Source: Xenophilus sp. AP218F
GTDB lineage: Bacteria > Pseudomonadota > Gammaproteobacteria > Burkholderiales > Chromobacteriaceae
Assembly (NCBI GenBank): GCA_002213445.1
Contig: NJIE01000009.1
Location: 124,001-188,000, forward strand
Length of the DNA stretch: 64,000 nt
Direction: 5' to 3'
Below the pieces are notes generated by a model. That model saw only the letters and a program-made list of their open reading frames with translations. It was not told where the DNA came from and did not search any database. Both the position numbers and the translations under genes were made by a program. Within the stretch, counting starts at the first letter, position 1, and every line of letters starts with the position of its first letter. Shown here piece by piece: positions 1-64,000 of the stretch.

Positions 1-165
1 CGAAGCGTTGAACTGGGCGGCGATGGCGTTGACGCGCTCGCCCAGGCTGCCGTCCATCGAGTGCCAGAAGGAGATCTCGGTGAGGGCGTGCGCCGGCATG
101 GCGGCGACAAGCGACAGGCCTGCGCAGACGGCGCGCAGGGAGAAGCGGCGGCAATTCATGAACAT
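1..165 (-). CDS. ugpB: Glycerol-3-phosphate ABC transporter, periplasmic binding protein (5' end only)
   Basis: Only the first 55 codons are inside the window; the gene continues past position 1. A signal peptide is clear: a basic start with several Arg residues, a hydrophobic run, and a likely cleavage after AHA at about residue 27. The mature start (LTEISFWHSMDGSLGERV) resembles the beginning of mature UgpB, the binding protein for sn-glycerol-3-phosphate and its diesters. I chose the start at 165 because GGAG lies 7 nt upstream; a second in-frame ATG is at 159. A Pho box upstream fits the family, whose E. coli member is induced by phosphate starvation. The rest of the transporter is not visible, so the subfamily call rests on the N-terminus and the promoter. 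Confidence 0.82.
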   Translation of the reverse strand, partial: MFMNCRRFSLRAVCAGLSLVAAMPAHALTEISFWHSMDGSLGERVNAIAAQFNAS

Positions 166-215
166 CGTTTCACTCCGGGCGAAGGGTTGACTATGATTGA
201 TGGTTTGCGCCGCGG

Positions 216-260
216 ATTGTCACAGCCGGCGATGACAAAGACATGACAAGCACATGTCTG
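216..260 (-). promoter_or_regulatory. Pho box and -10 element upstream of ugpB
   Basis: Read on the minus strand there are three 7-bp direct repeats at an exact 11-bp period: CAGACAT (260-254), TTGTCAT (249-243) and TTGTCAT (238-232). The PhoB consensus is two CTGTCAT-like units separated by 4 bp. A -10-like GACAAT (221-216) follows exactly 10 bp after the last unit, the spacing usual at PhoB-activated promoters, where the box replaces the -35. The prediction is that PhoB activates ugpB under phosphate limitation. Confidence 0.72.
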
Positions 261-290
261 TTTTGTTGAGAAAATCTGATAGCCGCAAAC

Positions 291-325
291 AAAACGGGGC
301 GTCCCTCTCGCGAAGGACGCCCCGT
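291..325 (-). terminator. Rho-independent terminator of the cydAB operon
   Basis: An 11-bp perfect GC-rich stem (294-304 with 315-325) is followed on the minus strand by TTTGTTT. It lies about 20 bp after the cydB stop and separates cydAB from ugpB. Confidence 0.85.
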
Positions 326-346
326 CTACGCCGGCAAGCTTAGGGT

Positions 347-1357
347 TTATTGGTAGCTCAAGCCGCCCGCCTTGCCCCAGAACACCCGGTAGGCAAACGC
401 CGTGTAGGCGATGATGCACGGCAACACCGCCACCGCGCCCCACAGGATGATCCACAGCGCCGCCGGATCGGCCGCCCCCTGCCAGATATTCATCCGGCCG
501 ATGACGATCTCCGGAAACACGCTGTAAGCCAGCCCCCAGAACGACAGCAGCACGATGCCGACGCTGGCGGCGAAAGGCAGCCAGCAAAAGCTGTCGTTGC
601 CGGCGGCCTGGCGCCGGGCCAGCCGCGGCAGGCTGGCCTGCAACAGCGCGAACAAGGCCAGCGTCGCCAGCGGCAAGGGCAGCAGCAGCAAGAGCTGCGG
701 CAGCGAAAACCACTTGGCGGCGATGGACGGGTTGGCCAGCGGAGTGACCAGCGACACCGCCGCCACCGCCGCGCCCGCGCCCAGCAGGCTGCGTCGCGCC
801 CAGGCGGTCGCCTTGGCCTGCAGCGCGCCTTCGGTCTTCATCACCAGCCAGGTCGCGCCCAGCAGGGCGTAGGCCAGCGACAGGCCCGCGCCCGTCAGCA
901 GGGCGAAGCCCCAGGCCAGCGCGCCGTCGGCGAAGCCGGTGAGATAGCGGCCCAGCATCACGCCCTGCGAAAACGAGGCCAGCAGTGAGCCGGCGGCGAA
1001 GGCCGCGTTCCACCACGGCTTGTGCGGGTCCTGCGCCTTGACGCGGAAGTCGAAGGCCACGCCGCGCAGGATCAGGCCCGCCAGCATCGCCAGCACCGGC
1101 AGGTAAAGCTCGCCGAACACGATGCCGTGCGCCATCGGAAACGCCACCAGCAACAAGCCCGCGCCCAAGACCAGCCAGGTTTCGTTGGCGTCCCAGAACG
1201 GGCCGATCGAGGCGATCATCACATCCTTCTTCTCGGCATCCGCCAGCGGCAGCAACAGGCCGACGCCGAGGTCGAAGCCGTCCAGCACCACGTACACCAG
1301 CATCGCCAGCGCCATCAGGCCGGCGAAGATCACCGGCAACCAGTACAGATCGTTCAT
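347..1357 (-). CDS. cydB: Cytochrome bd / cyanide-insensitive quinol oxidase subunit II
   Basis: Subunit II of a bd-type quinol oxidase of the inner membrane; with CydA it reduces oxygen to water with electrons from quinol. The product is 336 residues with repeated hydrophobic segments and the family start MNDLYWLPVIF, VVLDGFDLGVG, and GPFWDANETWLVLGAG. The length matches the CioB-like branch rather than the 379-residue E. coli CydB. Its ATG overlaps the cydA stop by 4 bp (ATGA), so the two are translationally coupled. I see no cydX-like small ORF before the terminator, as is usual for CioAB-type operons. An earlier in-frame start inside cydA is discarded because the homology begins at this ATG. 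Confidence 0.95.
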   Translation of the reverse strand: MNDLYWLPVIFAGLMALAMLVYVVLDGFDLGVGLLLPLADAEKKDVMIASIGPFWDANETWLVLGAGLLLVAFPMAHGIVFGELYLPVLAMLAGLILRGVAFDFRVKAQDPHKPWWNAAFAAGSLLASFSQGVMLGRYLTGFADGALAWGFALLTGAGLSLAYALLGATWLVMKTEGALQAKATAWARRSLLGAGAAVAAVSLVTPLANPSIAAKWFSLPQLLLLLPLPLATLALFALLQASLPRLARRQAAGNDSFCWLPFAASVGIVLLSFWGLAYSVFPEIVIGRMNIWQGAADPAALWIILWGAVAVLPCIIAYTAFAYRVFWGKAGGLSYQ

Positions 1358-2694
1358 GCCAGTTTCTCCTCGAGTTTGGCCGCCGCTTGCGCGTCGGCCG
1401 CGGATGCCTTGCGCGCCAGATGGAACAGCACCGACACGTAAGCCAGCAGCAGGACCGCGTACAGCGCGAAATAGGTGGCTAGCGAAGTGGCCAGCATCGG
1501 CGTGGTGGCGGCGCCCACCGCATCGGCGGTGGTCAGCACCCCGGTCACCATCCACGGCTGACGGCCGATTTCGGTGACGTACCAGCCGGCCAGCGTCGCC
1601 AGCCAGCCGGAAAACGTCATGCCCACCAGGGCCTTGGCCAGCAGCGGCGACACGCTCTTGCGCCGCCACAGCTGCCAGGCGGCCAGCCAGGACACCAGCA
1701 GCATCAGCATGCCGACCCCGGCCATCACGCGGAAGCTCCAGAACACCTTGGCCACCGGCGGGTGCTGCTCGAATTCGTTCAGCCCCTTGATCTCGCCGTC
1801 CCAGCTATGGGTCAGGATCAGGCTGCCCAGCTTGGGCACGCCCAGCGCGTAATCGTTGCTGCGGGTTTCGCTGTTGGGCAGCGCGAACAGCAACAGCGGC
1901 ACTTCTTTTTCGGTATGCCAGATGCCCTCAATGGCGGCGAGCTTGGCCGGCTGGTGCTTGAGGGTGTTGAGGCCGTGCATGTCGCCTACCAGCACCTGCG
2001 CCGGAATCAGCAAGGCCGCCAGACAGACCCCGGTTTTCAGCGCCGCCATCACGCTGCGGCTCTTGTCGCCGCGCAGATAGCGGTAGGCGGACAAGCCGGC
2101 GATGAGGAAGGCCGCAGTCAGGCCGGAAGCGATCAGCATGTGCGTCAACCGGTACGGCATCGACGGATTGAAGATCACCTCCAGCCAGCTGAGCACGTGG
2201 GCGCGGCCGTCGCGCATCTCGAAACCGGCCGGCGTCTGCATCCAGGAATTGAGCGCGATGATCCAGAACGCCGACACCGTGTTGCCGAAAGCCACCAGGA
2301 AAGTCGCCAGCGTGTGGATGCGCTCCGACACCCTCGGCCGGCCGAACAGCATGATGCCGAGGAAGCCCGCCTCCAGGAAAAAGGCGGTCAGGATTTCATA
2401 CGCCAGCAAGGGGCCGGCGATATTGCCCACCGTCTGCATATAGCCCGGCCAGTTGGTGCCGAACTGGAAGCTCATGGTCACGCCGGACACCACGCCCAGG
2501 GCGAAGGACAGCGCGAAGATCTTCACCCACAGCCCGTAGGCGTCCATCCAGGCCTGGTCGCCGGTTTTCTGGTAGCGCGCCTTGAAAAACAGCAGCACCC
2601 AGGCCAGCGCGATATTGATGGTGGGAAACAGGATGTGAAAACTGATGTTGGCGGCGAACTGCACGCGCGCCAACGTGACGGGATCGAGGTCCAT
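1354..2694 (-). CDS. cydA: Cytochrome bd / cyanide-insensitive quinol oxidase subunit I
   Basis: Haem-bearing subunit I of a bd-type terminal oxidase, 446 residues. The quinol-binding Q-loop region is short, which places it in the CioA-like (cyanide-insensitive) group. Visible family marks: the haem-ligand His at residue 20 (AANISFHILFPT), the ALSFALGVVSG segment, a second conserved His in PYRLTHMLIASG, and the quinol-site stretch KHQPAKLAAIEG followed by WHTE. It is followed by cydB with a 4-bp overlap and preceded by a GbsR/MarR-type regulator gene only 3 bp away, so all three are one transcription unit. The FNR box before the regulator suggests induction at low oxygen. Haem b/d usage cannot be read from sequence. 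Confidence 0.95.
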   Translation of the reverse strand: MDLDPVTLARVQFAANISFHILFPTINIALAWVLLFFKARYQKTGDQAWMDAYGLWVKIFALSFALGVVSGVTMSFQFGTNWPGYMQTVGNIAGPLLAYEILTAFFLEAGFLGIMLFGRPRVSERIHTLATFLVAFGNTVSAFWIIALNSWMQTPAGFEMRDGRAHVLSWLEVIFNPSMPYRLTHMLIASGLTAAFLIAGLSAYRYLRGDKSRSVMAALKTGVCLAALLIPAQVLVGDMHGLNTLKHQPAKLAAIEGIWHTEKEVPLLLFALPNSETRSNDYALGVPKLGSLILTHSWDGEIKGLNEFEQHPPVAKVFWSFRVMAGVGMLMLLVSWLAAWQLWRRKSVSPLLAKALVGMTFSGWLATLAGWYVTEIGRQPWMVTGVLTTADAVGAATTPMLATSLATYFALYAVLLLAYVSVLFHLARKASAADAQAAAKLEEKLA

Positions 2695-2697
2695 CGC

Positions 2698-3264
2698 TTA
2701 CTCCTTGTCATCGTCGCGTTGGCCGATCCGGGCCAACGACTGGGTAAACTGCAGCACTTTCTGCACCTGGGATCCCAGCTTCATCAAACGCTGCAGGGTC
2801 TCCACGTCCATGTGCTGGATATCGGAAAACCAGGTCGTCACCAGCTCGATCAGCTGGTACATCTCCTGCATCCGCGCCTGGGCGTGGCGCTCCGCCTCGC
2901 TGGCCGGGTTCTCCAGCATCGCGCCGCGCAGCATGGTCAGGGTCGGCTCCACCTCGCGCTTCTTGCGCTCCTCGGCCAGCGTCTTGAAGATCGCCCACAC
3001 GTCCTCCGGGGTGGAGAAATACTCGCGCCTATCGCCCGGGAAGTGCTGCAGGCGCACCAGCCGCCAGGACTCCAGCTCTTTCAGGCCCATGCTGACGTTG
3101 GAACGGGAAAAACCCAGCGACTCGGCGATCTCGTCGGCGTTGAGCGGCTTCTCGGAGACATACAGCAGGGCGTAGATCTGGCCGACGGTGCGGTTGATGC
3201 CCCAGCGGCTGCCCATCTCGCCGAAATGCAGCACGAAGGACTGCACCAATGGTGGAATATTCAT
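2698..3264 (-). CDS. GbsR/MarR-family transcriptional regulator
   Basis: A 188-residue cytoplasmic protein. Residues about 20-85 form a winged helix-turn-helix: NRTVGQIYALLYVSEKPL, then DEIAESLGFSRSNVSMGLKELESW as recognition helix and the wing around HFPGDRREYF. The C-terminal half is helical and probably a dimerisation region. This pattern matches GbsR-type members of the MarR superfamily. The gene is first in the cydAB operon, 3 bp before cydA, so it most likely controls that oxidase and itself; the ligand is unknown. The start at 3264 opens with the family-like MNIPPLVQSFVLHFGEMG. An 18-bp near-palindrome 12 bp upstream of the start is a candidate binding site. Confidence 0.85.
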   Translation of the reverse strand: MNIPPLVQSFVLHFGEMGSRWGINRTVGQIYALLYVSEKPLNADEIAESLGFSRSNVSMGLKELESWRLVRLQHFPGDRREYFSTPEDVWAIFKTLAEERKKREVEPTLTMLRGAMLENPASEAERHAQARMQEMYQLIELVTTWFSDIQHMDVETLQRLMKLGSQVQKVLQFTQSLARIGQRDDDKE

Positions 3265-3276
3265 GGCTTTCTCAAT

Positions 3277-3294
3277 TTTCAGGAATTTCTGAAA
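3277..3294 (-). promoter_or_regulatory. 18-bp near-palindrome, candidate operator of the GbsR-type regulator
   Basis: The plus-strand sequence TTTCAGGAATTTCTGAAA is a dyad with 16 of 18 positions symmetric (only the seventh and twelfth break it). It lies between the FNR box and the regulator's start codon, where a repressor could block transcription. Assignment to the adjacent regulator is inference. Confidence 0.5.
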
Positions 3295-3296
3295 CT

Positions 3297-3310
3297 TTGA
3301 TATGAATCAT
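3297..3310 (-). promoter_or_regulatory. FNR/Anr box before the regulator-cydAB operon
   Basis: TTGATATGAATCAT (plus strand) matches the FNR-family consensus TTGAT-N4-ATCAA at 9 of 10 defined positions. It is about 35-45 bp upstream of the start codon of the operon's first gene. Control of a high-affinity oxidase by an oxygen-sensing FNR protein is common in proteobacteria. Confidence 0.65.
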
Positions 3311-3526
3311 AAGTTGACCACTCCTCACAGTCAATGCACAGAAAACTTGATCTCTGTCGTTGACCTTGCGTGAAAATGAACTAAAGAAGCCGCGCCAAGT
3401 CGCCCTTCCTCGCCCGCCCTCCCTCGTCACCGGCCGGGCGCTGCGTTAGAATGCGGGCCATCCACGCCCCGGCCGCCGGGGCGTTGCCGTCTTGACCGCA
3501 ACCCGAACGATAGAGCCCGACCGCGC

Positions 3527-6070
3527 ATGAGCACGCCCCAACATACCCCGATGATGCAGCAGTACCTCGCCCTGAAAAGAGAGCACGCCGACAAGCTGCT
3601 GTTCTACCGCATGGGCGACTTCTACGAGCTGTTCTACGAGGATGCGGAGAAAGCGTCGCGGCTGCTGGACATCACGCTCACCGCGCGCGGCGCGTCCGCC
3701 GGCACGCCGATCAAGATGGCCGGCATCCCCTACCACGCCGCCGAAGGCTATCTGGCGCGGCTGGTGAAGATGGGCGAATCGGTGGCGATCGCAGAACAGA
3801 TCGGCGACCCTGCGCTGTCCAAGGGCCCTGTGGAGCGCAAGGTGGTGCGCATCGTCACCCCCGGCACGCTGACCGACGCCGCGCTCTTGGACGACAAGCG
3901 CGACAACCTGGTGCTGGCGCTGAACATGCACAAGGGCGTGCTGGGGCTGGCCTGGCTGTCGCTGGCCAGCGGCGAATTCAAGATCATGCAAACCGGCGCG
4001 GAAGAGCTGTCCAGCGAGCTGGAGCGGCTGAAGCCGGCCGAGCTGGTGATCCCGGACGACACCGGCCTCGCCGCGTTCGAAGGCATCGCCGGCCCCAAGA
4101 AAAAACTGCCGCCGTGGCAATTCGACGCCGAATCCTCCACGCTGACCCTCACCCGCCACTTCGGCACCCGCGACCTGGCCGGTTTCGGCGCCGACGCGCT
4201 GCCGGTGGCGGTGGGCGCGGCGGGCGCGCTGCTGGAATACGTCAAATCCACCCAGGGCGTGAACCCGGCCCACATCGCCCAACTGGCGGTGGAGGACGCC
4301 GGCGACCTGATCCGCATGGACGCCGCCACCCGCCGCAATCTGGAGCTGACCGAAACCATACGCGGCGAAGCCTCGCCGACGCTGGCGTCCCTGCTCGACA
4401 CCTGCGCCACCAGCATGGGCAGCCGTCTGCTCGGCCACTGGCTGCACCACCCCATCCGCCGCCACGACAAGCTGCTGCGCCGCCAGGAAGCCGTGCGCGC
4501 GCTGCTCGCCGCGCATCGCGACGTGCACGCGCAACTGAAGGAAGTGGCCGACATCGAGCGCATCACCGCTCGCGTGGCGCTGCGCTCGGCCCGCCCGCGC
4601 GACCTCTCCGCGCTGCGCGATTCGCTCAAGGCGCTCGCCGGCGTCAAGCGGCTGGCCGCCAGTCTCGACGCGCCGCTCCTTGGCGAGCTGGCCCGGCTGC
4701 TGCCGGACAACTCGCCGGTGGAAGCCATGCTAGCCGCCGCCATCCTGCCCGAGCCGGCCACCTTCCTGCGCGACGGCGGCGTGATCAACGACGGCCTCAG
4801 CCCCACGCTGGACGAGCTGCGCGCCATCCAGACCGACTGCGGCGCCTTCCTGCTGGCGCTGGAGGCGCGCGAAAAGGAGCGCACCGGCATCACCACGCTG
4901 AAGGTGGAATTCAACCGCGTGCACGGCTTCTACATCGAAGTGTCCAAGGCGCAGTCGGACAAAGTGCCGGAAGATTATCGCCGCCGCCAGACGCTGAAGA
5001 ACGCCGAACGCTACATCACGCCGGAGTTGAAGGAGTTCGAGGACAAGGCGCTGTCGGCGCAGGATCGCGCGCTGGCGCTGGAAAAACAGCTGTACGAAAC
5101 CCTGCTGGACCAGCTGGCCCCGCACATCGCCGACCTCAAGCTGATCGCCCAGGCGGTGGCAGGCCTCGACGTGCTGGCCGCCTTCGCCGAACGCGCCGAG
5201 ACGCACAATTACGTCGAGCCGCGATTCGTGGCCGAGACCCGGCTGGAAATCATCGCCGGCCGCCACCCGGTGGTGGAAGCGGAGGTCGAGCGTTTCATCG
5301 CCAACGACACCCGCCTGAGCGCCGAACGCAAGCTCCTGCTGATCACCGGTCCCAATATGGGCGGTAAATCCACCTATATGCGCCAGAACGCGCTGATCAC
5401 GCTGATGGCGCACATCGGCAGCTTCGTGCCCGCCGACTCGGCGACGATAGGTCCGATCGACCGGATCTTCACCCGCATCGGCGCCAGCGACGACCTGGCC
5501 GGCGGCCGCTCCACCTTCATGGTGGAAATGACCGAAACCGCCAACATCCTCAACAACGCCAGCGAGAAATCGCTGGTGCTGATGGACGAAGTCGGCCGCG
5601 GCACCTCCACCTTCGACGGCCTGGCGCTGGCCTGGGCCATCGCCAAGGCGCTGATCGAAAAAAACCACGCCTACACGCTGTTCGCCACCCACTACTTCGA
5701 GCTGACCCGCCTCGCCAGCGACTACAACTCGGTGGCCAACGTGCATTTGTCGGCGGTGGAGCACAAGGACCGCATCGTGTTCCTGCATCACGTCGACGAA
5801 GGCCCGGCCAGCCAGAGCTACGGCCTGGCCGTGGCGCAACTGGCCGGCGTGCCACCCAAGGTGATCCGCGAGGCGCGCCGTTACCTGACCGAGCTGGAAA
5901 ACCAGTCGGCCGCCAACCAGCAGCCCGACTTGTTCAGCGCGCCGCCGGTAGTGGAAAAGGAAGCGGAGCCGCACCCGGTGCTGGAGCGGCTGGAAGAGAT
6001 CGATCCGGACGAGCTGTCGCCGCGCGAAGCGCAAAGTTTGCTATACGAACTGAAAAAACTGGCCAAATGA
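3527..6070 (+). CDS. mutS: DNA mismatch repair protein MutS
   Basis: Recognises mismatches and small loops and recruits MutL in an ATP-dependent way. At 847 residues it is full length. The N-terminal mismatch-reading motif is present (GDFYELF; Phe32 and Glu34 correspond to the Phe-X-Glu pair). The C-terminal ABC-type ATPase has Walker [10 protein letters not shown], Walker [17 protein letters not shown] and the switch segment ATHYFEL. A QPDLF sequence near the C-terminus resembles a beta-clamp binding motif. The gene is divergent from the cydAB regulator and is followed after 65 bp by a small unknown gene in the same direction. Confidence 0.98.
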
Positions 6071-6135
6071 TCAGCTAACGACACAGACATTTCCTATTAT
6101 TACTAAATGGTAACCCCACTGATAGGAGACTTGTA

Positions 6136-6561
6136 ATGTCGTCAGCCACCGCCTCCGCCGCGCCGACCCTGTCGCAGATTCTGGGACAGATCGACGAGGA
6201 CGGAAGTACCGCCCTTTCCGACATCCGCGAAAAGGCCAACCAGGAACTGTCCAGCTTCGCCCAGCTGGCTCAGGAGCAACTCGCCCAACTCGACATCAGC
6301 ATGCCTCCCGCCATCAGCCTGATCAGCGGCGACGCCTGCCGGCTGAAGCTGGAGAATCGCCACCCGCAAGCCGCCGACATCGACAGCTGGCTGGAAGGCA
6401 ATCTGGTCCTCACCCGAAAATTCAAGGAGGTTGAAGTCCTGTATGAACTGGTGCGCGCCGCGGAGAGCGCGGGCGAACTCTTCCCGGAAAGTTCCTGCTT
6501 CCACATCGGCCTGACCAGCGCGGGTCCGATCGCCTATTTCGAGGAACAACATTCACTCTAA
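6136..6561 (+). CDS. Hypothetical protein, 141 residues
   Basis: I do not recognise this family. A good ribosome-binding site (ATAGGAG, 7-8 nt before the ATG) and a strong terminator after the stop support a real gene. The product is acidic and soluble, with no signal peptide or membrane span. The first half (about residues 10-52) is Gln/Glu/Ala-rich and probably helical; the second half has a WLEGN turn and an alternating pattern ending in PIAYFEEQ. Two Cys are present (in GDACRL and SSCFHI). It lies 65 bp downstream of mutS, in the same direction, and ends before aceK, which is convergent. No function can be inferred. Confidence 0.75.
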   Translation: MSSATASAAPTLSQILGQIDEDGSTALSDIREKANQELSSFAQLAQEQLAQLDISMPPAISLISGDACRLKLENRHPQAADIDSWLEGNLVLTRKFKEVEVLYELVRAAESAGELFPESSCFHIGLTSAGPIAYFEEQHSL

Positions 6562-6594
6562 GCCATTGCGTGTCCGTGATCGTCAAATCCAACA

Positions 6595-6630
6595 GAAACG
6601 GAGAGGCCCAACCTCTCCGTTTCGCATTTT
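6595..6630 (+). terminator. Rho-independent terminator after the 141-residue gene
   Basis: A 12-bp perfect stem (6595-6606 with 6612-6623) with a 5-nt loop is followed by GCATTTT. It lies between convergent genes, 14 bp from the aceK stop, and may also slow transcription from the other side. Confidence 0.82.
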
Positions 6631-6636
6631 CGCCGC

Positions 6637-8403
6637 TTACCGGCCGCTAAAACGCTGCGGATAGCGCAAGGAAAAACGCAGCTCCTCCGGGTAAGGATAA
6701 AAATCCTCGATATGGCCGTCGCGAATGCGCTGCTGGCGCTCGCGCCAGAAGTCGGCGCGCAGCAACTCGCCGTGATAGCGCAGGAATACCCGCCGCACAT
6801 CGGCGTCGCCCAGCAAGAACGCGCCGAACTCCTCGGGAAACACGTCGTTGCGCGCCACCGGATACCAGGCTTCGCCCGACATCTCGGCCTCAGGGTAAGG
6901 CGCGGGCGGCACTTCGCGGAAGTTGCAGTCGGTCAGGTATTCGATCTCGTCGTAATCGTAGAAGATCACCCGGCCGTAACGCGTCACCCCGAAGTTCTTG
7001 AACAGCATGTCGCCGGGAAAGATATTGGCCGCCGCCAGCTCGCGAATGGCGAGTCCATAATCGCGCGCCACCCGTTCCTTTTCCTCCCGGTCGCACTGCA
7101 TCAGGTACAGGTTGAGCGGCGTCATCCGCCGCTCGATGTACAGATGCCGAATCACCACCGTCTCATCGCCCTCCTCCATCATCGACGGCGCCAGCGCCCT
7201 CAGCTCGGCCAGCAGCTCCGCGGTGAAGCGCGCCTTGGGAAAGGCGACGTTGGAAAACTCCAGCGTATCGGCCATGCGGCCGACGCGGTCGTGACGCTTC
7301 ACCAGCTGGTACTTGGCCTTGACCGTGGCGCGGTCGGTATCCTTGGGGCCGCCGAACACATCGCGGATCAGCTTGAACACGTAGGGATAGGACGGCAAGG
7401 TAAACACCAGCATCACCAGCCCGCGGATGCCGGGCGCGATGATGAACTGGTCGTTGGAATGCTGCAGATGCTGCATGAAGTCGCGGTAAAAGGTGTTCTT
7501 GCCCTGTTTTTGCAAGCCAAGCATCGTGTACAGCTCGGCCTTGGTCTTGCCTGGCAGCATGCCGCGCAGGAACTGCACGTAGCCGGACGGCACTTCCATA
7601 TCCGCCAGGAAATAGGCGCGGCTGAACGAGAACAGCACGCTGATGCGCCATGGCTCCAGCAAGGCGGCGTCCAGACACAGCCCGCCTCGCGCGTCGTGCA
7701 GCACCGGCAGCGCGAAGGGATAACTCGCGCCGCCGTTGATCACCCGGCCGAAGATGTAGGCGCTCTTGTTGCGGTAAAACGGAGAATGCAGCGCCTGGAT
7801 CTGAAAATTGGCCTCGCGCCGCGGCCATTGCCCGTCCAGGTATTCGTGCGCTTGCCGCAGCGCCAGCGCGATGTCGCGCCTGAGATTGGAAAACGGTCGC
7901 GTCCAGCCCATGTCGCGGACGATGCGCAGCAGCGCGCCGGCCAAGCCGTGCCGGCTGGGGTAGTAGCTGCGGTAGGTGGGCGGATCAGACTCGATGTACT
8001 CGGTGGAGATCGCCGGGCGGACGAAGATGAAATCGTTGTTGAAATAGTCGCGGTGCAGGATGCGGGTGAACACCGAGTTGAAGAAGGTTTCGGCCAGCTC
8101 CGGTTGTTTGTGGTTGGCGAGCAGGCCGATGAAATAGAGCTTGGCCTGCTGCCAGATTTCGTCGTCCAGCAGGTCGGCGTGAAATTCGCCGTGCAGGCGC
8201 GCCACGGTTTCCGCCACCCGCTCGTCGTAAAACTGGATGCGATCGCGCACCGCCTGTTGCACGCCCTGCCAGTCCCCAGCCTCGAACAAGGCCTTGGCGC
8301 CGCGATTGCACTCCCGAAACAGCCGGTAGTGCTTGTCGAAACCGTCCACCAGCGCCTGCGCGATATCGCGCGCCACCGGGTTGTAATACTCGGGTATCTG
8401 CAT
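6637..8403 (-). CDS. aceK: Isocitrate dehydrogenase kinase/phosphatase
   Basis: Bifunctional enzyme that phosphorylates and inactivates, or dephosphorylates, dimeric isocitrate dehydrogenase, so diverting carbon into the glyoxylate shunt. The 588-residue product matches the family length (E. coli AceK 578). Family landmarks: an N-terminal regulatory domain, then [14 protein letters not shown], the nucleotide-binding stretch [20 protein letters not shown], and a kinase-like core with [20 protein letters not shown]. The start at 8403 ([16 protein letters not shown]) has GAGG upstream; an upstream in-frame extension of 61 codons looks non-coding. Its substrate Icd (Ser111 kept) is encoded about 3.5 kb away. 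No aceA or aceB is in the window. Confidence 0.97.
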
Positions 8404-8461
8404 GCTCGCCTCGTCGTTTCGGCATGAAACCGGAAACCGCCGCCAGCGAGCGCCGGCCGCA

Positions 8462-9127
8462 TTACGGTTTCTTGCCGCGCGCGAAGCGGAAACCTGGCGT
8501 CTTGCCGCCCTTGGCCGCCGGCGGCGACTGACGGCCCCCCGGCTTGCCGATGCGGCTAGCATGCGGCAGCCGCGGCAAATCTTCAAGATCGACGTCCAGC
8601 TCGCGCATCTCGCCCGGCTGCAGGCCGTCCAGCCGCCATGGCCCGATCGCCGCCCGCACCAGGCGCAGCGTGGGCAAGCCCACCTTGGCCGTCATCCGCC
8701 GCACCTGGCGGTTCTTGCCTTCGCTGATGACGATTTCCAGCCAGTTGTCGGGCACCGTCTTGCGAAAACGCACCGGCGGGTTGCGCGGCCACAGCGCCGG
8801 CGGCTCGATGCGCCGGGCCTGGGCGGGCCGGGTGAAGAAATCGCCCAGATCGACGCCCTGGCGCAGCCGCTCCAGCTGCTCTTCCGAGGGATTGCCCTCC
8901 ACCTGCACCCAGTAGGTCTTGGGCAGCTTCCAGCGCGGATCGGCGATGCGGTGCTGCAGGCCGCCGTCGCCGGTCAGCAGCAGCAGGCCCTCGCTGTCGC
9001 TGTCCAGCCGTCCGGCCGGATACACGCCGGGCAACGGCACACAGGACTTGAGCGTGGGATGCGTGGGGTGTTCGGAAAACTGGCAGATGACGCCATAGGG
9101 CTTGTTCAGCAGGATCAGCTTGGACAT
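8462..9127 (-). CDS. rluE: 23S rRNA pseudouridine synthase, RluE-type
   Basis: A 221-residue RsuA/RluB/E/F-family synthase. The catalytic motif [14 protein letters not shown] carries the nucleophilic Asp, and later blocks include [11 protein letters not shown] and [13 protein letters not shown]. There is no N-terminal S4 domain, as in E. coli RluE, which modifies U2457 of 23S rRNA. The C-terminus has a basic Pro/Gly-rich tail (about the last 35 residues) that may bind RNA. In E. coli rluE is also divergent from icd; here it is divergent from the monomeric isocitrate dehydrogenase gene, which supports the call. The start at 9127 gives [17 protein letters not shown]; a longer in-frame start reads as low-complexity sequence. 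Confidence 0.9.
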
Positions 9128-9487
9128 GAGAAAAGCGGCGATGAAGAGGGATGGGACGCATGATAACAGAGCCGCCGCCAGGACAAGGCCGGAAAGCGGA
9201 ACCCCGCGTCGCCGTCCGCCTCCAACAGCAGGCGCTGTCGCCGCGCGCGCGGCGATATTTCGCAATCGAACCGTCGATGCCAGTTATCAGGCATAAAAAG
9301 TTCGGCCGCGCGGCAAGCCAAATGGATAATGATGGGTATAATTCGCTTTTGAAAAAACGCCTGCCGGCGGTCCCCGCGATTTTCGCCAGGCCCCCAGGGT
9401 GTCGCAGCCACGCCGCACGGAATGCCGTCCGAGTTCAAGCCTCTTCGCGCAGCCGTTCTGTCGTCACAACAACATGGAGAGAGAGTC
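9128..9487. other. 360-bp divergent intergenic region, rluE / monomeric icd
   Basis: No gene is visible. On the plus strand a perfect -10 hexamer TATAAT lies at 9337-9342, with only a weak -35 (CAAGCC at 9314-9319), so the promoter may need an activator. Transcription from there would give a 5' leader of about 140 nt before the icd start codon, with GGAGAGAGAGTC just before the ATG. I found no clear riboswitch or leader peptide in it. Confidence 0.5.
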
Positions 9488-11725
9488 ATGCCAACAGAAC
9501 AAGCAAAAATCATCTACACCCTGACCGACGAAGCCCCGGCGCTGGCCACCAGCGCCTTCCTGCCGGTGGTGCAGGCCTTCGCCGGCTCCGCCGGCATCCA
9601 GGTGGACACCGCCGACATCTCCGTGGCGGCCCGCGTGCTGGCCGAGTTCCCCGACTATCTCAGCGACGAACAGAAAGTGCCCAACACGCTGGCCGAGCTT
9701 GGCAAGCTGACCCAGCTCCCGGACACCAACATCATCAAGCTGCCCAATATCAGCGCCTCGGTGGCGCAGCTGATCGCTTGCGTCAAGGAGCTGCAAGCCA
9801 AGGGCTACGCGATTCCCGATTACCCGGAAAACCCGGCCAGCGACGCGGAAAAAGCGATCCGCGACCGCTACGCCAAGTGTCTGGGCTCGGCCGTCAACCC
9901 GGTGCTGCGCGAAGGCAACTCCGACCGCCGCGCGCCGCTGGCGGTGAAGAACTACGCCAAGAAGCATCCGCACTCGATGGGCGAATGGAAACAGTGGTCG
10001 CAGACCCACGTCTCCCACATGCACCACGGCGACTTCTACCACGGCGAAAAATCGATGACGCTGGACAAAGCGCGCGACGTGAAGATGGAGCTCACCACCA
10101 AGAGCGGCCAGACCATCGTGCTCAAGCCCAAAGTGGCGCTGCAGGCCGGTGAAATCATCGACTCGATGTTCATGAGCAAGAAGGCGCTGTGCGAGTTCTA
10201 CGAGCGCGAGATGGAAGACTGCCGCCAAGCCGGCATCCTGTTCTCGCTGCACGTCAAGGCCACTATGATGAAGGTGTCCCATCCCATCGTCTTCGGCCAC
10301 TGCGTCAAGATCTACTACAAGGACGCCTTCGAGAAGCACGGCAAGCTATTTGAAGAGCTGGGCGTCAACGTCAACAACGGCATGGCCACGCTGTACGAGA
10401 AGATCGAAACCCTGCCGGCCTCCAAGCGCGAAGAGATCATCCGCGACCTGCACGCCTGCCAGGAACACCGTCCGCGCCTGGCGATGGTGGATTCCGCCAA
10501 GGGCATCACCAACTTCCACTCGCCCAACGACGTGATCGTGGACGCCTCGATGCCGGCCATGATCCGCACCGGCGGCAAGATGTGGGGCGCCGACGGCAAG
10601 CCTTACGACTGCAAGGCCGTGATGCCGGAATCCACCTTCGCCCGCATTTACCAGGAGATGATCAACTTCTGCAAATGGCACGGCAACTTCGACCCGCGCA
10701 CCATGGGCACCGTGCCCAACGTCGGCCTGATGGCGCAAAAGGCCGAAGAATACGGCTCGCACGACAAGACCTTTGAAATCCAGGAAGACGGCGTGGCCAA
10801 CATCGTCGACCTCGCCACCGGCGAAGTGCTGCTGTCGCAAAACGTGGAAGCCGGCGACATCTGGCGCATGTGCCAGGTAAAGGACGCGCCGATCCGCGAC
10901 TGGGTGAAGCTGGCCGTCACCCGCGCCCGCAATTCCGGCATGCCGGCCGTGTTCTGGCTGGATCCGTACCGCCCGCACGAAAACGAGCTGATCAAGAAGG
11001 TGCAGACCTATCTGAAGGATTACGACACCAGCGGCCTGGAAATCCACATCATGAGCCAGGTTCGCGCCATGCGCTTCACGCTGGAGCGCGTCGCCCGCGG
11101 CCTGGACACCATCTCGGTCACCGGCAACATCCTGCGCGACTACCTGACCGACCTGTTCCCGATCATGGAACTGGGCACCTCGGCCAAGATGCTGTCCATC
11201 GTTCCGCTGATGGCCGGCGGCGGCATGTACGAAACCGGGGCCGGCGGCTCCGCGCCCAAGCACGTGCAGCAGCTGCTGGAGGAAAACCACCTGCGCTGGG
11301 ATTCCCTCGGCGAATTCCTGGCGCTGGCGGTGTCGCTGGAAGAGCTGGGCATCAAGACCGGCAATGAAAAAGCCAAGATCCTGGCCAGGACGCTGGACGC
11401 CGCCACCGGCAAGCTGCTGGACGAGAACAAGTCCCCATCGCGCCGCACCGGCGAGCTGGACAACCGCGGCAGCCAGTTCTACCTGGCCATGTACTGGGCG
11501 CAGGCCCTGGCCGAGCAGACCGAAGACAAGGCCCTGCAAGCCCGCTTCGCGCCCATCGCCCGGCAGCTGGCCGCCGATGAGCGAAAGATTCTGGACGAAC
11601 TGAAGGCGGTGCAAGGCAAACCTGCCGACATCGGCGGCTACTACCTGCCCGACGCCGCCAAGTGCAGCGCCGTGATGCGCCCCAGCGCCACCTTCAACGC
11701 CGCCATCGCCGCCGTGCTGGCCTAA
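9488..11725 (+). CDS. icd: Isocitrate dehydrogenase, NADP-dependent, monomeric type
   Basis: Oxidative decarboxylation of isocitrate to 2-oxoglutarate with NADP. The 745-residue length and sequence (ending [16 protein letters not shown]) are those of the monomeric IDH-II family, unrelated in fold arrangement to the homodimeric enzyme encoded next door. Landmarks: [94 protein letters not shown] and [15 protein letters not shown]. The start at 9488 is preceded by GGAGAGAGAGTC. AceK targets a serine of the dimeric enzyme, so this enzyme should escape that control; this is inference from family knowledge. It has its own strong terminator and lies upstream of the dimeric gene in tandem. Confidence 0.96.
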
Positions 11726-11753
11726 GCGCGCCGGCTTCCCGCCAGCCCAAAGC

Positions 11754-11783
11754 AACGCCCCGGTCCAGCCGGGGCGTTTTTTT
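11754..11783 (+). terminator. Rho-independent terminator after monomeric icd
   Basis: A 9-bp stem, ACGCCCCGG (11755-11763) with CCGGGGCGT (11769-11777), runs into seven T (11777-11783). It makes the two isocitrate dehydrogenase genes separate transcription units. Confidence 0.9.
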
Positions 11784-11910
11784 GCGCCGGGATTTTCATG
11801 CCTGTTTCATGGATAATCAAGCCATCCGCTGACCGCGGCTATCCGGCTGCTACCATTCAGACACGGCCGCCTCAGCGAGCTAGCGCACACCTAAAACCAG
11901 GAGAGCAAGA

Positions 11911-13140
<1,230 letters not shown>

Positions 13141-13154
13141 GACCCGTCATCCGG

Positions 13155-13181
13155 CAGGCCCGCCGCGCGCGGGCCTGTTTT
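13155..13181 (+). terminator. Rho-independent terminator after dimeric icd
   Basis: A 9-bp GC stem (13155-13163 with 13169-13177) and TTTT. It ends only 3 bp from the stop codon of the convergent LysR gene. Confidence 0.78.
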
Positions 13182-13183
13182 CG

Positions 13184-14074
13184 TCAGCGCCAGCTTGCCG
13201 CCAGCGTCCGAGCCGCGGCCAGCACCTGCTCCCTGGCCATCTGCCGCCGCTTGCCCTTGCGCCACAGCATCACCACCCGCCAGCGGCCCAGTTCCGGTTC
13301 GGCGAGACTCAATTCCACCAGCAACCCCTGCGCCAGCTCCTCCCGCACCGCCAGCCGCGGCACGAAAGCGATATAGCCGTGCCACAGCGCCAGATCGCGC
13401 GCGGCCGTCGCCGGCTGCAACAGGTGGATCGGGCTCGCCAGCCGCCGCAAAGGCCGCAAGCGCCGCACCAGTTCGTCAGCCTCCGCGCCCCAACGCTGCG
13501 GCGCGAGCGGGTGGGCGGCCAGATCCGCCAAAGCGAGCGGCGACGCCCTTCCCGCCAATGGATGATGCCGAGCCGCCACCGCCACGACGGGCGAATCGCA
13601 CAGCGGCTCCTGCTCGATGCCCGCCACCGCCGGCCCGGCCAGCGTGAAGCCGATATCCAGCTCGCCGGACAGCACCTGCTGCAGGATCTGCGGCGAATGG
13701 TCGGTATCGCAGCGTATCTCCAGCGGCGCGTCGGCCAGCCGCCGCAGCAAGGGGCCGAATATCACCGCGGCCAGCGAAGGCGGGCAGGACAGCCGCAGCT
13801 TGGGCAGCGCCTCTCCGGCCTGCAATTGCCCCCACCCCTCCGCCAAAGCCTCCAGCGCCGCGCGTGCCGCGGGCAGGAACGCGAGACAAGCCGCCGTCGG
13901 CTCCGCGCCGCGGCGATGGCGATCGAACAACCGCGCGCCCAGCGCCGCCTCCAGCTGCGCGATGCGCTGGCTGACCTGCGGCTGGGTCCAGCCTCGCCTG
14001 GCCGCCGCCTGGCTGAAGCTGCCCAACTGCGCGGCGTCCAGCAGCAACTCCAGGTCATCCACGGAAATAGACAT
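13184..14074 (-). CDS. LysR-family transcriptional regulator
   Basis: A 296-residue LysR-type regulator. Residues about 5-65 are the helix-turn-helix: LLLDAAQLGSFSQAAARRGWTQPQVSQRIAQLE, followed by LGARLFDRHRRGAEPT. The rest is the effector-binding domain, beginning KLRLSCPPSLAAVIFGPLL. The gene is divergent from an MdtH-like exporter gene with only 86 bp, AT-rich, between them, so it most likely controls that exporter and itself. I took the ATG at 14074; no good Shine-Dalgarno is visible there, and a TTG at 14092 is possible. The effector is unknown. Confidence 0.88.
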   Translation of the reverse strand: MSISVDDLELLLDAAQLGSFSQAAARRGWTQPQVSQRIAQLEAALGARLFDRHRRGAEPTAACLAFLPAARAALEALAEGWGQLQAGEALPKLRLSCPPSLAAVIFGPLLRRLADAPLEIRCDTDHSPQILQQVLSGELDIGFTLAGPAVAGIEQEPLCDSPVVAVAARHHPLAGRASPLALADLAAHPLAPQRWGAEADELVRRLRPLRRLASPIHLLQPATAARDLALWHGYIAFVPRLAVREELAQGLLVELSLAEPELGRWRVVMLWRKGKRRQMAREQVLAAARTLAASWR

Positions 14075-14160
14075 AATGAATTCGAATATCAAAAATAATA
14101 ATTAGCCAATTTCAATGATATCAAAGCCGCCTCTAGAATGGCTCGCCACTGGAGATGACA

Positions 14161-15366
14161 ATGACAAAGATGACGCAGGCCCGCCGCCGCGGCCAAATCC
14201 TTCTGCTGCTGGACAACGCTCTGGTGTCCTTCGGCTTCTACCTCGCTTTTCCCCTGATCAGCAGCCACTTCGTCGGCCAGTTGCACTGGCCCGCGCTGTG
14301 GGTGGGCTGCGCGCTGGGCGGCAGACAGTTATGCCAGCAAGGCCTGGGCTGGCTGGGCGGCGCGCTGGCGGACCGGCTGGGCGCGAAACCGGCGATTCTG
14401 GCCGGGCTGCTGCTGCGCGCCCTGAGCTTCGCGCTGCTGGCCCGCGCCGACGACATCGCGCTGCTGCTGGCCAGCTGCCTGCTGGCCGGCGTCGGCGGCG
14501 CCTTGTTCGAACCGGCGCGCGGCGCGCTCCTCGCCCGGCTGCTGCCGGCCAGCCGCCGGGAACGCTTCTACGCTTGGCTGATGAGCGGGGAGAACCTCAG
14601 CGCCGTCGGCGGTGCCTGGTACGGCAGCTTGCTGCTGGACGCCGGTTTCGCCTGGGTCGGCGCGGGCGGCGCGCTGGCCTTCTTGCTGGCGGCGCTGGCC
14701 AACGCCTGGCTGCTGCCCGCCTACCGCGCCACCCGCCCGGCCCTGCGCCGCCGATCGTCGGCAGCCATCGTCTGGCGGGACCGTCCCTTTCTCGCGCTGG
14801 CGTTCAGCTACAGCGGTTATTACATCTTGCTGGTGCAGATGATGATGTTGCTGCCCTTGACCCTGCAAAGCCAGGCCGGCACCCAGCACGCCGCCGGTTG
14901 GCTGTACGCGCAGCAAACCGCGCTGACCTTGCTGTTCGCCTACCCGCTGACCCGCGGCGCGGAGCGCCTCTGGAGCCGGGAGCGGCGCGTCGGCTTCGGT
15001 CTGGCGATGATGACGCTGGCGCTGGCTCTGATCTCCGCCCAGGCCGCCGCGGCGGCGACCCTGCTATGCGCCGGCGTCTTCATGCTGGGCATGCTGCTGG
15101 TGGAACCGGCGCGCGAGGGACAATTGATGAGCCTGGCCAAACCGCAGGCCCGTGCCGGCTATCTTGGCGCCGGCCGCCTGGGCCAGGCCCTGGGCGGCGC
15201 GGCCGGTTACCTGATAGGCGGCGGCCTGGCCGACCTGTCGCGCAGCCTGGCCGCCCCGGCGCTGCCATGGCTGGTCCTGGCCGCCATCGGCGTCTTGACC
15301 TGGCTGGGACTGCGCCAGGCTTTCGCCAATATCGCGCCTGCTGGCGTCGCCGCGCCGCGCGCCTGA
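14161..15366 (+). CDS. MFS transporter, MdtH-like multidrug exporter
   Basis: A 401-residue inner-membrane protein with about 12 hydrophobic segments and the major facilitator signature between TM2 and TM3 (GGALADRLGAKPAI). The arrangement and sequences such as LFEPARGALLARLLP and LVEPAREGQLMSLAKP resemble the MdtH/YceL group of drug/proton antiporters. Substrate cannot be told. I chose the ATG at 14161 because GGAG (14151-14154) is 6 nt upstream; the ATG at 14155 touches that site directly. The divergent LysR gene is the likely regulator. The 244 bp after this gene, up to the cold-shock gene, are AT-rich and hold only the cold-shock terminator. Confidence 0.85.
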   Translation: MTKMTQARRRGQILLLLDNALVSFGFYLAFPLISSHFVGQLHWPALWVGCALGGRQLCQQGLGWLGGALADRLGAKPAILAGLLLRALSFALLARADDIALLLASCLLAGVGGALFEPARGALLARLLPASRRERFYAWLMSGENLSAVGGAWYGSLLLDAGFAWVGAGGALAFLLAALANAWLLPAYRATRPALRRRSSAAIVWRDRPFLALAFSYSGYYILLVQMMMLLPLTLQSQAGTQHAAGWLYAQQTALTLLFAYPLTRGAERLWSRERRVGFGLAMMTLALALISAQAAAAATLLCAGVFMLGMLLVEPAREGQLMSLAKPQARAGYLGAGRLGQALGGAAGYLIGGGLADLSRSLAAPALPWLVLAAIGVLTWLGLRQAFANIAPAGVAAPRA

Positions 15367-15536
15367 ACGACGGCCGCCGGGCGCGGTCTGATATTGACGA
15401 ATCGTCCGGCTGAAATAAAACGCGAAAAATCAATCCTAATGCGCAATATATTCATCGCCAAACGGTAACATCTTTTTACGAAATGACACATCTGGCGCGA
15501 ACGGCAAACGCTATATTGAAATCAGCCGATCGGCGG

Positions 15537-15566
15537 AAAAACGAAGAGCCCGCCAAAGGCGGGCTC
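15537..15566 (-). terminator. Rho-independent terminator of the cold-shock gene
   Basis: A 9-bp stem GAGCCCGCC/GGCGGGCTC (15546-15554 with 15558-15566) and a 3-nt loop, followed on the minus strand by TTCGTTTTT. Confidence 0.88.
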
Positions 15567-15610
15567 CTGAGATGATCAGGTCCGTGAAAATCAGGACACG
15601 AAAATCGGTA

Positions 15611-15814
15611 TTACGCGTTTTGAATATTGGACGCCTGCTTACCCTTGGGGCCGGACACCACTTCAAAGCTTACGCGCTGACCCTCTTTCAGAGTCTTGAA
15701 GCCTTGCATGTTGATGGCCGAGAAATGCGCGAACAGATCTTCGCCGCCTTCATCCGGGGTAATAAAGCCGAAGCCTTTAGCGTCATTGAACCACTTAACG
15801 GTACCAAATGCCAT
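15611..15814 (-). CDS. cspA: Cold-shock protein, CspA family
   Basis: A 67-residue single-strand nucleic-acid-binding protein made of one cold-shock domain. Both RNP motifs are visible: KGFGFI (RNP1) and DLFAHFS (RNP2). It begins [14 protein letters not shown]. The ribosome site AAGGAAG is 6 nt upstream. Proteins of this family act as RNA chaperones and some are induced by cold or on entry into stationary phase; which type this is cannot be told from the protein. A predicted promoter about 105 nt upstream gives a long leader, as for cold-induced csp mRNAs. It is divergent from clpS. Confidence 0.94.
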
Positions 15815-15926
15815 TTAACTTCCTTGCAAAAAAAGGCTGGTGAAGCCGACCAACTTAGAGCTTAATAAGGGTGTCCGGCAGGCGATTTCGCGTAATGCCA
15901 AACAATTAAGCCAAGCACCAGCTGCA

Positions 15927-15955
15927 TTTCTACGCAACAGAGGCGGCATCGTCAA
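15927..15955 (-). promoter_or_regulatory. Predicted promoter of the cold-shock gene, with a long 5' leader
   Basis: On the minus strand TTGACG (15955-15950), a 17-bp spacer, and TAGAAA (15932-15927) form a sigma70-type promoter. Transcription should start near 15920, leaving about 105 nt of untranslated leader before the ATG at 15814. Confidence 0.55.
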
Positions 15956-16029
15956 GTCATAGAGGAAATGCAGTGCCCCCCTTGAAAAAGACAGCCGGGG
16001 AACCAAAATTGAAGTAAGGCACCGTTTCC

Positions 16030-16350
16030 ATGAAAGTCGACATGTCCACGCAGGTCAAAGACGATGCCCAGCTGGAGGCATCACGGGTTAGGGAAAACCC
16101 ACCCCCGATGTATAAGGTGTTGTTATTGAACGATGATTTCACCCCGATGGACTTCGTGGTACAGGTTCTGCAGCAGTTCTTCCATTTGAACCGCGAGAAG
16201 GCCACACACATCATGCTGCAAGTCCACACGCAAGGTCACGGCGTGTGTGGCGTTTATACCAAAGACGTGGCTGCAACAAAGGTCGAGCAGGTGCTGCAGT
16301 ATGCGAAAGCGCACCAGCATCCGCTCCAGTGCGTAATGGAGGAAAACTGA
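16030..16350 (+). CDS. clpS: ATP-dependent Clp protease adaptor protein ClpS
   Basis: Adaptor that binds N-degron substrates and delivers them to ClpAP. The 106-residue product has a variable N-terminal tail and a conserved core: [24 protein letters not shown], then [27 protein letters not shown] is the family signature around the N-degron pocket. The stop codon overlaps the clpA ATG by one base (TGATG), and the clpA ribosome site lies inside clpS, so the adaptor and its unfoldase are coupled. The start at 16030 has a weak AAGG upstream; an ATG at 16042 is an alternative. Confidence 0.96.
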
Positions 16351-18626
16351 TGATTGCCCAGGAGCTTGAAGTAAGCCTGCACATGGCGTTCATGGACGCA
16401 CGGCGCAAGCGCCACGAGTTCATCAGCGTAGAGCATCTGTTGCTCGCCATGACCGACAACCCGTCGGCCGCTGAAGTGCTGCGCGCGTGCGGTGCCAACA
16501 TCGACCAGTTGAAGAAACAGCTGGGCGACTTTATCGACGAACACACTCCCACCGTTCCCGGCGAAACCGAGGTGGAAACCCAGCCTACGCTCGGCTTCCA
16601 GCGCGTGATCCAGCGCGCCATCCTGCATGTGCAATCGTCCGGCAAGAAAGAAGTTTCCGGCGCCAACATTCTGGTGGCCATCTTCGGGGAAAAAGACTCG
16701 CATGCCGTGTATTACCTGCACCAGCAGGGAATTTCGCGGCTGGATGTGGTCAACTTCATCTCGCACGGCATCACCAAGCAGCGCTCGCAGCAGCCGCCGC
16801 AAGAGTCGCGCGACAATAGCGGCGACAGCGACGGCGAGGAGCAGAGCGCCGGCCCGGGCGGCGCGCTGGAGAACTACACCCAGAACCTCAACCAGATGGC
16901 GCGCGACGGCAAGATCGACCCCCTGATCGGCCGCGAGCACGAACTGGAGCGCACGGTGCAGATCCTGTGCCGCCGCCGCAAGAACAACCCGCTGCTGGTC
17001 GGCGAGGCCGGCGTCGGCAAAACCGCCATCGCAGAGGGACTGGCGCGCCGCATCGTCAACGGCGAAGTACCCGACATCCTGGCCAAGTCCACGGTCTACG
17101 CGCTGGACATGGGCGCCTTGCTGGCCGGCACCAAGTACCGCGGCGACTTCGAACAGCGGCTGAAGGCGGTGATCAAGCAACTGACCGACGACAGCAACGC
17201 CATTCTGTTCATCGACGAAATCCATACCCTGATCGGCGCAGGCGCGGCCTCCGGCGGCACGCTGGACGCGTCCAACCTGCTCAAGCCGGCGCTGTCCAAC
17301 GGCAGCCTGCGCTGCATAGGCGCCACCACCTACAACGAGTACCGCGGCATCTTCGAGAAGGACAACGCGCTGTCGCGTCGCTTCCAGAAGATAGATATCA
17401 ATGAGCCGACCGTGCAGCAGACCGTGGAAATCCTCAAGGGGCTCAAATCGCGCTTCGAGGCCCACCACGGCGTCAAGTACACGCAAGCGGCGCTGTCTAC
17501 CGCGGCCGAGCTGGCGGCGCGCTACATCAACGACCGCCACCTGCCGGACAAGGCCATCGACGTGATCGACGAAGCCGGCGCGGCGCAGAAGATCCTGCCC
17601 AAGTCCAAGCAGAAGAAGGTGATCAACAAGTCGGAGATCGAAGAGATCGTCGCCAAGATCGCCCGCATTCCGCCCAAAACCGTCTCCTCGGACGACAAGA
17701 ACGTGCTGAAGAACCTGGAGCGCGATCTGAAGAACGTGGTGTTCGGCCAGGACAAGGCGATCGAAGGCCTGGCCAGCGCCATCAAGATGACGCGCTCCGG
17801 CCTCGGCAACCCGCAAAAGCCGATCGGCTCCTTCCTGTTCTCCGGCCCGACCGGCGTCGGCAAGACCGAACTGGCGCGGCAGCTGGCCTACATCCTCGGC
17901 GTCGAGCTGATCCGCTTCGACATGTCCGAGTACATGGAGCGCCATGCGGTGTCCCGCCTGATCGGCGCGCCTCCGGGCTACGTCGGCTTCGAGCAGGGCG
18001 GCCAACTGACCGAGGCCATCAACAAGCACCCATACGCGGTGGTGCTGCTGGATGAGATCGAGAAGGCGCACCCGGACATCTACAACGTGCTGCTGCAGGT
18101 GATGGACCACGGCACGCTGACAGACAACAACGGCCGCAAGGCGGATTTCCGCAACGTGGTGCTGATCATGACCACCAACGCGGGCGCGGAATCGCTGTCC
18201 AAGCCGGCGCTGGGCTTCACCCAGACCAAGGCCGCCGGCGACGAGATGGGCGACATCAAGCGCCTGTTCAGCCCGGAATTCCGCAACCGCCTGGACGCCA
18301 TCATCCCGTTCGGCATGCTGGACGAGCAGATCATCCTGCAGGTGGTGGACAAGTTCCTGATGCAACTGGAACAGCAGCTGTCGGAAAAGCATGTCGACAT
18401 CCACTTCACCGACGATCTGCGCCGCCATCTGGCCAAGAACGGCTTCGATCCGCTGATGGGCGCGCGTCCGATGGCCAGGTTGATTCAGGACACCTTGCGC
18501 AAGGCGCTGGCCGACGAGCTGCTGTTCGGCAGGCTGGTATCCGGCGGCGACGTCACCGTCACCGTCACCGACGGCAAGGTGGAGCTGCTGTTCGACCAGC
18601 AGGCGCTGGCCGCGGAACCGGCCTGA
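16350..18626 (+). CDS. clpA: ATP-dependent Clp protease ATP-binding subunit ClpA
   Basis: AAA+ unfoldase that feeds substrates to ClpP. At 758 residues it has the length of E. coli ClpA. Layout: N-terminal substrate/adaptor domain (about 1-145), an acidic linker (about 150-172), first ATPase with Walker A GEAGVGKT at 218-225 and Walker [16 protein letters not shown], and second ATPase with GPTGVGKT near residue 500 and [14 protein letters not shown]. The C-terminal sensor-2 region [15 protein letters not shown] is present. GGAGG lies 8 nt before the ATG. It forms an operon with clpS and ends in a strong terminator. Confidence 0.98.
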
Positions 18627-18645
18627 TCCTGATTACCCTTCGCGC

Positions 18646-18671
18646 AAACGCCCGCAATCGCGGGCGTTTTT
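18646..18671 (+). terminator. Rho-independent terminator of clpSA
   Basis: A 10-bp stem AAACGCCCGC/GCGGGCGTTT (18646-18655 with 18660-18669), loop AATC, ending in a run of five T. It lies just before the stop codon of the convergent xerD. Confidence 0.9.
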
Positions 18672-18678
18672 GCATGGC

Positions 18679-19566
18679 TCAGGCGCGCGGATGATGGCGG
18701 GCGTGCAGCTGCTTCAGGCGCTCGCGCGCCACGTGCGTATAGATCTGGGTGGTGGAAATGTCGGCGTGGCCCAGCAGCAGCTGCACCACGCGCAGGTCCG
18801 CCCCGTGATTGACAAGATGCGTGGCGAAGGCGTGGCGCAGCACGTGCGGGCTGACCGGCGGCAAGCCCTGACGCTTGGCATACCGGCTGATCAGATGCCA
18901 GGCCATCTGCCGCGTCATGCCCGCCTTGCGCTGGGTGATGAATACCGCGTCGCAAGCCTGCCCCGCCAGCAGCAGCGGACGAGCTTCGCGCAGATAGCGT
19001 TGCAGCCATTCCTGCGCCACTTCGCCCAAGGGCACCAGCCGCTCTTTGTTGCCCTTGCCCACCGTCTTCACCAGGCCGTCCAGCAAATTGACCTGCTGCA
19101 ACGTCAGCCCCACCAATTCCGACACCCGCAAGCCGCTGGCGTACAACACTTCCAGCATGGTCCGGTCCCTCAGCCCATAGAGCGTGCCGGTATCGGGCGC
19201 GGCCAGCAAGGCTTCGACGTGAGCTTCGGACAAGGACTTGGGCAAGCGCAAGCCGCGCTTGGGCGTTTGCAGCCGCGCGCTGGGATCATCCTGGCGCAGC
19301 CCGCTCTGCAACAGATGCTGGTAGTAGCGGCGCAAGGCGGAGGTCAGCCGCGCGCGCGTCGCCGGCTTCTCGCTTTCTACGCCTTGCAGCAAGGCTCGCT
19401 CCAGCTCGGCGGCGTCGGCCGCCGGCAGACTGGCACCCTCCCCCTCCAGCCTCGCCGCCAGTTTGAGCAGGTCGCGGCGATACGCCGCCAGCGTATTGCG
19501 CGACAGCCCGTCGGCCAGCCACAGCTGGTCGAGAAAGCCGTCGATGGAATCGTCAACCGCGCTCAT
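18679..19566 (-). CDS. xerD: Site-specific tyrosine recombinase XerD
   Basis: One of the two recombinases that resolve chromosome dimers at dif during cell division. The 295-residue product has an N-terminal SAM-like DNA-binding domain (to about residue 110) and a catalytic domain with all tyrosine-recombinase residues: Arg in YASGLRVSEL, Lys in GKGNKERLVPL, His-X-X-Arg in HVLRHAFATHL, His in LLGHADISTT and the nucleophilic Tyr in TQIYTHV. XerD rather than XerC is favoured by LLQSGLRQDDPSARL and the overall fit. The start overlaps the end of ogt by 14 bp, so the two are co-transcribed. Confidence 0.93.
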   Translation of the reverse strand: MSAVDDSIDGFLDQLWLADGLSRNTLAAYRRDLLKLAARLEGEGASLPAADAAELERALLQGVESEKPATRARLTSALRRYYQHLLQSGLRQDDPSARLQTPKRGLRLPKSLSEAHVEALLAAPDTGTLYGLRDRTMLEVLYASGLRVSELVGLTLQQVNLLDGLVKTVGKGNKERLVPLGEVAQEWLQRYLREARPLLLAGQACDAVFITQRKAGMTRQMAWHLISRYAKRQGLPPVSPHVLRHAFATHLVNHGADLRVVQLLLGHADISTTQIYTHVARERLKQLHARHHPRA

Positions 19567-20017
19567 GCCGCAATAGCCAGCGCTTGATGTTCAGCGTTTC
19601 GTCGCCGGTGGACTGATTGAATCCCCCCAGGCCGCCGCTGGCCACCACCCGGTGGCAAGGAATGATCAGCGGCAGGGGGTTGCGGCCGCAAGCGCCGCCT
19701 ACCGCGCGCGCCGAGGAAGCCAAGCGGACGGCGATATCCTGATAGCGCAGCACCTCGCCAAGTGGAATGGCGGCGATTTGCTCCCACACCCGCAGCTGAT
19801 GCGGCGTGCCCTGCAGACGATAGGGCAGATCGAAAACAAAGGCAGGATCGGCGCAGTAAGCCTGCACCTGCCGCGCCGCTTCCCAGGCCAGCGAACCTGG
19901 CGCGGAGGGACGCGGCGCCGTACCTTGCGGCAAGAACTCGAAGCGCGTGACCGCCCCGGCCTCGCATGCCACGCCCAACGGGCCGAACGGCGCGGCCACA
20001 ATCGCGTTGTACTCCAT
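19553..20017 (-). CDS. ogt: Methylated-DNA-[protein]-cysteine S-methyltransferase
   Basis: Suicide repair protein that moves the methyl group of O6-methylguanine (and O4-methylthymine) to its own cysteine. The 154-residue product has the active-site motif IPCHRVV preceded by RNPLPL, the helix-turn-helix region IPLGEVLRYQDIAVRL, and the C-terminal GGFNQSTGDETLNIKRWLLRHE. The start at 20017 (MEYNAIVAAPFG) is placed by alignment to the family; GGGGAAACAGG is upstream. A longer in-frame reading would pass through the rplS terminator and is unlikely. It lies upstream of xerD and overlaps it. Confidence 0.92.
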   Translation of the reverse strand: MEYNAIVAAPFGPLGVACEAGAVTRFEFLPQGTAPRPSAPGSLAWEAARQVQAYCADPAFVFDLPYRLQGTPHQLRVWEQIAAIPLGEVLRYQDIAVRLASSARAVGGACGRNPLPLIIPCHRVVASGGLGGFNQSTGDETLNIKRWLLRHERG

Positions 20018-20031
20018 GCCTGTTTCCCCAT

Positions 20032-20062
20032 AAAAAAAGCGCAAGGCCAAGCCTTGCGCTTT
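20032..20062 (-). terminator. Rho-independent terminator of the rpsP-rimM-trmD-rplS operon
   Basis: A perfect 12-bp stem AAAGCGCAAGGC/GCCTTGCGCTTT (20036-20047 with 20051-20062) runs on the minus strand into TTTTTTTA. It ends 15 bp before the ogt start codon. Confidence 0.92.
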
Positions 20063-20088
20063 GATCATAGCGTCGTCCGCCAACAGGA

Positions 20089-20457
20089 TTAGCCCTGTTT
20101 GCGAGCCGGCAGCTTTTCCTTGATGCGTGCGGACTTGCCGGTACGACCACGCAGGTAGTACAGCTTGGCGCGACGCACGTCGCCGCGGCGCTTCACTTCA
20201 ACGGAAGCCACCAGCGGGGAGTAAGTTTGGAAGGTACGTTCAACGCCTTCGCCGGCGGACATCTTGCGCACGGTGAACGCGCTGTTCAGGCCGCGGTTAC
20301 GCTTGGCGATAACAACGCCTTCGTAAGCCTGCAGACGTTCGCGGTTGCCTTCCTTTACCTTGACTTGAACCACTACGGTATCGCCAGGAGCGAATTCCGG
20401 CAGGGTCTTGCCCAGGCGTGCGATTTCTTCTTGCTCGAGTTTCTGGATCAGATCCAT
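20089..20457 (-). CDS. rplS: 50S ribosomal protein L19
   Basis: A 122-residue ribosomal protein at the 30S-50S interface. It shows the family sequence throughout: [55 protein letters not shown] and the basic end [19 protein letters not shown]. It is the last gene of the canonical rpsP-rimM-trmD-rplS operon, 3 bp after trmD. Confidence 0.98.
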
Positions 20458-20460
20458 GTT

Positions 20461-21228
20461 TTACTCCGGTTTTTTGCGGATATCTTGTTCCTGCTGGTAC
20501 TCCGCCAGCAGCCGAGATTCCTGTTTTGTCAAAATGCGGTCTTTCAGCAGCTCGGGCCGACGTTGCCACGTCCTGCCCAGCGACTGCTTCAGCCGCCATT
20601 TGGCTATCAAGGCATGATTACCGGACAACAGCACGTCCGGCACCCGCATGCCGCGATATTCTTCGGGTCGGGTATAGTGCGGGCAGTCCAACAGGCCGTC
20701 CACAAATGAGTCTTCGTAAGCCGACTGCGCATCGTTGAGCACGCCGGGCAGCAGGCGGATCACCGCGTCCATCAGCACCATGGCCGGCAGCTCGCCGCCG
20801 GACATCACGTAGTCGCCGATGGAGATTTCCTCGTCGACTTCGCTGGCGATCAGACGCTCGTCCACGCCTTCGTAGCGGCCGCACAGCAGAATCAGGCCCG
20901 GCCGCTGCGACAGCTCCACCGCCGCCGCGTGATCCAGCCGCCTGCCTTGCGGCGACAGATAGATCACATGGCTGCGCTCGACGCCGGCTTGTCGCTGGCG
21001 CTCCCGAGCGGCGCCAAGCGATTGCTCCAGCGGCTCGATCTGCATCACCATGCCGGGACCGCCGCCGTAGGGACGATCATCCACCCGACGATAGTTATCA
21101 TGGGTGAAATCGCGCGGATTCCAGGCCTTGAAGCCCCAAATGCCCAAATCAAGCGCCCGCTGGCTGACGCCAAAACGGGCGATGGAGTCGAACATCTCGG
21201 GAAACAGCGTAACCGCGTCAATCTGCAT
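20461..21228 (-). CDS. trmD: tRNA (guanine-N1-)-methyltransferase
   Basis: Methylates G37 next to the anticodon in tRNAs reading CNN and some other codons, preventing +1 frameshifts. The 255-residue product is a SPOUT-fold enzyme; the trefoil-knot SAM site is visible in [23 protein letters not shown] and [31 protein letters not shown] and [15 protein letters not shown] are further family blocks. The ATG at 21228 shares one base with the rimM stop (TGATG). A longer in-frame reading into rimM is rejected. Confidence 0.98.
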
Positions 21229-21734
21229 CAGTAATCCAGACCCCAGTCCACCAGGATGCGGCCCTCGGCCAGCGACACTTGCAACACGTGGCGGTCGACG
21301 AAGGGGATCAGGCATTGCCCGTTCTCGCGCTTCACCACCAGCACGTCGTTGGCGCCGGTTTCCAGCAGGCTGTCGACCTTGCCGAGCGTTTCGCCCTCTT
21401 GGTTGACCACTTCCAGACCGATCAGATCGTTCCAGTAGTACTCGCCTTCGCCGGCTTCCGGCAGCTCGCTGCGCGGCACGGCGATCTGCATGCCGCGCAA
21501 GGCTTCGGCCGCGTCGCGGTCGTCGACGCCTTCCAGCTTGGCGGCAAGCGCCTTGGGCTGAACCGCGCCGTTCTCAAATGTATACGGCTTCCAGCTGCCA
21601 TCCTTACCCAGCCACCAGACCGGGTAATCGAACAGGCCGTCAGCGTATTCGGTATCGGCGTGGATCTTGATCCAGCCCTTGATACCGAAGGCGCCGCGCA
21701 CAAACCCCATCGGTACGAGATCTTCGTTGCGCAT
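21228..21734 (-). CDS. rimM: Ribosome maturation factor RimM
   Basis: Assists 30S head assembly by binding S19. The 168-residue product has the N-terminal RimM beta-barrel ([24 protein letters not shown] is split across the first 30 residues) and a C-terminal PRC-barrel with [13 protein letters not shown] and [14 protein letters not shown]. It is second in the rpsP operon, with its usual partners on both sides. Confidence 0.96.
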
Positions 21735-21768
21735 GCGCCCAGTCCGTCAGATGTGAATCAACGAACGA

Positions 21769-22017
21769 TTAGGCAGCAACCTTCTGCTCTTTCAGCAGCT
21801 TGGCTACGGAGTCGGACAGTTGTGCGCCAACGCCTACCCAGTAGTTCAGGCGGTCCATGGTGAAACGGACGCGCTCTTGCTTTTCGTTGGCTACCGGGTT
21901 GTAGAAGCCAACGCGCTCGATGAAGCGACCGTCACGACGGTTACGGGAATCGGTCACCACGATGTTGTAGAACGGACGGTTCTTGGCGCCGCCGCGTGCC
22001 AGACGAATCACTACCAT
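21769..22017 (-). CDS. rpsP: 30S ribosomal protein S16
   Basis: An 82-residue primary-binding ribosomal protein. It begins [20 protein letters not shown] and contains [14 protein letters not shown], as expected. The start at 22017 is set by the family N-terminus and GGAC upstream; an in-frame extension of 14 residues is not conserved-looking. It is first in the rpsP-rimM-trmD-rplS operon and has a good sigma70-type promoter close upstream. Confidence 0.98.
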
Positions 22018-22060
22018 TGTCGATTGTCCTTGAAAAAAACTGTGTATAGAAAAGCCCACG

Positions 22061-22090
22061 ATTTTAGGTCAGTTTTCCCTTATCTTGCAA
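22061..22090 (-). promoter_or_regulatory. Predicted promoter of the rpsP operon
   Basis: Minus strand TTGCAA (22090-22085), an 18-bp spacer and TAAAAT (22066-22061). The start would be near 22054, about 37 nt before the rpsP ATG. Confidence 0.6.
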
Positions 22091-22122
22091 GCGCTTAATG
22101 CCGCAACGGGTAGAAAGGCAAC

Positions 22123-24798
22123 TTACAGGGCCTTGTTGACCAGCGTCAAAGCCCGGTCTTCGGGGTGCGGCTCGACGCTAAATCCCAGTTTATGCATCAG
22201 TTTCAGCATGCCCTTGTTGCCCGCCAGCACCTCGCCGCGCATCAGTTTCAACCCCTGCTCGCGCGCCGCGTCGAACAGCGCCTGCATCAGCAGATTGCCT
22301 ATGCCCTTGCCCTGCCAGCGGTCAGCCACTTCCAGCGCGAATTCGCAGGCCTCGTTGTCCGGATCGGTGATGAAGCGGGCCACCGCCAGCATCTCTTCGC
22401 CCTCTTCCCCCTCGCGAGTCATCGCCAGCGCCATCTCGCGGTCGTAGTCCAGCTGGGTGAAGCGGACCAGCATGCTCTGCGACAGCTGCTTGATGCTGGA
22501 AAGATAGCGGTTGTAGCGGCTTTCTTCCGACAGGTTGCGCACGAAAGCCTGCTGCATGTCGGCGTCTTCCGGGCGGATGGGACGCACCATCACCGGCGTG
22601 CCGTCGGACAGCTTGGCGCACACCACCATGTGGCTGGGGTAAGGCATGATGGCCATGTGGCCGTAGCGCTTGAGATCGGGGCGCGCCGGGCTGACGATGA
22701 TGCGCGCGTCCAGCGCGATCACGCCCTGCTCGTCCGCCACCAGCGGGTTGATGTCCATCTCGCGCAACTGCGGCAGCTCGCACACCAGCTCGGACACCTG
22801 CAGCAGCACCTTGCGCAGTTCGTCCATGTCCACCGCCGGCAGGTTCTTGAACGCGCCCAGCAGCTGGCCGATGCGGGTCTGCTCCACCATGCTGTCCACC
22901 AGATAGTCGTTCAGGGGCGGCAAGGCCAATACCTGATCGTGCATCACCTCCACCGCGATGCCGCCGGCGCCGAAGGTGATCACCGGTCCGAAGGCTTCGT
23001 CGTGCATCACCCCCACCATCAGCTCGCGGGCGAAGCGGCGCTTGCGCATCGGCTGCACCGAGACGCCGTCGATGCGCGCGTCCGGCCGCGCCTGCCGGGT
23101 GCGCGACACGATGGCGTCGAAGGCGCTGCGCAGCGTGGCTTCGTTGCTGATGTTGAGCTCGACGCCGCCGACGTCGGACTTGTAGATGATGTCCGGCGAA
23201 TCGATCTTCAACACCACCGGGTAGCCGATCTTGACCGCCTGGCGCACCGCCTCGTCCGCCGTGCGCGCCAGCGTGGTCGGATTGACCGGGATGTTGAACG
23301 CAGCCAGCACCTGTTTGGATTCGCGCTCGGACAGGATGGAGCGACCTTCGGCCAGCGCCTTGTCTATGGTCTTGCGGGCGGCCGCCACGTCGGGGCTGGC
23401 GCGCGCGCTCTCCAGCGGACCTGGCGTCTGCAGCAGCAGTTGCTGGTTGTGCTGGTAGGCGGCTAGGTTGCGGAACACCTCGATGCCGTACTCCGGCGCC
23501 CGAAAGTGCGCGCACTTGGCCTTGGAGAACAGCTCGCGGCTTTCCGACACCTTGGCGTCGCCCAGCCAGGACAGGAACAGCGGCTTGGAGGTTTCGCGCT
23601 GCAAACCTATCATCAGCTGCGCGGTGGTCAGATGATCGGTGCCGGCCTGCGGCGTGAACACCACCATCACGCCGTCCACGCCCGGGTCGTCGATGCAGGC
23701 CTTGACCGCGGTGCGAAAGCGCATCGGGCTGGCATCGCCGATGATGTCCAGCGGATTGCCGTGCGACCAGTTGCGCGGCAGCACGCTGTCGAGCAGGGCC
23801 ATGGTTTCCGGGCTGAGTCTGGCCAGCTCCACGCCGTTGTCGAAGGCGCTGTCGGCCGCCAGCACCCCGGGCCCGAAGCCGTTGGTGACGATGGCCAGCC
23901 GCTTGCCGCCGACGCGGTAATTGGCCGCCAGCACCTTGGCGGCGGTGAACAACTGAGCGATGGACGCCACGCGCAGCACGCCGGCGCGGGCCAGCGCGGC
24001 GTCGAATACGTCGCCGCTGGCCACCATATTGCTGGAATGGGTGAGCCCGCTGACCTCGTTCTCGAAGCGGCCGGACTTGATCACCACCACCGGCTTGGTG
24101 CGCGCCGCCGCCCGCAGCGCCGACATGAAGCGCCGGGCGTCGTGGATGTGGTGAACATGCAACAGGATGCCTTGGGTGAAGTTGTCGGCCACCAGATAAT
24201 CGAGAATTTCGCCGAAACCGACATCCAGCGCCCCGCCCAGCGAAATCACGCTGGAGAAGCCGATTTCCTTGCTGTCCGCCCAGTCCAGCATCGCCGCGCA
24301 CAAGGCGGACGATTCCGACACCAGCGCCAGGTTGCCGGGGCGCACCTTGCCGGCGTAATTGCTGGCGTTGAAGCCGGCCACCGGCCGCATCAGCCCCAGC
24401 ACGTTGGGGCCGAGAATGCGGATCCCGAAGTGGCGGGCGATGGACAGCGCCTCGTTGATCAGCTCCTGCTCCAGCTGTTCGCTGTCGGAAAACTCCTTGG
24501 CCAGCAGCACCGCCTTGACGCCCTTCTTGCCGCAATCCTTCATGATGGCGGGCAAGGTGCGGATGGCGGTCACCACCACGGCCAGATCAATCGGGCCATC
24601 CAGCAGGCGCACCGATGGCGCCGCGGGCAGGCCGCCCACCACCTTGTGATTGAGATTGACCGGAAACAGCTTGCCCTGGAACGCGCTGGCCAGCAGGTTG
24701 GCGAACACCGCCTGGCCGATGGAACCCGGCGTGTCGCTGGCCCCGACCACGGCTACGGTGCGCGGCGAAAACAGCGGAGTGAGATAATGCGGCCTCAT
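22123..24798 (-). CDS. Bifunctional acyl-CoA synthetase-like / GNAT protein lysine acetyltransferase (Pat/PatZ type)
   Basis: An 891-residue protein with an NDP-forming acyl-CoA synthetase-like part (about 1-700) and a C-terminal GNAT domain (about 730-891). This is the architecture of Pat/PatZ, which acetylates and inactivates acetyl-CoA synthetase and other enzymes. N-terminal CoA-binding motif: SPRTVAVVGASDTPGSIG. The ATP-grasp part has YPVVLKIDSPDIIYKSDVGGV. The GNAT acetyl-CoA site is RWQGKGIGNLLMQAL. His254 (GLTHSSNM) lies where true ADP-forming synthetases carry the phosphohistidine, by my alignment; many Pat proteins are reported to have lost it. It is downstream of no partner gene and divergent from nadA. 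Confidence 0.9.
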   Translation of the reverse strand: MRPHYLTPLFSPRTVAVVGASDTPGSIGQAVFANLLASAFQGKLFPVNLNHKVVGGLPAAPSVRLLDGPIDLAVVVTAIRTLPAIMKDCGKKGVKAVLLAKEFSDSEQLEQELINEALSIARHFGIRILGPNVLGLMRPVAGFNASNYAGKVRPGNLALVSESSALCAAMLDWADSKEIGFSSVISLGGALDVGFGEILDYLVADNFTQGILLHVHHIHDARRFMSALRAAARTKPVVVIKSGRFENEVSGLTHSSNMVASGDVFDAALARAGVLRVASIAQLFTAAKVLAANYRVGGKRLAIVTNGFGPGVLAADSAFDNGVELARLSPETMALLDSVLPRNWSHGNPLDIIGDASPMRFRTAVKACIDDPGVDGVMVVFTPQAGTDHLTTAQLMIGLQRETSKPLFLSWLGDAKVSESRELFSKAKCAHFRAPEYGIEVFRNLAAYQHNQQLLLQTPGPLESARASPDVAAARKTIDKALAEGRSILSERESKQVLAAFNIPVNPTTLARTADEAVRQAVKIGYPVVLKIDSPDIIYKSDVGGVELNISNEATLRSAFDAIVSRTRQARPDARIDGVSVQPMRKRRFARELMVGVMHDEAFGPVITFGAGGIAVEVMHDQVLALPPLNDYLVDSMVEQTRIGQLLGAFKNLPAVDMDELRKVLLQVSELVCELPQLREMDINPLVADEQGVIALDARIIVSPARPDLKRYGHMAIMPYPSHMVVCAKLSDGTPVMVRPIRPEDADMQQAFVRNLSEESRYNRYLSSIKQLSQSMLVRFTQLDYDREMALAMTREGEEGEEMLAVARFITDPDNEACEFALEVADRWQGKGIGNLLMQALFDAAREQGLKLMRGEVLAGNKGMLKLMHKLGFSVEPHPEDRALTLVNKAL

Positions 24799-25225
24799 GC
24801 GTGCTTATCCTCGGAAACGATATCAACCGGTATTCGGGCCCGACCGGCTCGGCTTGGGTCCGCCAGCCGTCAGGCTGCGCGAGCCATGCGCAGCGCGCGC
24901 GACCCACGCAATTGTAATCCAGGGCGGCGGCGCTACGCGCCATTGCGCGGGGGAAACGGATGAATTGGCGACGGCAGGCTCGACTTGCCCCATTGTCCGC
25001 AGCATGCCGCAAAAATCTTTACGTCATATTGACCGCGCGCAAGCTCGCCATGAATGCATTTCACGCCGACATCCGTCGGCAAAGCGCTACAGAAGCCGTC
25101 AACTTGGTAGCGCGCGATTTACAATATTGCTAATCTTCACCGTTTCGCAACAGATCATTTTGTGCCGCTACCACACAGCCCTCGCCCGCTCGCGGCGCGC
25201 GGGCACGGCAGGAGCCAAACCCACC
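24799..25225. other. 427-bp divergent intergenic region, pat-like / nadA
   Basis: No gene is supported; apparent reading frames across it continue from nadA upstream and look random. A perfect 6-bp hairpin GCCGAC-ATCC-GTCGGC (25065-25080) lies about 150 bp before nadA, and a -10-like TACAAT occurs around 25120 without a convincing -35. I see no known NAD-responsive element. Confidence 0.4.
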
Positions 25226-26143
25226 ATGACGAAACGCGTCGTCACCCTCGCTCATTACTATACCTCGCCAGAAATCCAGCAAATGGCGGACAAAGTGGGC
25301 GACAGCCTCGAACTCTCCCTGTACGCCAAGGAAGCCCAGGCTGACATCATCGTCTTCGCCGGCGTCCGCTTCATGGCGGAAACCGCCAAGATCCTCAACC
25401 CGCAAGCCGACGTCGTCCTGCCGGACGCCGGCTCCACCTGTTCGCTGGTTACCCAGACCGACGTCGCCGCCCTGACGCAATGGCGCAAGCGCTACCCGGA
25501 CCACGTTCACGTGTCCTATATCAACTCCAGCGCCGAGCACAAAGCCGTATCCGACTGGATCGTGACCAGCCGCAACGTGGACGACATCATCGCCCACCTG
25601 TACGCCGAAGGTAAGAAGGTGATCTTCTCGCCGGACCGCAATATGGGCGGCTACCTCAACTATCAGTACGATTACGACATGCCGCTGTGGTCGGCGGTGT
25701 GCGAAGTGCACGACAAGTTCAACGAAACCGCGCTCAACGAAGCCTTCGACGCCGTCCCCGGAGAGAAGTATCTGATCGCCCACCCGGAAAGCCCGCTGCC
25801 GGTGCTGAAAAAGGCCGACTACGTCGGCTCCACCTCCGGCATGCTGAACTGGGTCAAAAACTACCAGGGCGGAGCCAAGGCGGTGATTTTCGTCGCCACC
25901 GAAGACGGCATCCTCTACAACATGGGGCTAGCCCGTCCCGACCTGGACCTCCGCCAGGCGCCGATCTACGCCGGCTGCCAGTGCAACTCCTGTCCGTTCA
26001 TGAAAATGAACACGGTGGAAGCCGTCAAGCGCGCGCAGCAGGGCGAAGGCCTGCATATCGATTACCTCAGCCCGGAACAGATGGACGCGGCCCGCCTGCC
26101 CATCGAGCGGATGCTAGAATTCAGCCAGCGCTACTACGCCTGA
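25226..26143 (+). CDS. nadA: Quinolinate synthase A
   Basis: Condenses iminoaspartate and dihydroxyacetone phosphate to quinolinate in NAD synthesis, using an oxygen-sensitive [4Fe-4S] cluster. The 305-residue product is of the short NadA type. Cluster-ligand regions: the Cys of DAGSTCSLV, the Cys of SAVCEVHDKF and the CQCNSCPFMKMNT block. YINSSAEHKAVSDWIVTS and SPDRNMGGYL are substrate-site motifs. The start at 25226 has GGAG 11 nt upstream. It stands alone; nadB and nadC are not in the window. Confidence 0.96.
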   Translation: MTKRVVTLAHYYTSPEIQQMADKVGDSLELSLYAKEAQADIIVFAGVRFMAETAKILNPQADVVLPDAGSTCSLVTQTDVAALTQWRKRYPDHVHVSYINSSAEHKAVSDWIVTSRNVDDIIAHLYAEGKKVIFSPDRNMGGYLNYQYDYDMPLWSAVCEVHDKFNETALNEAFDAVPGEKYLIAHPESPLPVLKKADYVGSTSGMLNWVKNYQGGAKAVIFVATEDGILYNMGLARPDLDLRQAPIYAGCQCNSCPFMKMNTVEAVKRAQQGEGLHIDYLSPEQMDAARLPIERMLEFSQRYYA

Positions 26144-26156
26144 GCGCCCGCCAGAC

Positions 26157-26180
26157 AACCCGCCCTCCGGCGGGTTTGTT
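26157..26180 (+). terminator. Rho-independent terminator after nadA
   Basis: An 8-bp stem AACCCGCC/GGCGGGTT (26157-26164 with 26169-26176), loop CTCC, followed by TGTTCATTTT. Confidence 0.78.
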
Positions 26181-26278
26181 CATTTTGCCGTCCGCCCGTG
26201 CGCCCCGCGCGGCGCGCCAGGACTATTCTCCGTCATGATTGCGGCGATACAATCAGCCGGTTCCGATGAAAGAGCAAT

Positions 26279-27022
26279 ATGAAGTTCCTGATCAGCAACG
26301 ACGATGGTTATTTCGCCCCCGGCCTGGCCATGCTGGCCCAAACCCTCTCCCGCTACGGCGACGTGACGGTGGTGGCGCCGGAGCGTGACCGCAGCGGGGC
26401 CAGCAACTCGCTCACCCTGGACCGTCCCCTCACCCTGCGCCAGGCCGCCAACGGCTTTTATTACGTCAACGGCACGCCTACCGACTGCGTGCATCTGGCG
26501 GTGACCGGTTTCCTGGACTTCCGCCCGGACATGATCTTCTCCGGCATCAACCACGGCCCCAATATGGGCGAAGACACCATTTATTCCGGCACCGTCGCCG
26601 CCGCCACCGAAGGCTTCATGCTCGGCATTCCCTCCGTGGCGGTATCGCTGGCCGGCTACAGCGGCAAACACTTCGCCACCGCCGGCAAAGTGGTGGAACG
26701 CCTGGTGGAGCACTGTCAGCGCCATCCGCTCGTCTCGCCGGTGCTGCTCAACGTCAACGTGCCGGATGTGCCGCTGGACGCTCTGGGCGACACCGTGGTT
26801 ACCCGCCTCGGCCGCCGACATTCCGCCCAACCGGTGATCAAGTCTCAGAATCCGCGCGGAGAGACGATATACTGGGTGGGCCCGCTTGGCGATGTGCAGG
26901 ATGCCGGCGACGGCACCGATTTCGGCTGCGTGGCCGCCAGGCAGGTTTCGCTCACGCCGCTGATGCTGGATCTGACGGCCTACGGCCAACTGGACGGAAT
27001 CAACACATGGCTGCACCTCTGA
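26279..27022 (+). CDS. surE: 5'/3'-nucleotidase SurE
   Basis: Metal-dependent phosphatase acting on nucleoside monophosphates and short polyphosphate. The 247-residue product has the metal site [12 protein letters not shown] (Asp8, Asp9), [14 protein letters not shown] with the phosphate-binding Ser/Asn, and [23 protein letters not shown]. It starts the surE-pcm-nlpD-rpoS block found in many proteobacteria and overlaps pcm by 16 bp. Confidence 0.97.
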
Positions 27023-27672
27023 CACCTGGCCGCGCCTACGGCATGCTCTCCGACCGCACCCGGCTGCGCATGACCGACCGCCTGCGCCAGCTTGGCGTCC
27101 GCGACGAGCGCGTGCTGGCGGCGATGTACGAAGTGCCCCGCCACCTGTTCGTCGATCAGGCGCTGGCCACCCGCGCCTACGACGACGTCTCGCTGCCCAT
27201 AGGCCACGGCCAGACCATCTCCCAACCGCTGACCGTGGCGCGCATGACGGAGCTGCTGATCCAGGGCCGCCAGCCCGGCCGGGTGCTGGAAATCGGCACC
27301 GGCTGCGGCTACCAGACCGCCATTCTGCTCAAAACCGGCGCGGAGGTTTACTCGATAGAACGGCTGGGCGCGATACTGGACCTGGCCCGCCGCAATCTGC
27401 GCGCCGCCAAGCTGGTGCACGCCCGGCTGGTGCACGGCGACGGCCACGCCGGCCTCGCCGAAGCCGCGCCGTTCGACGGCATCATCATGACCGCGGCCGC
27501 CCGCCACGTGCCGCAAGCGCTGCTGGATCAACTGGCGGAAGGCGGCCGGCTGGTCATGCCGCTGGGCGATGAAGAACAGCATTTGTGGCTGATAGAGAAA
27601 ACTTCTCAAGGCTTGCAAAAGTCCAAGCTTGAGGCGGTCAAGTTCGTACCTTTACTTACGGGTCGCGCTTAA
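27007..27672 (+). CDS. pcm: Protein-L-isoaspartate O-methyltransferase
   Basis: Repairs aged proteins by methylating isoaspartyl residues with SAM. The 221-residue product shows the family order: [35 protein letters not shown] motif [14 protein letters not shown], then [24 protein letters not shown], each block read in pieces. It overlaps the end of surE, so translation is probably coupled, and it is followed by nlpD and rpoS. Confidence 0.97.
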
Positions 27673-27745
27673 AGCTGCAAAAACACAACACTTATCTTGT
27701 CCGACAATCACCCGAATCACTCATTTAACAAATCAAAAACAAAAC

Positions 27746-28840
27746 ATGCTAAAAATGCATTGCAGGTATGCGTACATATTAGTCGCCAGTCTCGGCGCCG
27801 CCCTGGCCGGCTGCAGCAGCATGGTGCAGCCGGCCGCGCCGGTGGAAAGCGCCGCAGGCGGCTCGTTCAAGCCTATCCCCGCGCCCACGGCCGGCAAACC
27901 AGCCCCGGTGGAATCCGGCGCGGTGGCCACGCCCTACCAGGCTGGCGGCGACTTGAATGCCCAACCGGTTTCCGCTGCGCCTGTTACAGCGGGAGAGAAG
28001 ACTCACGTAGTCAAACCCGGCGAGAACCTGTTCCGCATTTCGCTGAACAACGGCCTGAAATACAAGGACGTGGCCGCGTGGAACAACTTGCCGGACAACA
28101 ATATCAAGGTGGGTCAGGTCTTGCGCCTGACTCCGCCGGGAAGCGACAGCGCGGCAGCGCCGGTCGCCGCGCCGCCGGCTTCGACGGCTGCGGCCAGTCC
28201 GGCCCCCGCCGCCAGCGCTGCCCAACAAGCCCCGGCCAACGCCGGCGCGGCAGTCAAAGCCTATCCCAAGGCCTTGAAACTGCCGTACGACAATAACGCA
28301 GCAAAAACCCTGGCAGCCCAGAGCGAAGGCCGCGCAGAGGAAAAGATAGTCGCTCAAGCACCCAGCTCAAGCAGCGCCCCGCAGCAAGCCGGCAGTCCGA
28401 AGAAAGAAGCCAGCGCAGCCACGGCCATTCCCAAGACGGAGTCCAGCGCTCCGGCGGCGAAAGGCGGCGAAGACGCCGTGCCCTGGATCTGGCCGACCGA
28501 AGGCAAGCTGATCAAGGGGTATTCCGACAGCAGCAAAGGGGTAGACATTAGCGGTCGCATGGGCCAGGCAATCATGGCGGCGGGCGATGGCAAGGTGGTG
28601 TACAGCGGGACGGGCCTGCGCGGCTACGGCAAGCTGATCATCATCAAGCACAACAAGACCTTCCTGTCCGCCTACGCCCATAACAGCCAACTGCTGGTCA
28701 AAGAGGGGCAGTCTGTCAAGAAGGGGCAGAAGATTGCCGAAATGGGCAACTCTGATGCCGACCAAGTCAAGCTGCATTTCGAGATTCGCCGCTTCGGCAA
28801 ACCGGTGGATCCGATGCAGTACCTTGAACACAAGTCCTGA
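27746..28840 (+). CDS. nlpD: Murein hydrolase activator lipoprotein NlpD
   Basis: Outer-membrane lipoprotein that activates an amidase during septum splitting. From the ATG at 27746 the product has 364 residues: signal peptide with lipobox LAGC (Cys23), a Pro/Ala-rich stretch, a LysM domain ([17 protein letters not shown] to KVGQVLRLT, about residues 90-135), a long Ala/Pro/Ser linker, and a C-terminal LytM/M23 domain. The M23 metal ligands are degenerate: GVDI lacks the preceding His, and KLHFEIR replaces HLHFEIR. This is what is expected of an activator without its own peptidase activity. There is no good ribosome site, and an ATG at 27755 is possible. In other species the rpoS promoter lies inside nlpD. 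Confidence 0.9.
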
Positions 28841-28890
28841 GCGGCAAGGCGCCTGCCCCCGCCGGGATAAGACAGCGACGGGGGTGGGTC

Positions 28891-29841
28891 ATGAGCAACG
28901 AATTGGATATTCTCGAAGAGAACGAAATTCTCGATGAGGAAGCCGGCGAAGAAGCGGTCGCCGAAAACGAGGCCGAAGAGGCGGTAGAAAGCTCCAGCAG
29001 CTTTGAGGACGTGGTTGCTGACGTTACCCAGATTTACCTCAACGATATCGGCAACAACGCCCTGCTGACGCCGCAGGAAGAACTGGCGCTGGCCCGCCGC
29101 GTGGTGGCCGGCGAGTTCGAAGCCCGCCAGAAGATGATCGAGCACAATCTTCGGTTGGTGGTCAACATCGCCAAGCATTACATCAACCGCGGCCTGGCCC
29201 TGCTCGACCTGATCGAGGAAGGCAATATCGGCCTGATGCACGCGCTGGAGAAATTCGACCCGGAGCGCGGCTTCCGCTTCTCCACCTACGCCACCTGGTG
29301 GATACGCCAGAGCATCGAACGCGCGATCATGAACCAGTCGCGCACCATCCGCCTGCCGGTGCACGTCATCAAGGAGCTCAACGTCTATCTGCGCGCCTCG
29401 CGCCACCTGGAAAGCCAGATCGGCCGCGAACCCAGCATGGAAGAAATCGCCCATCTGGTCGGCAAGCCGGTGGACGACGTGCGCAAGGTGATGAACCTCA
29501 ACGAGCGCATGGCCTCGTTGGACGCGCCTCTGGATATCGACCCGATGCTGTCGATAGGCGAGTCGATTCCCGACGAGCAGCACGAGGAGCCGGAGTTGCA
29601 GCTGCACAACAGCCAACTGGAGCACTTCGTCCACGACTGGCTCAATCAGCTCAACGAAAAGCAGAAACTGGTGATCGAACGGCGCTACGGCCTCAACGGC
29701 TACGAAATCAGCACGCTGGAAGAACTGGCCGCCGCGCTCAGCCTCACTCGCGAGCGGGTGCGGCAAATCCAGATCGAAGGCCTGGAGCAGCTGCGCCGCA
29801 TTTTGCGCCGCAAAGGCATCTCCCGCGACTTCCTGCTGTAA
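28891..29841 (+). CDS. rpoS: RNA polymerase sigma factor RpoS
   Basis: Stationary-phase and general stress sigma factor. The 316-residue product has an acidic N-terminus (region 1.1-like), region 1.2 [11 protein letters not shown], region 2 [20 protein letters not shown] with [17 protein letters not shown] (read in two parts), region 3, and region 4 [20 protein letters not shown]. The ATG at 28891 is preceded by GGGGGTGGG. Its position after surE-pcm-nlpD is the classical one and separates it from RpoD and RpoH, both of which it resembles. Confidence 0.97.
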
Positions 29842-29861
29842 GCCAGGCCGCTTCCGCTTCC

Positions 29862-29884
29862 ACCCCGGCTCAGCCGGGGTTTTG
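29862..29884 (+). terminator. Rho-independent terminator after rpoS
   Basis: An 8-bp stem ACCCCGGC/GCCGGGGT (29862-29869 with 29873-29880) followed by TTTTGCTTT. It overlaps the end of the convergent transglutaminase gene. Confidence 0.78.
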
Positions 29885-31822
29885 CTTTCCTGGCCGCCAG
29901 CGCCGCGCGCGGCGCAGCCAGGCCCGCTCCGCCGCCGGATCCGCCGCCGCGCGCTCGTAACGCAGGGCGATATAATCGCGAATCAAGGCGCGCAAGCGCC
30001 GATAGTCCTCGCGCGGCAGATGCCTCGCCGCGTCCAGCAGTTCCAGCGGGCCCAGACTATCGCCCGCCACGATGCCGCGCGCCCGCAAACGCCGGCGCAG
30101 CAGCAGCCAGCCGGCAGCCAGCGGCGCTTGCCGGGGAGAGCGCCGCCACCACAACCAGACCGGCGCGGCCGCCAGCAGCCCGCCAAGCAGCAGGCCCCGC
30201 GTCACGCTGGCGGCATCCACCTGATCGCCGATTCCCAGCTGGCGAAACAGGCTTTGCTGCCGGCCGGCGTCGTAACCCACCACCCACTGCTGCCAGGCAA
30301 AGCCGGCAGCCTGCCAATTTTGCTGCCAACGCAGCCGCCAGCCGCCGGGCAAGGCCTGCTCCAGCCCGCTCTCCCGGGCCAACGCCGGCAACGCCCGCTC
30401 GCTCCCCTGCTCCACCCGCTGCGGCGAGACCACGGCGGTCGGGTCGACCCGCAGCCACTCGCCGCGCTCCGCCAGCCAGACCTCCACCCAGGCGTGGGCG
30501 TCGGAGGAACGCACTTGCCAGAAACCGCCCACCGGATTGAATTCGGCGCCCTGGTAACCCAGCACCACCCGCGACGGCAGGCCGGCGGCGCGGGCCAGAA
30601 AGGCCAGCGCCGAGGCGTAATGCTCGCAAAAGCCTTGCCGGCTGGAAAACAGGAATTGATCGATCGCCTCGCCGTCCAGCAAGGGCGGCGTCAGGGTGTA
30701 CTGGAAGCCCCCCCGGCGAAAATGCGCCAGGGCCCGGGCAAGAAACGCCTCGCCGCCGCCGGCCTGGCGTCGCCAGCCGCGCGCCAGCTCTACGCTGCGC
30801 GGATTGCCCGGCGGCAAGCGCGTATAGAAGGCCTGCTGGCTGGCCGACAGCGCCGCCTGGTAACGCGCCCCCAGCTGGCTGGACGCCTGATAGCGAAACA
30901 GCTGCCCGCCGGCATCGGTTTTGCGCAGCAGCCCCCCGGCTTGCAACTGTCCGTCTTCCGGCGCTTGCCGCGGGTAATCGAGCGCCGGCAGCCTGTCCTT
31001 GTCCGGCTCCAGCGTCACGCGATAGGACAGCGGCCGCCCGCCAGTCAGCGCGGCGTCCTCCTCGCCGCGCCCGGCTGCGCTCGACCAGCGCCGACCGTCA
31101 AAATCGTCCAGCAACAGCACTCGCCAATACAGCTCGTGACGCGCCGGCGGCGGGCCGGCGAATACTACCGAGAACAGCGGTTCGCGGCTCAGGATCAGGC
31201 GGCTGACGCTGCCCGGCTCCATCTCGTTGCCCAGGCTGCGCCCGGTGCTCGCCGCCTCGTCCCCCAGGCTCCACAGCGGTCCGGGCAAACGCGGCATGAT
31301 CACGAACAGCGCCAGCATCAAGGGCAAGCCCAACCCTAGGCCCTGCAAGGCCTGGCGCAAACTCGCGCCCGGCTCGCCTCCAGCCAGGCAAACGCAGGCC
31401 CAGGTCAGCGCCAGCAGACTCGTAGCCAGCCAGAGCGCCGCCAGCGGCGACTGGTCGAACAGCAAGGGGATGGCCGCCAGAAAGAAGCCCAGGGCCAGCG
31501 CCACCCGCCAGTCGCGCTCGCTGTCCGCCTCCAGCGCTTTCAGGCCGATCAGAAGCAGCAGCACCGCCCCCCCGCCTTCGCGCCCCGACAGACTGGCGGT
31601 CTGCATCCACAACAGCCCCAGCGGCAGAAGCGCGCCCGGCAGCAGCCAGCGCCGCGCCGGCAAACGCCCGCCGCTCGCCAGCAGCCGGGCGCGCCAGAAC
31701 AGAGACAACAGGAACAGCAGGAACAGCCACCACGGCAAGCGCCAGGCCAAGGGCAAGGCGGTAATCAGCAAAGCGGCCAAGACCGGCATGCCGGGCGTGG
31801 CCAGCCGGCGCGCCGCCGTCAT
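29870..31822 (-). CDS. Transglutaminase-like membrane protein, TgpA/DUF3488 type
   Basis: A 650-residue inner-membrane protein. The N-terminal 170 residues or so hold several hydrophobic segments (DUF3488-like), the middle is periplasmic, and a transglutaminase core follows with the full triad: Cys in RQGFCEHYASA, His in SSDAHAWVEVW and Asp in LRVDPTAVV. A further TM segment and a short DUF4129-like tail end the protein. It overlaps the DUF58 gene by 4 bp (ATGA), forming a moxR-DUF58-transglutaminase operon. Such loci occur widely; TgpA is essential in Pseudomonas aeruginosa, but the substrate is unknown. Confidence 0.9.
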   Translation of the reverse strand: MTAARRLATPGMPVLAALLITALPLAWRLPWWLFLLFLLSLFWRARLLASGGRLPARRWLLPGALLPLGLLWMQTASLSGREGGGAVLLLLIGLKALEADSERDWRVALALGFFLAAIPLLFDQSPLAALWLATSLLALTWACVCLAGGEPGASLRQALQGLGLGLPLMLALFVIMPRLPGPLWSLGDEAASTGRSLGNEMEPGSVSRLILSREPLFSVVFAGPPPARHELYWRVLLLDDFDGRRWSSAAGRGEEDAALTGGRPLSYRVTLEPDKDRLPALDYPRQAPEDGQLQAGGLLRKTDAGGQLFRYQASSQLGARYQAALSASQQAFYTRLPPGNPRSVELARGWRRQAGGGEAFLARALAHFRRGGFQYTLTPPLLDGEAIDQFLFSSRQGFCEHYASALAFLARAAGLPSRVVLGYQGAEFNPVGGFWQVRSSDAHAWVEVWLAERGEWLRVDPTAVVSPQRVEQGSERALPALARESGLEQALPGGWRLRWQQNWQAAGFAWQQWVVGYDAGRQQSLFRQLGIGDQVDAASVTRGLLLGGLLAAAPVWLWWRRSPRQAPLAAGWLLLRRRLRARGIVAGDSLGPLELLDAARHLPREDYRRLRALIRDYIALRYERAAADPAAERAWLRRARRWRPGKQNPG

Positions 31823-32769
31823 CGCCCGCTCCCGAACAGAGCCAGCGCGGTCAAGGCCAGTTCGCGCTGCCGCGGCTGCGGCCCGACGCTGCCGCCAGGC
31901 AGGCGCAGGCAGTAAGGCTGGCGCAAACGCTCGCAACGCTCGACTCGCCAGGCCAGCCGCGACAGTCTCAGTTCTTGCTCGGCCAACTGGTCATAGTCAT
32001 GCCAATCCAGCAGCTCCACGCCGGCGCCATCCGGTCCGGCAAAGCGCTTGCTGCTCAGCTGCTCGCGACTGGCCAGTACTTTCCAGGCGATCTGCCGCGG
32101 CGAATCGCCCGGCTGGTAAACGTCGAGATGGGAAAAGTCGTCGCTGCCGGCGCTTGGCCCCGCGCCGGGCGACGCGCCAGGCAAAAACCGCCCGCCGCGG
32201 CCATCGGCCAAGGGCTGCGGATACACCAGCGTCCGCGCCGAGAGCCGCACCACCGCCCAGGCGCGCACCAGGCCAAACGGCGCTTCGCTGTACAGACGGC
32301 ACGGCGGCAGGGCCAGCCAGCCGCGTCGCGCCGCCGGCACGGCGAGCGACAAGGTTAGGGACGCGAAACCTGGCAGCTCGCAGTCCCGTGGCTCGGCGTC
32401 CACGCCCAGCAGGCCGAGGCGCAAACGCCTAGCCGCCGCGCCAGGATTGCTCAGGCGCAAATCGAACCGAGCCGCGCCGCCGGCGAACACCGCCGGCCCC
32501 GCCGCCGCCTCCACCCGCAAGCCGGCCAGTTGCCGGTAGGCCGCCAGCACCGCGGCCAGCGCCAGGCCGACGATCCAGAACGCCAGCGCGTAAGCCAGGC
32601 TGACCTGATAATTGACCGCGCCCACCCACGCCGCCAGGGCCGCCAGCAACAGCAACCAGCCCATCGCGGTGGGCAGCAGGTAAATCCGCCGTTGCCGCAA
32701 GCGGCTCTCCCGCTCCACCGGCAGACGTCGAATCAGCCAGCCCCGCAGCCGATCACGGAATGGCGACAT
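31819..32769 (-). CDS. DUF58 domain protein
   Basis: A 316-residue protein with two membrane segments near the N-terminus (about residues 30-75) and a DUF58 domain. The signature SDDFSHLDVYQPGDSPRQIAWKVLAS is visible in two pieces near residues 205-235 and matches the family pattern of Asp, Tyr-X-Pro-Gly-Asp and Arg-X-Ile-X-Trp-Lys. The start at 32769 overlaps the moxR end by 17 bp; a longer in-frame version inside moxR is rejected. DUF58 proteins are the usual partners of MoxR ATPases and carry a VWA-like fold in some cases. The exact role is not known. Confidence 0.88.
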   Translation of the reverse strand: MSPFRDRLRGWLIRRLPVERESRLRQRRIYLLPTAMGWLLLLAALAAWVGAVNYQVSLAYALAFWIVGLALAAVLAAYRQLAGLRVEAAAGPAVFAGGAARFDLRLSNPGAAARRLRLGLLGVDAEPRDCELPGFASLTLSLAVPAARRGWLALPPCRLYSEAPFGLVRAWAVVRLSARTLVYPQPLADGRGGRFLPGASPGAGPSAGSDDFSHLDVYQPGDSPRQIAWKVLASREQLSSKRFAGPDGAGVELLDWHDYDQLAEQELRLSRLAWRVERCERLRQPYCLRLPGGSVGPQPRQRELALTALALFGSGR

Positions 32770-33658
32770 GGCGCAGCAAACGTTCGAGTTCGACGGCGAC
32801 GTCCGCGCCGCCGGCGCTGCACAGCCGGTGGCCGCATACCGGCAGAAACACCGCCTTGACGTCCTCGGGCAATACATGTCGCCGCCCTTCCAATAGCGCC
32901 CAGGCGCGGGCGGCGGCCAGCAAGGCCAGGCCGGCGCGCGGGCTCAAGCCGCCGGCGAAGCCGCTGTGGCCGCGGGTGGCCTGCAATAGCGCGAGCACGT
33001 AATCGGCCAGCGCCGGCGTCGCCGTCACCGCGTCCAGCTGCCGCTGCCAATCCAGCAGCTCATCCGGCCGCAGCAACGCGCCGATCGAGCCGATCAAGCG
33101 GCGTCGGTCTTCGCCCAGCAGCAGCGCCCGCTCCGCTTCCGGCGGCGGATAGCCCAGCGAGATGCGCATCAGGAAGCGATCCAGCTGCGACTCCGGCAAG
33201 GGGAAAGTGCCCATCTGTTCGCCTGGGTTCTGGGTGGCGATGACGAAAAACGGCTCCGGCAGACGGCGCGAGACGCCGTCGATCGACACCTGTCGCTCCT
33301 CCATCGCCTCCAGCAGCGCCGATTGCGTCTTGGGCGAGGCGCGGTTGATCTCGTCGGCCAGCAACACCTGGCTGAACACCGGCCCGGGGTGCAAGACGAA
33401 ACCGCCGCTGTCGCGCTGATAGATATTGACGCCCAGAATGTCCGCGGGAAGCAGGTCGCTGGTGAATTGCACGCGCCGATAGTCAAGCCCCAGCACCGAA
33501 GCCAGCCCATGCGCCAGCGTGGTCTTGCCCACGCCCGGCACGTCTTCGATCAGGAGATGGCCGCGCGCCAGCAGGCAGGCCAGGGCCAGCTTGATCGCCT
33601 GCGGCTTGCCCAGAATCAGTTGATTGAGCTGTCGATAAGCCAGACTGAGAGATTGCAT
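32753..33658 (-). CDS. MoxR-family AAA+ ATPase
   Basis: A 301-residue AAA+ protein of the MoxR branch, generally chaperone-like and thought to act on the DUF58 partner. Walker A GVGKTTLAHGLA (about residues 42-53), Walker B VLLADEINRASPKTQ, and the sensor region PFFVIATQNPGEQMGTFPLPESQLDRF are all present. It is the first gene of a three-gene operon with DUF58 and a TgpA-like transglutaminase. It is divergent from a histone-deacetylase-family gene 66 bp away. Confidence 0.94.
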   Translation of the reverse strand: MQSLSLAYRQLNQLILGKPQAIKLALACLLARGHLLIEDVPGVGKTTLAHGLASVLGLDYRRVQFTSDLLPADILGVNIYQRDSGGFVLHPGPVFSQVLLADEINRASPKTQSALLEAMEERQVSIDGVSRRLPEPFFVIATQNPGEQMGTFPLPESQLDRFLMRISLGYPPPEAERALLLGEDRRRLIGSIGALLRPDELLDWQRQLDAVTATPALADYVLALLQATRGHSGFAGGLSPRAGLALLAAARAWALLEGRRHVLPEDVKAVFLPVCGHRLCSAGGADVAVELERLLRHVAIP

Positions 33659-33724
33659 TTACCCCCCGTTGCGCGCACTATTTATTGGAAATACATAAAC
33701 ATTGTACGCAACAAGGAATCGCTC

Positions 33725-34684
33725 GTGCTTACTTGGCTGAAAAACCGGCTGCAACGCAGCGGCCTGACTGCCTACATCACCCATTCCGACTGTCTGCTGC
33801 ACAATATGGGCGTAGGCCATCCGGAATGTCCGGAGCGTCTCACCGCGATCCGCGACCAGCTGATGGCCGCGCAAATCTTCGACAGCCTGCAGGAGGTGGA
33901 AGCGCCGGAGGTCACCGACCAGCAACTGGCCCGCGTCCATCCGCCGCGCTACGTGGAATACCTGGAAGCCTGCGTGCCCAATGTCGGCACCTTCCGCGTG
34001 GACCCGGACACTGCCATGTCCTCCGGCACGCTGATCGCCGCCCGCCGCGCCGCCGGCGCGGTGATCAAGGCGGTGGAGCTGGTGGCCGAGGACAAAGCCC
34101 CTAACGCCTTCTGCGCCATCCGTCCGCCCGGCCATCACGCCGAGAGCGACAAGGCGATGGGCTTCTGCTTCTTCAACAACATCGCCATCGGCGTCAACCA
34201 CGCCCTGTCGCACTACAAGTTCGAGCGGGTGGCGGTCATCGACTTCGACGTCCACCACGGCAACGGCACCGAGGAAATCCTGCACCACGATCCGCGGGTG
34301 ATGATGCTGTCCATCTTCCAGCATCCGTTCTACCCCTACTGCGGCGACGAGCCGCGCGGCGGCAACATGCACAACGTGCCGCTCAAGGCCGGCAGCGGCG
34401 GCCGAGAATTCCGCGAAGTGGTGGAAAACGTCTGGCTGCCGCTATTGCACGACTTCCAGCCGCAGATGCTGTTCATCTCCGCCGGTTTCGACGCTCACCG
34501 CGAAGACGACATGGGTTCGCTCGGCCTGGTCGAATCCGATTACGAATGGGTCACCCGCCACCTGATGCAGATCGCCGACCAGTACGCCGCCGGCCGGGTG
34601 GTATCGGTGCTGGAAGGCGGCTACGACCTCTCCTCGCTGGGCCGCAGCGTCACCGCCCACATCAAGGTGCTGTCCGACGGCTGA
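33725..34684 (+). CDS. Histone deacetylase-family protein (acetyl-amine deacetylase)
   Basis: A 319-residue zinc hydrolase of the HDAC/acetoin-utilisation family, which removes acetyl groups from lysine side chains or polyamines. Active-site motifs are complete: RPPGHHAESD (catalytic His pair), DFDVHHGNGTEEIL (zinc ligands Asp and His) and ISAGFDAHREDDMG (third ligand Asp). I chose a GTG start at 33725 because AAGGA lies 7 nt upstream and the homology begins here; no ATG is suitably placed. It ends in a bidirectional terminator. With the Pat-like acetyltransferase in the same window, a role in protein deacetylation is possible but not shown. Confidence 0.92.
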   Translation: MLTWLKNRLQRSGLTAYITHSDCLLHNMGVGHPECPERLTAIRDQLMAAQIFDSLQEVEAPEVTDQQLARVHPPRYVEYLEACVPNVGTFRVDPDTAMSSGTLIAARRAAGAVIKAVELVAEDKAPNAFCAIRPPGHHAESDKAMGFCFFNNIAIGVNHALSHYKFERVAVIDFDVHHGNGTEEILHHDPRVMMLSIFQHPFYPYCGDEPRGGNMHNVPLKAGSGGREFREVVENVWLPLLHDFQPQMLFISAGFDAHREDDMGSLGLVESDYEWVTRHLMQIADQYAAGRVVSVLEGGYDLSSLGRSVTAHIKVLSDG

Positions 34685-34700
34685 GCCGGCCGCGCCCAAG

Positions 34701-34728
34701 AAAAAAGCCGCTTGACGCGGCTTTTTTT
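34701..34728. terminator. Bidirectional terminator between the deacetylase gene and plsY
   Basis: AAAAAAGCCGC (34701-34711) pairs with GCGGCTTTTTTT (34717-34728), giving a stem flanked by A and T runs, so it can act for both convergent genes. Confidence 0.9.
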
Positions 34729-34736
34729 GACGGGAT

Positions 34737-35360
34737 TCAGGCCTTGTCGGCCGGCTTGCCGCCTATCTTGTCCTCCTGGCCGGTCATCAGTTTGACCAGA
34801 TTGGACTTGTGGCGATGCACCACCAGGATGGCGATGATGATGCAGGTGCCGAAGAACACGCTGTCCGGCCCCAGGATGAAATAAGCGTAAACCGGCGCCA
34901 GCACGCTGGCCACGATGGCCGACAGCGAGGAAATCTTGACGACGAAGGCCATGAACAGCCAGGTCGCCACCGCCGCCAGCGCCAGCCACAGATTGATCGC
35001 GAACAGGATGCCCACCGCGGTGGCTACGCCCTTGCCGCCCTTGAAGCCGAAGAACACCGGCCACATATGGCCCGCCAGCACCGCCAGCGCGCACATGGCC
35101 ACCACCTGGTTGTCCAGGCCGAAACGCGGCGCCAGCCAGGCCGCCAACGCCACCGCCACCCAGCCTTTCACCCCGTCGCCCAGCAAGGTCAACGCCGCCG
35201 CCAGCTTCTTGCCGCTGCGCAACACATTGGTGGCGCCGGGGTTGCCGGAGCCGTAGCTGCGCGGGTCGGCCATGCCCATCGCCTTGCTGACGATGACGGC
35301 GAAGGACAGCGAACCGATCAGGTAGGCCGCGACGACAAAAGCAAAAGCTGTCGTAGTCAT
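34737..35360 (-). CDS. plsY: Acyl-phosphate:glycerol-3-phosphate acyltransferase
   Basis: Integral membrane enzyme that makes lysophosphatidate from acyl-phosphate and glycerol-3-phosphate, the first step of phospholipid synthesis. The 207-residue product has about five hydrophobic segments and the three family motifs: YLIGSLSFAVI with RSYGSGNPGATNVLR, GHMWPVFFGFKGGKGVAT, and VVHRHKSNLVKLMTG. The start at 35360 is the family-like MTTTAFAFVVAAYLIG; a longer in-frame start is rejected. It is divergent from folB, an arrangement common in proteobacteria. Confidence 0.96.
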   Translation of the reverse strand: MTTTAFAFVVAAYLIGSLSFAVIVSKAMGMADPRSYGSGNPGATNVLRSGKKLAAALTLLGDGVKGWVAVALAAWLAPRFGLDNQVVAMCALAVLAGHMWPVFFGFKGGKGVATAVGILFAINLWLALAAVATWLFMAFVVKISSLSAIVASVLAPVYAYFILGPDSVFFGTCIIIAILVVHRHKSNLVKLMTGQEDKIGGKPADKA

Positions 35361-35443
35361 GGTGATGGTGTACCCATTAGAGTTAGAATAGAAGGCTTCG
35401 GATTTTACGGTATCGGGCGCTAAACCCCAACTCCCAGACACTG

Positions 35444-35803
35444 ATGGACATCATATTCCTGCGCGAGGTGCGCGCCGACACCATCATCGGCGTATACGAA
35501 TGGGAGCGCCAAGCCGCGCAAACCCTGGAAATCGACCTGGAAATCGGCATTCCCAGCGAAACGCCGTGCCATAGCGACAATATCGGCGACACCATCCACT
35601 ACGGCGTGGTGGTGGAGCGCTTGCGCCAGGCGCTCGCCGAGCAGCACTTCCTGCTGCTGGAGGCGCTGGCGGAGTTCATCGCCAAGATGATACGCGAGGA
35701 CTTCGGCGCGCCGTGGGTCAAGGTGGGCGTCACCAAGCTCGGGATCCTGCCGGGCGTCAAACAGGTGGGCGTACTGATCGAGCGCGGCCACCGTCCGCAC
35801 TGA
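35444..35803 (+). CDS. folB: Dihydroneopterin aldolase
   Basis: Folate pathway enzyme that cleaves dihydroneopterin to 6-hydroxymethyl-dihydropterin and glycolaldehyde. The 119-residue product starts MDIIFLREVRADTIIGVYEWER; the Glu of YEWER and the Lys of VTKLGILPGVKQVGV fit the catalytic positions. YGVVVERL and LLLEALAEFIA are family blocks. It is divergent from plsY (83 bp between starts) and ends in a strong terminator. Confidence 0.95.
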   Translation: MDIIFLREVRADTIIGVYEWERQAAQTLEIDLEIGIPSETPCHSDNIGDTIHYGVVVERLRQALAEQHFLLLEALAEFIAKMIREDFGAPWVKVGVTKLGILPGVKQVGVLIERGHRPH

Positions 35804-35830
35804 GCGGCGGCCTGCGGCTCGCCGCAAACC

Positions 35831-35857
35831 AAACGGCCCGCGTCGCGGGCCGTTTTT
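35831..35857 (+). terminator. Rho-independent terminator after folB
   Basis: A 9-bp stem AACGGCCCG/CGGGCCGTT (35832-35840 with 35846-35854), loop CGTCG, then a T run to 35857. Confidence 0.9.
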
Positions 35858-35894
35858 CATCGTCGGCGCTCAATCGCCGCCGGCGTCAAACCGC

Positions 35895-36284
35895 TTATTG
35901 ATTGCGCATGAAGTCGGCGGTGTTGTGGAAGGCCTCCAGCAGTTTGTCCTTGAGCCAGTCCTCCACCACCAGCTCGCTCACCGCCTGGCGCATGCAATGC
36001 ATCCACTGGTCTCGGGCGGCCTCATCGATGGCGAACGGCAGGTGGCGCATGCGCAGCCTGGGGTGGCCGAAGGCCTCCATGTACAGCGCGGGGCCGCCCA
36101 GCCAGCCGGACAGAAACATGAACAGCTTTTGCCGCGAGCCGGCCAGATCCGCCGGATGCATGTCGCGCAAGGGCCTGACCGCCGGGTCGCTGTCCATGAT
36201 GTCGTAGAAACGGTCGCTCAACCAGCGCACCACGCCCTCGCCGCCCAACAACTGGTACGGCGTCATTTCCTGCACTTCGCTCAC
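35895..36284 (-). CDS. glbO: Group II truncated haemoglobin
   Basis: A 129-residue 2-on-2 globin. Ligand-pocket residues of group II are all visible: Tyr27 (B10) in DRFYDIMD, proximal His81 (F8) in LRMRHLPFAI, and the diagnostic Trp94 (G8) in RDQWMHCM. GGPALYMEAFGHPRLRMRH is the usual FGHP segment. Such proteins bind oxygen, nitric oxide or peroxide; the role here is not known. The start is 1 bp from the purT stop, so it is co-transcribed as the second gene after purT. Confidence 0.93.
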   Translation of the reverse strand: MSEVQEMTPYQLLGGEGVVRWLSDRFYDIMDSDPAVRPLRDMHPADLAGSRQKLFMFLSGWLGGPALYMEAFGHPRLRMRHLPFAIDEAARDQWMHCMRQAVSELVVEDWLKDKLLEAFHNTADFMRNQ

Positions 36285-36285
36285 T

Positions 36286-37488
36286 TCATTCTCCAGAAAC
36301 CGGCTTCACCAGCGAGGCCGCCTGCCTCGCCCGCTCGCGCGCCAAGGCCGCATTATCGGCGAAAGCCACCGCCACGCCCATACGGCGCTTGAGGAAACTC
36401 TCCGGCTTGCCGAACAGGCGCAGGTCCGCGCCCGGCACCGCCAGCGCCTCGGCCACGCCGTCAAAGGCGATGCCCTTGGCGTCCATGCCGCCGTAGATCA
36501 CCGCCGACGCGCCCGGCTGGCGCAACCCGGCGTCCACCGGCAGGCCGAGAATGGCGCGGGCGTGCAATTCGAATTCGGAAAAACGCTGGGTGGCCAGCGT
36601 CACCAGCCCGGTGTCGTGCGGCCGCGGGCTGACTTCGGAAAACCAGACCTGATCGCCCTTGACGAACAGCTCCACGCCGAACAGGCCGCGGCCGCCCAGC
36701 GCGTCGGTCACCGCCTTGGAAATCTCGCGGGCGCGCAGCAGCGCCAGCTTGCTCATTTCCTGCGGCTGCCAGCTCTCGACATAATCGCCGCTCTGCTGCA
36801 AATGGCCGATGGGCGCGCAGAAATGGGTGGCGATGCCGCCCTTGCCGTCGCTGGCGCGCACTGTCAGCTGGGTGATTTCATAATCGAAGTCGATGAAGCC
36901 CTCGACGATGACCTTGCCCTTGGCCACGCGGCCGGCGCTGGCCGCGTATTCCCAGGCGCGCGCCACGTCGTCCGGGCCCCGCAGCAGCGATTGCCCCTTG
37001 CCGCTGGACGACATCACCGGCTTGACCAGGCAGGGATAGCCGATGCCGCCGTCTATCGCCGCCTGCAACGCTTCCAGGCTGGCGGCGAAGGCGTAAGGCG
37101 AGGTGGCCAAGCCCAGTTCTTCCGCGGCCAGGCGGCGGATGCCTTCCCGGTTCATGGTCAGATTGGCGGCGCGGGCGGTGGGAATCACCTCGGCCACGCC
37201 GTCGGCCTCGATGCGCAGCAGCTCCTCGGTGGCGATGGCCTCGATTTCCGGCACGATCAGATGCGGTTTCACCTTTTCCACCAGCTGGCGCAAGGCGCGC
37301 GGGTTGGACATGTCGATGACGTGGCTGGCATGCGCCGCCTGCATCGCCGGCGCGCCGGGATAGCGGTCCACGGCGATGGTTTCCACACCCAGCCGTTGCA
37401 AGGCGATCACCACCTCCTTGCCCAGCTCTCCGCTGCCCAGCAACATCACGCGAACCGCGCTGCGGCTCTCCGGCGTACCGATACGCAT
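36286..37488 (-). CDS. purT: Formate-dependent phosphoribosylglycinamide formyltransferase
   Basis: Purine synthesis enzyme that formylates GAR with formate and ATP, as an alternative to folate-dependent PurN. The 400-residue product is an ATP-grasp protein: [34 protein letters not shown]-like segment [26 protein letters not shown] for ATP binding, and [15 protein letters not shown]. The start at 37488 has GAGGAG about 8 nt upstream, so a longer in-frame start is not needed. The truncated haemoglobin gene follows with 1 bp between. The 198 bp upstream, to dadA, holds a perfect 7-bp hairpin (37596-37612), possibly ending dadA transcripts. Confidence 0.96.
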
Positions 37489-37686
37489 GGCGACACTCCT
37501 CTGTATTGGACCGATCGGGCGCGATTCTAGCACGCATGGCCAAAGCGGAATCTTCAGCTGAAACCAGACTGGCTCGCCCCAAAACCCGCGCGGCGAAGCG
37601 CCGGCGGCGCTTGAGGCATGGTTCGACCAGGTTCTGCGCTCACTCGGGCGGGAGACCCCGCGGCGAACGGCGACGAAAGCGCGGCG

Positions 37687-38943
37687 CTAGGCGCGGCAGA
37701 AGGCGAAATCCAGCGCCGGCTGCCGGCCGCTGATCAGTTCGGCGATGGCGCGGCCGGAGCCCGGCCCCTCGGTCCAGCCCAGCGTGCCGTGGCCGGTATT
37801 GAGATACAGGCCGCGTATCGGGCTTGCGCCTATCAGCGGCACGTTGCCCGGCGTGGACGGCCGCAGCCCGGTCCAGAAGCGGGCCGCGCCCCAGTCGCAG
37901 CCCTCTGGGAACAGGGCGCGGCCGCGCTGCAGCAGCGCCTGGCAACGCAGCGGGTTGAGGTGGGAGGAATAGCCGGACAGCTCCGCCGTCCCGGCCAGCC
38001 GCAGGGTATCGCCCAGGCGGCTGAACACCACTTTGTGCGCCTCGTCGGTCACGCTCACGCTCGGCGCTACGGCTTCGTTCACCACCGGCACCGTCGCCGA
38101 ATAGCCCTTGGTCGGATAAATGGGCAGACGCAGGCCCAGCGGCGCGGTCAGCAGCGGCGAATAGCTGCCCAGCGCCAGCACGTAGGCATCCGCCTCCACT
38201 CGCTGGTAATCGCCCTCCGGCGTGGTGACCGACACGCCTATCATCTCGCCGCGCGCGGCCTCCAGCGCGTTGACGCGGGTATTGAAGCGAAACTCCACGC
38301 CCCGCACCGCGGCCGCTTGCGCCAGCGCCTCGGTGAACAGATGCACGTCGCCGGACTCGTCGTCCGGGCTCCAGCTGACGCCGGCCAGTTGCGGAACCAG
38401 GTGCGCCAGCGCCGGCTCCAGCGTCGCCACCGCATCCGGCGGCAGAATCTGCTGATTGATGCCCAGCGCGTTGAGCTGCCCGGCGCCATGCCTGGCGCGC
38501 GCCAGCTGCCGCTTGTCGTAGAGCAGGGTCAGGATGCCGCAGGCGCGCTGCTGGTAGGCGATGCCGGTTTCCTCGCGCAGCTGGCGCAGCGTCTCGAGGC
38601 TATAGCTGCCCAGCGCCGCCATTTGCCGCATATTGCACGCGCTGCGCCCGGGCAGGCACTCGCGCAGGAAACCGAGAATCCAGCGCCATTGCGCCGGATC
38701 GAGCTGCGGCCGGAACAGCAAGGGCGCGTCGTCGCGCCACAGCCATTTGAGCACCTGCCAGGGCGCATGCGGATTGGCCCAGGGCTCGGCGTGGCTGACC
38801 GATATTTGCCCGCCGTTGGCGAAGCTGGTCTCGCGGGCCACGCCGCAGGCGCGCTCCAGCACCACCACCTCGTGGCCCATGCCGGCCAGAAACCAGGCGC
38901 TGCTCACGCCCACCACGCCGGCGCCCAATACCGCGACTCGCAT
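37687..38943 (-). CDS. dadA: D-amino acid dehydrogenase
   Basis: FAD enzyme that oxidises D-amino acids, mainly D-alanine, to oxo acids and passes electrons to the respiratory chain. The 418-residue product starts MRVAVLGAGVVGVSSAWFLA, with the GXGXXG dinucleotide fold, followed by VVLERACGVARETSFANGGQ and, near the end, RPSTPGNVPLIGASPIRGLYLNTGHGTLGW. These match DadA closely. The alanine racemase (dadX) that often follows is absent; purT is next downstream after 198 bp. Confidence 0.94.
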   Translation of the reverse strand: MRVAVLGAGVVGVSSAWFLAGMGHEVVVLERACGVARETSFANGGQISVSHAEPWANPHAPWQVLKWLWRDDAPLLFRPQLDPAQWRWILGFLRECLPGRSACNMRQMAALGSYSLETLRQLREETGIAYQQRACGILTLLYDKRQLARARHGAGQLNALGINQQILPPDAVATLEPALAHLVPQLAGVSWSPDDESGDVHLFTEALAQAAAVRGVEFRFNTRVNALEAARGEMIGVSVTTPEGDYQRVEADAYVLALGSYSPLLTAPLGLRLPIYPTKGYSATVPVVNEAVAPSVSVTDEAHKVVFSRLGDTLRLAGTAELSGYSSHLNPLRCQALLQRGRALFPEGCDWGAARFWTGLRPSTPGNVPLIGASPIRGLYLNTGHGTLGWTEGPGSGRAIAELISGRQPALDFAFCRA

Positions 38944-39116
38944 TACCGCTCCTTTTGCCGAATGGCGCAAAGCAACGGGCAAGACTGGCTTGCCCGTTGG
39001 ATGGAACCCGCTCGCGACGCCTGACGGCACATGTCGCGCATAGACTCTGAAACGCTGCGATATTACGCGCCCCGCGCAGCGGCCTCAACGCCGCAGATCA
39101 ACAAACCGCCCGTCGC

Positions 39117-39977
39117 TCAGGCTTTCTTGGCGTGCTCGTAGACCGTCTTGCCACGCAGATGGAAGTAGTCGGAAGCGAAATAGAAATTCTCGGAATGGCC
39201 GACAAACAGCAGGCCGTCCGGTTTCAGCAGCGGAGCGAAGCGCTTGAGAACGCCGAACTGGGTGTCGCGATCAAAATAGATCATCACGTTGCGGCAGAAA
39301 ATCGCGTCGAACTGGCGCTTGACCGCCCAGTTGGTCTCCACCAGATTCAGGCGCTGAAAGGTGATCATGTTGCGCAGCACCGCCTTGGCCTGATAATTGC
39401 CGTCCGGCAGCTTGTCGAAATACTTGTTCGCGTGCCCCGGCGGCAGGCGGGCGATCTTGTCGGCCGAATAAATGCCCTTGCGGCCGACTTCCAGCACGCT
39501 GGTATCAAGGTCGGTGGCCAGCACGGTGACGTTGGCGCGCGCCGGGCCTGCGGCTTCCAGCGCCGTGATGGCCAGCGAATAAGGCTCCTCGCCGGTGGAG
39601 GACGCCGCGCACCAGATGCTCAGCTCATTGGCGCCGCTGGCCAGCTTTTTCTTCAGATGCTCGGCCAGCAGCGGGAAGTGATGCTCTTCGCGAAAGAAAA
39701 AGGTGAGGTTGGTGGTCAGCGCGTTGACGAACTGCTCGAACTCCCGCTTGCCGCCGATCGACTCCAGAAAGTCGACGTAAGCCGCGAAGCCGGCCAGCTT
39801 CAACTCACGGATGCGGCGCACCAGCCGGCCGTACACCATGTCCTTCTTGGAGGGATTCAGCGAGATGCCGGCCTCCTTGTAAATCAGCTTGCGGATGCGC
39901 TCGAAATCCGCGTCGCTGAACGCGAATTCGCGATTGAACTCGATCTTGGGCAGTACGACAGGTGGCAGCTTGTTCAT
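39117..39977 (-). CDS. cheR: Chemotaxis protein methyltransferase CheR
   Basis: Methylates glutamates on chemoreceptors using SAM. The 286-residue product has the N-terminal helical domain (FSDADFERIRKLIYKEAGISL) and the catalytic domain with NLTFFFREEHHFPLL, SAM motif IWCAASSTGEEPYSLAI and FDAIFCRNVMIYFDR. It ends with GHSENFYF as usual. No other chemotaxis or flagellar gene is nearby, so it is an orphan; it could serve a distant che cluster or a dedicated receptor. It lies behind the erpA terminator and has its own weak GGAA ribosome site. Confidence 0.92.
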   Translation of the reverse strand: MNKLPPVVLPKIEFNREFAFSDADFERIRKLIYKEAGISLNPSKKDMVYGRLVRRIRELKLAGFAAYVDFLESIGGKREFEQFVNALTTNLTFFFREEHHFPLLAEHLKKKLASGANELSIWCAASSTGEEPYSLAITALEAAGPARANVTVLATDLDTSVLEVGRKGIYSADKIARLPPGHANKYFDKLPDGNYQAKAVLRNMITFQRLNLVETNWAVKRQFDAIFCRNVMIYFDRDTQFGVLKRFAPLLKPDGLLFVGHSENFYFASDYFHLRGKTVYEHAKKA

Positions 39978-39991
39978 ATTCTGATTCCAAC

Positions 39992-40020
39992 AAAAAAGGC
40001 CCGGGCGAATCGCCCGAGCC
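39992..40020 (-). terminator. Rho-independent terminator after erpA
   Basis: A 10-bp stem (one G-T pair) between 39998-40007 and 40011-40020 runs on the minus strand into six T. It lies 15 bp before the cheR start codon. Confidence 0.85.
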
Positions 40021-40041
40021 CGGATTGTACCCTCGCGCGGA

Positions 40042-40395
40042 TCAAACCGAGAACGAGGAGCCACAGCCGCAGGTGGTGGTGGCGTTCGGGTTGCGAATCA
40101 CAAATTGGGAGCCTTCCAGGCTTTCCTGGTAGTCGATTTCCGCGCCCACCAGATACTGGTAGCTCATCGGATCAACCAGGAAGGTCACGCCTTGTCTCTC
40201 AATAGCGGTATCGTCTTCATTTGCGATTTCGTCAAATGTAAAACCATATTGGAAGCCGGAGCAACCGCCGCCGGTCACGAAAACGCGCAATTTCAGATCG
40301 GGATTGCCCTCTTCCGCGATCAGATCCTGAACCTTGGCGCAGGCGCTGTCGGTAAAGTTGATCGGGCACGGCATTTCGGTAGCAACATCAGTCAT
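40042..40395 (-). CDS. erpA: Iron-sulphur cluster insertion protein ErpA
   Basis: A-type carrier that passes [Fe-S] clusters to target proteins. The 117-residue product has the three conserved cysteines: Cys45 in [12 protein letters not shown] and Cys109/Cys111 in the C-terminal [11 protein letters not shown]. The length and the acidic N-terminus ([18 protein letters not shown]) fit ErpA better than IscA. It stands alone; no isc or suf genes are visible. Confidence 0.92.
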
Positions 40396-40498
40396 GTGTA
40401 ACCTCGCTATTCAGTCGGAGCCGGCATGCCGGCCATTCACCCACTATTTTAGTCGGATATCGGGGCGAATGGCGAGGATTCAAGCGCCCGCTCCCCGA

Positions 40499-41527
40499 TC
40501 AGGGCAACAGGGGCACGATGTCCAGCCCGCTGTTTTCCGCCAGGCCGAACATCAGATTCATGTTCTGCACCGCCTGCCCGGCCGCGCCCTTGACCAGATT
40601 GTCTATCACCGACAGCACCACGACGGTGTCGCCGCCTTGCGGACGGTGGACTGCGATGCGGCACAGATTGGCCCCGCGCACCGAGCGCGTCTCCGGATGG
40701 CTGCCGGCCGGCAGCACGTCGACGAAAGCCTCGCCTGCATAATGGCTCTCGAACAACTGTTGCAAATCGACACCCTTAATCAATCTGGCGTACAGCGTGG
40801 CGTGAATGCCGCGGATCATCGGCGTCAGATGCGGCACGAAGGTCAGCCCCACCGGCGCGCCGCAGGCCAGGCCCAGGCCCTGGCGGATTTCCGGCAGATG
40901 GCGGTGGCCGGCCACGCCGTAAGCCTTGAACGAGTCGCCGGCCTCGGCCAGCAAAGCCCCGATCTCGCCCTTGCGCCCGGCGCCGGAGACGCCGGACTTG
41001 CAATCGGCGATCAGGCTGGCCGCATCCACCACGCCCGCTTGCAGCAAGGGCAGGAAACCGAGCTGCACCGCCGTCGGGTAACAGCCGGGGTTGGCCACCA
41101 GGCGAGCGTCCCGGATGGCGTCTCGATTCAGCTCTGGCAGGCCGTACACCGCCTCCTCGATCAGCGCCGGGGAAGCATGGCTCATTCCGTACCATTTTTC
41201 CCACTCGGCGACGTCCTTGATCCGGTAGTCGGCCGCCAAGTCTATCACCCTGACGCCCGCGGCAAGCAGCTCGGCGGCCTCCCGCATGGCAATGCCGTTG
41301 GGCGTGGCGAAGAACACCAGGTCGCAGTCTTGCAGCCGCGCCTCATCCGGCGTAGAGAAGGCCAGATCAACCCGGCCGCGCAAGCTGGGGAACATCGCAT
41401 CCACTCGCGTGCCGGCGTCCTTGCGCGAAGTCACCGCCGTCACCCGCGCGCGCGGATGCCCCGCCAGCAAACGCAGCAATTCCACCCCGGTATAGCCGGT
41501 CCCCCCTACTATCCCTACCTTGATCAT
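40499..41527 (-). CDS. argC: N-acetyl-gamma-glutamyl-phosphate reductase
   Basis: Third step of arginine synthesis, NADPH-dependent. The 342-residue product starts with the nucleotide fold [21 protein letters not shown] and has the catalytic cysteine in [13 protein letters not shown], then SGVSGAGRK and the His of [11 protein letters not shown]. It belongs to the type 1 ArgC group. It lies downstream of rplM-rpsI but is separated from them by a strong terminator. Confidence 0.96.
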
Positions 41528-41631
41528 GACGCCATTCCCTATTTGTAATTTTATGTCGCAAAAACGACAGTCTAGGTTGCTGGCGCTTGCCAGGCAAGAG
41601 CCGGCCCCAACCCAAGCAGGCAGCGAAGACG

Positions 41632-41665
41632 AAAAAAAACCGCCGGCGGATGCAGGCGGTTTTTT
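41632..41665 (-). terminator. Rho-independent terminator of rplM-rpsI
   Basis: AAAAACCGCC (41635-41644) pairs with GGCGGTTTTT (41655-41664) and is followed on the minus strand by eight T. It lies 20 bp after the rpsI stop. Confidence 0.88.
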
Positions 41666-41685
41666 CTGGAAGCAAGTCTTGCGAA

Positions 41686-42078
41686 TTAACGCTTGGAGAA
41701 CTGCTTGGCGCGGCGAGCTTTACGCAGGCCGACTTTCTTACGTTCAACTTCACGCGCGTCGCGGGTAACGTAACCAGCGGCGGACAGGGCAGCCTTCAGC
41801 GCGGCGTCGAAGTCGATCAGCGCGCGGGTGATGCCGTGGCGGATCGCGCCGGCTTGGCCGGTTTCACCACCACCAACCACGTTTACCTTGATGTCGAAAG
41901 CTTCGACGTTCTCGGTCAGAACCAGCGGCTGGCGGATAACCATGCGACCGGTTTCGCGGGCAAAATACTCGTCAACCGGCTTGCCGTTAACGATGATTTG
42001 GCCGGAACCCTTTTGCATGAACACGCGAGCAACAGAGCTCTTGCGACGGCCGGTGCCGTAGTAGTATTTACCGTTCAT
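41686..42078 (-). CDS. rpsI: 30S ribosomal protein S9
   Basis: A 130-residue ribosomal protein whose basic tail reaches the P-site tRNA. It has [15 protein letters not shown] at the start, [19 protein letters not shown] in the middle and the invariant ending [17 protein letters not shown]. It follows rplM by 15 bp in the usual L13-S9 operon. Confidence 0.98.
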
Positions 42079-42093
42079 TGTTATGCCTTAAAA

Positions 42094-42522
42094 TCAGATT
42101 TCCAGCACTTTGGGCTGTTGGGCGGAGTGCGGGTGCTCGGAACCGGTGTACACCTTGAGCTTCTTGATCATGGCGTAACCCAGCGGGCCCTTCGGCAGCA
42201 TGCCTTTAACGGCCTTCTCCAGAACGCGTTCCGGGAACTGGTTCTGCATCTCGGTGAAGCTGCGCTCGTAGATACCGCCCGGGTAACCGGAGTGACGGTA
42301 GTACTTCTTGTCTTGGGCTTTGGTGCCGGTGACGCGCAGTTTCTCAACGTTCACCACGACGATGAAATCGCCGGTATCAACGTGCGGAGTAAATTCCGGC
42401 TTGTGCTTGCCACGCAGGCGGCGGGCGATTTCGGCAGCAAGGCGACCCACAACCTTATCGGCGGCGTCGACCACGTACCACTCGCGCTTAACCTCATGCG
42501 GCTTGGCAGAAAAGGTCTTCAT
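42094..42522 (-). CDS. rplM: 50S ribosomal protein L13
   Basis: A 142-residue early-assembly ribosomal protein. Family blocks: [56 protein letters not shown] and [32 protein letters not shown], read in parts. It is first in the rplM-rpsI operon and is preceded by a strong sigma70-type promoter. Confidence 0.98.
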
Positions 42523-42556
42523 GGAACTCTTCCATCGTAATTCTTGAAAGTTACGG

Positions 42557-42586
42557 ATTCTAGTGCAGTGGCCGGGTGGCTGTCAA
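42557..42586 (-). promoter_or_regulatory. Predicted promoter of rplM-rpsI
   Basis: On the minus strand a perfect -35 TTGACA (42586-42581), an 18-bp spacer and TAGAAT (42562-42557). The start would be near 42550, leaving a leader of about 28 nt. Confidence 0.75.
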
Positions 42587-42673
42587 ACCCTTGTGACACA
42601 ACAGAATTCCCGGAGGAGGCAAACCAGCGTCCCAAACCGCGGCGATGACGTGGTCAAGAGGCGTTCCTGCCCC

Positions 42674-42777
42674 AAAAAAAGAGCGCAACTCGCAGGTTGC
42701 GCCAAGTTCCACCTTTAGGAAGGAGGATGGAGGAGACAACACCAAAACGCACACTGTCGCGTAACGTCCTGATGCAA
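42674..42777 (-). ncRNA. Candidate small RNA with C/U-rich anti-Shine-Dalgarno segment
   Basis: A predicted transcript of about 104 nt starts near 42777 and ends in a terminator: stem GCGCAAC/GTTGCGC (42702-42696 with 42689-42683 on the minus strand), then TC and seven U (42680-42674). Between them lies a C/U-only-like stretch, TCTCCTCCATCCTCCTTCC (complement of about 42718-42736), which could pair with Shine-Dalgarno sequences. A sigma70-type promoter with 17-bp spacing lies directly upstream. No ORF of note is inside. This layout (promoter, unstructured pyrimidine-rich seed, U-tailed terminator) is typical of Hfq-dependent trans-acting RNAs. It is a prediction; it matches no family I can name. 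Confidence 0.55.
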
Positions 42778-42782
42778 TACCG

Positions 42783-42831
42783 ATTATCGGCATCCGATCC
42801 GGATGGCGCAAGCGGTTTTTGTGCACTGCAC
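42783..42831 (-). promoter_or_regulatory. Promoter of the candidate small RNA, with dyads
   Basis: Minus strand: -35 TTGCGC (42811-42806), 17-bp spacer, -10 GATAAT (42788-42783). The spacer holds a perfect inverted repeat CATCCG-ATC-CGGATG (42791-42805), placed where a bound repressor would block the polymerase. A second one, GTGCA-C-TGCAC (42821-42831), is centred near -50. Both suggest regulated synthesis. Confidence 0.5.
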
Positions 42832-42892
42832 GATAAATCCGGCAAGCCATGTCATTTCAGCCACAGCCGTTCGCCGGCGACAGGCGCGACAA

Positions 42893-42920
42893 GACGCCGC
42901 AGGCCTTGACCTGCGGCGTC
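42893..42920 (-). terminator. Hairpin after deoD, possible terminator
   Basis: An 11-bp perfect stem GACGCCGCAGG/CCTGCGGCGTC (42893-42903 with 42910-42920), 22 bp after the deoD stop. The following minus-strand sequence (TTGTCGCG) is poor in T, so termination may be inefficient. Confidence 0.5.
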
Positions 42921-42942
42921 GGCAATGCGGCCGGACCGCTGA

Positions 42943-43653
42943 TTACAGCTTGATGGCGGCTTCCAGCGCCACTTCCATCATGTCGCGGAAGGTGGTCTGG
43001 CGCTCCTCGGCGGAGGTGGCCTCGCCGGTCGGGATGATGTCGGACACGGTCAGGATGCCGGCCGCGCGCGCGCCGTACTGGGCGGCCACGGCGAACATGC
43101 CGGCCAGTTCCATCTCGATCACGTTGACCTGCATCTTGGCCAGCACTTCCAGCATATTGGGCTGCACGCCGTAGAACAGGTCGGCGGAGAACACGTTGCC
43201 CACGGTCACGCTCTTGCCCTGCTCCTTGGCGGTGTCCACCAGGGTGCGGGTCAGTTCGAAGTCGGCGATGGCCGAGTAGTCGTGGTCGTTGAAGCGCATG
43301 CGGTTCACCTTGCTGTCGGTGGACGCGCCCATGGCGACGAACAGCTCGCGCAGCTTGATGTCGGCGGTGACGGCGCCGCAGGAGCCGATGCGGATCACGT
43401 TCTTGACGCCGTAGTCCTTGATCAGCTCGGTGGTGTAGATGCTGGCGGACGGGATGCCCATGCCGTGAGCCATGATCGAGATGCGCTTGCCCTTGTAGGT
43501 GCCGGTGTAGCCGAACACGTTGCGCACGCTGGTCACCAGCTTGGCGTCTTCCAGGAAGGTTTCGGCGATCATCTTGGCGCGCAGCGGGTCGCCGGGCATC
43601 AGGACGGTTTCAGCGAAATCACCGGGGTTGGCGTTGATGTGCGGGGTAGCCAT
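42943..43653 (-). CDS. deoD: Purine nucleoside phosphorylase, DeoD type
   Basis: Splits purine (deoxy)nucleosides with phosphate into base and (deoxy)ribose-1-phosphate. The 236-residue product is the hexameric bacterial type: [29 protein letters not shown] (in parts), [29 protein letters not shown] and [11 protein letters not shown] with the base-binding Asp. It lies downstream of deoB but a terminator separates them, so deoD may be expressed partly by read-through and partly from its own promoter. Confidence 0.97.
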
Positions 43654-43678
43654 TGAAGGTCTCCTCTCATTTCATTTT

Positions 43679-43706
43679 AAAAACGGCCCGCCACACGGCA
43701 GGCCGT
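43679..43706 (-). terminator. Rho-independent terminator after deoB
   Basis: A 10-bp stem with one G-T pair (43683-43692 with 43697-43706), 4-nt loop, followed on the minus strand by TTTTTAAAAT. It lies between deoB and deoD. Confidence 0.8.
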
Positions 43707-43750
43707 AGGTTTGCGCGGGCGGCGCCGACGCGCGGCGCCGCTCATCGATG

Positions 43751-44968
43751 TCAGTTCAGGAAGGACGTGCCGTAATCCAGCTTGGGCAGACCCAGATGGC
43801 TGGCCACGCTCTGGCCGATGTCGGCGAAGGTGGCGCGCTCGCCCACCGGACCTGCCGGCACCTTCTTGCCGTAGCACAGCACCGGGATGTGTTCGCGGGT
43901 GTGGTCGGTGCCCGGCCAGGTCGGGTCGCAGCCGTGGTCAGCGGACAGGATCAGGATATCGTCCTCGCCGAGCGCCGCCATCACCTCCGGCAAGCGCGCG
44001 TCGAACTCTTCCAGCGCGGCGGCGTAGCCCGACGTATTGCGGCGATGACCGAAGCTGGAGTCAAAATCGACGAAGTTGGCCATGATGATGGTCGGTTTAT
44101 CCTGATGCTCGTCCATCGCCTTGAGCGTGGCGTCCCACAGCTCGTCAAAGCCGGTGGCCTTGTGCTTGTGGGTGATGCCGACGTGGGCGTAGATGTCGGC
44201 GATCTTGCCGATCGACACCACGTCGCCGCCGGCGTCGGCCAGCTTTTTCAGCACCGTCGGAGCCGGCGGCTCCACCGCCAGGTCCTTGCGGTTGCCGGTG
44301 CGGGCGAATTTGCCCTTGCCTTCGCCGACGAAGGGGCGCGCGATGACGCGGCCGATATTGTAGGGCTCCAGCAGCTCGCGGGTGATCTTGCACAGCTTGT
44401 ACAGGTTTTCCAGCCCGAAGGTTTCTTCGTGGCAGGCGATCTGGAACACCGAGTCGGCCGAGGTGTAGAAAATCGGCTTGCCGGTCTGCATGTGCTCTTC
44501 GCCCAGACGATCGAGGATTTCGGTGCCGGAGGCGTGACAGTTGCCAAGATAGCCGGGCAGGCCGGCCTTCTCGACGATGGCGTCCAGCAGCGCCTGCGGG
44601 AAGCTGTTGTCGTGCTCGCTGAAATAGCCCCAGTCGAACAGCACCGGCACGCCGGCGATTTCCCAGTGGCCGGACGGCGTGTCCTTGCCGCTGGAGATTT
44701 CGCGGGCGTAGCCGTAGGCAGCCAGCGGCGCGGCGCTGTCCATGCCCTGCGGGAAGTAGCCGGAGGACAGCTGGCAGGCGTGGCCCAGGCCCATCTTGGA
44801 CAGATTGGGCAAGCGCAGCGGGCCGCTGCGGCCGTTCTCGGCGCGGCCGGCGGCCGCTTCCATGGCGATGTGGCCCAGGGTGTTGCTGCCGGCGTCGCCG
44901 AATTTGTCGGCGTCCGCAGCGGCGCCGATGCCCAGCGAATCCAGAATCAGGATGATGGCTCGTTTCAT
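43751..44968 (-). CDS. deoB: Phosphopentomutase
   Basis: Interconverts (deoxy)ribose-1-phosphate and -5-phosphate, linking the phosphorylases to DeoC. The 405-residue product belongs to the alkaline-phosphatase-like fold with two metal ions: N-terminal [32 protein letters not shown] and the C-terminal metal block [31 protein letters not shown] is a family signature. The start at 44968 is 17 bp after deoA; a longer in-frame start inside deoA is rejected. Confidence 0.97.
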
Positions 44969-44985
44969 GATTTTCTCCCAACCAG

Positions 44986-46311
44986 TCAGTTGGCGCGAAT
45001 GACGCGATAAACCTGCGGCAATGCCGCCGGGGCGGCTTCGCCCACCGAGATGGCCGCCTTCACGCGACGCTCGGCGTCGGCGAAGCTGGCCTCGTCCGCG
45101 GCGTGAATGAACAGCAGCGGGGTGTCGGCGGCGATGCGCTGGCCGCGCTCCACGCATTGCGACAGGCCGACGCGGTAATCCAGTTCATCGGTGGCCACGC
45201 GGCGGCCACCGCCCAATGCGCATACCGCCATGCCCAGCCCGCGGGTATCCATCTCGCCGACGTAGCCTGCGCGATCGGCGTAGATCGGCCGAATGATGGG
45301 CGCCGCCGGCATGTGGCGATCGTAATGTTCCATGAAGTCGGCCGGGCCGCCCTGGGCGGCCACCATCTGGCCGAAGATTTCCGCGGCGCGGCCGGAATCC
45401 AGCGCGGCTTGCAGCTTGGCGCGGGCTTCGCTCTCGTCGGCGGCCAGCTTGCCGCCGATCAGCATCTGCGCGCACAGCGCCATGGTCGTTTCCAGGAGGC
45501 GCAGATTGCGCTCGTCGCCCTTGAGGAAACGCACCGCTTCGCGGACTTCCAGGCTGTTGCCGGCGGTCCAGGCCAGCGGCTGGCTCATGTCGGTGATCAT
45601 GGCGGAGGTGGCCATGCCGGCGCCGTTGCCGACTTCGACGATACGCTCGGCCAGCTCGATGGATTTTTCCATCGTCGGCATGAAGGCGCCGCTGCCGGCC
45701 TTGACGTCCATCACCAGCACGTCGACGCCCGCGGCCAGTTTCTTGGACAGGATGGAGGCGGTAATCAGCTCGATGGATTCTACCGTGGCGGTGACGTCGC
45801 GGGTAGCGTAAAAGCGGCGGTCGGCCGGCGCGAGGTCGGCGGTCTGGCCGATGATGGCCACGCCCACTTCCTTGACGATGTTGCGGAAGCGCGGGGTGTC
45901 AGGGTAGACGTCGAAGCCCGGAATGGCGGACAGCTTGTCCAGCGTGCCGCCGGTATGGCCCAGGCCGCGGCCGGAAATCATCGGCACGAAACCGCCGCAG
46001 GCGGCGACCATCGGCCCCAGCATCAGCGAAATCACGTCGCCGACGCCGCCGGTGGAGTGCTTGTCCACCACCGGGCCGGGCAGGCCCAGATCATGCCACT
46101 GCATGCGGCGGCCGGAGTCGCGCATCGCCAGCACCAGGTCCACGTTTTCCTGCAGCGCCATGCCGCGGAAATAGATGGCCATGCCCAGGGCTGCGATCTG
46201 GCTGTCGGCGACGCTGTTGTCGACGATGCCGGCGACGAAGTCCTGGATTTCCTGTTGCGACAGCATCACGCCGTCGCGTTTTTTACGAATCACTTCCTGC
46301 GGCAAAAACAT
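44986..46311 (-). CDS. deoA: Thymidine phosphorylase
   Basis: Converts thymidine or deoxyuridine and phosphate to base and deoxyribose-1-phosphate. The 441-residue product has the family start [14 protein letters not shown], the phosphate-binding [30 protein letters not shown] and [10 protein letters not shown]. It is the second gene of deoC-deoA-deoB. The 127-bp gap from deoC carries a 7-bp GC hairpin (46377-46396) without a T run, perhaps an RNA-processing or attenuation point. Confidence 0.97.
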
Positions 46312-46438
46312 GGTGAACTCCCTGCCCCGCGCCCGCCGCTGGCGACGCTATGCCCGCGGCGAACCAGGCTGTCAGCGGCCCGGACTCCTCCGGGCCAAAC
46401 GAAAGTGCGTGCGTGTTATGTAGTGTGCTGTTTGCGGC

Positions 46439-47206
46439 TTAGTAGCCGCTGGTCGGCTTGGCGACGCCGCCGGCGATTTCGATCTGCAGATTGGCCAGCA
46501 GGCTGGATGCGCCGAAGCGGAAGTGCTTGGCCACCACCCAGTCGTCGCCCAGCAGGCGGCCGGCCAGGCTCAGGTAGTCGGCTGCCTCGGCCGCGCCCTT
46601 GACGCCGCCGGCGGCCTTGAAGCCGCACTTGCCGCCGGTTTCCTTGATCACGGCCAGCATCACTTCGGCCGCTTCCAGCGTGGCGTTCACGGGCACCTTG
46701 CCGGTGGAGGTCTTGATGAAGTCCGCGCCGGCGCGGATGCAGATTTCGCTGGCCTCGCGGATCAGGGCCGGGTCTTTCAGTTCGCCGCTTTCGATGATGA
46801 CCTTGAGCAGCTTGTCGCCGCAGGCTTCCTTGCAAGCCTTCACCAGTTCGAAGCCGATGTCGCGGTTGCCGGCCATCAGCGCGCGGTACGGGAACACGAC
46901 GTCCACTTCATCGGCGCCGTAAGCGATCGCGGCGCGGGTTTCGGCGACGGCGATGGCCACATCGTCATTGCCGTGCGGGAAATTGGTCACGGTGGCGACC
47001 AGCACTTCCGGGCAGCCCGCTTCGCGCAGCGTTTTCTTGGCGATCGGCACGAAACGCGGGAACACGCACACGGCGGCGACGGTGCCGTCCTGGCTCTTGG
47101 CCTTCTGGCACAGCGCGATCACCTTGGCGTCGGTGTCGTCGTCGTTGAGGGTGGTCAGGTCCATCAGCGCCAGCGCGCGGCGCGCAGCTTCAATCAATGC
47201 AGACAT
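46439..47206 (-). CDS. deoC: Deoxyribose-phosphate aldolase
   Basis: Cleaves deoxyribose-5-phosphate to acetaldehyde and glyceraldehyde-3-phosphate, feeding glycolysis. The 255-residue product is of the E. coli DeoC type. The Schiff-base Lys lies in [11 protein letters not shown], the second Lys in [11 protein letters not shown], and [12 protein letters not shown] forms the phosphate site near the C-terminus. The start at 47206 ([18 protein letters not shown]) has AGAGAG upstream. It is the first gene of the deo operon and has a good promoter about 70 bp upstream. Confidence 0.96.
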
Positions 47207-47283
47207 GGTCGATCTCTCTTGAGTAAACCCCGTCGGGCGAAACGCCACCTCCCCAGTGGCGCGTCGCTCAGGGAATGAAAAGG

Positions 47284-47346
47284 ATTATGAAAATTTCTTC
47301 ACGTGAAAGCAAATCTGAAAATGCACAGACTTGCTTAAACTCAAGT
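47284..47346 (-). promoter_or_regulatory. Promoter and operator-like repeats of the deoCAB operon
   Basis: Minus strand: TTGCTT (47312-47307), a 17-bp spacer, CATAAT (47289-47284), start near 47277. A perfect 10-bp palindrome TTCACGTGAA (47298-47307) sits in the spacer and touches the -35. A second inverted repeat, ACTTG-N8-CAAGT (47329-47346), lies upstream around -60. Together they look like binding sites for a nucleoside-responsive regulator. Confidence 0.58.
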
Positions 47347-47363
47347 CGTCCAATGAATGGTAT

Positions 47364-49568
47364 TTATACCCGTCTGGCTTCCTGCACGCCGGACAGTTCC
47401 ATCATCCGCGACAGCACCCGGCTGATGTCCTGAACCTGCCGCACTTCCACGGTAAAGCGCAGCTTGGTGCGCAGGTCGCGGGCGATGGTGTTCACCCCGA
47501 TCAGATTGAGTTTTTCACGCGACAGCACGTCAGAGATTTCGCGCAACAGGCCGGGACGGTCGGCGGCGATGATCTCGATGTCGATGGGGAACAGGCTGTT
47601 TTTCTGGTCGCCCCATTCGGCGGCGATCAGGCGTTCCGGCACCTCCTGCGACAGCTTCTTCAGCGTCAGGCAGCTGGTGCGGTGAATGGAGATGCCGCGG
47701 CCCTTGGTGACAAAACCCATCACCTGGTCCGGCGGCGCCGGCTTGCAGCACTTGGCCAGCACCGTCATCAGGTTGTCCACGCCCTCGATCAGCACGCCGC
47801 CGGCGTCGTGGCCGCCGCGGCTGGCGCGCACCAGGCTCTCCGGCTGCACCTCCACTGCCGGCGGCGGCGCGAAGCTGTTGATGGCGTTGGCCACCGCCCG
47901 GGTGGTCAGTTCGCCGTGGCCCAGCGCCAGGTGCAGCTCGTCCAGCTTGTCGTAGCCCAGCTTTTCCGCCAGCTGGGCCAGGTTGGGCTGGATATGCGGG
48001 CGGCGCGCCAGTTCGCGCTCGAACAGCGCCTTGCCGGTTTCCCGCACGGTGTCGGCGTTCTGCAGCCGGATGTACTGGCGGATCTTGGAGATGGCGCGGT
48101 GGCTCTTCACCCAGCCGTCGTGCAGCCAGTTGACTGAGGGGCCGCCCTCCTTGGCGGTGAGCACTTCCACGCGCTGCCCGTTCTGCAACGGGGTGGACAG
48201 CGGCACGATCTGCCCCTCCACCTTGGCGCCGCGGCAGCGGTGGCCGAGGCCGGAATGCACCGCGTAGGCGAAGTCGATGGGCGTCGCGCCCTGCGGCAGC
48301 GCCAGCACCCGGCCTTGCGGCGTCAGCACGTAGATGGTGTCGGCGAACAGCTCGGTCTTGAAGGCTTCGGCCAGGCCTTCGCGGTCGGACATTTCCTCGC
48401 GCCAGTCCAGAAGCTGGCGCAGCCAGGAGATCTTCTCCTCGTAGGCCGCGTCGCCCTTGCCGCCTTCCTTGTAGCGCCAGTGGGCGGCCACGCCGAATTC
48501 GGCGTGCTCGTGCATCTCGAAGGTGCGGATCTGCACTTCCAGCGCCTTCTCCTCCGGGCCGATCACCGCGGTGTGCAGGCTGCGGTAGTTGTTGGCCTTG
48601 GGATGAGAGATGTAGTCGTCGAACTCGCCGCGTATCGGCTGCCACATGCCGTGGATGATGCCGAGCGCGGTGTAGCAGTCCTGCAGCTTTTCCACCAGGA
48701 TGCGCACCGCGCGGATGTCGTAAAGCTCGTAGAAATCGAGCTTTTTCTTCTTCATCTTTTTCCAGATGGAATAGATGTGCTTGGGCCGGCCGGCCACTTC
48801 CGCCTTGATGCCGGCTTTTTTCAGCTCGTCGCGCAGGGTGTCCAGCACCCGGGCGATATAGTCGATGCGCTCCAGCCGCCGCTCGTCGAGCAGCTTGGCG
48901 ATCTTCTTGTAGGTATCGGGCTCGGTGTGCCTGAGGCCCAGGTCCTCCAGCTCCCACTTGATCTGCCAGACGCCCAGCCGGTTGGCCAGCGGCGCGAACA
49001 GCTCCAGCGTTTCGGTGGCGATGCGGCGGCGCACTCCCTCGTCCGTCACGTTGGCGAGGTAGTGCATGGTCTGGGTGCGCCAGGCCAGCTTGATCAGCAC
49101 CACGCGGATGTCGGCCACCATCGCCAGCAGCATCTTGCGCATGGTTTCGGCCTGGCGGGCGCAGTCTTCCGGCGTGGCCATCTTGTCGATGCGCGCCAGC
49201 TCGGTGATGCGGCGCACGCCGCCGACGCCGTCCACCAGCATGGCCACCGTGGGGTTGAAGGTTTCGGTCAGCCACGTCTGCCAGTCGGGGCGGTAATCCG
49301 GCGCGGCGAACAGCAAGGTGGCGACGATGGCGTCCGGCAGCAGGTTGAGGTCCGCCACCACCGCCGCGGCCGCCACCGCGTGATTGAACAGGTCCTCGCC
49401 GGTGGCGGGGATTTTCTTGTCGGCGTACATCAGGCGCGCCGCTTCGAACGCGCGGGACAGCAAGGCGCTGTCCTCGGCGGAGCAGGCGGCGGACATGTGT
49501 TCCAGCCAGCGCGTCGGATCGGCGGCGTCGGCCAGGGTATCGGCTACGGAACGGACTACGGAAACCAT
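47364..49568 (-). CDS. relA: GTP pyrophosphokinase RelA
   Basis: Ribosome-associated (p)ppGpp synthetase of the stringent response. The 734-residue product has a degenerate hydrolase domain: the HD motif region reads NHAVAAAAVVADLNLLPDAIVATLLFAAPD in parts, without the catalytic His-Asp pair. The synthetase domain keeps GRPKHIYSIWKKM, YDIRAVRILV and, diagnostic for monofunctional RelA, the acidic ExDD motif in RGEFDDYI. TGS (TPQGRVLALPQGATPIDFAYAVHS), zinc-finger and ACT domains follow. A separate SpoT should exist elsewhere for hydrolysis. The start at 49568 (MVSVVRSVADTLADA) fits the family; no strong ribosome site is seen. Confidence 0.95.
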   Translation of the reverse strand: MVSVVRSVADTLADAADPTRWLEHMSAACSAEDSALLSRAFEAARLMYADKKIPATGEDLFNHAVAAAAVVADLNLLPDAIVATLLFAAPDYRPDWQTWLTETFNPTVAMLVDGVGGVRRITELARIDKMATPEDCARQAETMRKMLLAMVADIRVVLIKLAWRTQTMHYLANVTDEGVRRRIATETLELFAPLANRLGVWQIKWELEDLGLRHTEPDTYKKIAKLLDERRLERIDYIARVLDTLRDELKKAGIKAEVAGRPKHIYSIWKKMKKKKLDFYELYDIRAVRILVEKLQDCYTALGIIHGMWQPIRGEFDDYISHPKANNYRSLHTAVIGPEEKALEVQIRTFEMHEHAEFGVAAHWRYKEGGKGDAAYEEKISWLRQLLDWREEMSDREGLAEAFKTELFADTIYVLTPQGRVLALPQGATPIDFAYAVHSGLGHRCRGAKVEGQIVPLSTPLQNGQRVEVLTAKEGGPSVNWLHDGWVKSHRAISKIRQYIRLQNADTVRETGKALFERELARRPHIQPNLAQLAEKLGYDKLDELHLALGHGELTTRAVANAINSFAPPPAVEVQPESLVRASRGGHDAGGVLIEGVDNLMTVLAKCCKPAPPDQVMGFVTKGRGISIHRTSCLTLKKLSQEVPERLIAAEWGDQKNSLFPIDIEIIAADRPGLLREISDVLSREKLNLIGVNTIARDLRTKLRFTVEVRQVQDISRVLSRMMELSGVQEARRV

Positions 49569-49631
49569 ATCTGTGCTATCGGGACGGACTCGCCGTCGTA
49601 AACTCGCCAATGAGCGCTCGCGCGCCCCCCG

Positions 49632-50714
49632 TCAAATCGCGTCTGCCAGTTGCAACAACAAACGCCGCACCGGAGCCGGCACCCCGGCTTCGCTTGCGTG
49701 ATCCACATCCAGCCATTGCCCGCCGCTCTCGGCCGCCTCGCGGCCGGACAAGGCGTCCAGCCGCACCGGCTGCGGCGTGATGACCAGGCGGTAATGGGTA
49801 AATACATGTTCGAACTCCGGCCAGGCCGGCAAGACGTCGCCGACGCCCCGCGCAGCCAGCCAATCCTCCGCCGCCAACGAACTGTCCAGCTCGGGCAGCG
49901 ACAGCAAGCCGCCCCAGATGCCGGTCGGCGGCCGCCGCTCCAGCCACACCTGGCGGCCGCGGCTGGCCAGCAGCATCACCGTGTGGCGGGTGGGAATCGT
50001 CTTCTTCGGGCGCGGCGTCGGCAGCTCCGCGGTGCGGCCCTCGCGCGCCGCCACGCAGCCATCGGCCATCGGACAGGCCATGCAGGCCGGTTTGCCGCGG
50101 CTGCAAACGGTGGCGCCCAGATCCATCAAACCCTGGGTGTAGGCCGGCATCTGCGTCGCGTCAACCGGCAACAGCCGCTCGGCCAGCAGCCACAGCCGCT
50201 TTTCCACCGCCTTGTCGCCGGGGAAGCCGTCTATGCCGAAGCAGCGGGTCAATACCCGTTTGACGTTGCCGTCGAGAATGGTTTCCCGCTGGCTGAAGCA
50301 AAAAGCGCCAATCGCCGCCGCGGTGGAACGCCCCACACCTGGCAGGCGCTCGATTTCTGCGCGCGCGGACGGAAAGACGCCGCCGAATTCAGCCATCACC
50401 ATCTGCGCCGCCTTGTGCAGATTGCGCGCCCGGCTGTAATAGCCAAGGCCGCTCCACAAGGCCATCACATCCTCCTGCGGCGCGGCGGCCAGGCTCGCCA
50501 CATCGGGGAAGCGGGCCAGGAAGCGCGGGTAATACTCCAGCACGCTCTTGACCTGGGTTTGCTGCAACATGATCTCGGACAGCCACACCCGATAAGGGTC
50601 GCTCACCTGCCACGGCAGGCCATGCCGGCCGAACGCTTGCTGCCATGCCACCAGACGGGGCGCGAAACTGCTGTGCAAAATTTGGGGCTCCGCCACTGCA
50701 ATCGAACCGCTCAT
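49632..50714 (-). CDS. mutY: A/G-specific adenine DNA glycosylase
   Basis: Removes adenine mispaired with 8-oxoguanine. The 360-residue product has the catalytic Glu in WLSEIMLQQTQV, the helix-hairpin-helix ERLPGVGRSTAAAIGAF with the Asp of ILDGNVKRVLTR, and four cluster cysteines spaced C-X6-C-X2-C-X5-C in CSRGKPACMACPMADGCVA. The C-terminal part is a Nudix-like 8-oxoG recognition domain. The start at 50714 gives MSGSIAVAEPQIL; an earlier ATG (50741) is possible. It is divergent from the methyltransferase gene that follows. Confidence 0.96.
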   Translation of the reverse strand: MSGSIAVAEPQILHSSFAPRLVAWQQAFGRHGLPWQVSDPYRVWLSEIMLQQTQVKSVLEYYPRFLARFPDVASLAAAPQEDVMALWSGLGYYSRARNLHKAAQMVMAEFGGVFPSARAEIERLPGVGRSTAAAIGAFCFSQRETILDGNVKRVLTRCFGIDGFPGDKAVEKRLWLLAERLLPVDATQMPAYTQGLMDLGATVCSRGKPACMACPMADGCVAAREGRTAELPTPRPKKTIPTRHTVMLLASRGRQVWLERRPPTGIWGGLLSLPELDSSLAAEDWLAARGVGDVLPAWPEFEHVFTHYRLVITPQPVRLDALSGREAAESGGQWLDVDHASEAGVPAPVRRLLLQLADAI

Positions 50715-50811
50715 GTTAACGGAAAGGCTGGTCAGCACCAAGCAGGCAACGGCTAAATACGTTAAAATAAAAGGATTACTTAATAAGTCTGTTTAAATTC
50801 GAGGTCGTTTC

Positions 50812-53151
50812 ATGTCCAGTTTCCGCTCCCGCCAGCGCGCCCAAGTGCGCCGCGATTCTACTAGCCGCGACACCGCCCCCAGCTCGCCGGCCGGCGGAGA
50901 CAGCGCGTCGCCAGCCGGCAAGACGCCCATCATCCAGAAAAAAGCTTCCGATCCTAACGGCCCGCGCGCGCCCTACTCCGGCCAGCGCCCCGGCGAGGGC
51001 AAACCCGACTGGGGCCAGCGCAAGCCGCCGGAACAGCGCTTCGAACGCGACGGCGAACGCAAACCGTTCAGCCGCGACGGCCAGCATGGCGACCGCCCGC
51101 GCTTCGAACGCGATGGCGAACGCAAACCTTTCCAACGTGACGGCGAGCGCAAACCGTTCAGCCGCGACGGCCAGCATGGCGACCGCCTGCGTTTCGAGCG
51201 CGACGGCGAACGCAAGCCCTTCCCGCGCGACGGCGAGCGCAAGCCGTTCAGCCGCGACGGCCAGCATGGCGACCGCCCGCGTTTCGAGCGCGACGGCGAA
51301 CGCGACAACCGCTACAGCCGTGATCGCGGCCCGTCCGGCCGCAAGCCGCTGAATCAACCCGAAACGCAGGAAGGCGACGCGCCGCGCAAGCTGTTCGGCA
51401 AGCCGTCCGCCGAGCGCGACAACCGTTTCCGCCGCGACGAGGGCGTGCAGCTGCCTGGACATGACGACATCGGCAAACGCTACAGCCGCGACCGCGGCCC
51501 GTCCGGCCGCAAGCCGCTGCACACGGCGGAAGGCGAACACGCCAAGCCGGCGCAGGCCGGCGAGCGCAAGCCGCGCCGCGACTACGGCGACGAGGCGCAA
51601 CCGGATCAGCCGCGCAAGCTGTTCAACAAACCCGCCGGCGAGCGCGACAACCGCTTCCGCCGCGACGAGGAACGCGACGCGCCGCGCCAATGGCAGGAAC
51701 GCGCGCAGCGCGACAGCCGCCCGGACGAGAGCGAACGCGCTCCGCGCAAACTGTTCTCCAAGCCAGCCGAACGCCGCGACGACTACGAACCGCGCCGCCC
51801 CAGCAGCCTGCATCCGCTGGGCAACGACCATCGCCTGGACGCCGGCGACCGCCGCGCGCCGCAGGAACACCGTCGCGGCGAATCGCCGCGCGGCAACTGG
51901 CAGCAGGCTGAGCGTCCGCAAGGCGGCGAATTGGGCAGCCCGCAGTTGACTACCGTGCACGACAGCCGCCTGGCGCTGTTCGCCCCCTGCCCGCGCGGCC
52001 TGGAAGCCGTGCTGACCGATGAACTGGCCGCCCTGGGAGCAAGCGACATCGTCGCCGGCGACGGCGGCGTGGCTTTCGCCGGCGACGCCCAGCTGATGAT
52101 GGCGGCCAACCTGCATTGCCGCACCGCCAGCCGCGTGCTGCTGCGCCTGGCCCACGGCGGCTATCGCCACGAACAGGACATCTATCGCCTGGCGCTGAAC
52201 GTGGACTGGCCGCGCTGGTTCAACGTCTCCAAAACCATCAAGCTCAAGGCGGACGGCATCGGCGCCCAGGTCAAGAGCCTGGACTACATCGGCCTGGTGG
52301 TGAAGGACGCCATCTGCGACCGCTTCCGCCAAGCCCAGCTTGGCCGCCCCAGCGTGGACACCCGCCAGCCGGACGTGCGCGTCAACGTGTTCCTGACCGC
52401 CGACACCGCCACCGTTTACCTCGACACTAGCGGCGAGCCGCTGTTCAAGCGCGGCTGGCGCGAGGAAACCGGCGAGGCCCCGCTGCGCGAAAACCTGGCC
52501 GCCGGCATCCTGCTGCTGGCCGGCTACGACGGCAGCCAGCCGCTGATCGACCCGATGTGCGGCAGCGGCACTTTCCTGGTGGAAGCCGCCGACATCGCGC
52601 TCAAGCGCGCGCCGGGCCGCAACCGCGCCTTCGGCTTCCAGCAGCTGCGCAACTTCGACGCCACCGGCTGGGAGGCGATGCAGCTGGCCGCCCGCCAGCA
52701 GGAGCGCGCCGAACTCAACGCCGGCATCAGCGGCTCCGACCGCGCCCAGGCGATGATCAACGTCTGCCGCGCCAACCTCGAGCGCGCCGGCCTGGCCGGC
52801 AAGGTCAGCGTCACCGCCCAGGACGTGCTGGACGCGCGCCCCACCGCCGAGAGCGGCATTCTGGTCGCCAACCCGCCTTACGGCGTGCGCATGGACGAAC
52901 TGGAACAGCTGGGCGAATGGTATCCGCAACTGGGCGACTGGCTGAAGGCGCACTTCGCCGGCTGGATGGCCTACTTCTTTACCGGCGACTTGCGCCTGGC
53001 CAAGCTGATCCGCCTGTCGCCCAAGCGCCGCACGCCGCTGTACAACGGCTCGCTGCAATGCCGTCTGTTCGCCATCAATATGGTGGAAGGCAGCGCCCGC
53101 AAGGAGAAGCCGGCCGCCGCCGAAGACGACGCCGGCCACGACGCGCTGTAA
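50812..53151 (+). CDS. RlmL-type 23S rRNA (guanine-N2) methyltransferase with long disordered N-terminal extension
   Basis: A 779-residue protein in two parts. Residues about 1-380 are low complexity, rich in Arg, Asp, Gly, Glu and Pro, with tandem repeats such as FERDGERKPFSRDGQHGDR and PRKLF-KP-ERDNRFRRDE. Residues about 385-770 form a THUMP domain (LALFAPCPRGLEAVLTDELAALG) and a Rossmann methyltransferase with DPMCGSGTFLVEA and the catalytic NPPYG. The second part equals the usual length of the stand-alone RlmL-like enzyme, which modifies G2445 of 23S rRNA. The extension resembles the basic tails of RNA-binding proteins. The reading frame is continuous, with high-GC codon use, so it is unlikely to be a frame artefact. 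Confidence 0.88.
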   Translation: MSSFRSRQRAQVRRDSTSRDTAPSSPAGGDSASPAGKTPIIQKKASDPNGPRAPYSGQRPGEGKPDWGQRKPPEQRFERDGERKPFSRDGQHGDRPRFERDGERKPFQRDGERKPFSRDGQHGDRLRFERDGERKPFPRDGERKPFSRDGQHGDRPRFERDGERDNRYSRDRGPSGRKPLNQPETQEGDAPRKLFGKPSAERDNRFRRDEGVQLPGHDDIGKRYSRDRGPSGRKPLHTAEGEHAKPAQAGERKPRRDYGDEAQPDQPRKLFNKPAGERDNRFRRDEERDAPRQWQERAQRDSRPDESERAPRKLFSKPAERRDDYEPRRPSSLHPLGNDHRLDAGDRRAPQEHRRGESPRGNWQQAERPQGGELGSPQLTTVHDSRLALFAPCPRGLEAVLTDELAALGASDIVAGDGGVAFAGDAQLMMAANLHCRTASRVLLRLAHGGYRHEQDIYRLALNVDWPRWFNVSKTIKLKADGIGAQVKSLDYIGLVVKDAICDRFRQAQLGRPSVDTRQPDVRVNVFLTADTATVYLDTSGEPLFKRGWREETGEAPLRENLAAGILLLAGYDGSQPLIDPMCGSGTFLVEAADIALKRAPGRNRAFGFQQLRNFDATGWEAMQLAARQQERAELNAGISGSDRAQAMINVCRANLERAGLAGKVSVTAQDVLDARPTAESGILVANPPYGVRMDELEQLGEWYPQLGDWLKAHFAGWMAYFFTGDLRLAKLIRLSPKRRTPLYNGSLQCRLFAINMVEGSARKEKPAAAEDDAGHDAL
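51037..51306 (+). repeat. Tandem repeat, 90-bp period, three copies, inside the RlmL-like gene
   Basis: The block starting AAACCGTTCAGCCGCGACGG occurs at 51061 and 51151, and with one change at 51241, an exact 90-bp period. Each unit encodes 30 residues (KPFSRDGQHGDR, then RFERDGERKPF and RDGER). Further imperfect repeats follow: GGCCCGTCCGGCCGCAAGCC at about 51329 and 51498, and three copies of the CGCAAGCTGTTC unit near 51385, 51615 and 51745. Being in frame, copy-number changes would only change extension length. Confidence 0.9.
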
Positions 53152-53168
53152 GCCGCGCCCGGCTTGAC

Positions 53169-53199
53169 AAACAGCCCCGACTTTCGGGGCTGTTTTTTT
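53169..53199 (+). terminator. Rho-independent terminator after the RlmL-like gene
   Basis: A 9-bp stem ACAGCCCCG/CGGGGCTGT (53171-53179 with 53185-53193) followed by seven T. Confidence 0.9.
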
Positions 53200-53299
53200 G
53201 TCGCCGGCCGGTTTTTCTTGCCATGTGAACTATTTGGAATAAGCCGAACGGCATGGCCGTGCGATAATCGCCAGCCTGAACAACCGTCGCGCCCGCACC

Positions 53300-53902
53300 A
53301 TGGAAACCTCTTTTCTGTCCGCCACCATCCTGCTGATCCTGATCACCGATCCGCTGGGCAATATTCCGCTGTTCATCTCGGCCCTGAAGCAAGTCAAACC
53401 GGAACGCCGCAAGCGCGTGGTGTACCGCGAATGCCTGATCGCCTTCGTGGTGCTGTCCACCTTCATGTTCTTCGGCCGAGGCTTTCTGGAGGTGATGCAC
53501 CTCACCGACGAGTCGATGCGCATCGCCGGCGGCGTGATCCTGTTCCTGATCGCCATCAAGATGATCTTTCCCGGCGAGGGCAGCGTCTTCGGCGGCGACA
53601 AGGTCAGCGGCGAGCCCTTCATCGTGCCGATCGCCATTCCGCTGATCGCCGGCCCTTCGGCGATGGCCACCGTGTTGCTGCTGTCCACCCGCGAGCCGGG
53701 CCGGATGCTGGAATGGATGGGCGCGCTGACCATCTGCATGCTGGTCACCACCGTGGTGTTCCTGTTTTCCGGCAAGCTGCAGAAGCTCCTGGGCGAACAA
53801 GCCATCACCGCGCTGGAGCGGCTGATGGGGCTGGTGCTGACCGCGATTTCGGTGGAAATGCTGCTGGGCGGCATTTCCGACTACATCAAGCAACTGCATT
53901 GA
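53300..53902 (+). CDS. MarC-family integral membrane protein
   Basis: A 200-residue inner-membrane protein with about six hydrophobic segments. The family motif LITDPLGNIPLFI near the N-terminus and its half-repeat PIAIPLIAGPSAMATVLLL in the middle identify the MarC/YhgN family (UPF0056). Despite the name, MarC is not established as a drug-resistance determinant, and the transported compound is unknown. It stands alone, 148 bp after a terminator and 139 bp before dctA. Confidence 0.9.
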   Translation: METSFLSATILLILITDPLGNIPLFISALKQVKPERRKRVVYRECLIAFVVLSTFMFFGRGFLEVMHLTDESMRIAGGVILFLIAIKMIFPGEGSVFGGDKVSGEPFIVPIAIPLIAGPSAMATVLLLSTREPGRMLEWMGALTICMLVTTVVFLFSGKLQKLLGEQAITALERLMGLVLTAISVEMLLGGISDYIKQLH

Positions 53903-54041
53903 TCCGGCCGGGGATGGCCCATCAGGGTTATCCCCGATAGGGATATCGACAATGCTCGCTTCATGGCCTCCTTGCTAGCATGCGCAAAAATGGACCGCTC
54001 AAGAGTCCCGCTTCCCGCAAACAACGCTCGTAGGGAGAATC

Positions 54042-55361
54042 ATGCAAACCAAAACTCCGTTCTTCTCGCGCCTGTACGTCCAGGTGCTGATCGCCATCGC
54101 GCTGGGCGTCACGCTCGGCGCGCTCATGCCGGATCTCGGCGCCAAAATGAAACCGCTGGGCGACGCCTTCATCAAGCTGATCAAGATGATGATCGCGCCC
54201 ATCATCTTCGCCACCGTGGTGGTCGGCATCGCCAAGATGGGCGACATGAAGGAAGTGGGCCGCGTCGGCGTCAAGGCGCTGTTCTACTTTGAAGCCGTCA
54301 CCACGCTGGCGCTGGTGATCGGCCTGGTGGTCGTCAACCTGCTGCAACCGGGCGCGGGCCTCAACATCGACCCGAGCACCCTGCACGCCAAGGATGTGGC
54401 CAAGTTCACCGCCGGCGCCAAGGAAATGAGCACGGTGGACTTCCTGATGCACATCATCCCGGACACCGTGGTGGGCGCTTTCGCCAACGGCGAAATCCTG
54501 CAGGTGCTGACCTTCTCCGTGCTGCTGGGCCTGGCGTTGACCAAGATGGGCGACAACGGCAAGACCATCGTCCACATCCTGGACGAGTTCTCGCACGCGC
54601 TGTTCGGCGTGATCAACATGCTGATGAAGCTGGCCCCGATCGGCGCCTTCGGCGCGATGGCCTTCACCATCGGCAAATACGGCATCGGCTCGCTCAAGCA
54701 ACTGGGCTTCCTGATGGCCTGCGTCTACCTGACCTGTTTCGCCTTCGTCTTCATCGTGCTGGGCACCATCGCCCGCTTCTCCGGCTTCAGCCTGTGGAAG
54801 TTCCTGGTGTACATCAAGGAAGAGATCCTGCTGGTGCTGGGCACCTCGTCGTCGGAATCCGCCCTGCCCGGCATCATGAAAAAGCTGGAAAACCTGGGTT
54901 GCTCCAAGCCCGTGGTCGGCATGGTGGTGCCCACCGGCTACTCGTTCAACCTGGACGGCACGTCCATCTACCTGACCATGGCGGCGATCTTCATCGCCCA
55001 GGCCACCAACGTGAACCTGACTCTGGGCGAGGAGCTGGCGCTGCTGGGCGTGCTGCTGCTCACCTCCAAGGGCGCGGCGGCGGTGACCGGCGGCGGCTTC
55101 ATCACCCTGGCCGCCACGCTGGCGACGCTGGGCGGCAAATTGCCGGTGGAGGGCCTGGCGCTGCTGATCGGCGTGGACCGCTTCATGTCCGAAGCCCGCG
55201 CCATCACCAACCTGATCGGCAACGGCGTGGCCACCGTGGTAGTGGCCCGCTGGGAAAAGGCGCTGGACGTGAAACGCATGCAGCAGGTGCTGGCGGGCGA
55301 GGAAGTCGCGCCGCTGGAATCGGCCCCGGCCCGGCTGGAGCCGCAAGCCTCCCGCGCCTGA
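54042..55361 (+). CDS. dctA: C4-dicarboxylate transport protein DctA
   Basis: Sodium- or proton-coupled importer of succinate, fumarate and malate, of the DAACS family. The 439-residue product shows the start [20 protein letters not shown], the serine-rich re-entrant loop [40 protein letters not shown] and [20 protein letters not shown], all characteristic. The ribosome site AGGGAG is 6 nt upstream. No dctBD two-component genes are adjacent, and I found no -24/-12 sigma54 promoter in the 139 bp before it. Confidence 0.96.
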
Positions 55362-55376
55362 AGCCCGCGCGCCCTT

Positions 55377-55400
55377 TGCCCCGCTCCGGCGGGGCTTTTT
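55377..55400 (+). terminator. Rho-independent terminator after dctA
   Basis: A 7-bp GC stem GCCCCGC/GCGGGGC (55378-55384 with 55389-55395), loop TCCG, then five T. Confidence 0.85.
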
Positions 55401-55472
55401 GCGTCTCATCGCCAGCAAATCCTTGAATTCGCTCGCCATTCGTCCACCATGAAATGGCAAAGGAGGCTGAAC

Positions 55473-56150
55473 ATGAGCGACTTCCAGCTACAGTACGGCG
55501 ATGATTTCCTGCCCGTGGACGGCGATTTCCCCCGCGCCGGCGACTACCTGCCCAGCTTCATGCTGGTGGATGACCAGAAGCGCGATGTGGCGCTGGAGCG
55601 CTTCGTGCGCAGCCCCAAGCTGATCCTCACTTTGCTGTCGCTGGACGAGGACGAGCACGCCGGCATCTTCCTGCTGCGCGAAACGCGGCGCTTCGCCGAG
55701 CGCTGGCCGCAGCTGAAGCTGATCGTGATCAGCGTGGACTCGCCCTCCTCGCTGGCGCGCGCGCGCCAGGAGCACGGCTTGCCCAACGTGACGCTGCTCT
55801 CCACGCTGCGCGGCCGCGATTTCCACAAGCACTACGGCGTGCTGATCAAGGAATATCCGTTAAGCGGCTACACCGCCCCGGCGCTGCTGCTGGCGGACGG
55901 CGACGACGTGATTCATTACGCCGAGCGGCTGGCCAATACCCGCGATTACTTCAATTTCGACGCGCTGAACGCGCTGCTGGAACAGGCGGAAACCCAGCTG
56001 CGGGAAAAGGAAATGGCGGAGGAAGAGGAAAAGGCGCGCGTCGAGGCCGAGCAGAGTCAAAGCGCGGAACGCTTGCTGGAAAAGGCGCGCCAGCTGCACG
56101 AAGCGCAGCTGGCGCGGCACAAAACGGACGGGGACGGCGAAGCGGGCTGA
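55473..56150 (+). CDS. Cysteine-free thiol peroxidase (Tpx)-like protein
   Basis: A 225-residue cytoplasmic protein whose residues about 1-175 follow the Tpx peroxiredoxin fold: KLILTLLSLDEDEHAG, LKLIVISVDSPSSLARARQEHG, NVTLLSTLRGRDFHKHYGVLI and PLSGYTAPALLLADG line up with the corresponding Tpx blocks. The peroxidatic Cys position of Tpx is here His (DEDEHAG), the resolving Cys position is also changed, and the whole protein has no cysteine. Residues about 178-225 are a charged Glu/Ala/Lys/Arg-rich helix, probably a coiled coil, absent from Tpx. It cannot be a thiol peroxidase; a binding or regulatory role is my inference. AAAGGAGG lies 6 nt before the start. Confidence 0.8.
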   Translation: MSDFQLQYGDDFLPVDGDFPRAGDYLPSFMLVDDQKRDVALERFVRSPKLILTLLSLDEDEHAGIFLLRETRRFAERWPQLKLIVISVDSPSSLARARQEHGLPNVTLLSTLRGRDFHKHYGVLIKEYPLSGYTAPALLLADGDDVIHYAERLANTRDYFNFDALNALLEQAETQLREKEMAEEEEKARVEAEQSQSAERLLEKARQLHEAQLARHKTDGDGEAG

Positions 56151-56171
56151 GCGCCCGCTCCGCCTGGCGCC

Positions 56172-56522
56172 TTAGCGCAGGATTTCGACGCGCTTGACGT
56201 CGATCTTGCGCCCGTTCCACTCCTTGTCCACCTTGCCGTGGATGCGCAGGCGGGTGTTCTGGTCGAACTTCTCGGCCGGCAGACGCTTGCGGTCGATCTC
56301 CACCGTCACGGTCTTGCCGCCGGCGTCGCGGAATTCATAATGTTCGTGATCCAGCTGGCGAACGATCTTGCCTTCCAGCGTCACCGGCGCGTCGTCCGCC
56401 GCCTTGTCCACCGCGGCGGCGTTGGTCAGCGGGGCGACCGCGCCCGGGCCGGTGAATTCGGCGTAGGCGGCGAAGGGCAGAAAGGCTGCGGCCAGCAGCA
56501 CGGCGCTCAGTTTCATTTTCAT
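56172..56522 (-). CDS. YgiW/YdeI-family periplasmic stress-tolerance protein
   Basis: A 116-residue exported protein. A signal peptide (about 21 residues, ending AYA) is followed by a bacterial OB-fold domain: LEGKIVRQLDHEHYEFRDAGGKTVTVEID, read in parts, then LRIHGKVDKEWNGRKIDVKRVEIL. This is the YgiW/YdeI (BOF, DUF388) family, some members of which respond to peroxide, metals or cationic peptides and lie beside two-component systems. None is adjacent here. It is convergent with the Tpx-like gene, 21 bp away. Confidence 0.87.
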   Translation of the reverse strand: MKMKLSAVLLAAAFLPFAAYAEFTGPGAVAPLTNAAAVDKAADDAPVTLEGKIVRQLDHEHYEFRDAGGKTVTVEIDRKRLPAEKFDQNTRLRIHGKVDKEWNGRKIDVKRVEILR

Positions 56523-56602
56523 GGCGAGTCTCCTTGAGAGGGATGATTGATCTTGCTACCAGGCCATTACACCACAGGCAACTTAACTCAATCTTAAGAC
56601 GA

Positions 56603-56629
56603 AAAAACCGCCCGGAACGGGCGGTTTTC
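56603..56629 (-). terminator. Rho-independent terminator after ppsA
   Basis: An 11-bp stem AAAACCGCCCG/CGGGCGGTTTT (56605-56615 with 56619-56629), followed on the minus strand by TTTTTTC. Confidence 0.88.
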
Positions 56630-56652
56630 TATGGGCGGGGAGATCGCCAGGC

Positions 56653-59040
56653 CTAGCGGTTCAATTCCTTGGCCAGATACAGCCAGGTTTCCACCACGGT
56701 GTCCGGGTTGAGGGATACGGTTTCGATGCCCTCTTCCACCAGCCACTTGGCGAAGTCCGGATGGTCCGACGGGCCCTGGCCGCAGATGCCGATATACTTG
56801 CCCTGCTTGCGGCAGGCCTGGATGGCCATATGCAGCATCACCTTCACCGCTTCGTTGCGCTCATCGAAGGTGGAGGCGATCGGGCCGCCGGAGTCGCGGT
56901 CCACGCCCAGCGTCAGCTGGGTCATGTCGTTGGAGCCGATGGAGAAGCCGTCGAAGTGCTGCAGGAACTTGTCGGCCAGCACGGCGTTGGTCGGCAGTTC
57001 GCACATCATGATCAGACGCAGGCCGTTCTCGCCGCGCTTCAGGCCGTTTTCGGCCAGTATTTCTACGACTTTCTCGGCTTCGGCCAGCGTGCGGACAAAC
57101 GGGATCATCACTTCCACGTTGGTCAAGCCCATCACGTCGCGCACTTTCTTGATGGCGCGGCACTCCAGCTCGAAACAGTCGCGGAACGATTCGGCCACGT
57201 AGCGCGCCGCGCCGCGGAAACCGATCATCGGGTTTTCTTCGTGCGGTTCGTACAGCTGGCCGCCGATCAGGTTGGCGTACTCGTTGGACTTGAAGTCCGA
57301 CATGCGCACGATGACCTTTTTCGGGTAGAAGGCCGCCGCCAGCGTGGAGACGCCTTCGGCGATCTTGTCGACGTAGAAGTCCACCGGGCTGGCGTAGCCG
57401 GCGATGCGGTCGGCGATGACTTCCTTCAGCTCCGGGGCCTGCTTGTCGAATTCCAGCAGCGCTTTCGGGTGAATGCCGATCTGGCGGTTGATGACGAATT
57501 CCATCCGCGCGAGGCCCACGCCTTCGTTCGGCAGGTGGGCGAAGTCGAAAGCCAGTTCCGGGTTGCCTACGTTCATCATGATCTTGACCGGCGACTTGGG
57601 CATCTTGTCCAGTTCCAGGTCGATCACTTCCACGTCCAAGAGGCCGTCGTAGATGTTGCCGGTATCGCCTTCGGCGCAGGATACCGTCACCTGCATGCCT
57701 TCGCTCAGTACGTCGGTGGCGTCGCCGCAGCCGACCACGGCCGGGATGCCCAGCTCGCGCGCGATGATGGCGGCGTGGCAGGTGCGGCCGCCGCGGTTGG
57801 TGACGATGGCGGCGGCGCGCTTCATCACCGGTTCCCAATCCGGGTCGGTCATGTCGGTGACCAGCACGTCGCCCGGCTTGACGCGGTCCATCTCGGACGC
57901 GTCCTTGATGGTGCGCACAGTGCCCTGGCCGATCTTCTGGCCGATGGCGCGGCCTTCGCACAGAATGGCGGACTTGCTGTTCAGGCGGTAGCGACGCAGG
58001 GTGTCCTTGCGGTCTTCCTGCGATTTGACGGTTTCCGGACGCGCTTGCAGGATGTACAGCTTGCCATCCACGCCGTCGCGGCCCCACTCGATGTCCATCG
58101 GGCGGCCGTAATGTTTTTCGATGATCAGCGCGTACTGGGCCAGCTCGGCCACTTCGGCGTCGCTGATCGAAAACTGCTTGCGCAGAGCGGGCTCCACATC
58201 GACGGTCTTGACCGACCGGCCGGCTTGCGACGCGTCGGTGAATTCCATCTTGATCAGCTTGGAGCCCATGGTCTTGCGCAGCACGGCCGGACGGCCGGCC
58301 TTCAGCGTCGGCTTGTGCACGTAGAACTCGTCCGGGTTCACGGCGCCCTGCACCACGGTCTCGCCCAGGCCGTAGGAAGCGGTGATGAACACCACGTCTT
58401 CAAAGCCGGATTCGGTGTCGATGGTGAACATCACGCCGGCCGCGCCCTTGTCGGAACGCACCATGCGCTGCACGCCGGCGGACAGGGCCACCACATCGTG
58501 GGCGAAGCCCTTGTGCACGCGGTAGGAGATGGCGCGGTCGTTGTAGAGGGAGGCGAAAACGTGTTTCATCGCATCCTTGACGTTGTCAAGGCCGCGGATA
58601 TTCAGGAAGGTTTCTTGCTGGCCTGCGAACGAGGCATCGGGAAGGTCTTCGGCGGTGGCGGAGGAACGGACGGCGACGGAGATATCGGCCCCCCCGGCAT
58701 CGGCTACCATCTTGTCCCAGGCTTCCTTGATGTCGGCGTCAAGCTTGGCCGGGAACGGGGTATCGATGATCCACTGGCGAATTTCCTTGCCGACGCGGGC
58801 CAGTTCGCTGACATCGTCGATATCCAGCTTGGAAAGCGCGGCGTTGATTCTGTCCGCAAGACCATTGTGCTGGAGAAAGTCCCGGTACGCCTGCGCGGTG
58901 GTGGCAAAGCCGCCGGGAACACGAACGCCGGAGCCGGCCAACTGACTGATCATTTCACCCAGAGAGGCGTTCTTGCCGCCTACCTGCTCCACGTCGGTCA
59001 TGCGCAGCTTCTCGAACCAGATGACGTAGTTGTCTGCCAT
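56653..59040 (-). CDS. ppsA: Phosphoenolpyruvate synthase
   Basis: Makes phosphoenolpyruvate from pyruvate and ATP for growth on three-carbon substrates. The 795-residue product has the ATP-binding domain ([38 protein letters not shown]), the phosphohistidine domain with [23 protein letters not shown], and the C-terminal PEP-binding barrel with [15 protein letters not shown] and [12 protein letters not shown]. The start at 59040 has AGGAAG upstream; a longer in-frame start is rejected. It is divergent from ppsR, which encodes its regulatory kinase/phosphorylase. Confidence 0.97.
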
Positions 59041-59314
59041 CACTTCACTTCCTGTGTTGGGATTGGGACGATAGGGCCGCATTCTAGCCGAATTACGTGC
59101 CATTTGCGTAGCAACTTTTGCACTGCACAACGCTACTTTCATGTAAAGATATTTCAGTTCCAATCTTTTCAATCACTTAGCCGGATTTGCCGATTTTTCG
59201 CACACGAATGTCATGTAATTGCAAAACTACAGTTCGAAAGCGAAAATATGCGGTTTTATGCCAGCCGGCAACCGGTATACACTGGCCTCATCCTCATCCG
59301 CCACAGGTGCATCG

Positions 59315-60136
59315 ATGACACACCACCGCTCCGCTTTCTTCATTTCCGACCGCACCGGCATTACCGCCGAATCGCTGGGCAACACCCTGCTCACCCAGTT
59401 CGACAGCCTGGAGTTCAAGCGCGAAACCGTGCCCTTCGTCGACACCGTGGAAAAAGCCACGCTGTTGTCCGAGCGCATCTCGCAAGTGGCGGAGGCCGAC
59501 CACCTGCGGCCGCTGGTTTTCACCAGCATCGTCAATCCCGAAATCCGCGAGGCGCTGCGCCTGAACAATGTGGTGCTGATCGACTTCTTCGAAACCTTCA
59601 TCGGCCACCTGGAAGCCGAAATCGGCCAGAAAGCTTCGCTGTCGATTGGAAAAGCCCACGGCATGGTCAACGAGGAGCAATACGATCACCGCATCGAAGC
59701 GGTGAACTTCTCGCTCAACCACGATGACGGCGTGAAGCTGAAAGACCTGAACGAGGCCGACGTGATCCTGGTGGGCGTGTCCCGCTCCGGCAAGACGCCC
59801 ACCTGCCTGTATCTGGCGCTGCAATACGGCATCCGCGCCGCCAACTACCCGCTGACGCCGGAAGACCTGGGCAGCCCCACCCTGCCCAAGATCCTGCTGC
59901 CGTTCAAGGACAAGATGTTCGGGCTGACCATCGACCCGACCCGCCTGCACAACATCCGCTCGGAGCGGCGGCCGGACTCCAGATACGCCAGCATGGACAA
60001 CTGCCGGCGCGAGGTGAACGAGGCCGAATCGATGTTCCGCCACCACGGCGTGCCCTTCATCAGCACCACCCACAAGTCGATCGAAGAGATCGCCTCCACC
60101 ATCATGCACAAGGCGGCGCTGGGACGTAAGTTCTAG
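59315..60136 (+). CDS. ppsR: PEP synthase regulatory protein (kinase and pyrophosphorylase)
   Basis: Bifunctional DUF299 enzyme: ADP-dependent kinase that inactivates PpsA by phosphorylating a threonine, and phosphate-dependent pyrophosphorylase that reactivates it. The 273-residue product starts [20 protein letters not shown] and has the P-loop [10 protein letters not shown] (about 154-163), [14 protein letters not shown] and [16 protein letters not shown]. It is divergent from its target gene ppsA with 274 bp between the starts; that spacer holds no gene. A weak -10 (TATACA near 59275) is the only promoter hint. Confidence 0.95.
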
Positions 60137-60145
60137 ACCGCGGCC

Positions 60146-60172
60146 GGCCGGGGCTCAGCCCCCGGCCTTTTT
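60146..60172 (+). terminator. Rho-independent terminator after ppsR
   Basis: An 8-bp stem GGCCGGGG/CCCCGGCC (60146-60153 with 60160-60167) followed by five T. It overlaps the stop codon of the convergent yciH-like gene. Confidence 0.85.
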
Positions 60173-60514
60173 CACCGTGAAACCCTGCTGTTGCAGCTCG
60201 GCCATCACCGCGGCCACGTGATCGCCCTGCACTTCGATCACACCATCCCTCACCGTCCCCCCGCTGCCGCAGCGCGCCCGCAATCGCTTGCCGAGCCGGG
60301 CCAGGGCCTCGCCCGCCAGCGGTACGCCCTTGACCACGGTCACGGCCTTGCCGCCTCTCCCCTTGGTTTCGCGCGATACCCTCGCCACGCCGTCGCCGGA
60401 CGGCGGCGGCGCATCGGCGCACACGCACGCGGCCAGCGCCTGCCGGCAGCCCGGGCACATGCGGCCGTGCTCGGTGGAGTACACCAGCCCGCCGCTTCCC
60501 GTTTTCGATTTCAT
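60155..60514 (-). CDS. yciH: YciH/SUI1-family translation factor
   Basis: A 119-residue homologue of eukaryotic eIF1. The SUI1 domain is clear: GDGVARVSRETKGRGGKAVTVVKGVPL, then RCGSGGTVRDGVIEVQGDHV and the ending GFTVKKAGG, in parts. Bacterial YciH can discriminate start codons in vitro. The N-terminus differs from E. coli YciH by a CPGCRQALAACVCAD segment, which could bind zinc. The start at 60514 follows family spacing (LVYSTEHGRM); an ATG-like start at 60547 is less likely. Confidence 0.88.
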   Translation of the reverse strand: MKSKTGSGGLVYSTEHGRMCPGCRQALAACVCADAPPPSGDGVARVSRETKGRGGKAVTVVKGVPLAGEALARLGKRLRARCGSGGTVRDGVIEVQGDHVAAVMAELQQQGFTVKKAGG

Positions 60515-60735
60515 GCTTTCGCTTCCCGGTTGAAAATCCAGCCGCAAATGGTCGGCGATTGCCCGTCCACAGGCAAGCCATGCCGCGGCGAGGCCTCAGG
60601 ACATGAAAATAATTCGGCATTCAAATGCACGGCCATGATCATATCTATCTGTTTAATTGTGACTTTTTATTAATCGAATGAACGATAGAAACCAGACGCT
60701 TTCCAACATGCACACCCTTATTGCAAGAGCCGATC

Positions 60736-61077
60736 ATGTTGATTCCCGCCGTTCATTACCAGCCCATCACCCTGCCGCCGGTCGAGCGTCCCGCCCGCCC
60801 CGCGGCCAAGGTGGCCGGCATCGGCGCCAATCAGCCCTATTCCGCCGATCAGCACCACGAAATGGCGGAGATGCTGTATCGCCAACTGCTGCTGCAACAA
60901 AGCCAGCCGGGCGATTCGACCCAGAGCCAGCCTTTGCCTTTCCGCCGCTCATCCGCTCCTGATCCGGCTCAAACCCTGCCCGCCGCGCCGCGCGCGCGCG
61001 AAACCGGGCCGCAGCTGGCCGCGTATCGCCAAACGCCGGCCATGCCGAACGGCAGCCTGTTCTACGCGCAAGCCTAG
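60736..61077 (+). CDS. Hypothetical Pro/Gln-rich protein, 113 residues
   Basis: No recognised family. The ATG at 60736 has AAGAG upstream and high-GC codon use continues to the stop. The product is Pro- and Gln-rich with no Cys or Trp, no signal peptide and no membrane span; HHEMAEMLYRQLLLQQSQ (about residues 40-57) may be a helix and the rest is likely disordered. The stop lies just before the trp-leader promoter. It may be a small regulatory or structural protein; I cannot suggest a function. Confidence 0.5.
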   Translation: MLIPAVHYQPITLPPVERPARPAAKVAGIGANQPYSADQHHEMAEMLYRQLLLQQSQPGDSTQSQPLPFRRSSAPDPAQTLPAAPRARETGPQLAAYRQTPAMPNGSLFYAQA

Positions 61078-61099
61078 GTCTCGCGCCCGGACGGCAGGG

Positions 61100-61129
61100 T
61101 TGACACTCCTCCGGCGCGCGTGGTTACAT
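61100..61129 (+). promoter_or_regulatory. Promoter of the trp leader-trpS transcript
   Basis: A perfect -35 TTGACA (61100-61105), 18-bp spacer and a moderate -10 TTACAT (61124-61129). The expected start point, about 7 nt further, falls at 61136, the A of the leader-peptide ATG, so the transcript may be leaderless. Confidence 0.6.
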
Positions 61130-61135
61130 GAAAAC

Positions 61136-61189
61136 ATGAATACCGCATCCGCATTCGCAATCCAGTTCTGGTGGTGGCGCCTCTCCTAG
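61136..61189 (+). CDS. trpL: Trp leader peptide, 17 residues with three consecutive Trp
   Basis: The frame ATG to TAG encodes MNTASAFAIQFWWWRLS. Three Trp codons in a row (61169-61177) near the end, directly before competing hairpins and trpS, are the mark of a ribosome-mediated attenuator. The ribosome should stall on them when charged tRNA-Trp is scarce. No Shine-Dalgarno is visible; translation may start on a leaderless mRNA. The peptide itself probably has no other role. Confidence 0.82.
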   Translation: MNTASAFAIQFWWWRLS

Positions 61190-61254
61190 GCGGCACCGGC
61201 GCTTGCGCACGCAAATCACCCGGGAGCTGCCGACAAGGCGCACCGGGTTTTTTC
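61169..61254 (+). promoter_or_regulatory. Transcription attenuator with competing hairpins before trpS
   Basis: Three alternative pairings are visible. 1:2: GGTGGCGCC (61173-61181, over the Trp codons) with GGCGGCACC (61189-61197), 8 of 9 paired, loop containing the stop codon. 2:3 antiterminator: CGGCA+CCGG (61191-61199) with CCGG (61220-61223) and TGCCG (61228-61232). 3:4 terminator: ACCCGG (61218-61223) with CCGGGT (61243-61248), an inner TGCC/GGCG stem, then six T (61248-61253). A ribosome stalled on the Trp codons would free segment 2 to block the terminator and let trpS be read. Confidence 0.8.
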
Positions 61255-61309
61255 ATGGCATCCCCCCACCTTGCCGGCAGTCTCCAGATACCTCTGACCC
61301 GGAGACTGA

Positions 61310-62335
<1,026 letters not shown>

Positions 62336-62367
62336 GCGCCTTTTGCGATCTTGTCAGGGAGCACGCG

Positions 62368-62685
62368 ATGGAACACGTTTTTCAATGCCAGAGCCTGGAG
62401 GAAGTCCGGGATCAGATAGACCGCATCGACCGCGTGCTGGTGGCGCTGGTGGCCGAACGCGGCATTTACGTGCGCCAGGCGGCGCAGTTCAAGGACAGCC
62501 GCGCCGAGGTGGAGGGCGGCAAGCGCGTCGATCAGGTGATGCGCCGGGTGGAGCGGCTGGCGGGCGAACTGGGCGCCGACCCCGCGCTCACCGCCGCCAT
62601 CTACCGCAGCATGATCACCCACTTCGTGGCCGATGAGCTGGCCCAATTCAATCGCCGCCGGCCACGCGACGGCGACGGACATTAG
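62368..62685 (+). CDS. Chorismate mutase-like protein, AroQ/PchB type
   Basis: A 105-residue all-helical protein resembling the AroQ-alpha fold and especially PchB-type small chorismate mutases: LEEVRDQIDRIDRVLVALVAERG, then YVRQAAQFK, GKRVDQVMRRVERLA, and AIYRSMITHFVADEL, read in parts. The Arg, Lys and Arg of these segments fit the substrate-binding positions. It lies 32 bp after trpS with AGGGAG before its ATG, so it probably shares the Trp-controlled transcript. A role in aromatic amino acid supply, or a mutase/lyase on isochorismate, is inference. Its end overlaps the convergent GNAT-like gene by 4 bp. Confidence 0.8.
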   Translation: MEHVFQCQSLEEVRDQIDRIDRVLVALVAERGIYVRQAAQFKDSRAEVEGGKRVDQVMRRVERLAGELGADPALTAAIYRSMITHFVADELAQFNRRRPRDGDGH

Positions 62686-63260
62686 GCGACCGCGGTCTGC
62701 GACCGTGCGCGATCGGCGTGCGGCTGCGCCGCCGGGCTCTGGTAACGGTAAACGTCCAACCCGACGCAGCCATGCTGCACCCGGCTCTGCCGGTCGCGTC
62801 GAAAGCCGTTGCGCTTGAGCAGGCGCTTCATCCCCGCAGCATAGGGCGTACACTCGGCCAGCAAGATATGTTCCGCCGGCAACGCCTGCAACAGCGCGCG
62901 CAGCATGGCCGTACCGCCGCCGCCGCACTGGCAGGGCGAGGCCAGCGAAAACATGTCGATGCGCGCCGCGCTCAGGCCCGGCTCCGGCAACAGCCAACAG
63001 AAGCCAGCCGCCCGCTGGCCTTGGCTCAGCAGGAGCAGGCGCCCGCTTTCCGGCAAATTCCGCAACAGCCCCTTGCCGCCAAGCAAAGCCGTTTTCAGCA
63101 GCCTGGCCAGCAGACTGACCCGCCCTCCCGGGCTCAGATACGCCTCGCAGTAAGCGCCTTCCTCGCAGCCCTGAAGCGCCAGCTCATAGATGAATGGCAC
63201 ATCCAGCAAACCGGCTGGCTGCAATCGCCAATCGCCCCGCGGCGACTCGGTTGTCCTCAT
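62682..63260 (-). CDS. GNAT-like N-acetyltransferase
   Basis: A 192-residue protein. DVPFIYELALQGCEEGAY resembles the N-terminal GNAT strand and helix; CQCGGGGTAMLRALLQALP is the acetyl-CoA pyrophosphate-binding region in a modified form, and AAGMKRLLKRNGFRRD matches the usual end, where a neighbour-asparagine-like segment precedes NGF. Six Cys are present, unusual for the family. GAGGG lies before the ATG at 63260. The gene is convergent with the chorismate-mutase-like gene. The substrate is not predictable. Confidence 0.65.
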   Translation of the reverse strand: MRTTESPRGDWRLQPAGLLDVPFIYELALQGCEEGAYCEAYLSPGGRVSLLARLLKTALLGGKGLLRNLPESGRLLLLSQGQRAAGFCWLLPEPGLSAARIDMFSLASPCQCGGGGTAMLRALLQALPAEHILLAECTPYAAGMKRLLKRNGFRRDRQSRVQHGCVGLDVYRYQSPAAQPHADRARSQTAVA

Positions 63261-63637
63261 TCAGCCCTCGCGACCCATACGATTCGGCGAGCGCAACCGG
63301 CGATTGCTGGCTCATGCTCGCGGTAATGCGATGATTATAGCCATGCAGACAAATGCCTTTGGCATTATCAGCTCGCCGTAATAACCGTTAACACAAGCAA
63401 GAGCTATCGCGCGCGCCCGGCTCATTGCTGCCGCGGCCGTAGCGATGCCGGGAGCGAGGGGTACGGCAGCCTGCTCTCCGGCGCTGGCAAAGAGACCGCA
63501 TCCAGCCATGCGAGAGGCGGCCCTGAGCCAACTGCCGCCGCGACCTGGCCTGCAGGAAAGAAATCAACATTCTCAACCAGCTGATTTGATTCGTTTTTTT
63601 CAGATGACGCCTATCATGCCAAAAGCGCCCGCTTTCA
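63261..63637. other. 377-bp intergenic region upstream of the GNAT-like gene
   Basis: No gene is supported. On the minus strand a perfect -10 TATAAT (63339-63334) precedes the GNAT-like gene by about 70 nt. A 15-bp palindrome AATGCC-TTT-GGCATT (63352-63366) covers the place where its -35 should be, and no -35 match is present, which suggests activator or repressor control. The rest, to the metallo-hydrolase stop, shows nothing I recognise. Confidence 0.5.
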
Positions 63638-64000
63638 TTACAGGCAGGCGCGCCAGCCGTCGTAACCGACTTCCACACCCGGAGGGCACACCGCCCCGAG
63701 GGCGCGATACTCCAGCTTGTGGGTCATGTGGATCAGCACCGTGCGCTCCGCGCCGATGCGCCGCGCCCAGTCGAAGGACTGGTTCACGCCCAGATGCGAA
63801 GGATAGGGATCGTGGTTCAGGCAGTCGAGGAACAGCAGCTTGAGCCCGGACAGCAGGGGCAGGCTGTCCTCGGGAATGTCTGACAGATCGGTCAGCCAGG
63901 CCATGTCGCCGATGCGCCAGCCAAGGCAAGGCCAGCTGCCGTGCCGCAAGGGGATGGGCGTCAGCGCCACGCCCTGATGCCGGAACGGCCCGCTCACCGT
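63638..64000 (-). CDS. MBL-fold metallo-hydrolase (3' end only)
   Basis: The last 120 codons of a gene that continues past the window end. SWPCLGWRIGDMAWLTDLSDIPEDSL, LLFLDCLNHDPYPSHLGVNQ and TVLIHMTHKLEY, in parts, match the C-terminal half of the PhnP-like branch of metallo-beta-lactamase-fold hydrolases: the Asp of LTDLSD and the His of IHMTHK are expected metal ligands. These enzymes often act on cyclic phosphates or related esters; the N-terminal HXHXDH motif is outside the window, so the substrate stays open. Confidence 0.78.
   Translation of the reverse strand, partial: TVSGPFRHQGVALTPIPLRHGSWPCLGWRIGDMAWLTDLSDIPEDSLPLLSGLKLLFLDCLNHDPYPSHLGVNQSFDWARRIGAERTVLIHMTHKLEYRALGAVCPPGVEVGYDGWRACL

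Follow-up and report, generated by a model that had tools for sequence, protein, structure and literature searches.

The window (the whole stretch of DNA analysed here, 64,000 nt) contains a trpS gene preceded by a short leader open reading frame (ORF) with tandem Trp codons and by a series of RNA segments that can pair in alternative ways. The features are listed below by their positions in the window.

60721-61077: ORF of 118 aa upstream of the leader; without a match in Pfam or NCBIfam (E 0.001).
61100-61129, forward strand: promoter-like pair read from the sequence, TTGACA (61100-61105) and a poor -10-like TTACAT (61124-61129), the latter 6 nt before the leader ATG.
61136-61189, forward strand: leader ORF of 17 codons, MNTASAFAIQFWWWRLS, read from the sequence; stop codon TAG at 61187-61189.
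61172-61182, forward strand: segment 1, from the Trp codons into a Leu codon; partner of segment 2 (folding and alignment).
61188-61199, forward strand: segment 2, overlapping the leader stop codon; partner of segment 1 or 3 (folding and alignment).
61218-61238, forward strand: segment 3, terminator 5′ arm and loop (loop 61232-61236); partner of segment 2, 4 or 5 (folding and alignment).
61237-61253, forward strand: segment 4, the terminator 3′ arm (61237-61248), with the T run at 61248-61253 (sequence, folding and alignment).
61269-61285, forward strand: segment 5, CCUUGCCGGCAGUCUCC, complementary to segment 3 (61223-61238) and, in its 3′ half, to the trpS ribosome-binding site (RBS) (folding, covariation and permutation).
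61301-61308, forward strand: segment 6, the Shine-Dalgarno (SD) region of trpS, GGAGACUG, able to pair with 61278-61285 (folding and alignment).
61313-62335, forward strand: trpS, 340 aa, with HLGH and KMSKS motifs, nearest to tryptophanyl-tRNA synthetase (TrpRS) II among solved structures (TIGR00233 and structure matches).
62368-62685, forward strand: chorismate mutase-like gene (CM_2), 32 nt after trpS; PF01817 at 57.1 bits.

The trpS product scores 246.8 bits against TIGR00233 (cut-off 176.75). Its best matches among solved structures are 1yi8 (tryptophanyl-tRNA synthetase) and 2a4m (Tryptophanyl-tRNA synthetase II), at E about 1e-120, both being TrpRS II of Deinococcus radiodurans; the other solved TrpRSs listed match at 6.1e-65 or weaker. 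By this comparison, one of similarity and not a tree, the product is a TrpRS II-like paralogue. The protein's nearest named matches belong to Chromobacterium species and reach 90% identity. Elsewhere in the 3.98-Mb genome lies a second TrpRS frame, 403 aa long (G000:C28:89823-91007; 46 and 33% identity in two blocks), and both TrpRS types occur in all 19 genomes of the genus. The TrpRS II type is present in 58 of 61 family genomes, only the other TrpRS being found in the remaining three (G029, G031 and G032). Its described partner in D. radiodurans, according to a review, is NO synthase (PMC9437257). Such a link was rejected here: D. radiodurans TrpRS II is the nearest solved relative, and its NO synthase partner is not found in this genome, where PF02898 has no match at E 0.001 (the control search was positive in 2 of 14 genomes).

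The chorismate mutase-like gene is possibly co-transcribed with trpS. A chorismate mutase- or isochorismate-lyase-like relative lies near trpS at 55 of the 65 family loci searched (at some of them 0.8 kb off, at some broken) and at none of the 46 loci L066-L111. If co-transcribed, this gene would fall under the same control as trpS, an odd arrangement for an attenuator responding to Trp, since chorismate mutase diverts chorismate from tryptophan. For the 118-aa ORF on the other side, a few Chromobacterium loci show no more than weak and partial similarity.

The leader ORF occupies the 235-nt intergenic region between the end of the 118-aa ORF (61077) and the trpS start (61313). Direct reading of the sequence from its ATG at 61136 places TGG TGG TGG at 61169-61177, so that the 17-codon ORF with three tandem Trp codons ahead of trpS, as described in the initial annotation, is present. 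No ATG-initiated ORF of 8-30 aa with WWW appeared in 20,000 dinucleotide shuffles of the intergenic region, and one with WW appeared in 34; the leader is also the sole WWW ORF of such size in the 64-kb window when both strands are scanned. The WWW leader is not a product of chance. Its Trp codons overlap segment 1 and its stop codon overlaps segment 2, which is the arrangement required by attenuation.

Among 54 distinct Chromobacterium-family sequences, 53 have a TTGAC that starts 36 or 37 nt upstream of the leader ATG; among 36 distinct sequences from loci L066-L111 (mostly Oxalobacteraceae), 32 have one that starts 35 or 36 nt upstream. A -35 box at 35-37 nt from the ATG would set the start of transcription at the ATG itself. 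Ahead of the leader ATG, an SD-like motif is seen in one of the 54 family sequences and in none of the 36 from L066-L111; before the trpS start the motif is found in 54 of 54 and 35 of 36. A simple sigma-70 scan of the leader region reported no promoter. In a point that goes beyond the initial annotation, the leader ORF of the window lacks a Shine-Dalgarno sequence and is probably translated from a leaderless RNA, the start being placed by spacing next to a poor -10 match.

Three pairings between segments 1 to 4 were recomputed: 1:2 (61172-61182 with 61188-61198, -18.2 kcal/mol), 2:3 (61189-61199 with 61220-61231, -19.8 kcal/mol) and 3:4 (61218-61231 with 61237-61248, -19.3 kcal/mol). Their coordinates agree within 1-2 bases with those first proposed, and the six T reported after the 3:4 hairpin are there at 61248-61253. 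The three pairings are mutually exclusive, and 3:4 is followed by a U tract in the window, as befits a Trp attenuator. The leader fold is only moderately better than its shuffles (z -2.03, 8/200). The 3:4 hairpin went unreported in a simple terminator scan, probably because of internal mismatches in the stem. Folding with segment 1 masked, suggested as a check on the annotation, did not turn out as expected: the minimum free energy structure still contains 3:4, and the antiterminator 2:3 is not preferred. Since static folding shows no such preference, the regulatory outcome would require co-transcriptional kinetics.

The core pairings were followed in an alignment of 53 distinct Chromobacterium-family sequences built without reference to structure. 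Paired cells amount to 95.8% for 1:2, 93.1% for 2:3 and 92.2% for 3:4, against at most 66.4, 64.4 and 50.6%, respectively, when the partners are slid by 1-3 columns. The stems are nearly invariant and thus offer scant covariation, double changes being limited to 0, 1 and 1 cells; of the covariation anticipated in relatives, conservation of all three stems was found, and compensatory changes within the family were almost absent. Other families have different segment sequences with, as judged by eye, the same arrangement and complementarities. The terminator arms, for instance, are ACCCGG/CCGGGU in Chromobacterium and AACGCC/GGCGUU in Massilia. The core stems are thus supported by conservation in the family together with complementarities that appear to be kept across families of differing sequence.

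The Trp codons and pairings are retained in close relatives: of the 58 Chromobacterium-family genomes with a TrpRS II gene, 57 have a Trp-codon leader ahead of it, all but G030. The ribosome-mediated Trp attenuator proposed for trpS by the initial annotation, with its predicted regulatory outcome, is supported in this way, and the tandem-Trp leader with its exclusive pairings is almost certainly a Trp attenuator of trpS. Each distinct sequence entered the counts once; L212-L218 served for leader presence only, and L021, in which the trpS start motif was not found, was left out of the structure counts.

A wider set of 99 loci, in which the same gene is present twice in some cases, contains 89 with an ATG-initiated ORF bearing WW or WWW, mostly 150-300 nt upstream of trpS. 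The ten without a leader are six from Collimonas, two from Rhodocyclaceae, one from Glaciimonas and the Janthinobacterium MAG L087; one of the Rhodocyclaceae loci (L076) has only 150 nt before trpS, so its absent leader says little. L087 has an otherwise similar leader with a single Trp codon, MKFIESHRACPQSWPRRRHAAA, which is perhaps a decaying attenuator. TrpRS II was detected at E <= 1e-100 in 31 of 250 sampled genomes of the order, seven in the own family and 24 outside it. Twenty upstream regions from the 25 such genes outside the family (those of G479, G491, G522, G598 and G660 left out) divide evenly, with a leader in ten (L192-L195, L197-L199, L205, L207 and L209) and none in ten. Leader-bearing loci outside the own family span six families (f231, f213, f190, f203, f223 and f187).

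A class-wide sample supplied 21 more distant TrpRS genes, at 42-56% identity; all of them lack a leader of comparable kind, the WW ORFs of L166 and L174 being chance-like. Upstream of the other, 403-aa-type TrpRS, 18 of 19 regions have no WW ORF, and the remaining one (L143) has only a longer, chance-like GTG-initiated WW ORF of 32-43 aa. Attenuation of trpE in the same genome was also considered and rejected, as no WW leader lies upstream of that gene (L219, G000:C18:13300-14500); Trp attenuation in this genome would thus bear on tRNA charging, the first biosynthetic gene being without it.

The number of TrpRS copies does not strictly predict the leader. TrpRS II is the sole TrpRS detected in four of the 58 family genomes (G039, G041, G042 and G043), all with the leader, and again in G064 and G493, where the leader is also present; this would place an essential enzyme of such genomes under control by starvation. 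A strict rule by which the attenuator marks a second TrpRS copy fails on these six and fails again on G447, G631, G561 and G444, where the leader is missing despite a second TrpRS. Genome G470 has two TrpRS II genes (C8 and C41; L197 and L204), one with the leader and one without, plus other TrpRS frames.

The conserved element does not end with the region covered by the initial annotation (61254) and extends to at least 61308, taking in segment 5 and the trpS RBS. Segment 5 is a conserved stretch between terminator and trpS, nearly the reverse complement of the terminator 5′ arm and loop. The 3:5 pairing (61269-61285 with 61223-61238, -26.4 kcal/mol) is stronger than 2:3 or 3:4 in the window. 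When compared with 100 dinucleotide shuffles, it is equalled by five or fewer in 47 of 54 family sequences (mean z -3.7) and in 13 of 27 sequences from L066-L111 (mean z -1.8), and is weak (more than five of 100 shuffles as good) in 7 and 14, respectively. The 27 are drawn from 36 distinct sequences, segment 3 being unanchorable in L069, L073, L088-L090, L093, L094, L096 and L104. At ten loci of other families, 3:5 is matched by at most one of 200 shuffles in eight, by 8 of 200 in L205 and by 42 of 200 in L207, where it is weak.

Segment 3 and segment 5 also fit each other better within a sequence than between sequences. Own versus permuted partners give -28.4 versus -23.5 kcal/mol (sd 0.71) for 21 family haplotypes, -20.3 versus -16.9 kcal/mol for 15 haplotypes of L066-L111 and -25.8 versus -19.8 kcal/mol for the ten loci of other families, each with 0 of 5000 permutations, counts that, like those from the shuffles, are not strict probabilities among haplotypes related by descent. 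Only 6 of the 21 family haplotypes and 2 of the 15 from L066-L111 have their own partner in first place, alone or tied, and the window's segment 3 pairs better with the corresponding regions of seven other haplotypes than with its own.

The alignment of 3:5, which covers the pairing of the window plus one further column pair that reads A.C there, presents a mixed picture. Six of the 12 pairs of the main helix are changed on both sides (C-G to U-A, G-C to A-U, A-U to G-C and A-U to C-G). Doubly changed cells number 26 versus 8.8 in shuffles (0/500), and 23 of them fall in terminator-loop columns 70-74; these columns are unpaired in 2:3 and 3:4, so that neither pairing explains those double changes. 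The percentage of paired cells (75.3%, at most 55.7 when slid) and the covariation score (0.187, at most 0.126 when slid) are the only measures that beat both controls, shuffled and slid. The 26 doubly changed cells do not surpass the slid versions, which have 29, 24 and 22, and neither the pairs changed on both sides (216/500 shuffles) nor the pair types (491/500) rise above shuffles. One of the sixteen 3:5 pairs is mostly broken, and three more are broken in nearly half of the sequences. The compensatory changes between loop and segment 5, together with a complementarity that recurs with different sequences in several families, point to selection on 3:5, and we regard it as very probably a selected pairing.

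The 3′ half of segment 5, CAGUCUCC (61278-61285), can alternatively pair with the SD region GGAGACUG (61301-61308) in a 5:6 helix, in which 61302-61304 are fully paired at equilibrium in the window. When segment 5 is blocked, the RBS zone (-14 to +3) becomes more open in 45 of the 54 family sequences and in 20 of the 27 from L066-L111. A control block of equal size placed elsewhere has a smaller opening effect in 40 of 46 family sequences and in 10 of 17 from L066-L111 (p 0.15, no clear difference), with 8 of 54 and 10 of 27 sequences, respectively, left out as having no usable control. At the ten loci of other families, in an uncontrolled comparison that leaves out the start codon, the SD zone opens in five and closes in four. 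In the alignment, the paired cells of 5:6 are no better than shuffles (265/500), and a one-column slide has more double changes (32 versus 20). Permutation favours the own 5:6 partner (2/5000 in the family, 9/5000 in L066-L111); at the loci of other families, 5:6 exceeds 95% of shuffles in just two of the ten, L194 and L205. Taken together, these comparisons support a putative anti-RBS role of segment 5 fairly well in the Chromobacterium family and little in the other groups.

The closed state of the window, in which 3:4 and 5:6 form together, outcompetes 3:5 at equilibrium, to which the folding energies refer, folding during transcription being outside their scope. Opening of the RBS would consequently depend on folding order. 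In several sequences (e.g. L116 and L119) 2:3 and part of 3:5 can coexist, and a starvation RNA could thus pass directly from 2:3 to the open state. That segment 5 works as a latch on the RBS is possible, with the balance tilting slightly against it.

The sequence elements, their conservation, and the complementarity and covariation of 3:5 are direct observations; where transcription starts, how expression responds and, most of all, what segment 5 does for translation are inferred from them. The explanation that we consider likely as a whole is a leaderless Trp attenuator of a TrpRS II-type trpS, in which segment 5 would lock out 3:4 and free the RBS. The leaderless transcript would begin at or beside the leader ATG. 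When Trp-tRNA is sufficient, the ribosome would reach the stop codon and cover segment 2, leaving 3:4 to form and terminate transcription. When Trp-tRNA is scarce, the ribosome would stall at UGG UGG UGG and cover segment 1, so that 2:3 forms first and transcription reads through to trpS. Segment 5 is transcribed after the termination decision and could act in cis only in read-through RNA. There it would pair with the terminator loop and 5′ arm, excluding 3:4, and this 3:5 pairing would withdraw it from the trpS RBS, at least in the Chromobacterium family. Read-through RNA in which the terminator is folded would remain poorly translated. The model requires 2:3 to be in place before segment 5 invades. 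Segment 5 would probably form a second, translational layer.

In its most elaborate form, which we offer only tentatively and consider somewhat less likely than not, the element would be an attenuator of five or six segments. Segment 3 would decide on transcription (2:3 versus 3:4) and then on the RBS (3:5 versus 5:6), with a leaderless readout and with 3:5 kept through large sequence turnover in six families (f1, f187, f190, f203, f213 and f231).

Natural variants bear on the two layers. Seven of the 53 family sequences (L016-L020, L057 and L149) have three or fewer T among the eight bases after the hairpin. All seven retain the leader Trp codons and segment 5, with a 3:5 pairing equalled or bettered by five or fewer of 100 shuffles. 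They may have lost termination control, and the retention of 3:5 in them is expected if segment 5 serves a function other than termination.

An ordinary four-segment Trp attenuator, in which segment 5 is a local RBS hairpin or 3:5 has no regulatory effect, would be simpler. The four-segment core alone accounts for the Trp codons, the 1:2, 2:3 and 3:4 pairings and the T run; moreover, 3:5 cannot influence a termination decision taken before segment 5 is transcribed, and some of its covariation measures fail to beat the controls. This explanation is nevertheless unlikely, because the compensatory loop and segment 5 changes and the recurrence of 3:5 in several families with different sequences indicate selection on the pairing. 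A second alternative is a trans effect of the terminated leader RNA, exerted through pairing of the terminator loop with segment 5 of the trpS mRNA. The 3:5 complementarity does include the exposed terminator loop, and rnTrpL of Sinorhizobium, a leaderless attenuator RNA, is reported to act in trans on trpDC mRNA (PMC7298713). The same pairing is, however, available in cis in every read-through RNA, and we consider a trans mechanism improbable. A chance ORF that happens to lie beside a terminator of other function, or a different RNA sensor such as a T-box, has only the moderate z-score of the fold in its favour and can be dismissed, given the shuffles (0/20,000 for WWW), the conserved tandem Trp codons and the lack of any Rfam family at gathering score in the window, where only low-scoring unrelated matches lie near the leader.

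If the leaderless attenuator with its segment 5 is correct, a Trp attenuator of the beta-group proteobacteria feeds the charging enzyme and not a biosynthetic operon, and a ribosome readout on leaderless RNA is combined with a translational check built from the same RNA segment. The variants with a poor U tract and a retained segment 5 would allow the two layers to be separated. The attenuator would also mark when a duplicated aminoacyl-tRNA synthetase comes under demand-driven control.

Attenuators of the E. coli trpL type in trp operons have tandem Trp codons, the 1:2, 2:3 and 3:4 logic and a U tract. The trpS leader shares all of these and differs from them in its target, which is trpS and not trpE, and in its conserved fifth segment. 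In Streptomyces, as the initial annotation notes, trpRS1 is reported to use an attenuator. The review cited above describes trpRS1 as conferring indolmycin resistance (PMC9437257), and an attenuator is predicted for trpS2 of Streptomyces avermitilis (PMC1262725). In Streptomyces lividans, trpL1 and trpL2 are reported as leaderless and trpL2-trpS is listed, trpL2 being described with one Trp codon and no uridine-enriched stretch (PMC8079986). These systems resemble the present one in placing a Trp-codon leader or candidate attenuator before trpS, in the case of trpL2 also a leaderless one; they belong to a different phylum, and the available portions of both papers (PMC1262725, PMC8079986) do not mention a fifth segment. 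The trpL attenuator of Sinorhizobium is likewise reported to be leaderless (PMC7298713). For the trpS mRNA of Caulobacter, another Gram-negative bacterium, a small putative leader CDS is reported, with no structure described in the excerpts of that paper (PMC4117421). The main text of PMC2965389 mentions neither trpS nor tryptophan. The vmlR gene of Bacillus subtilis, an antibiotic resistance factor from a different phylum, is reported to combine transcription and translation attenuation on one gene (PMC9226507), and is comparable in that both layers of control are proposed for a single gene. The passages covered in the literature searched show neither a fifth segment nor a beta-proteobacterial trpS attenuator, and an earlier prediction may exist. 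Attenuators of trpS, leaderless ones included, have thus already been described in Streptomyces, and the fifth segment is, within the literature searched, the novel part of the element presented here.
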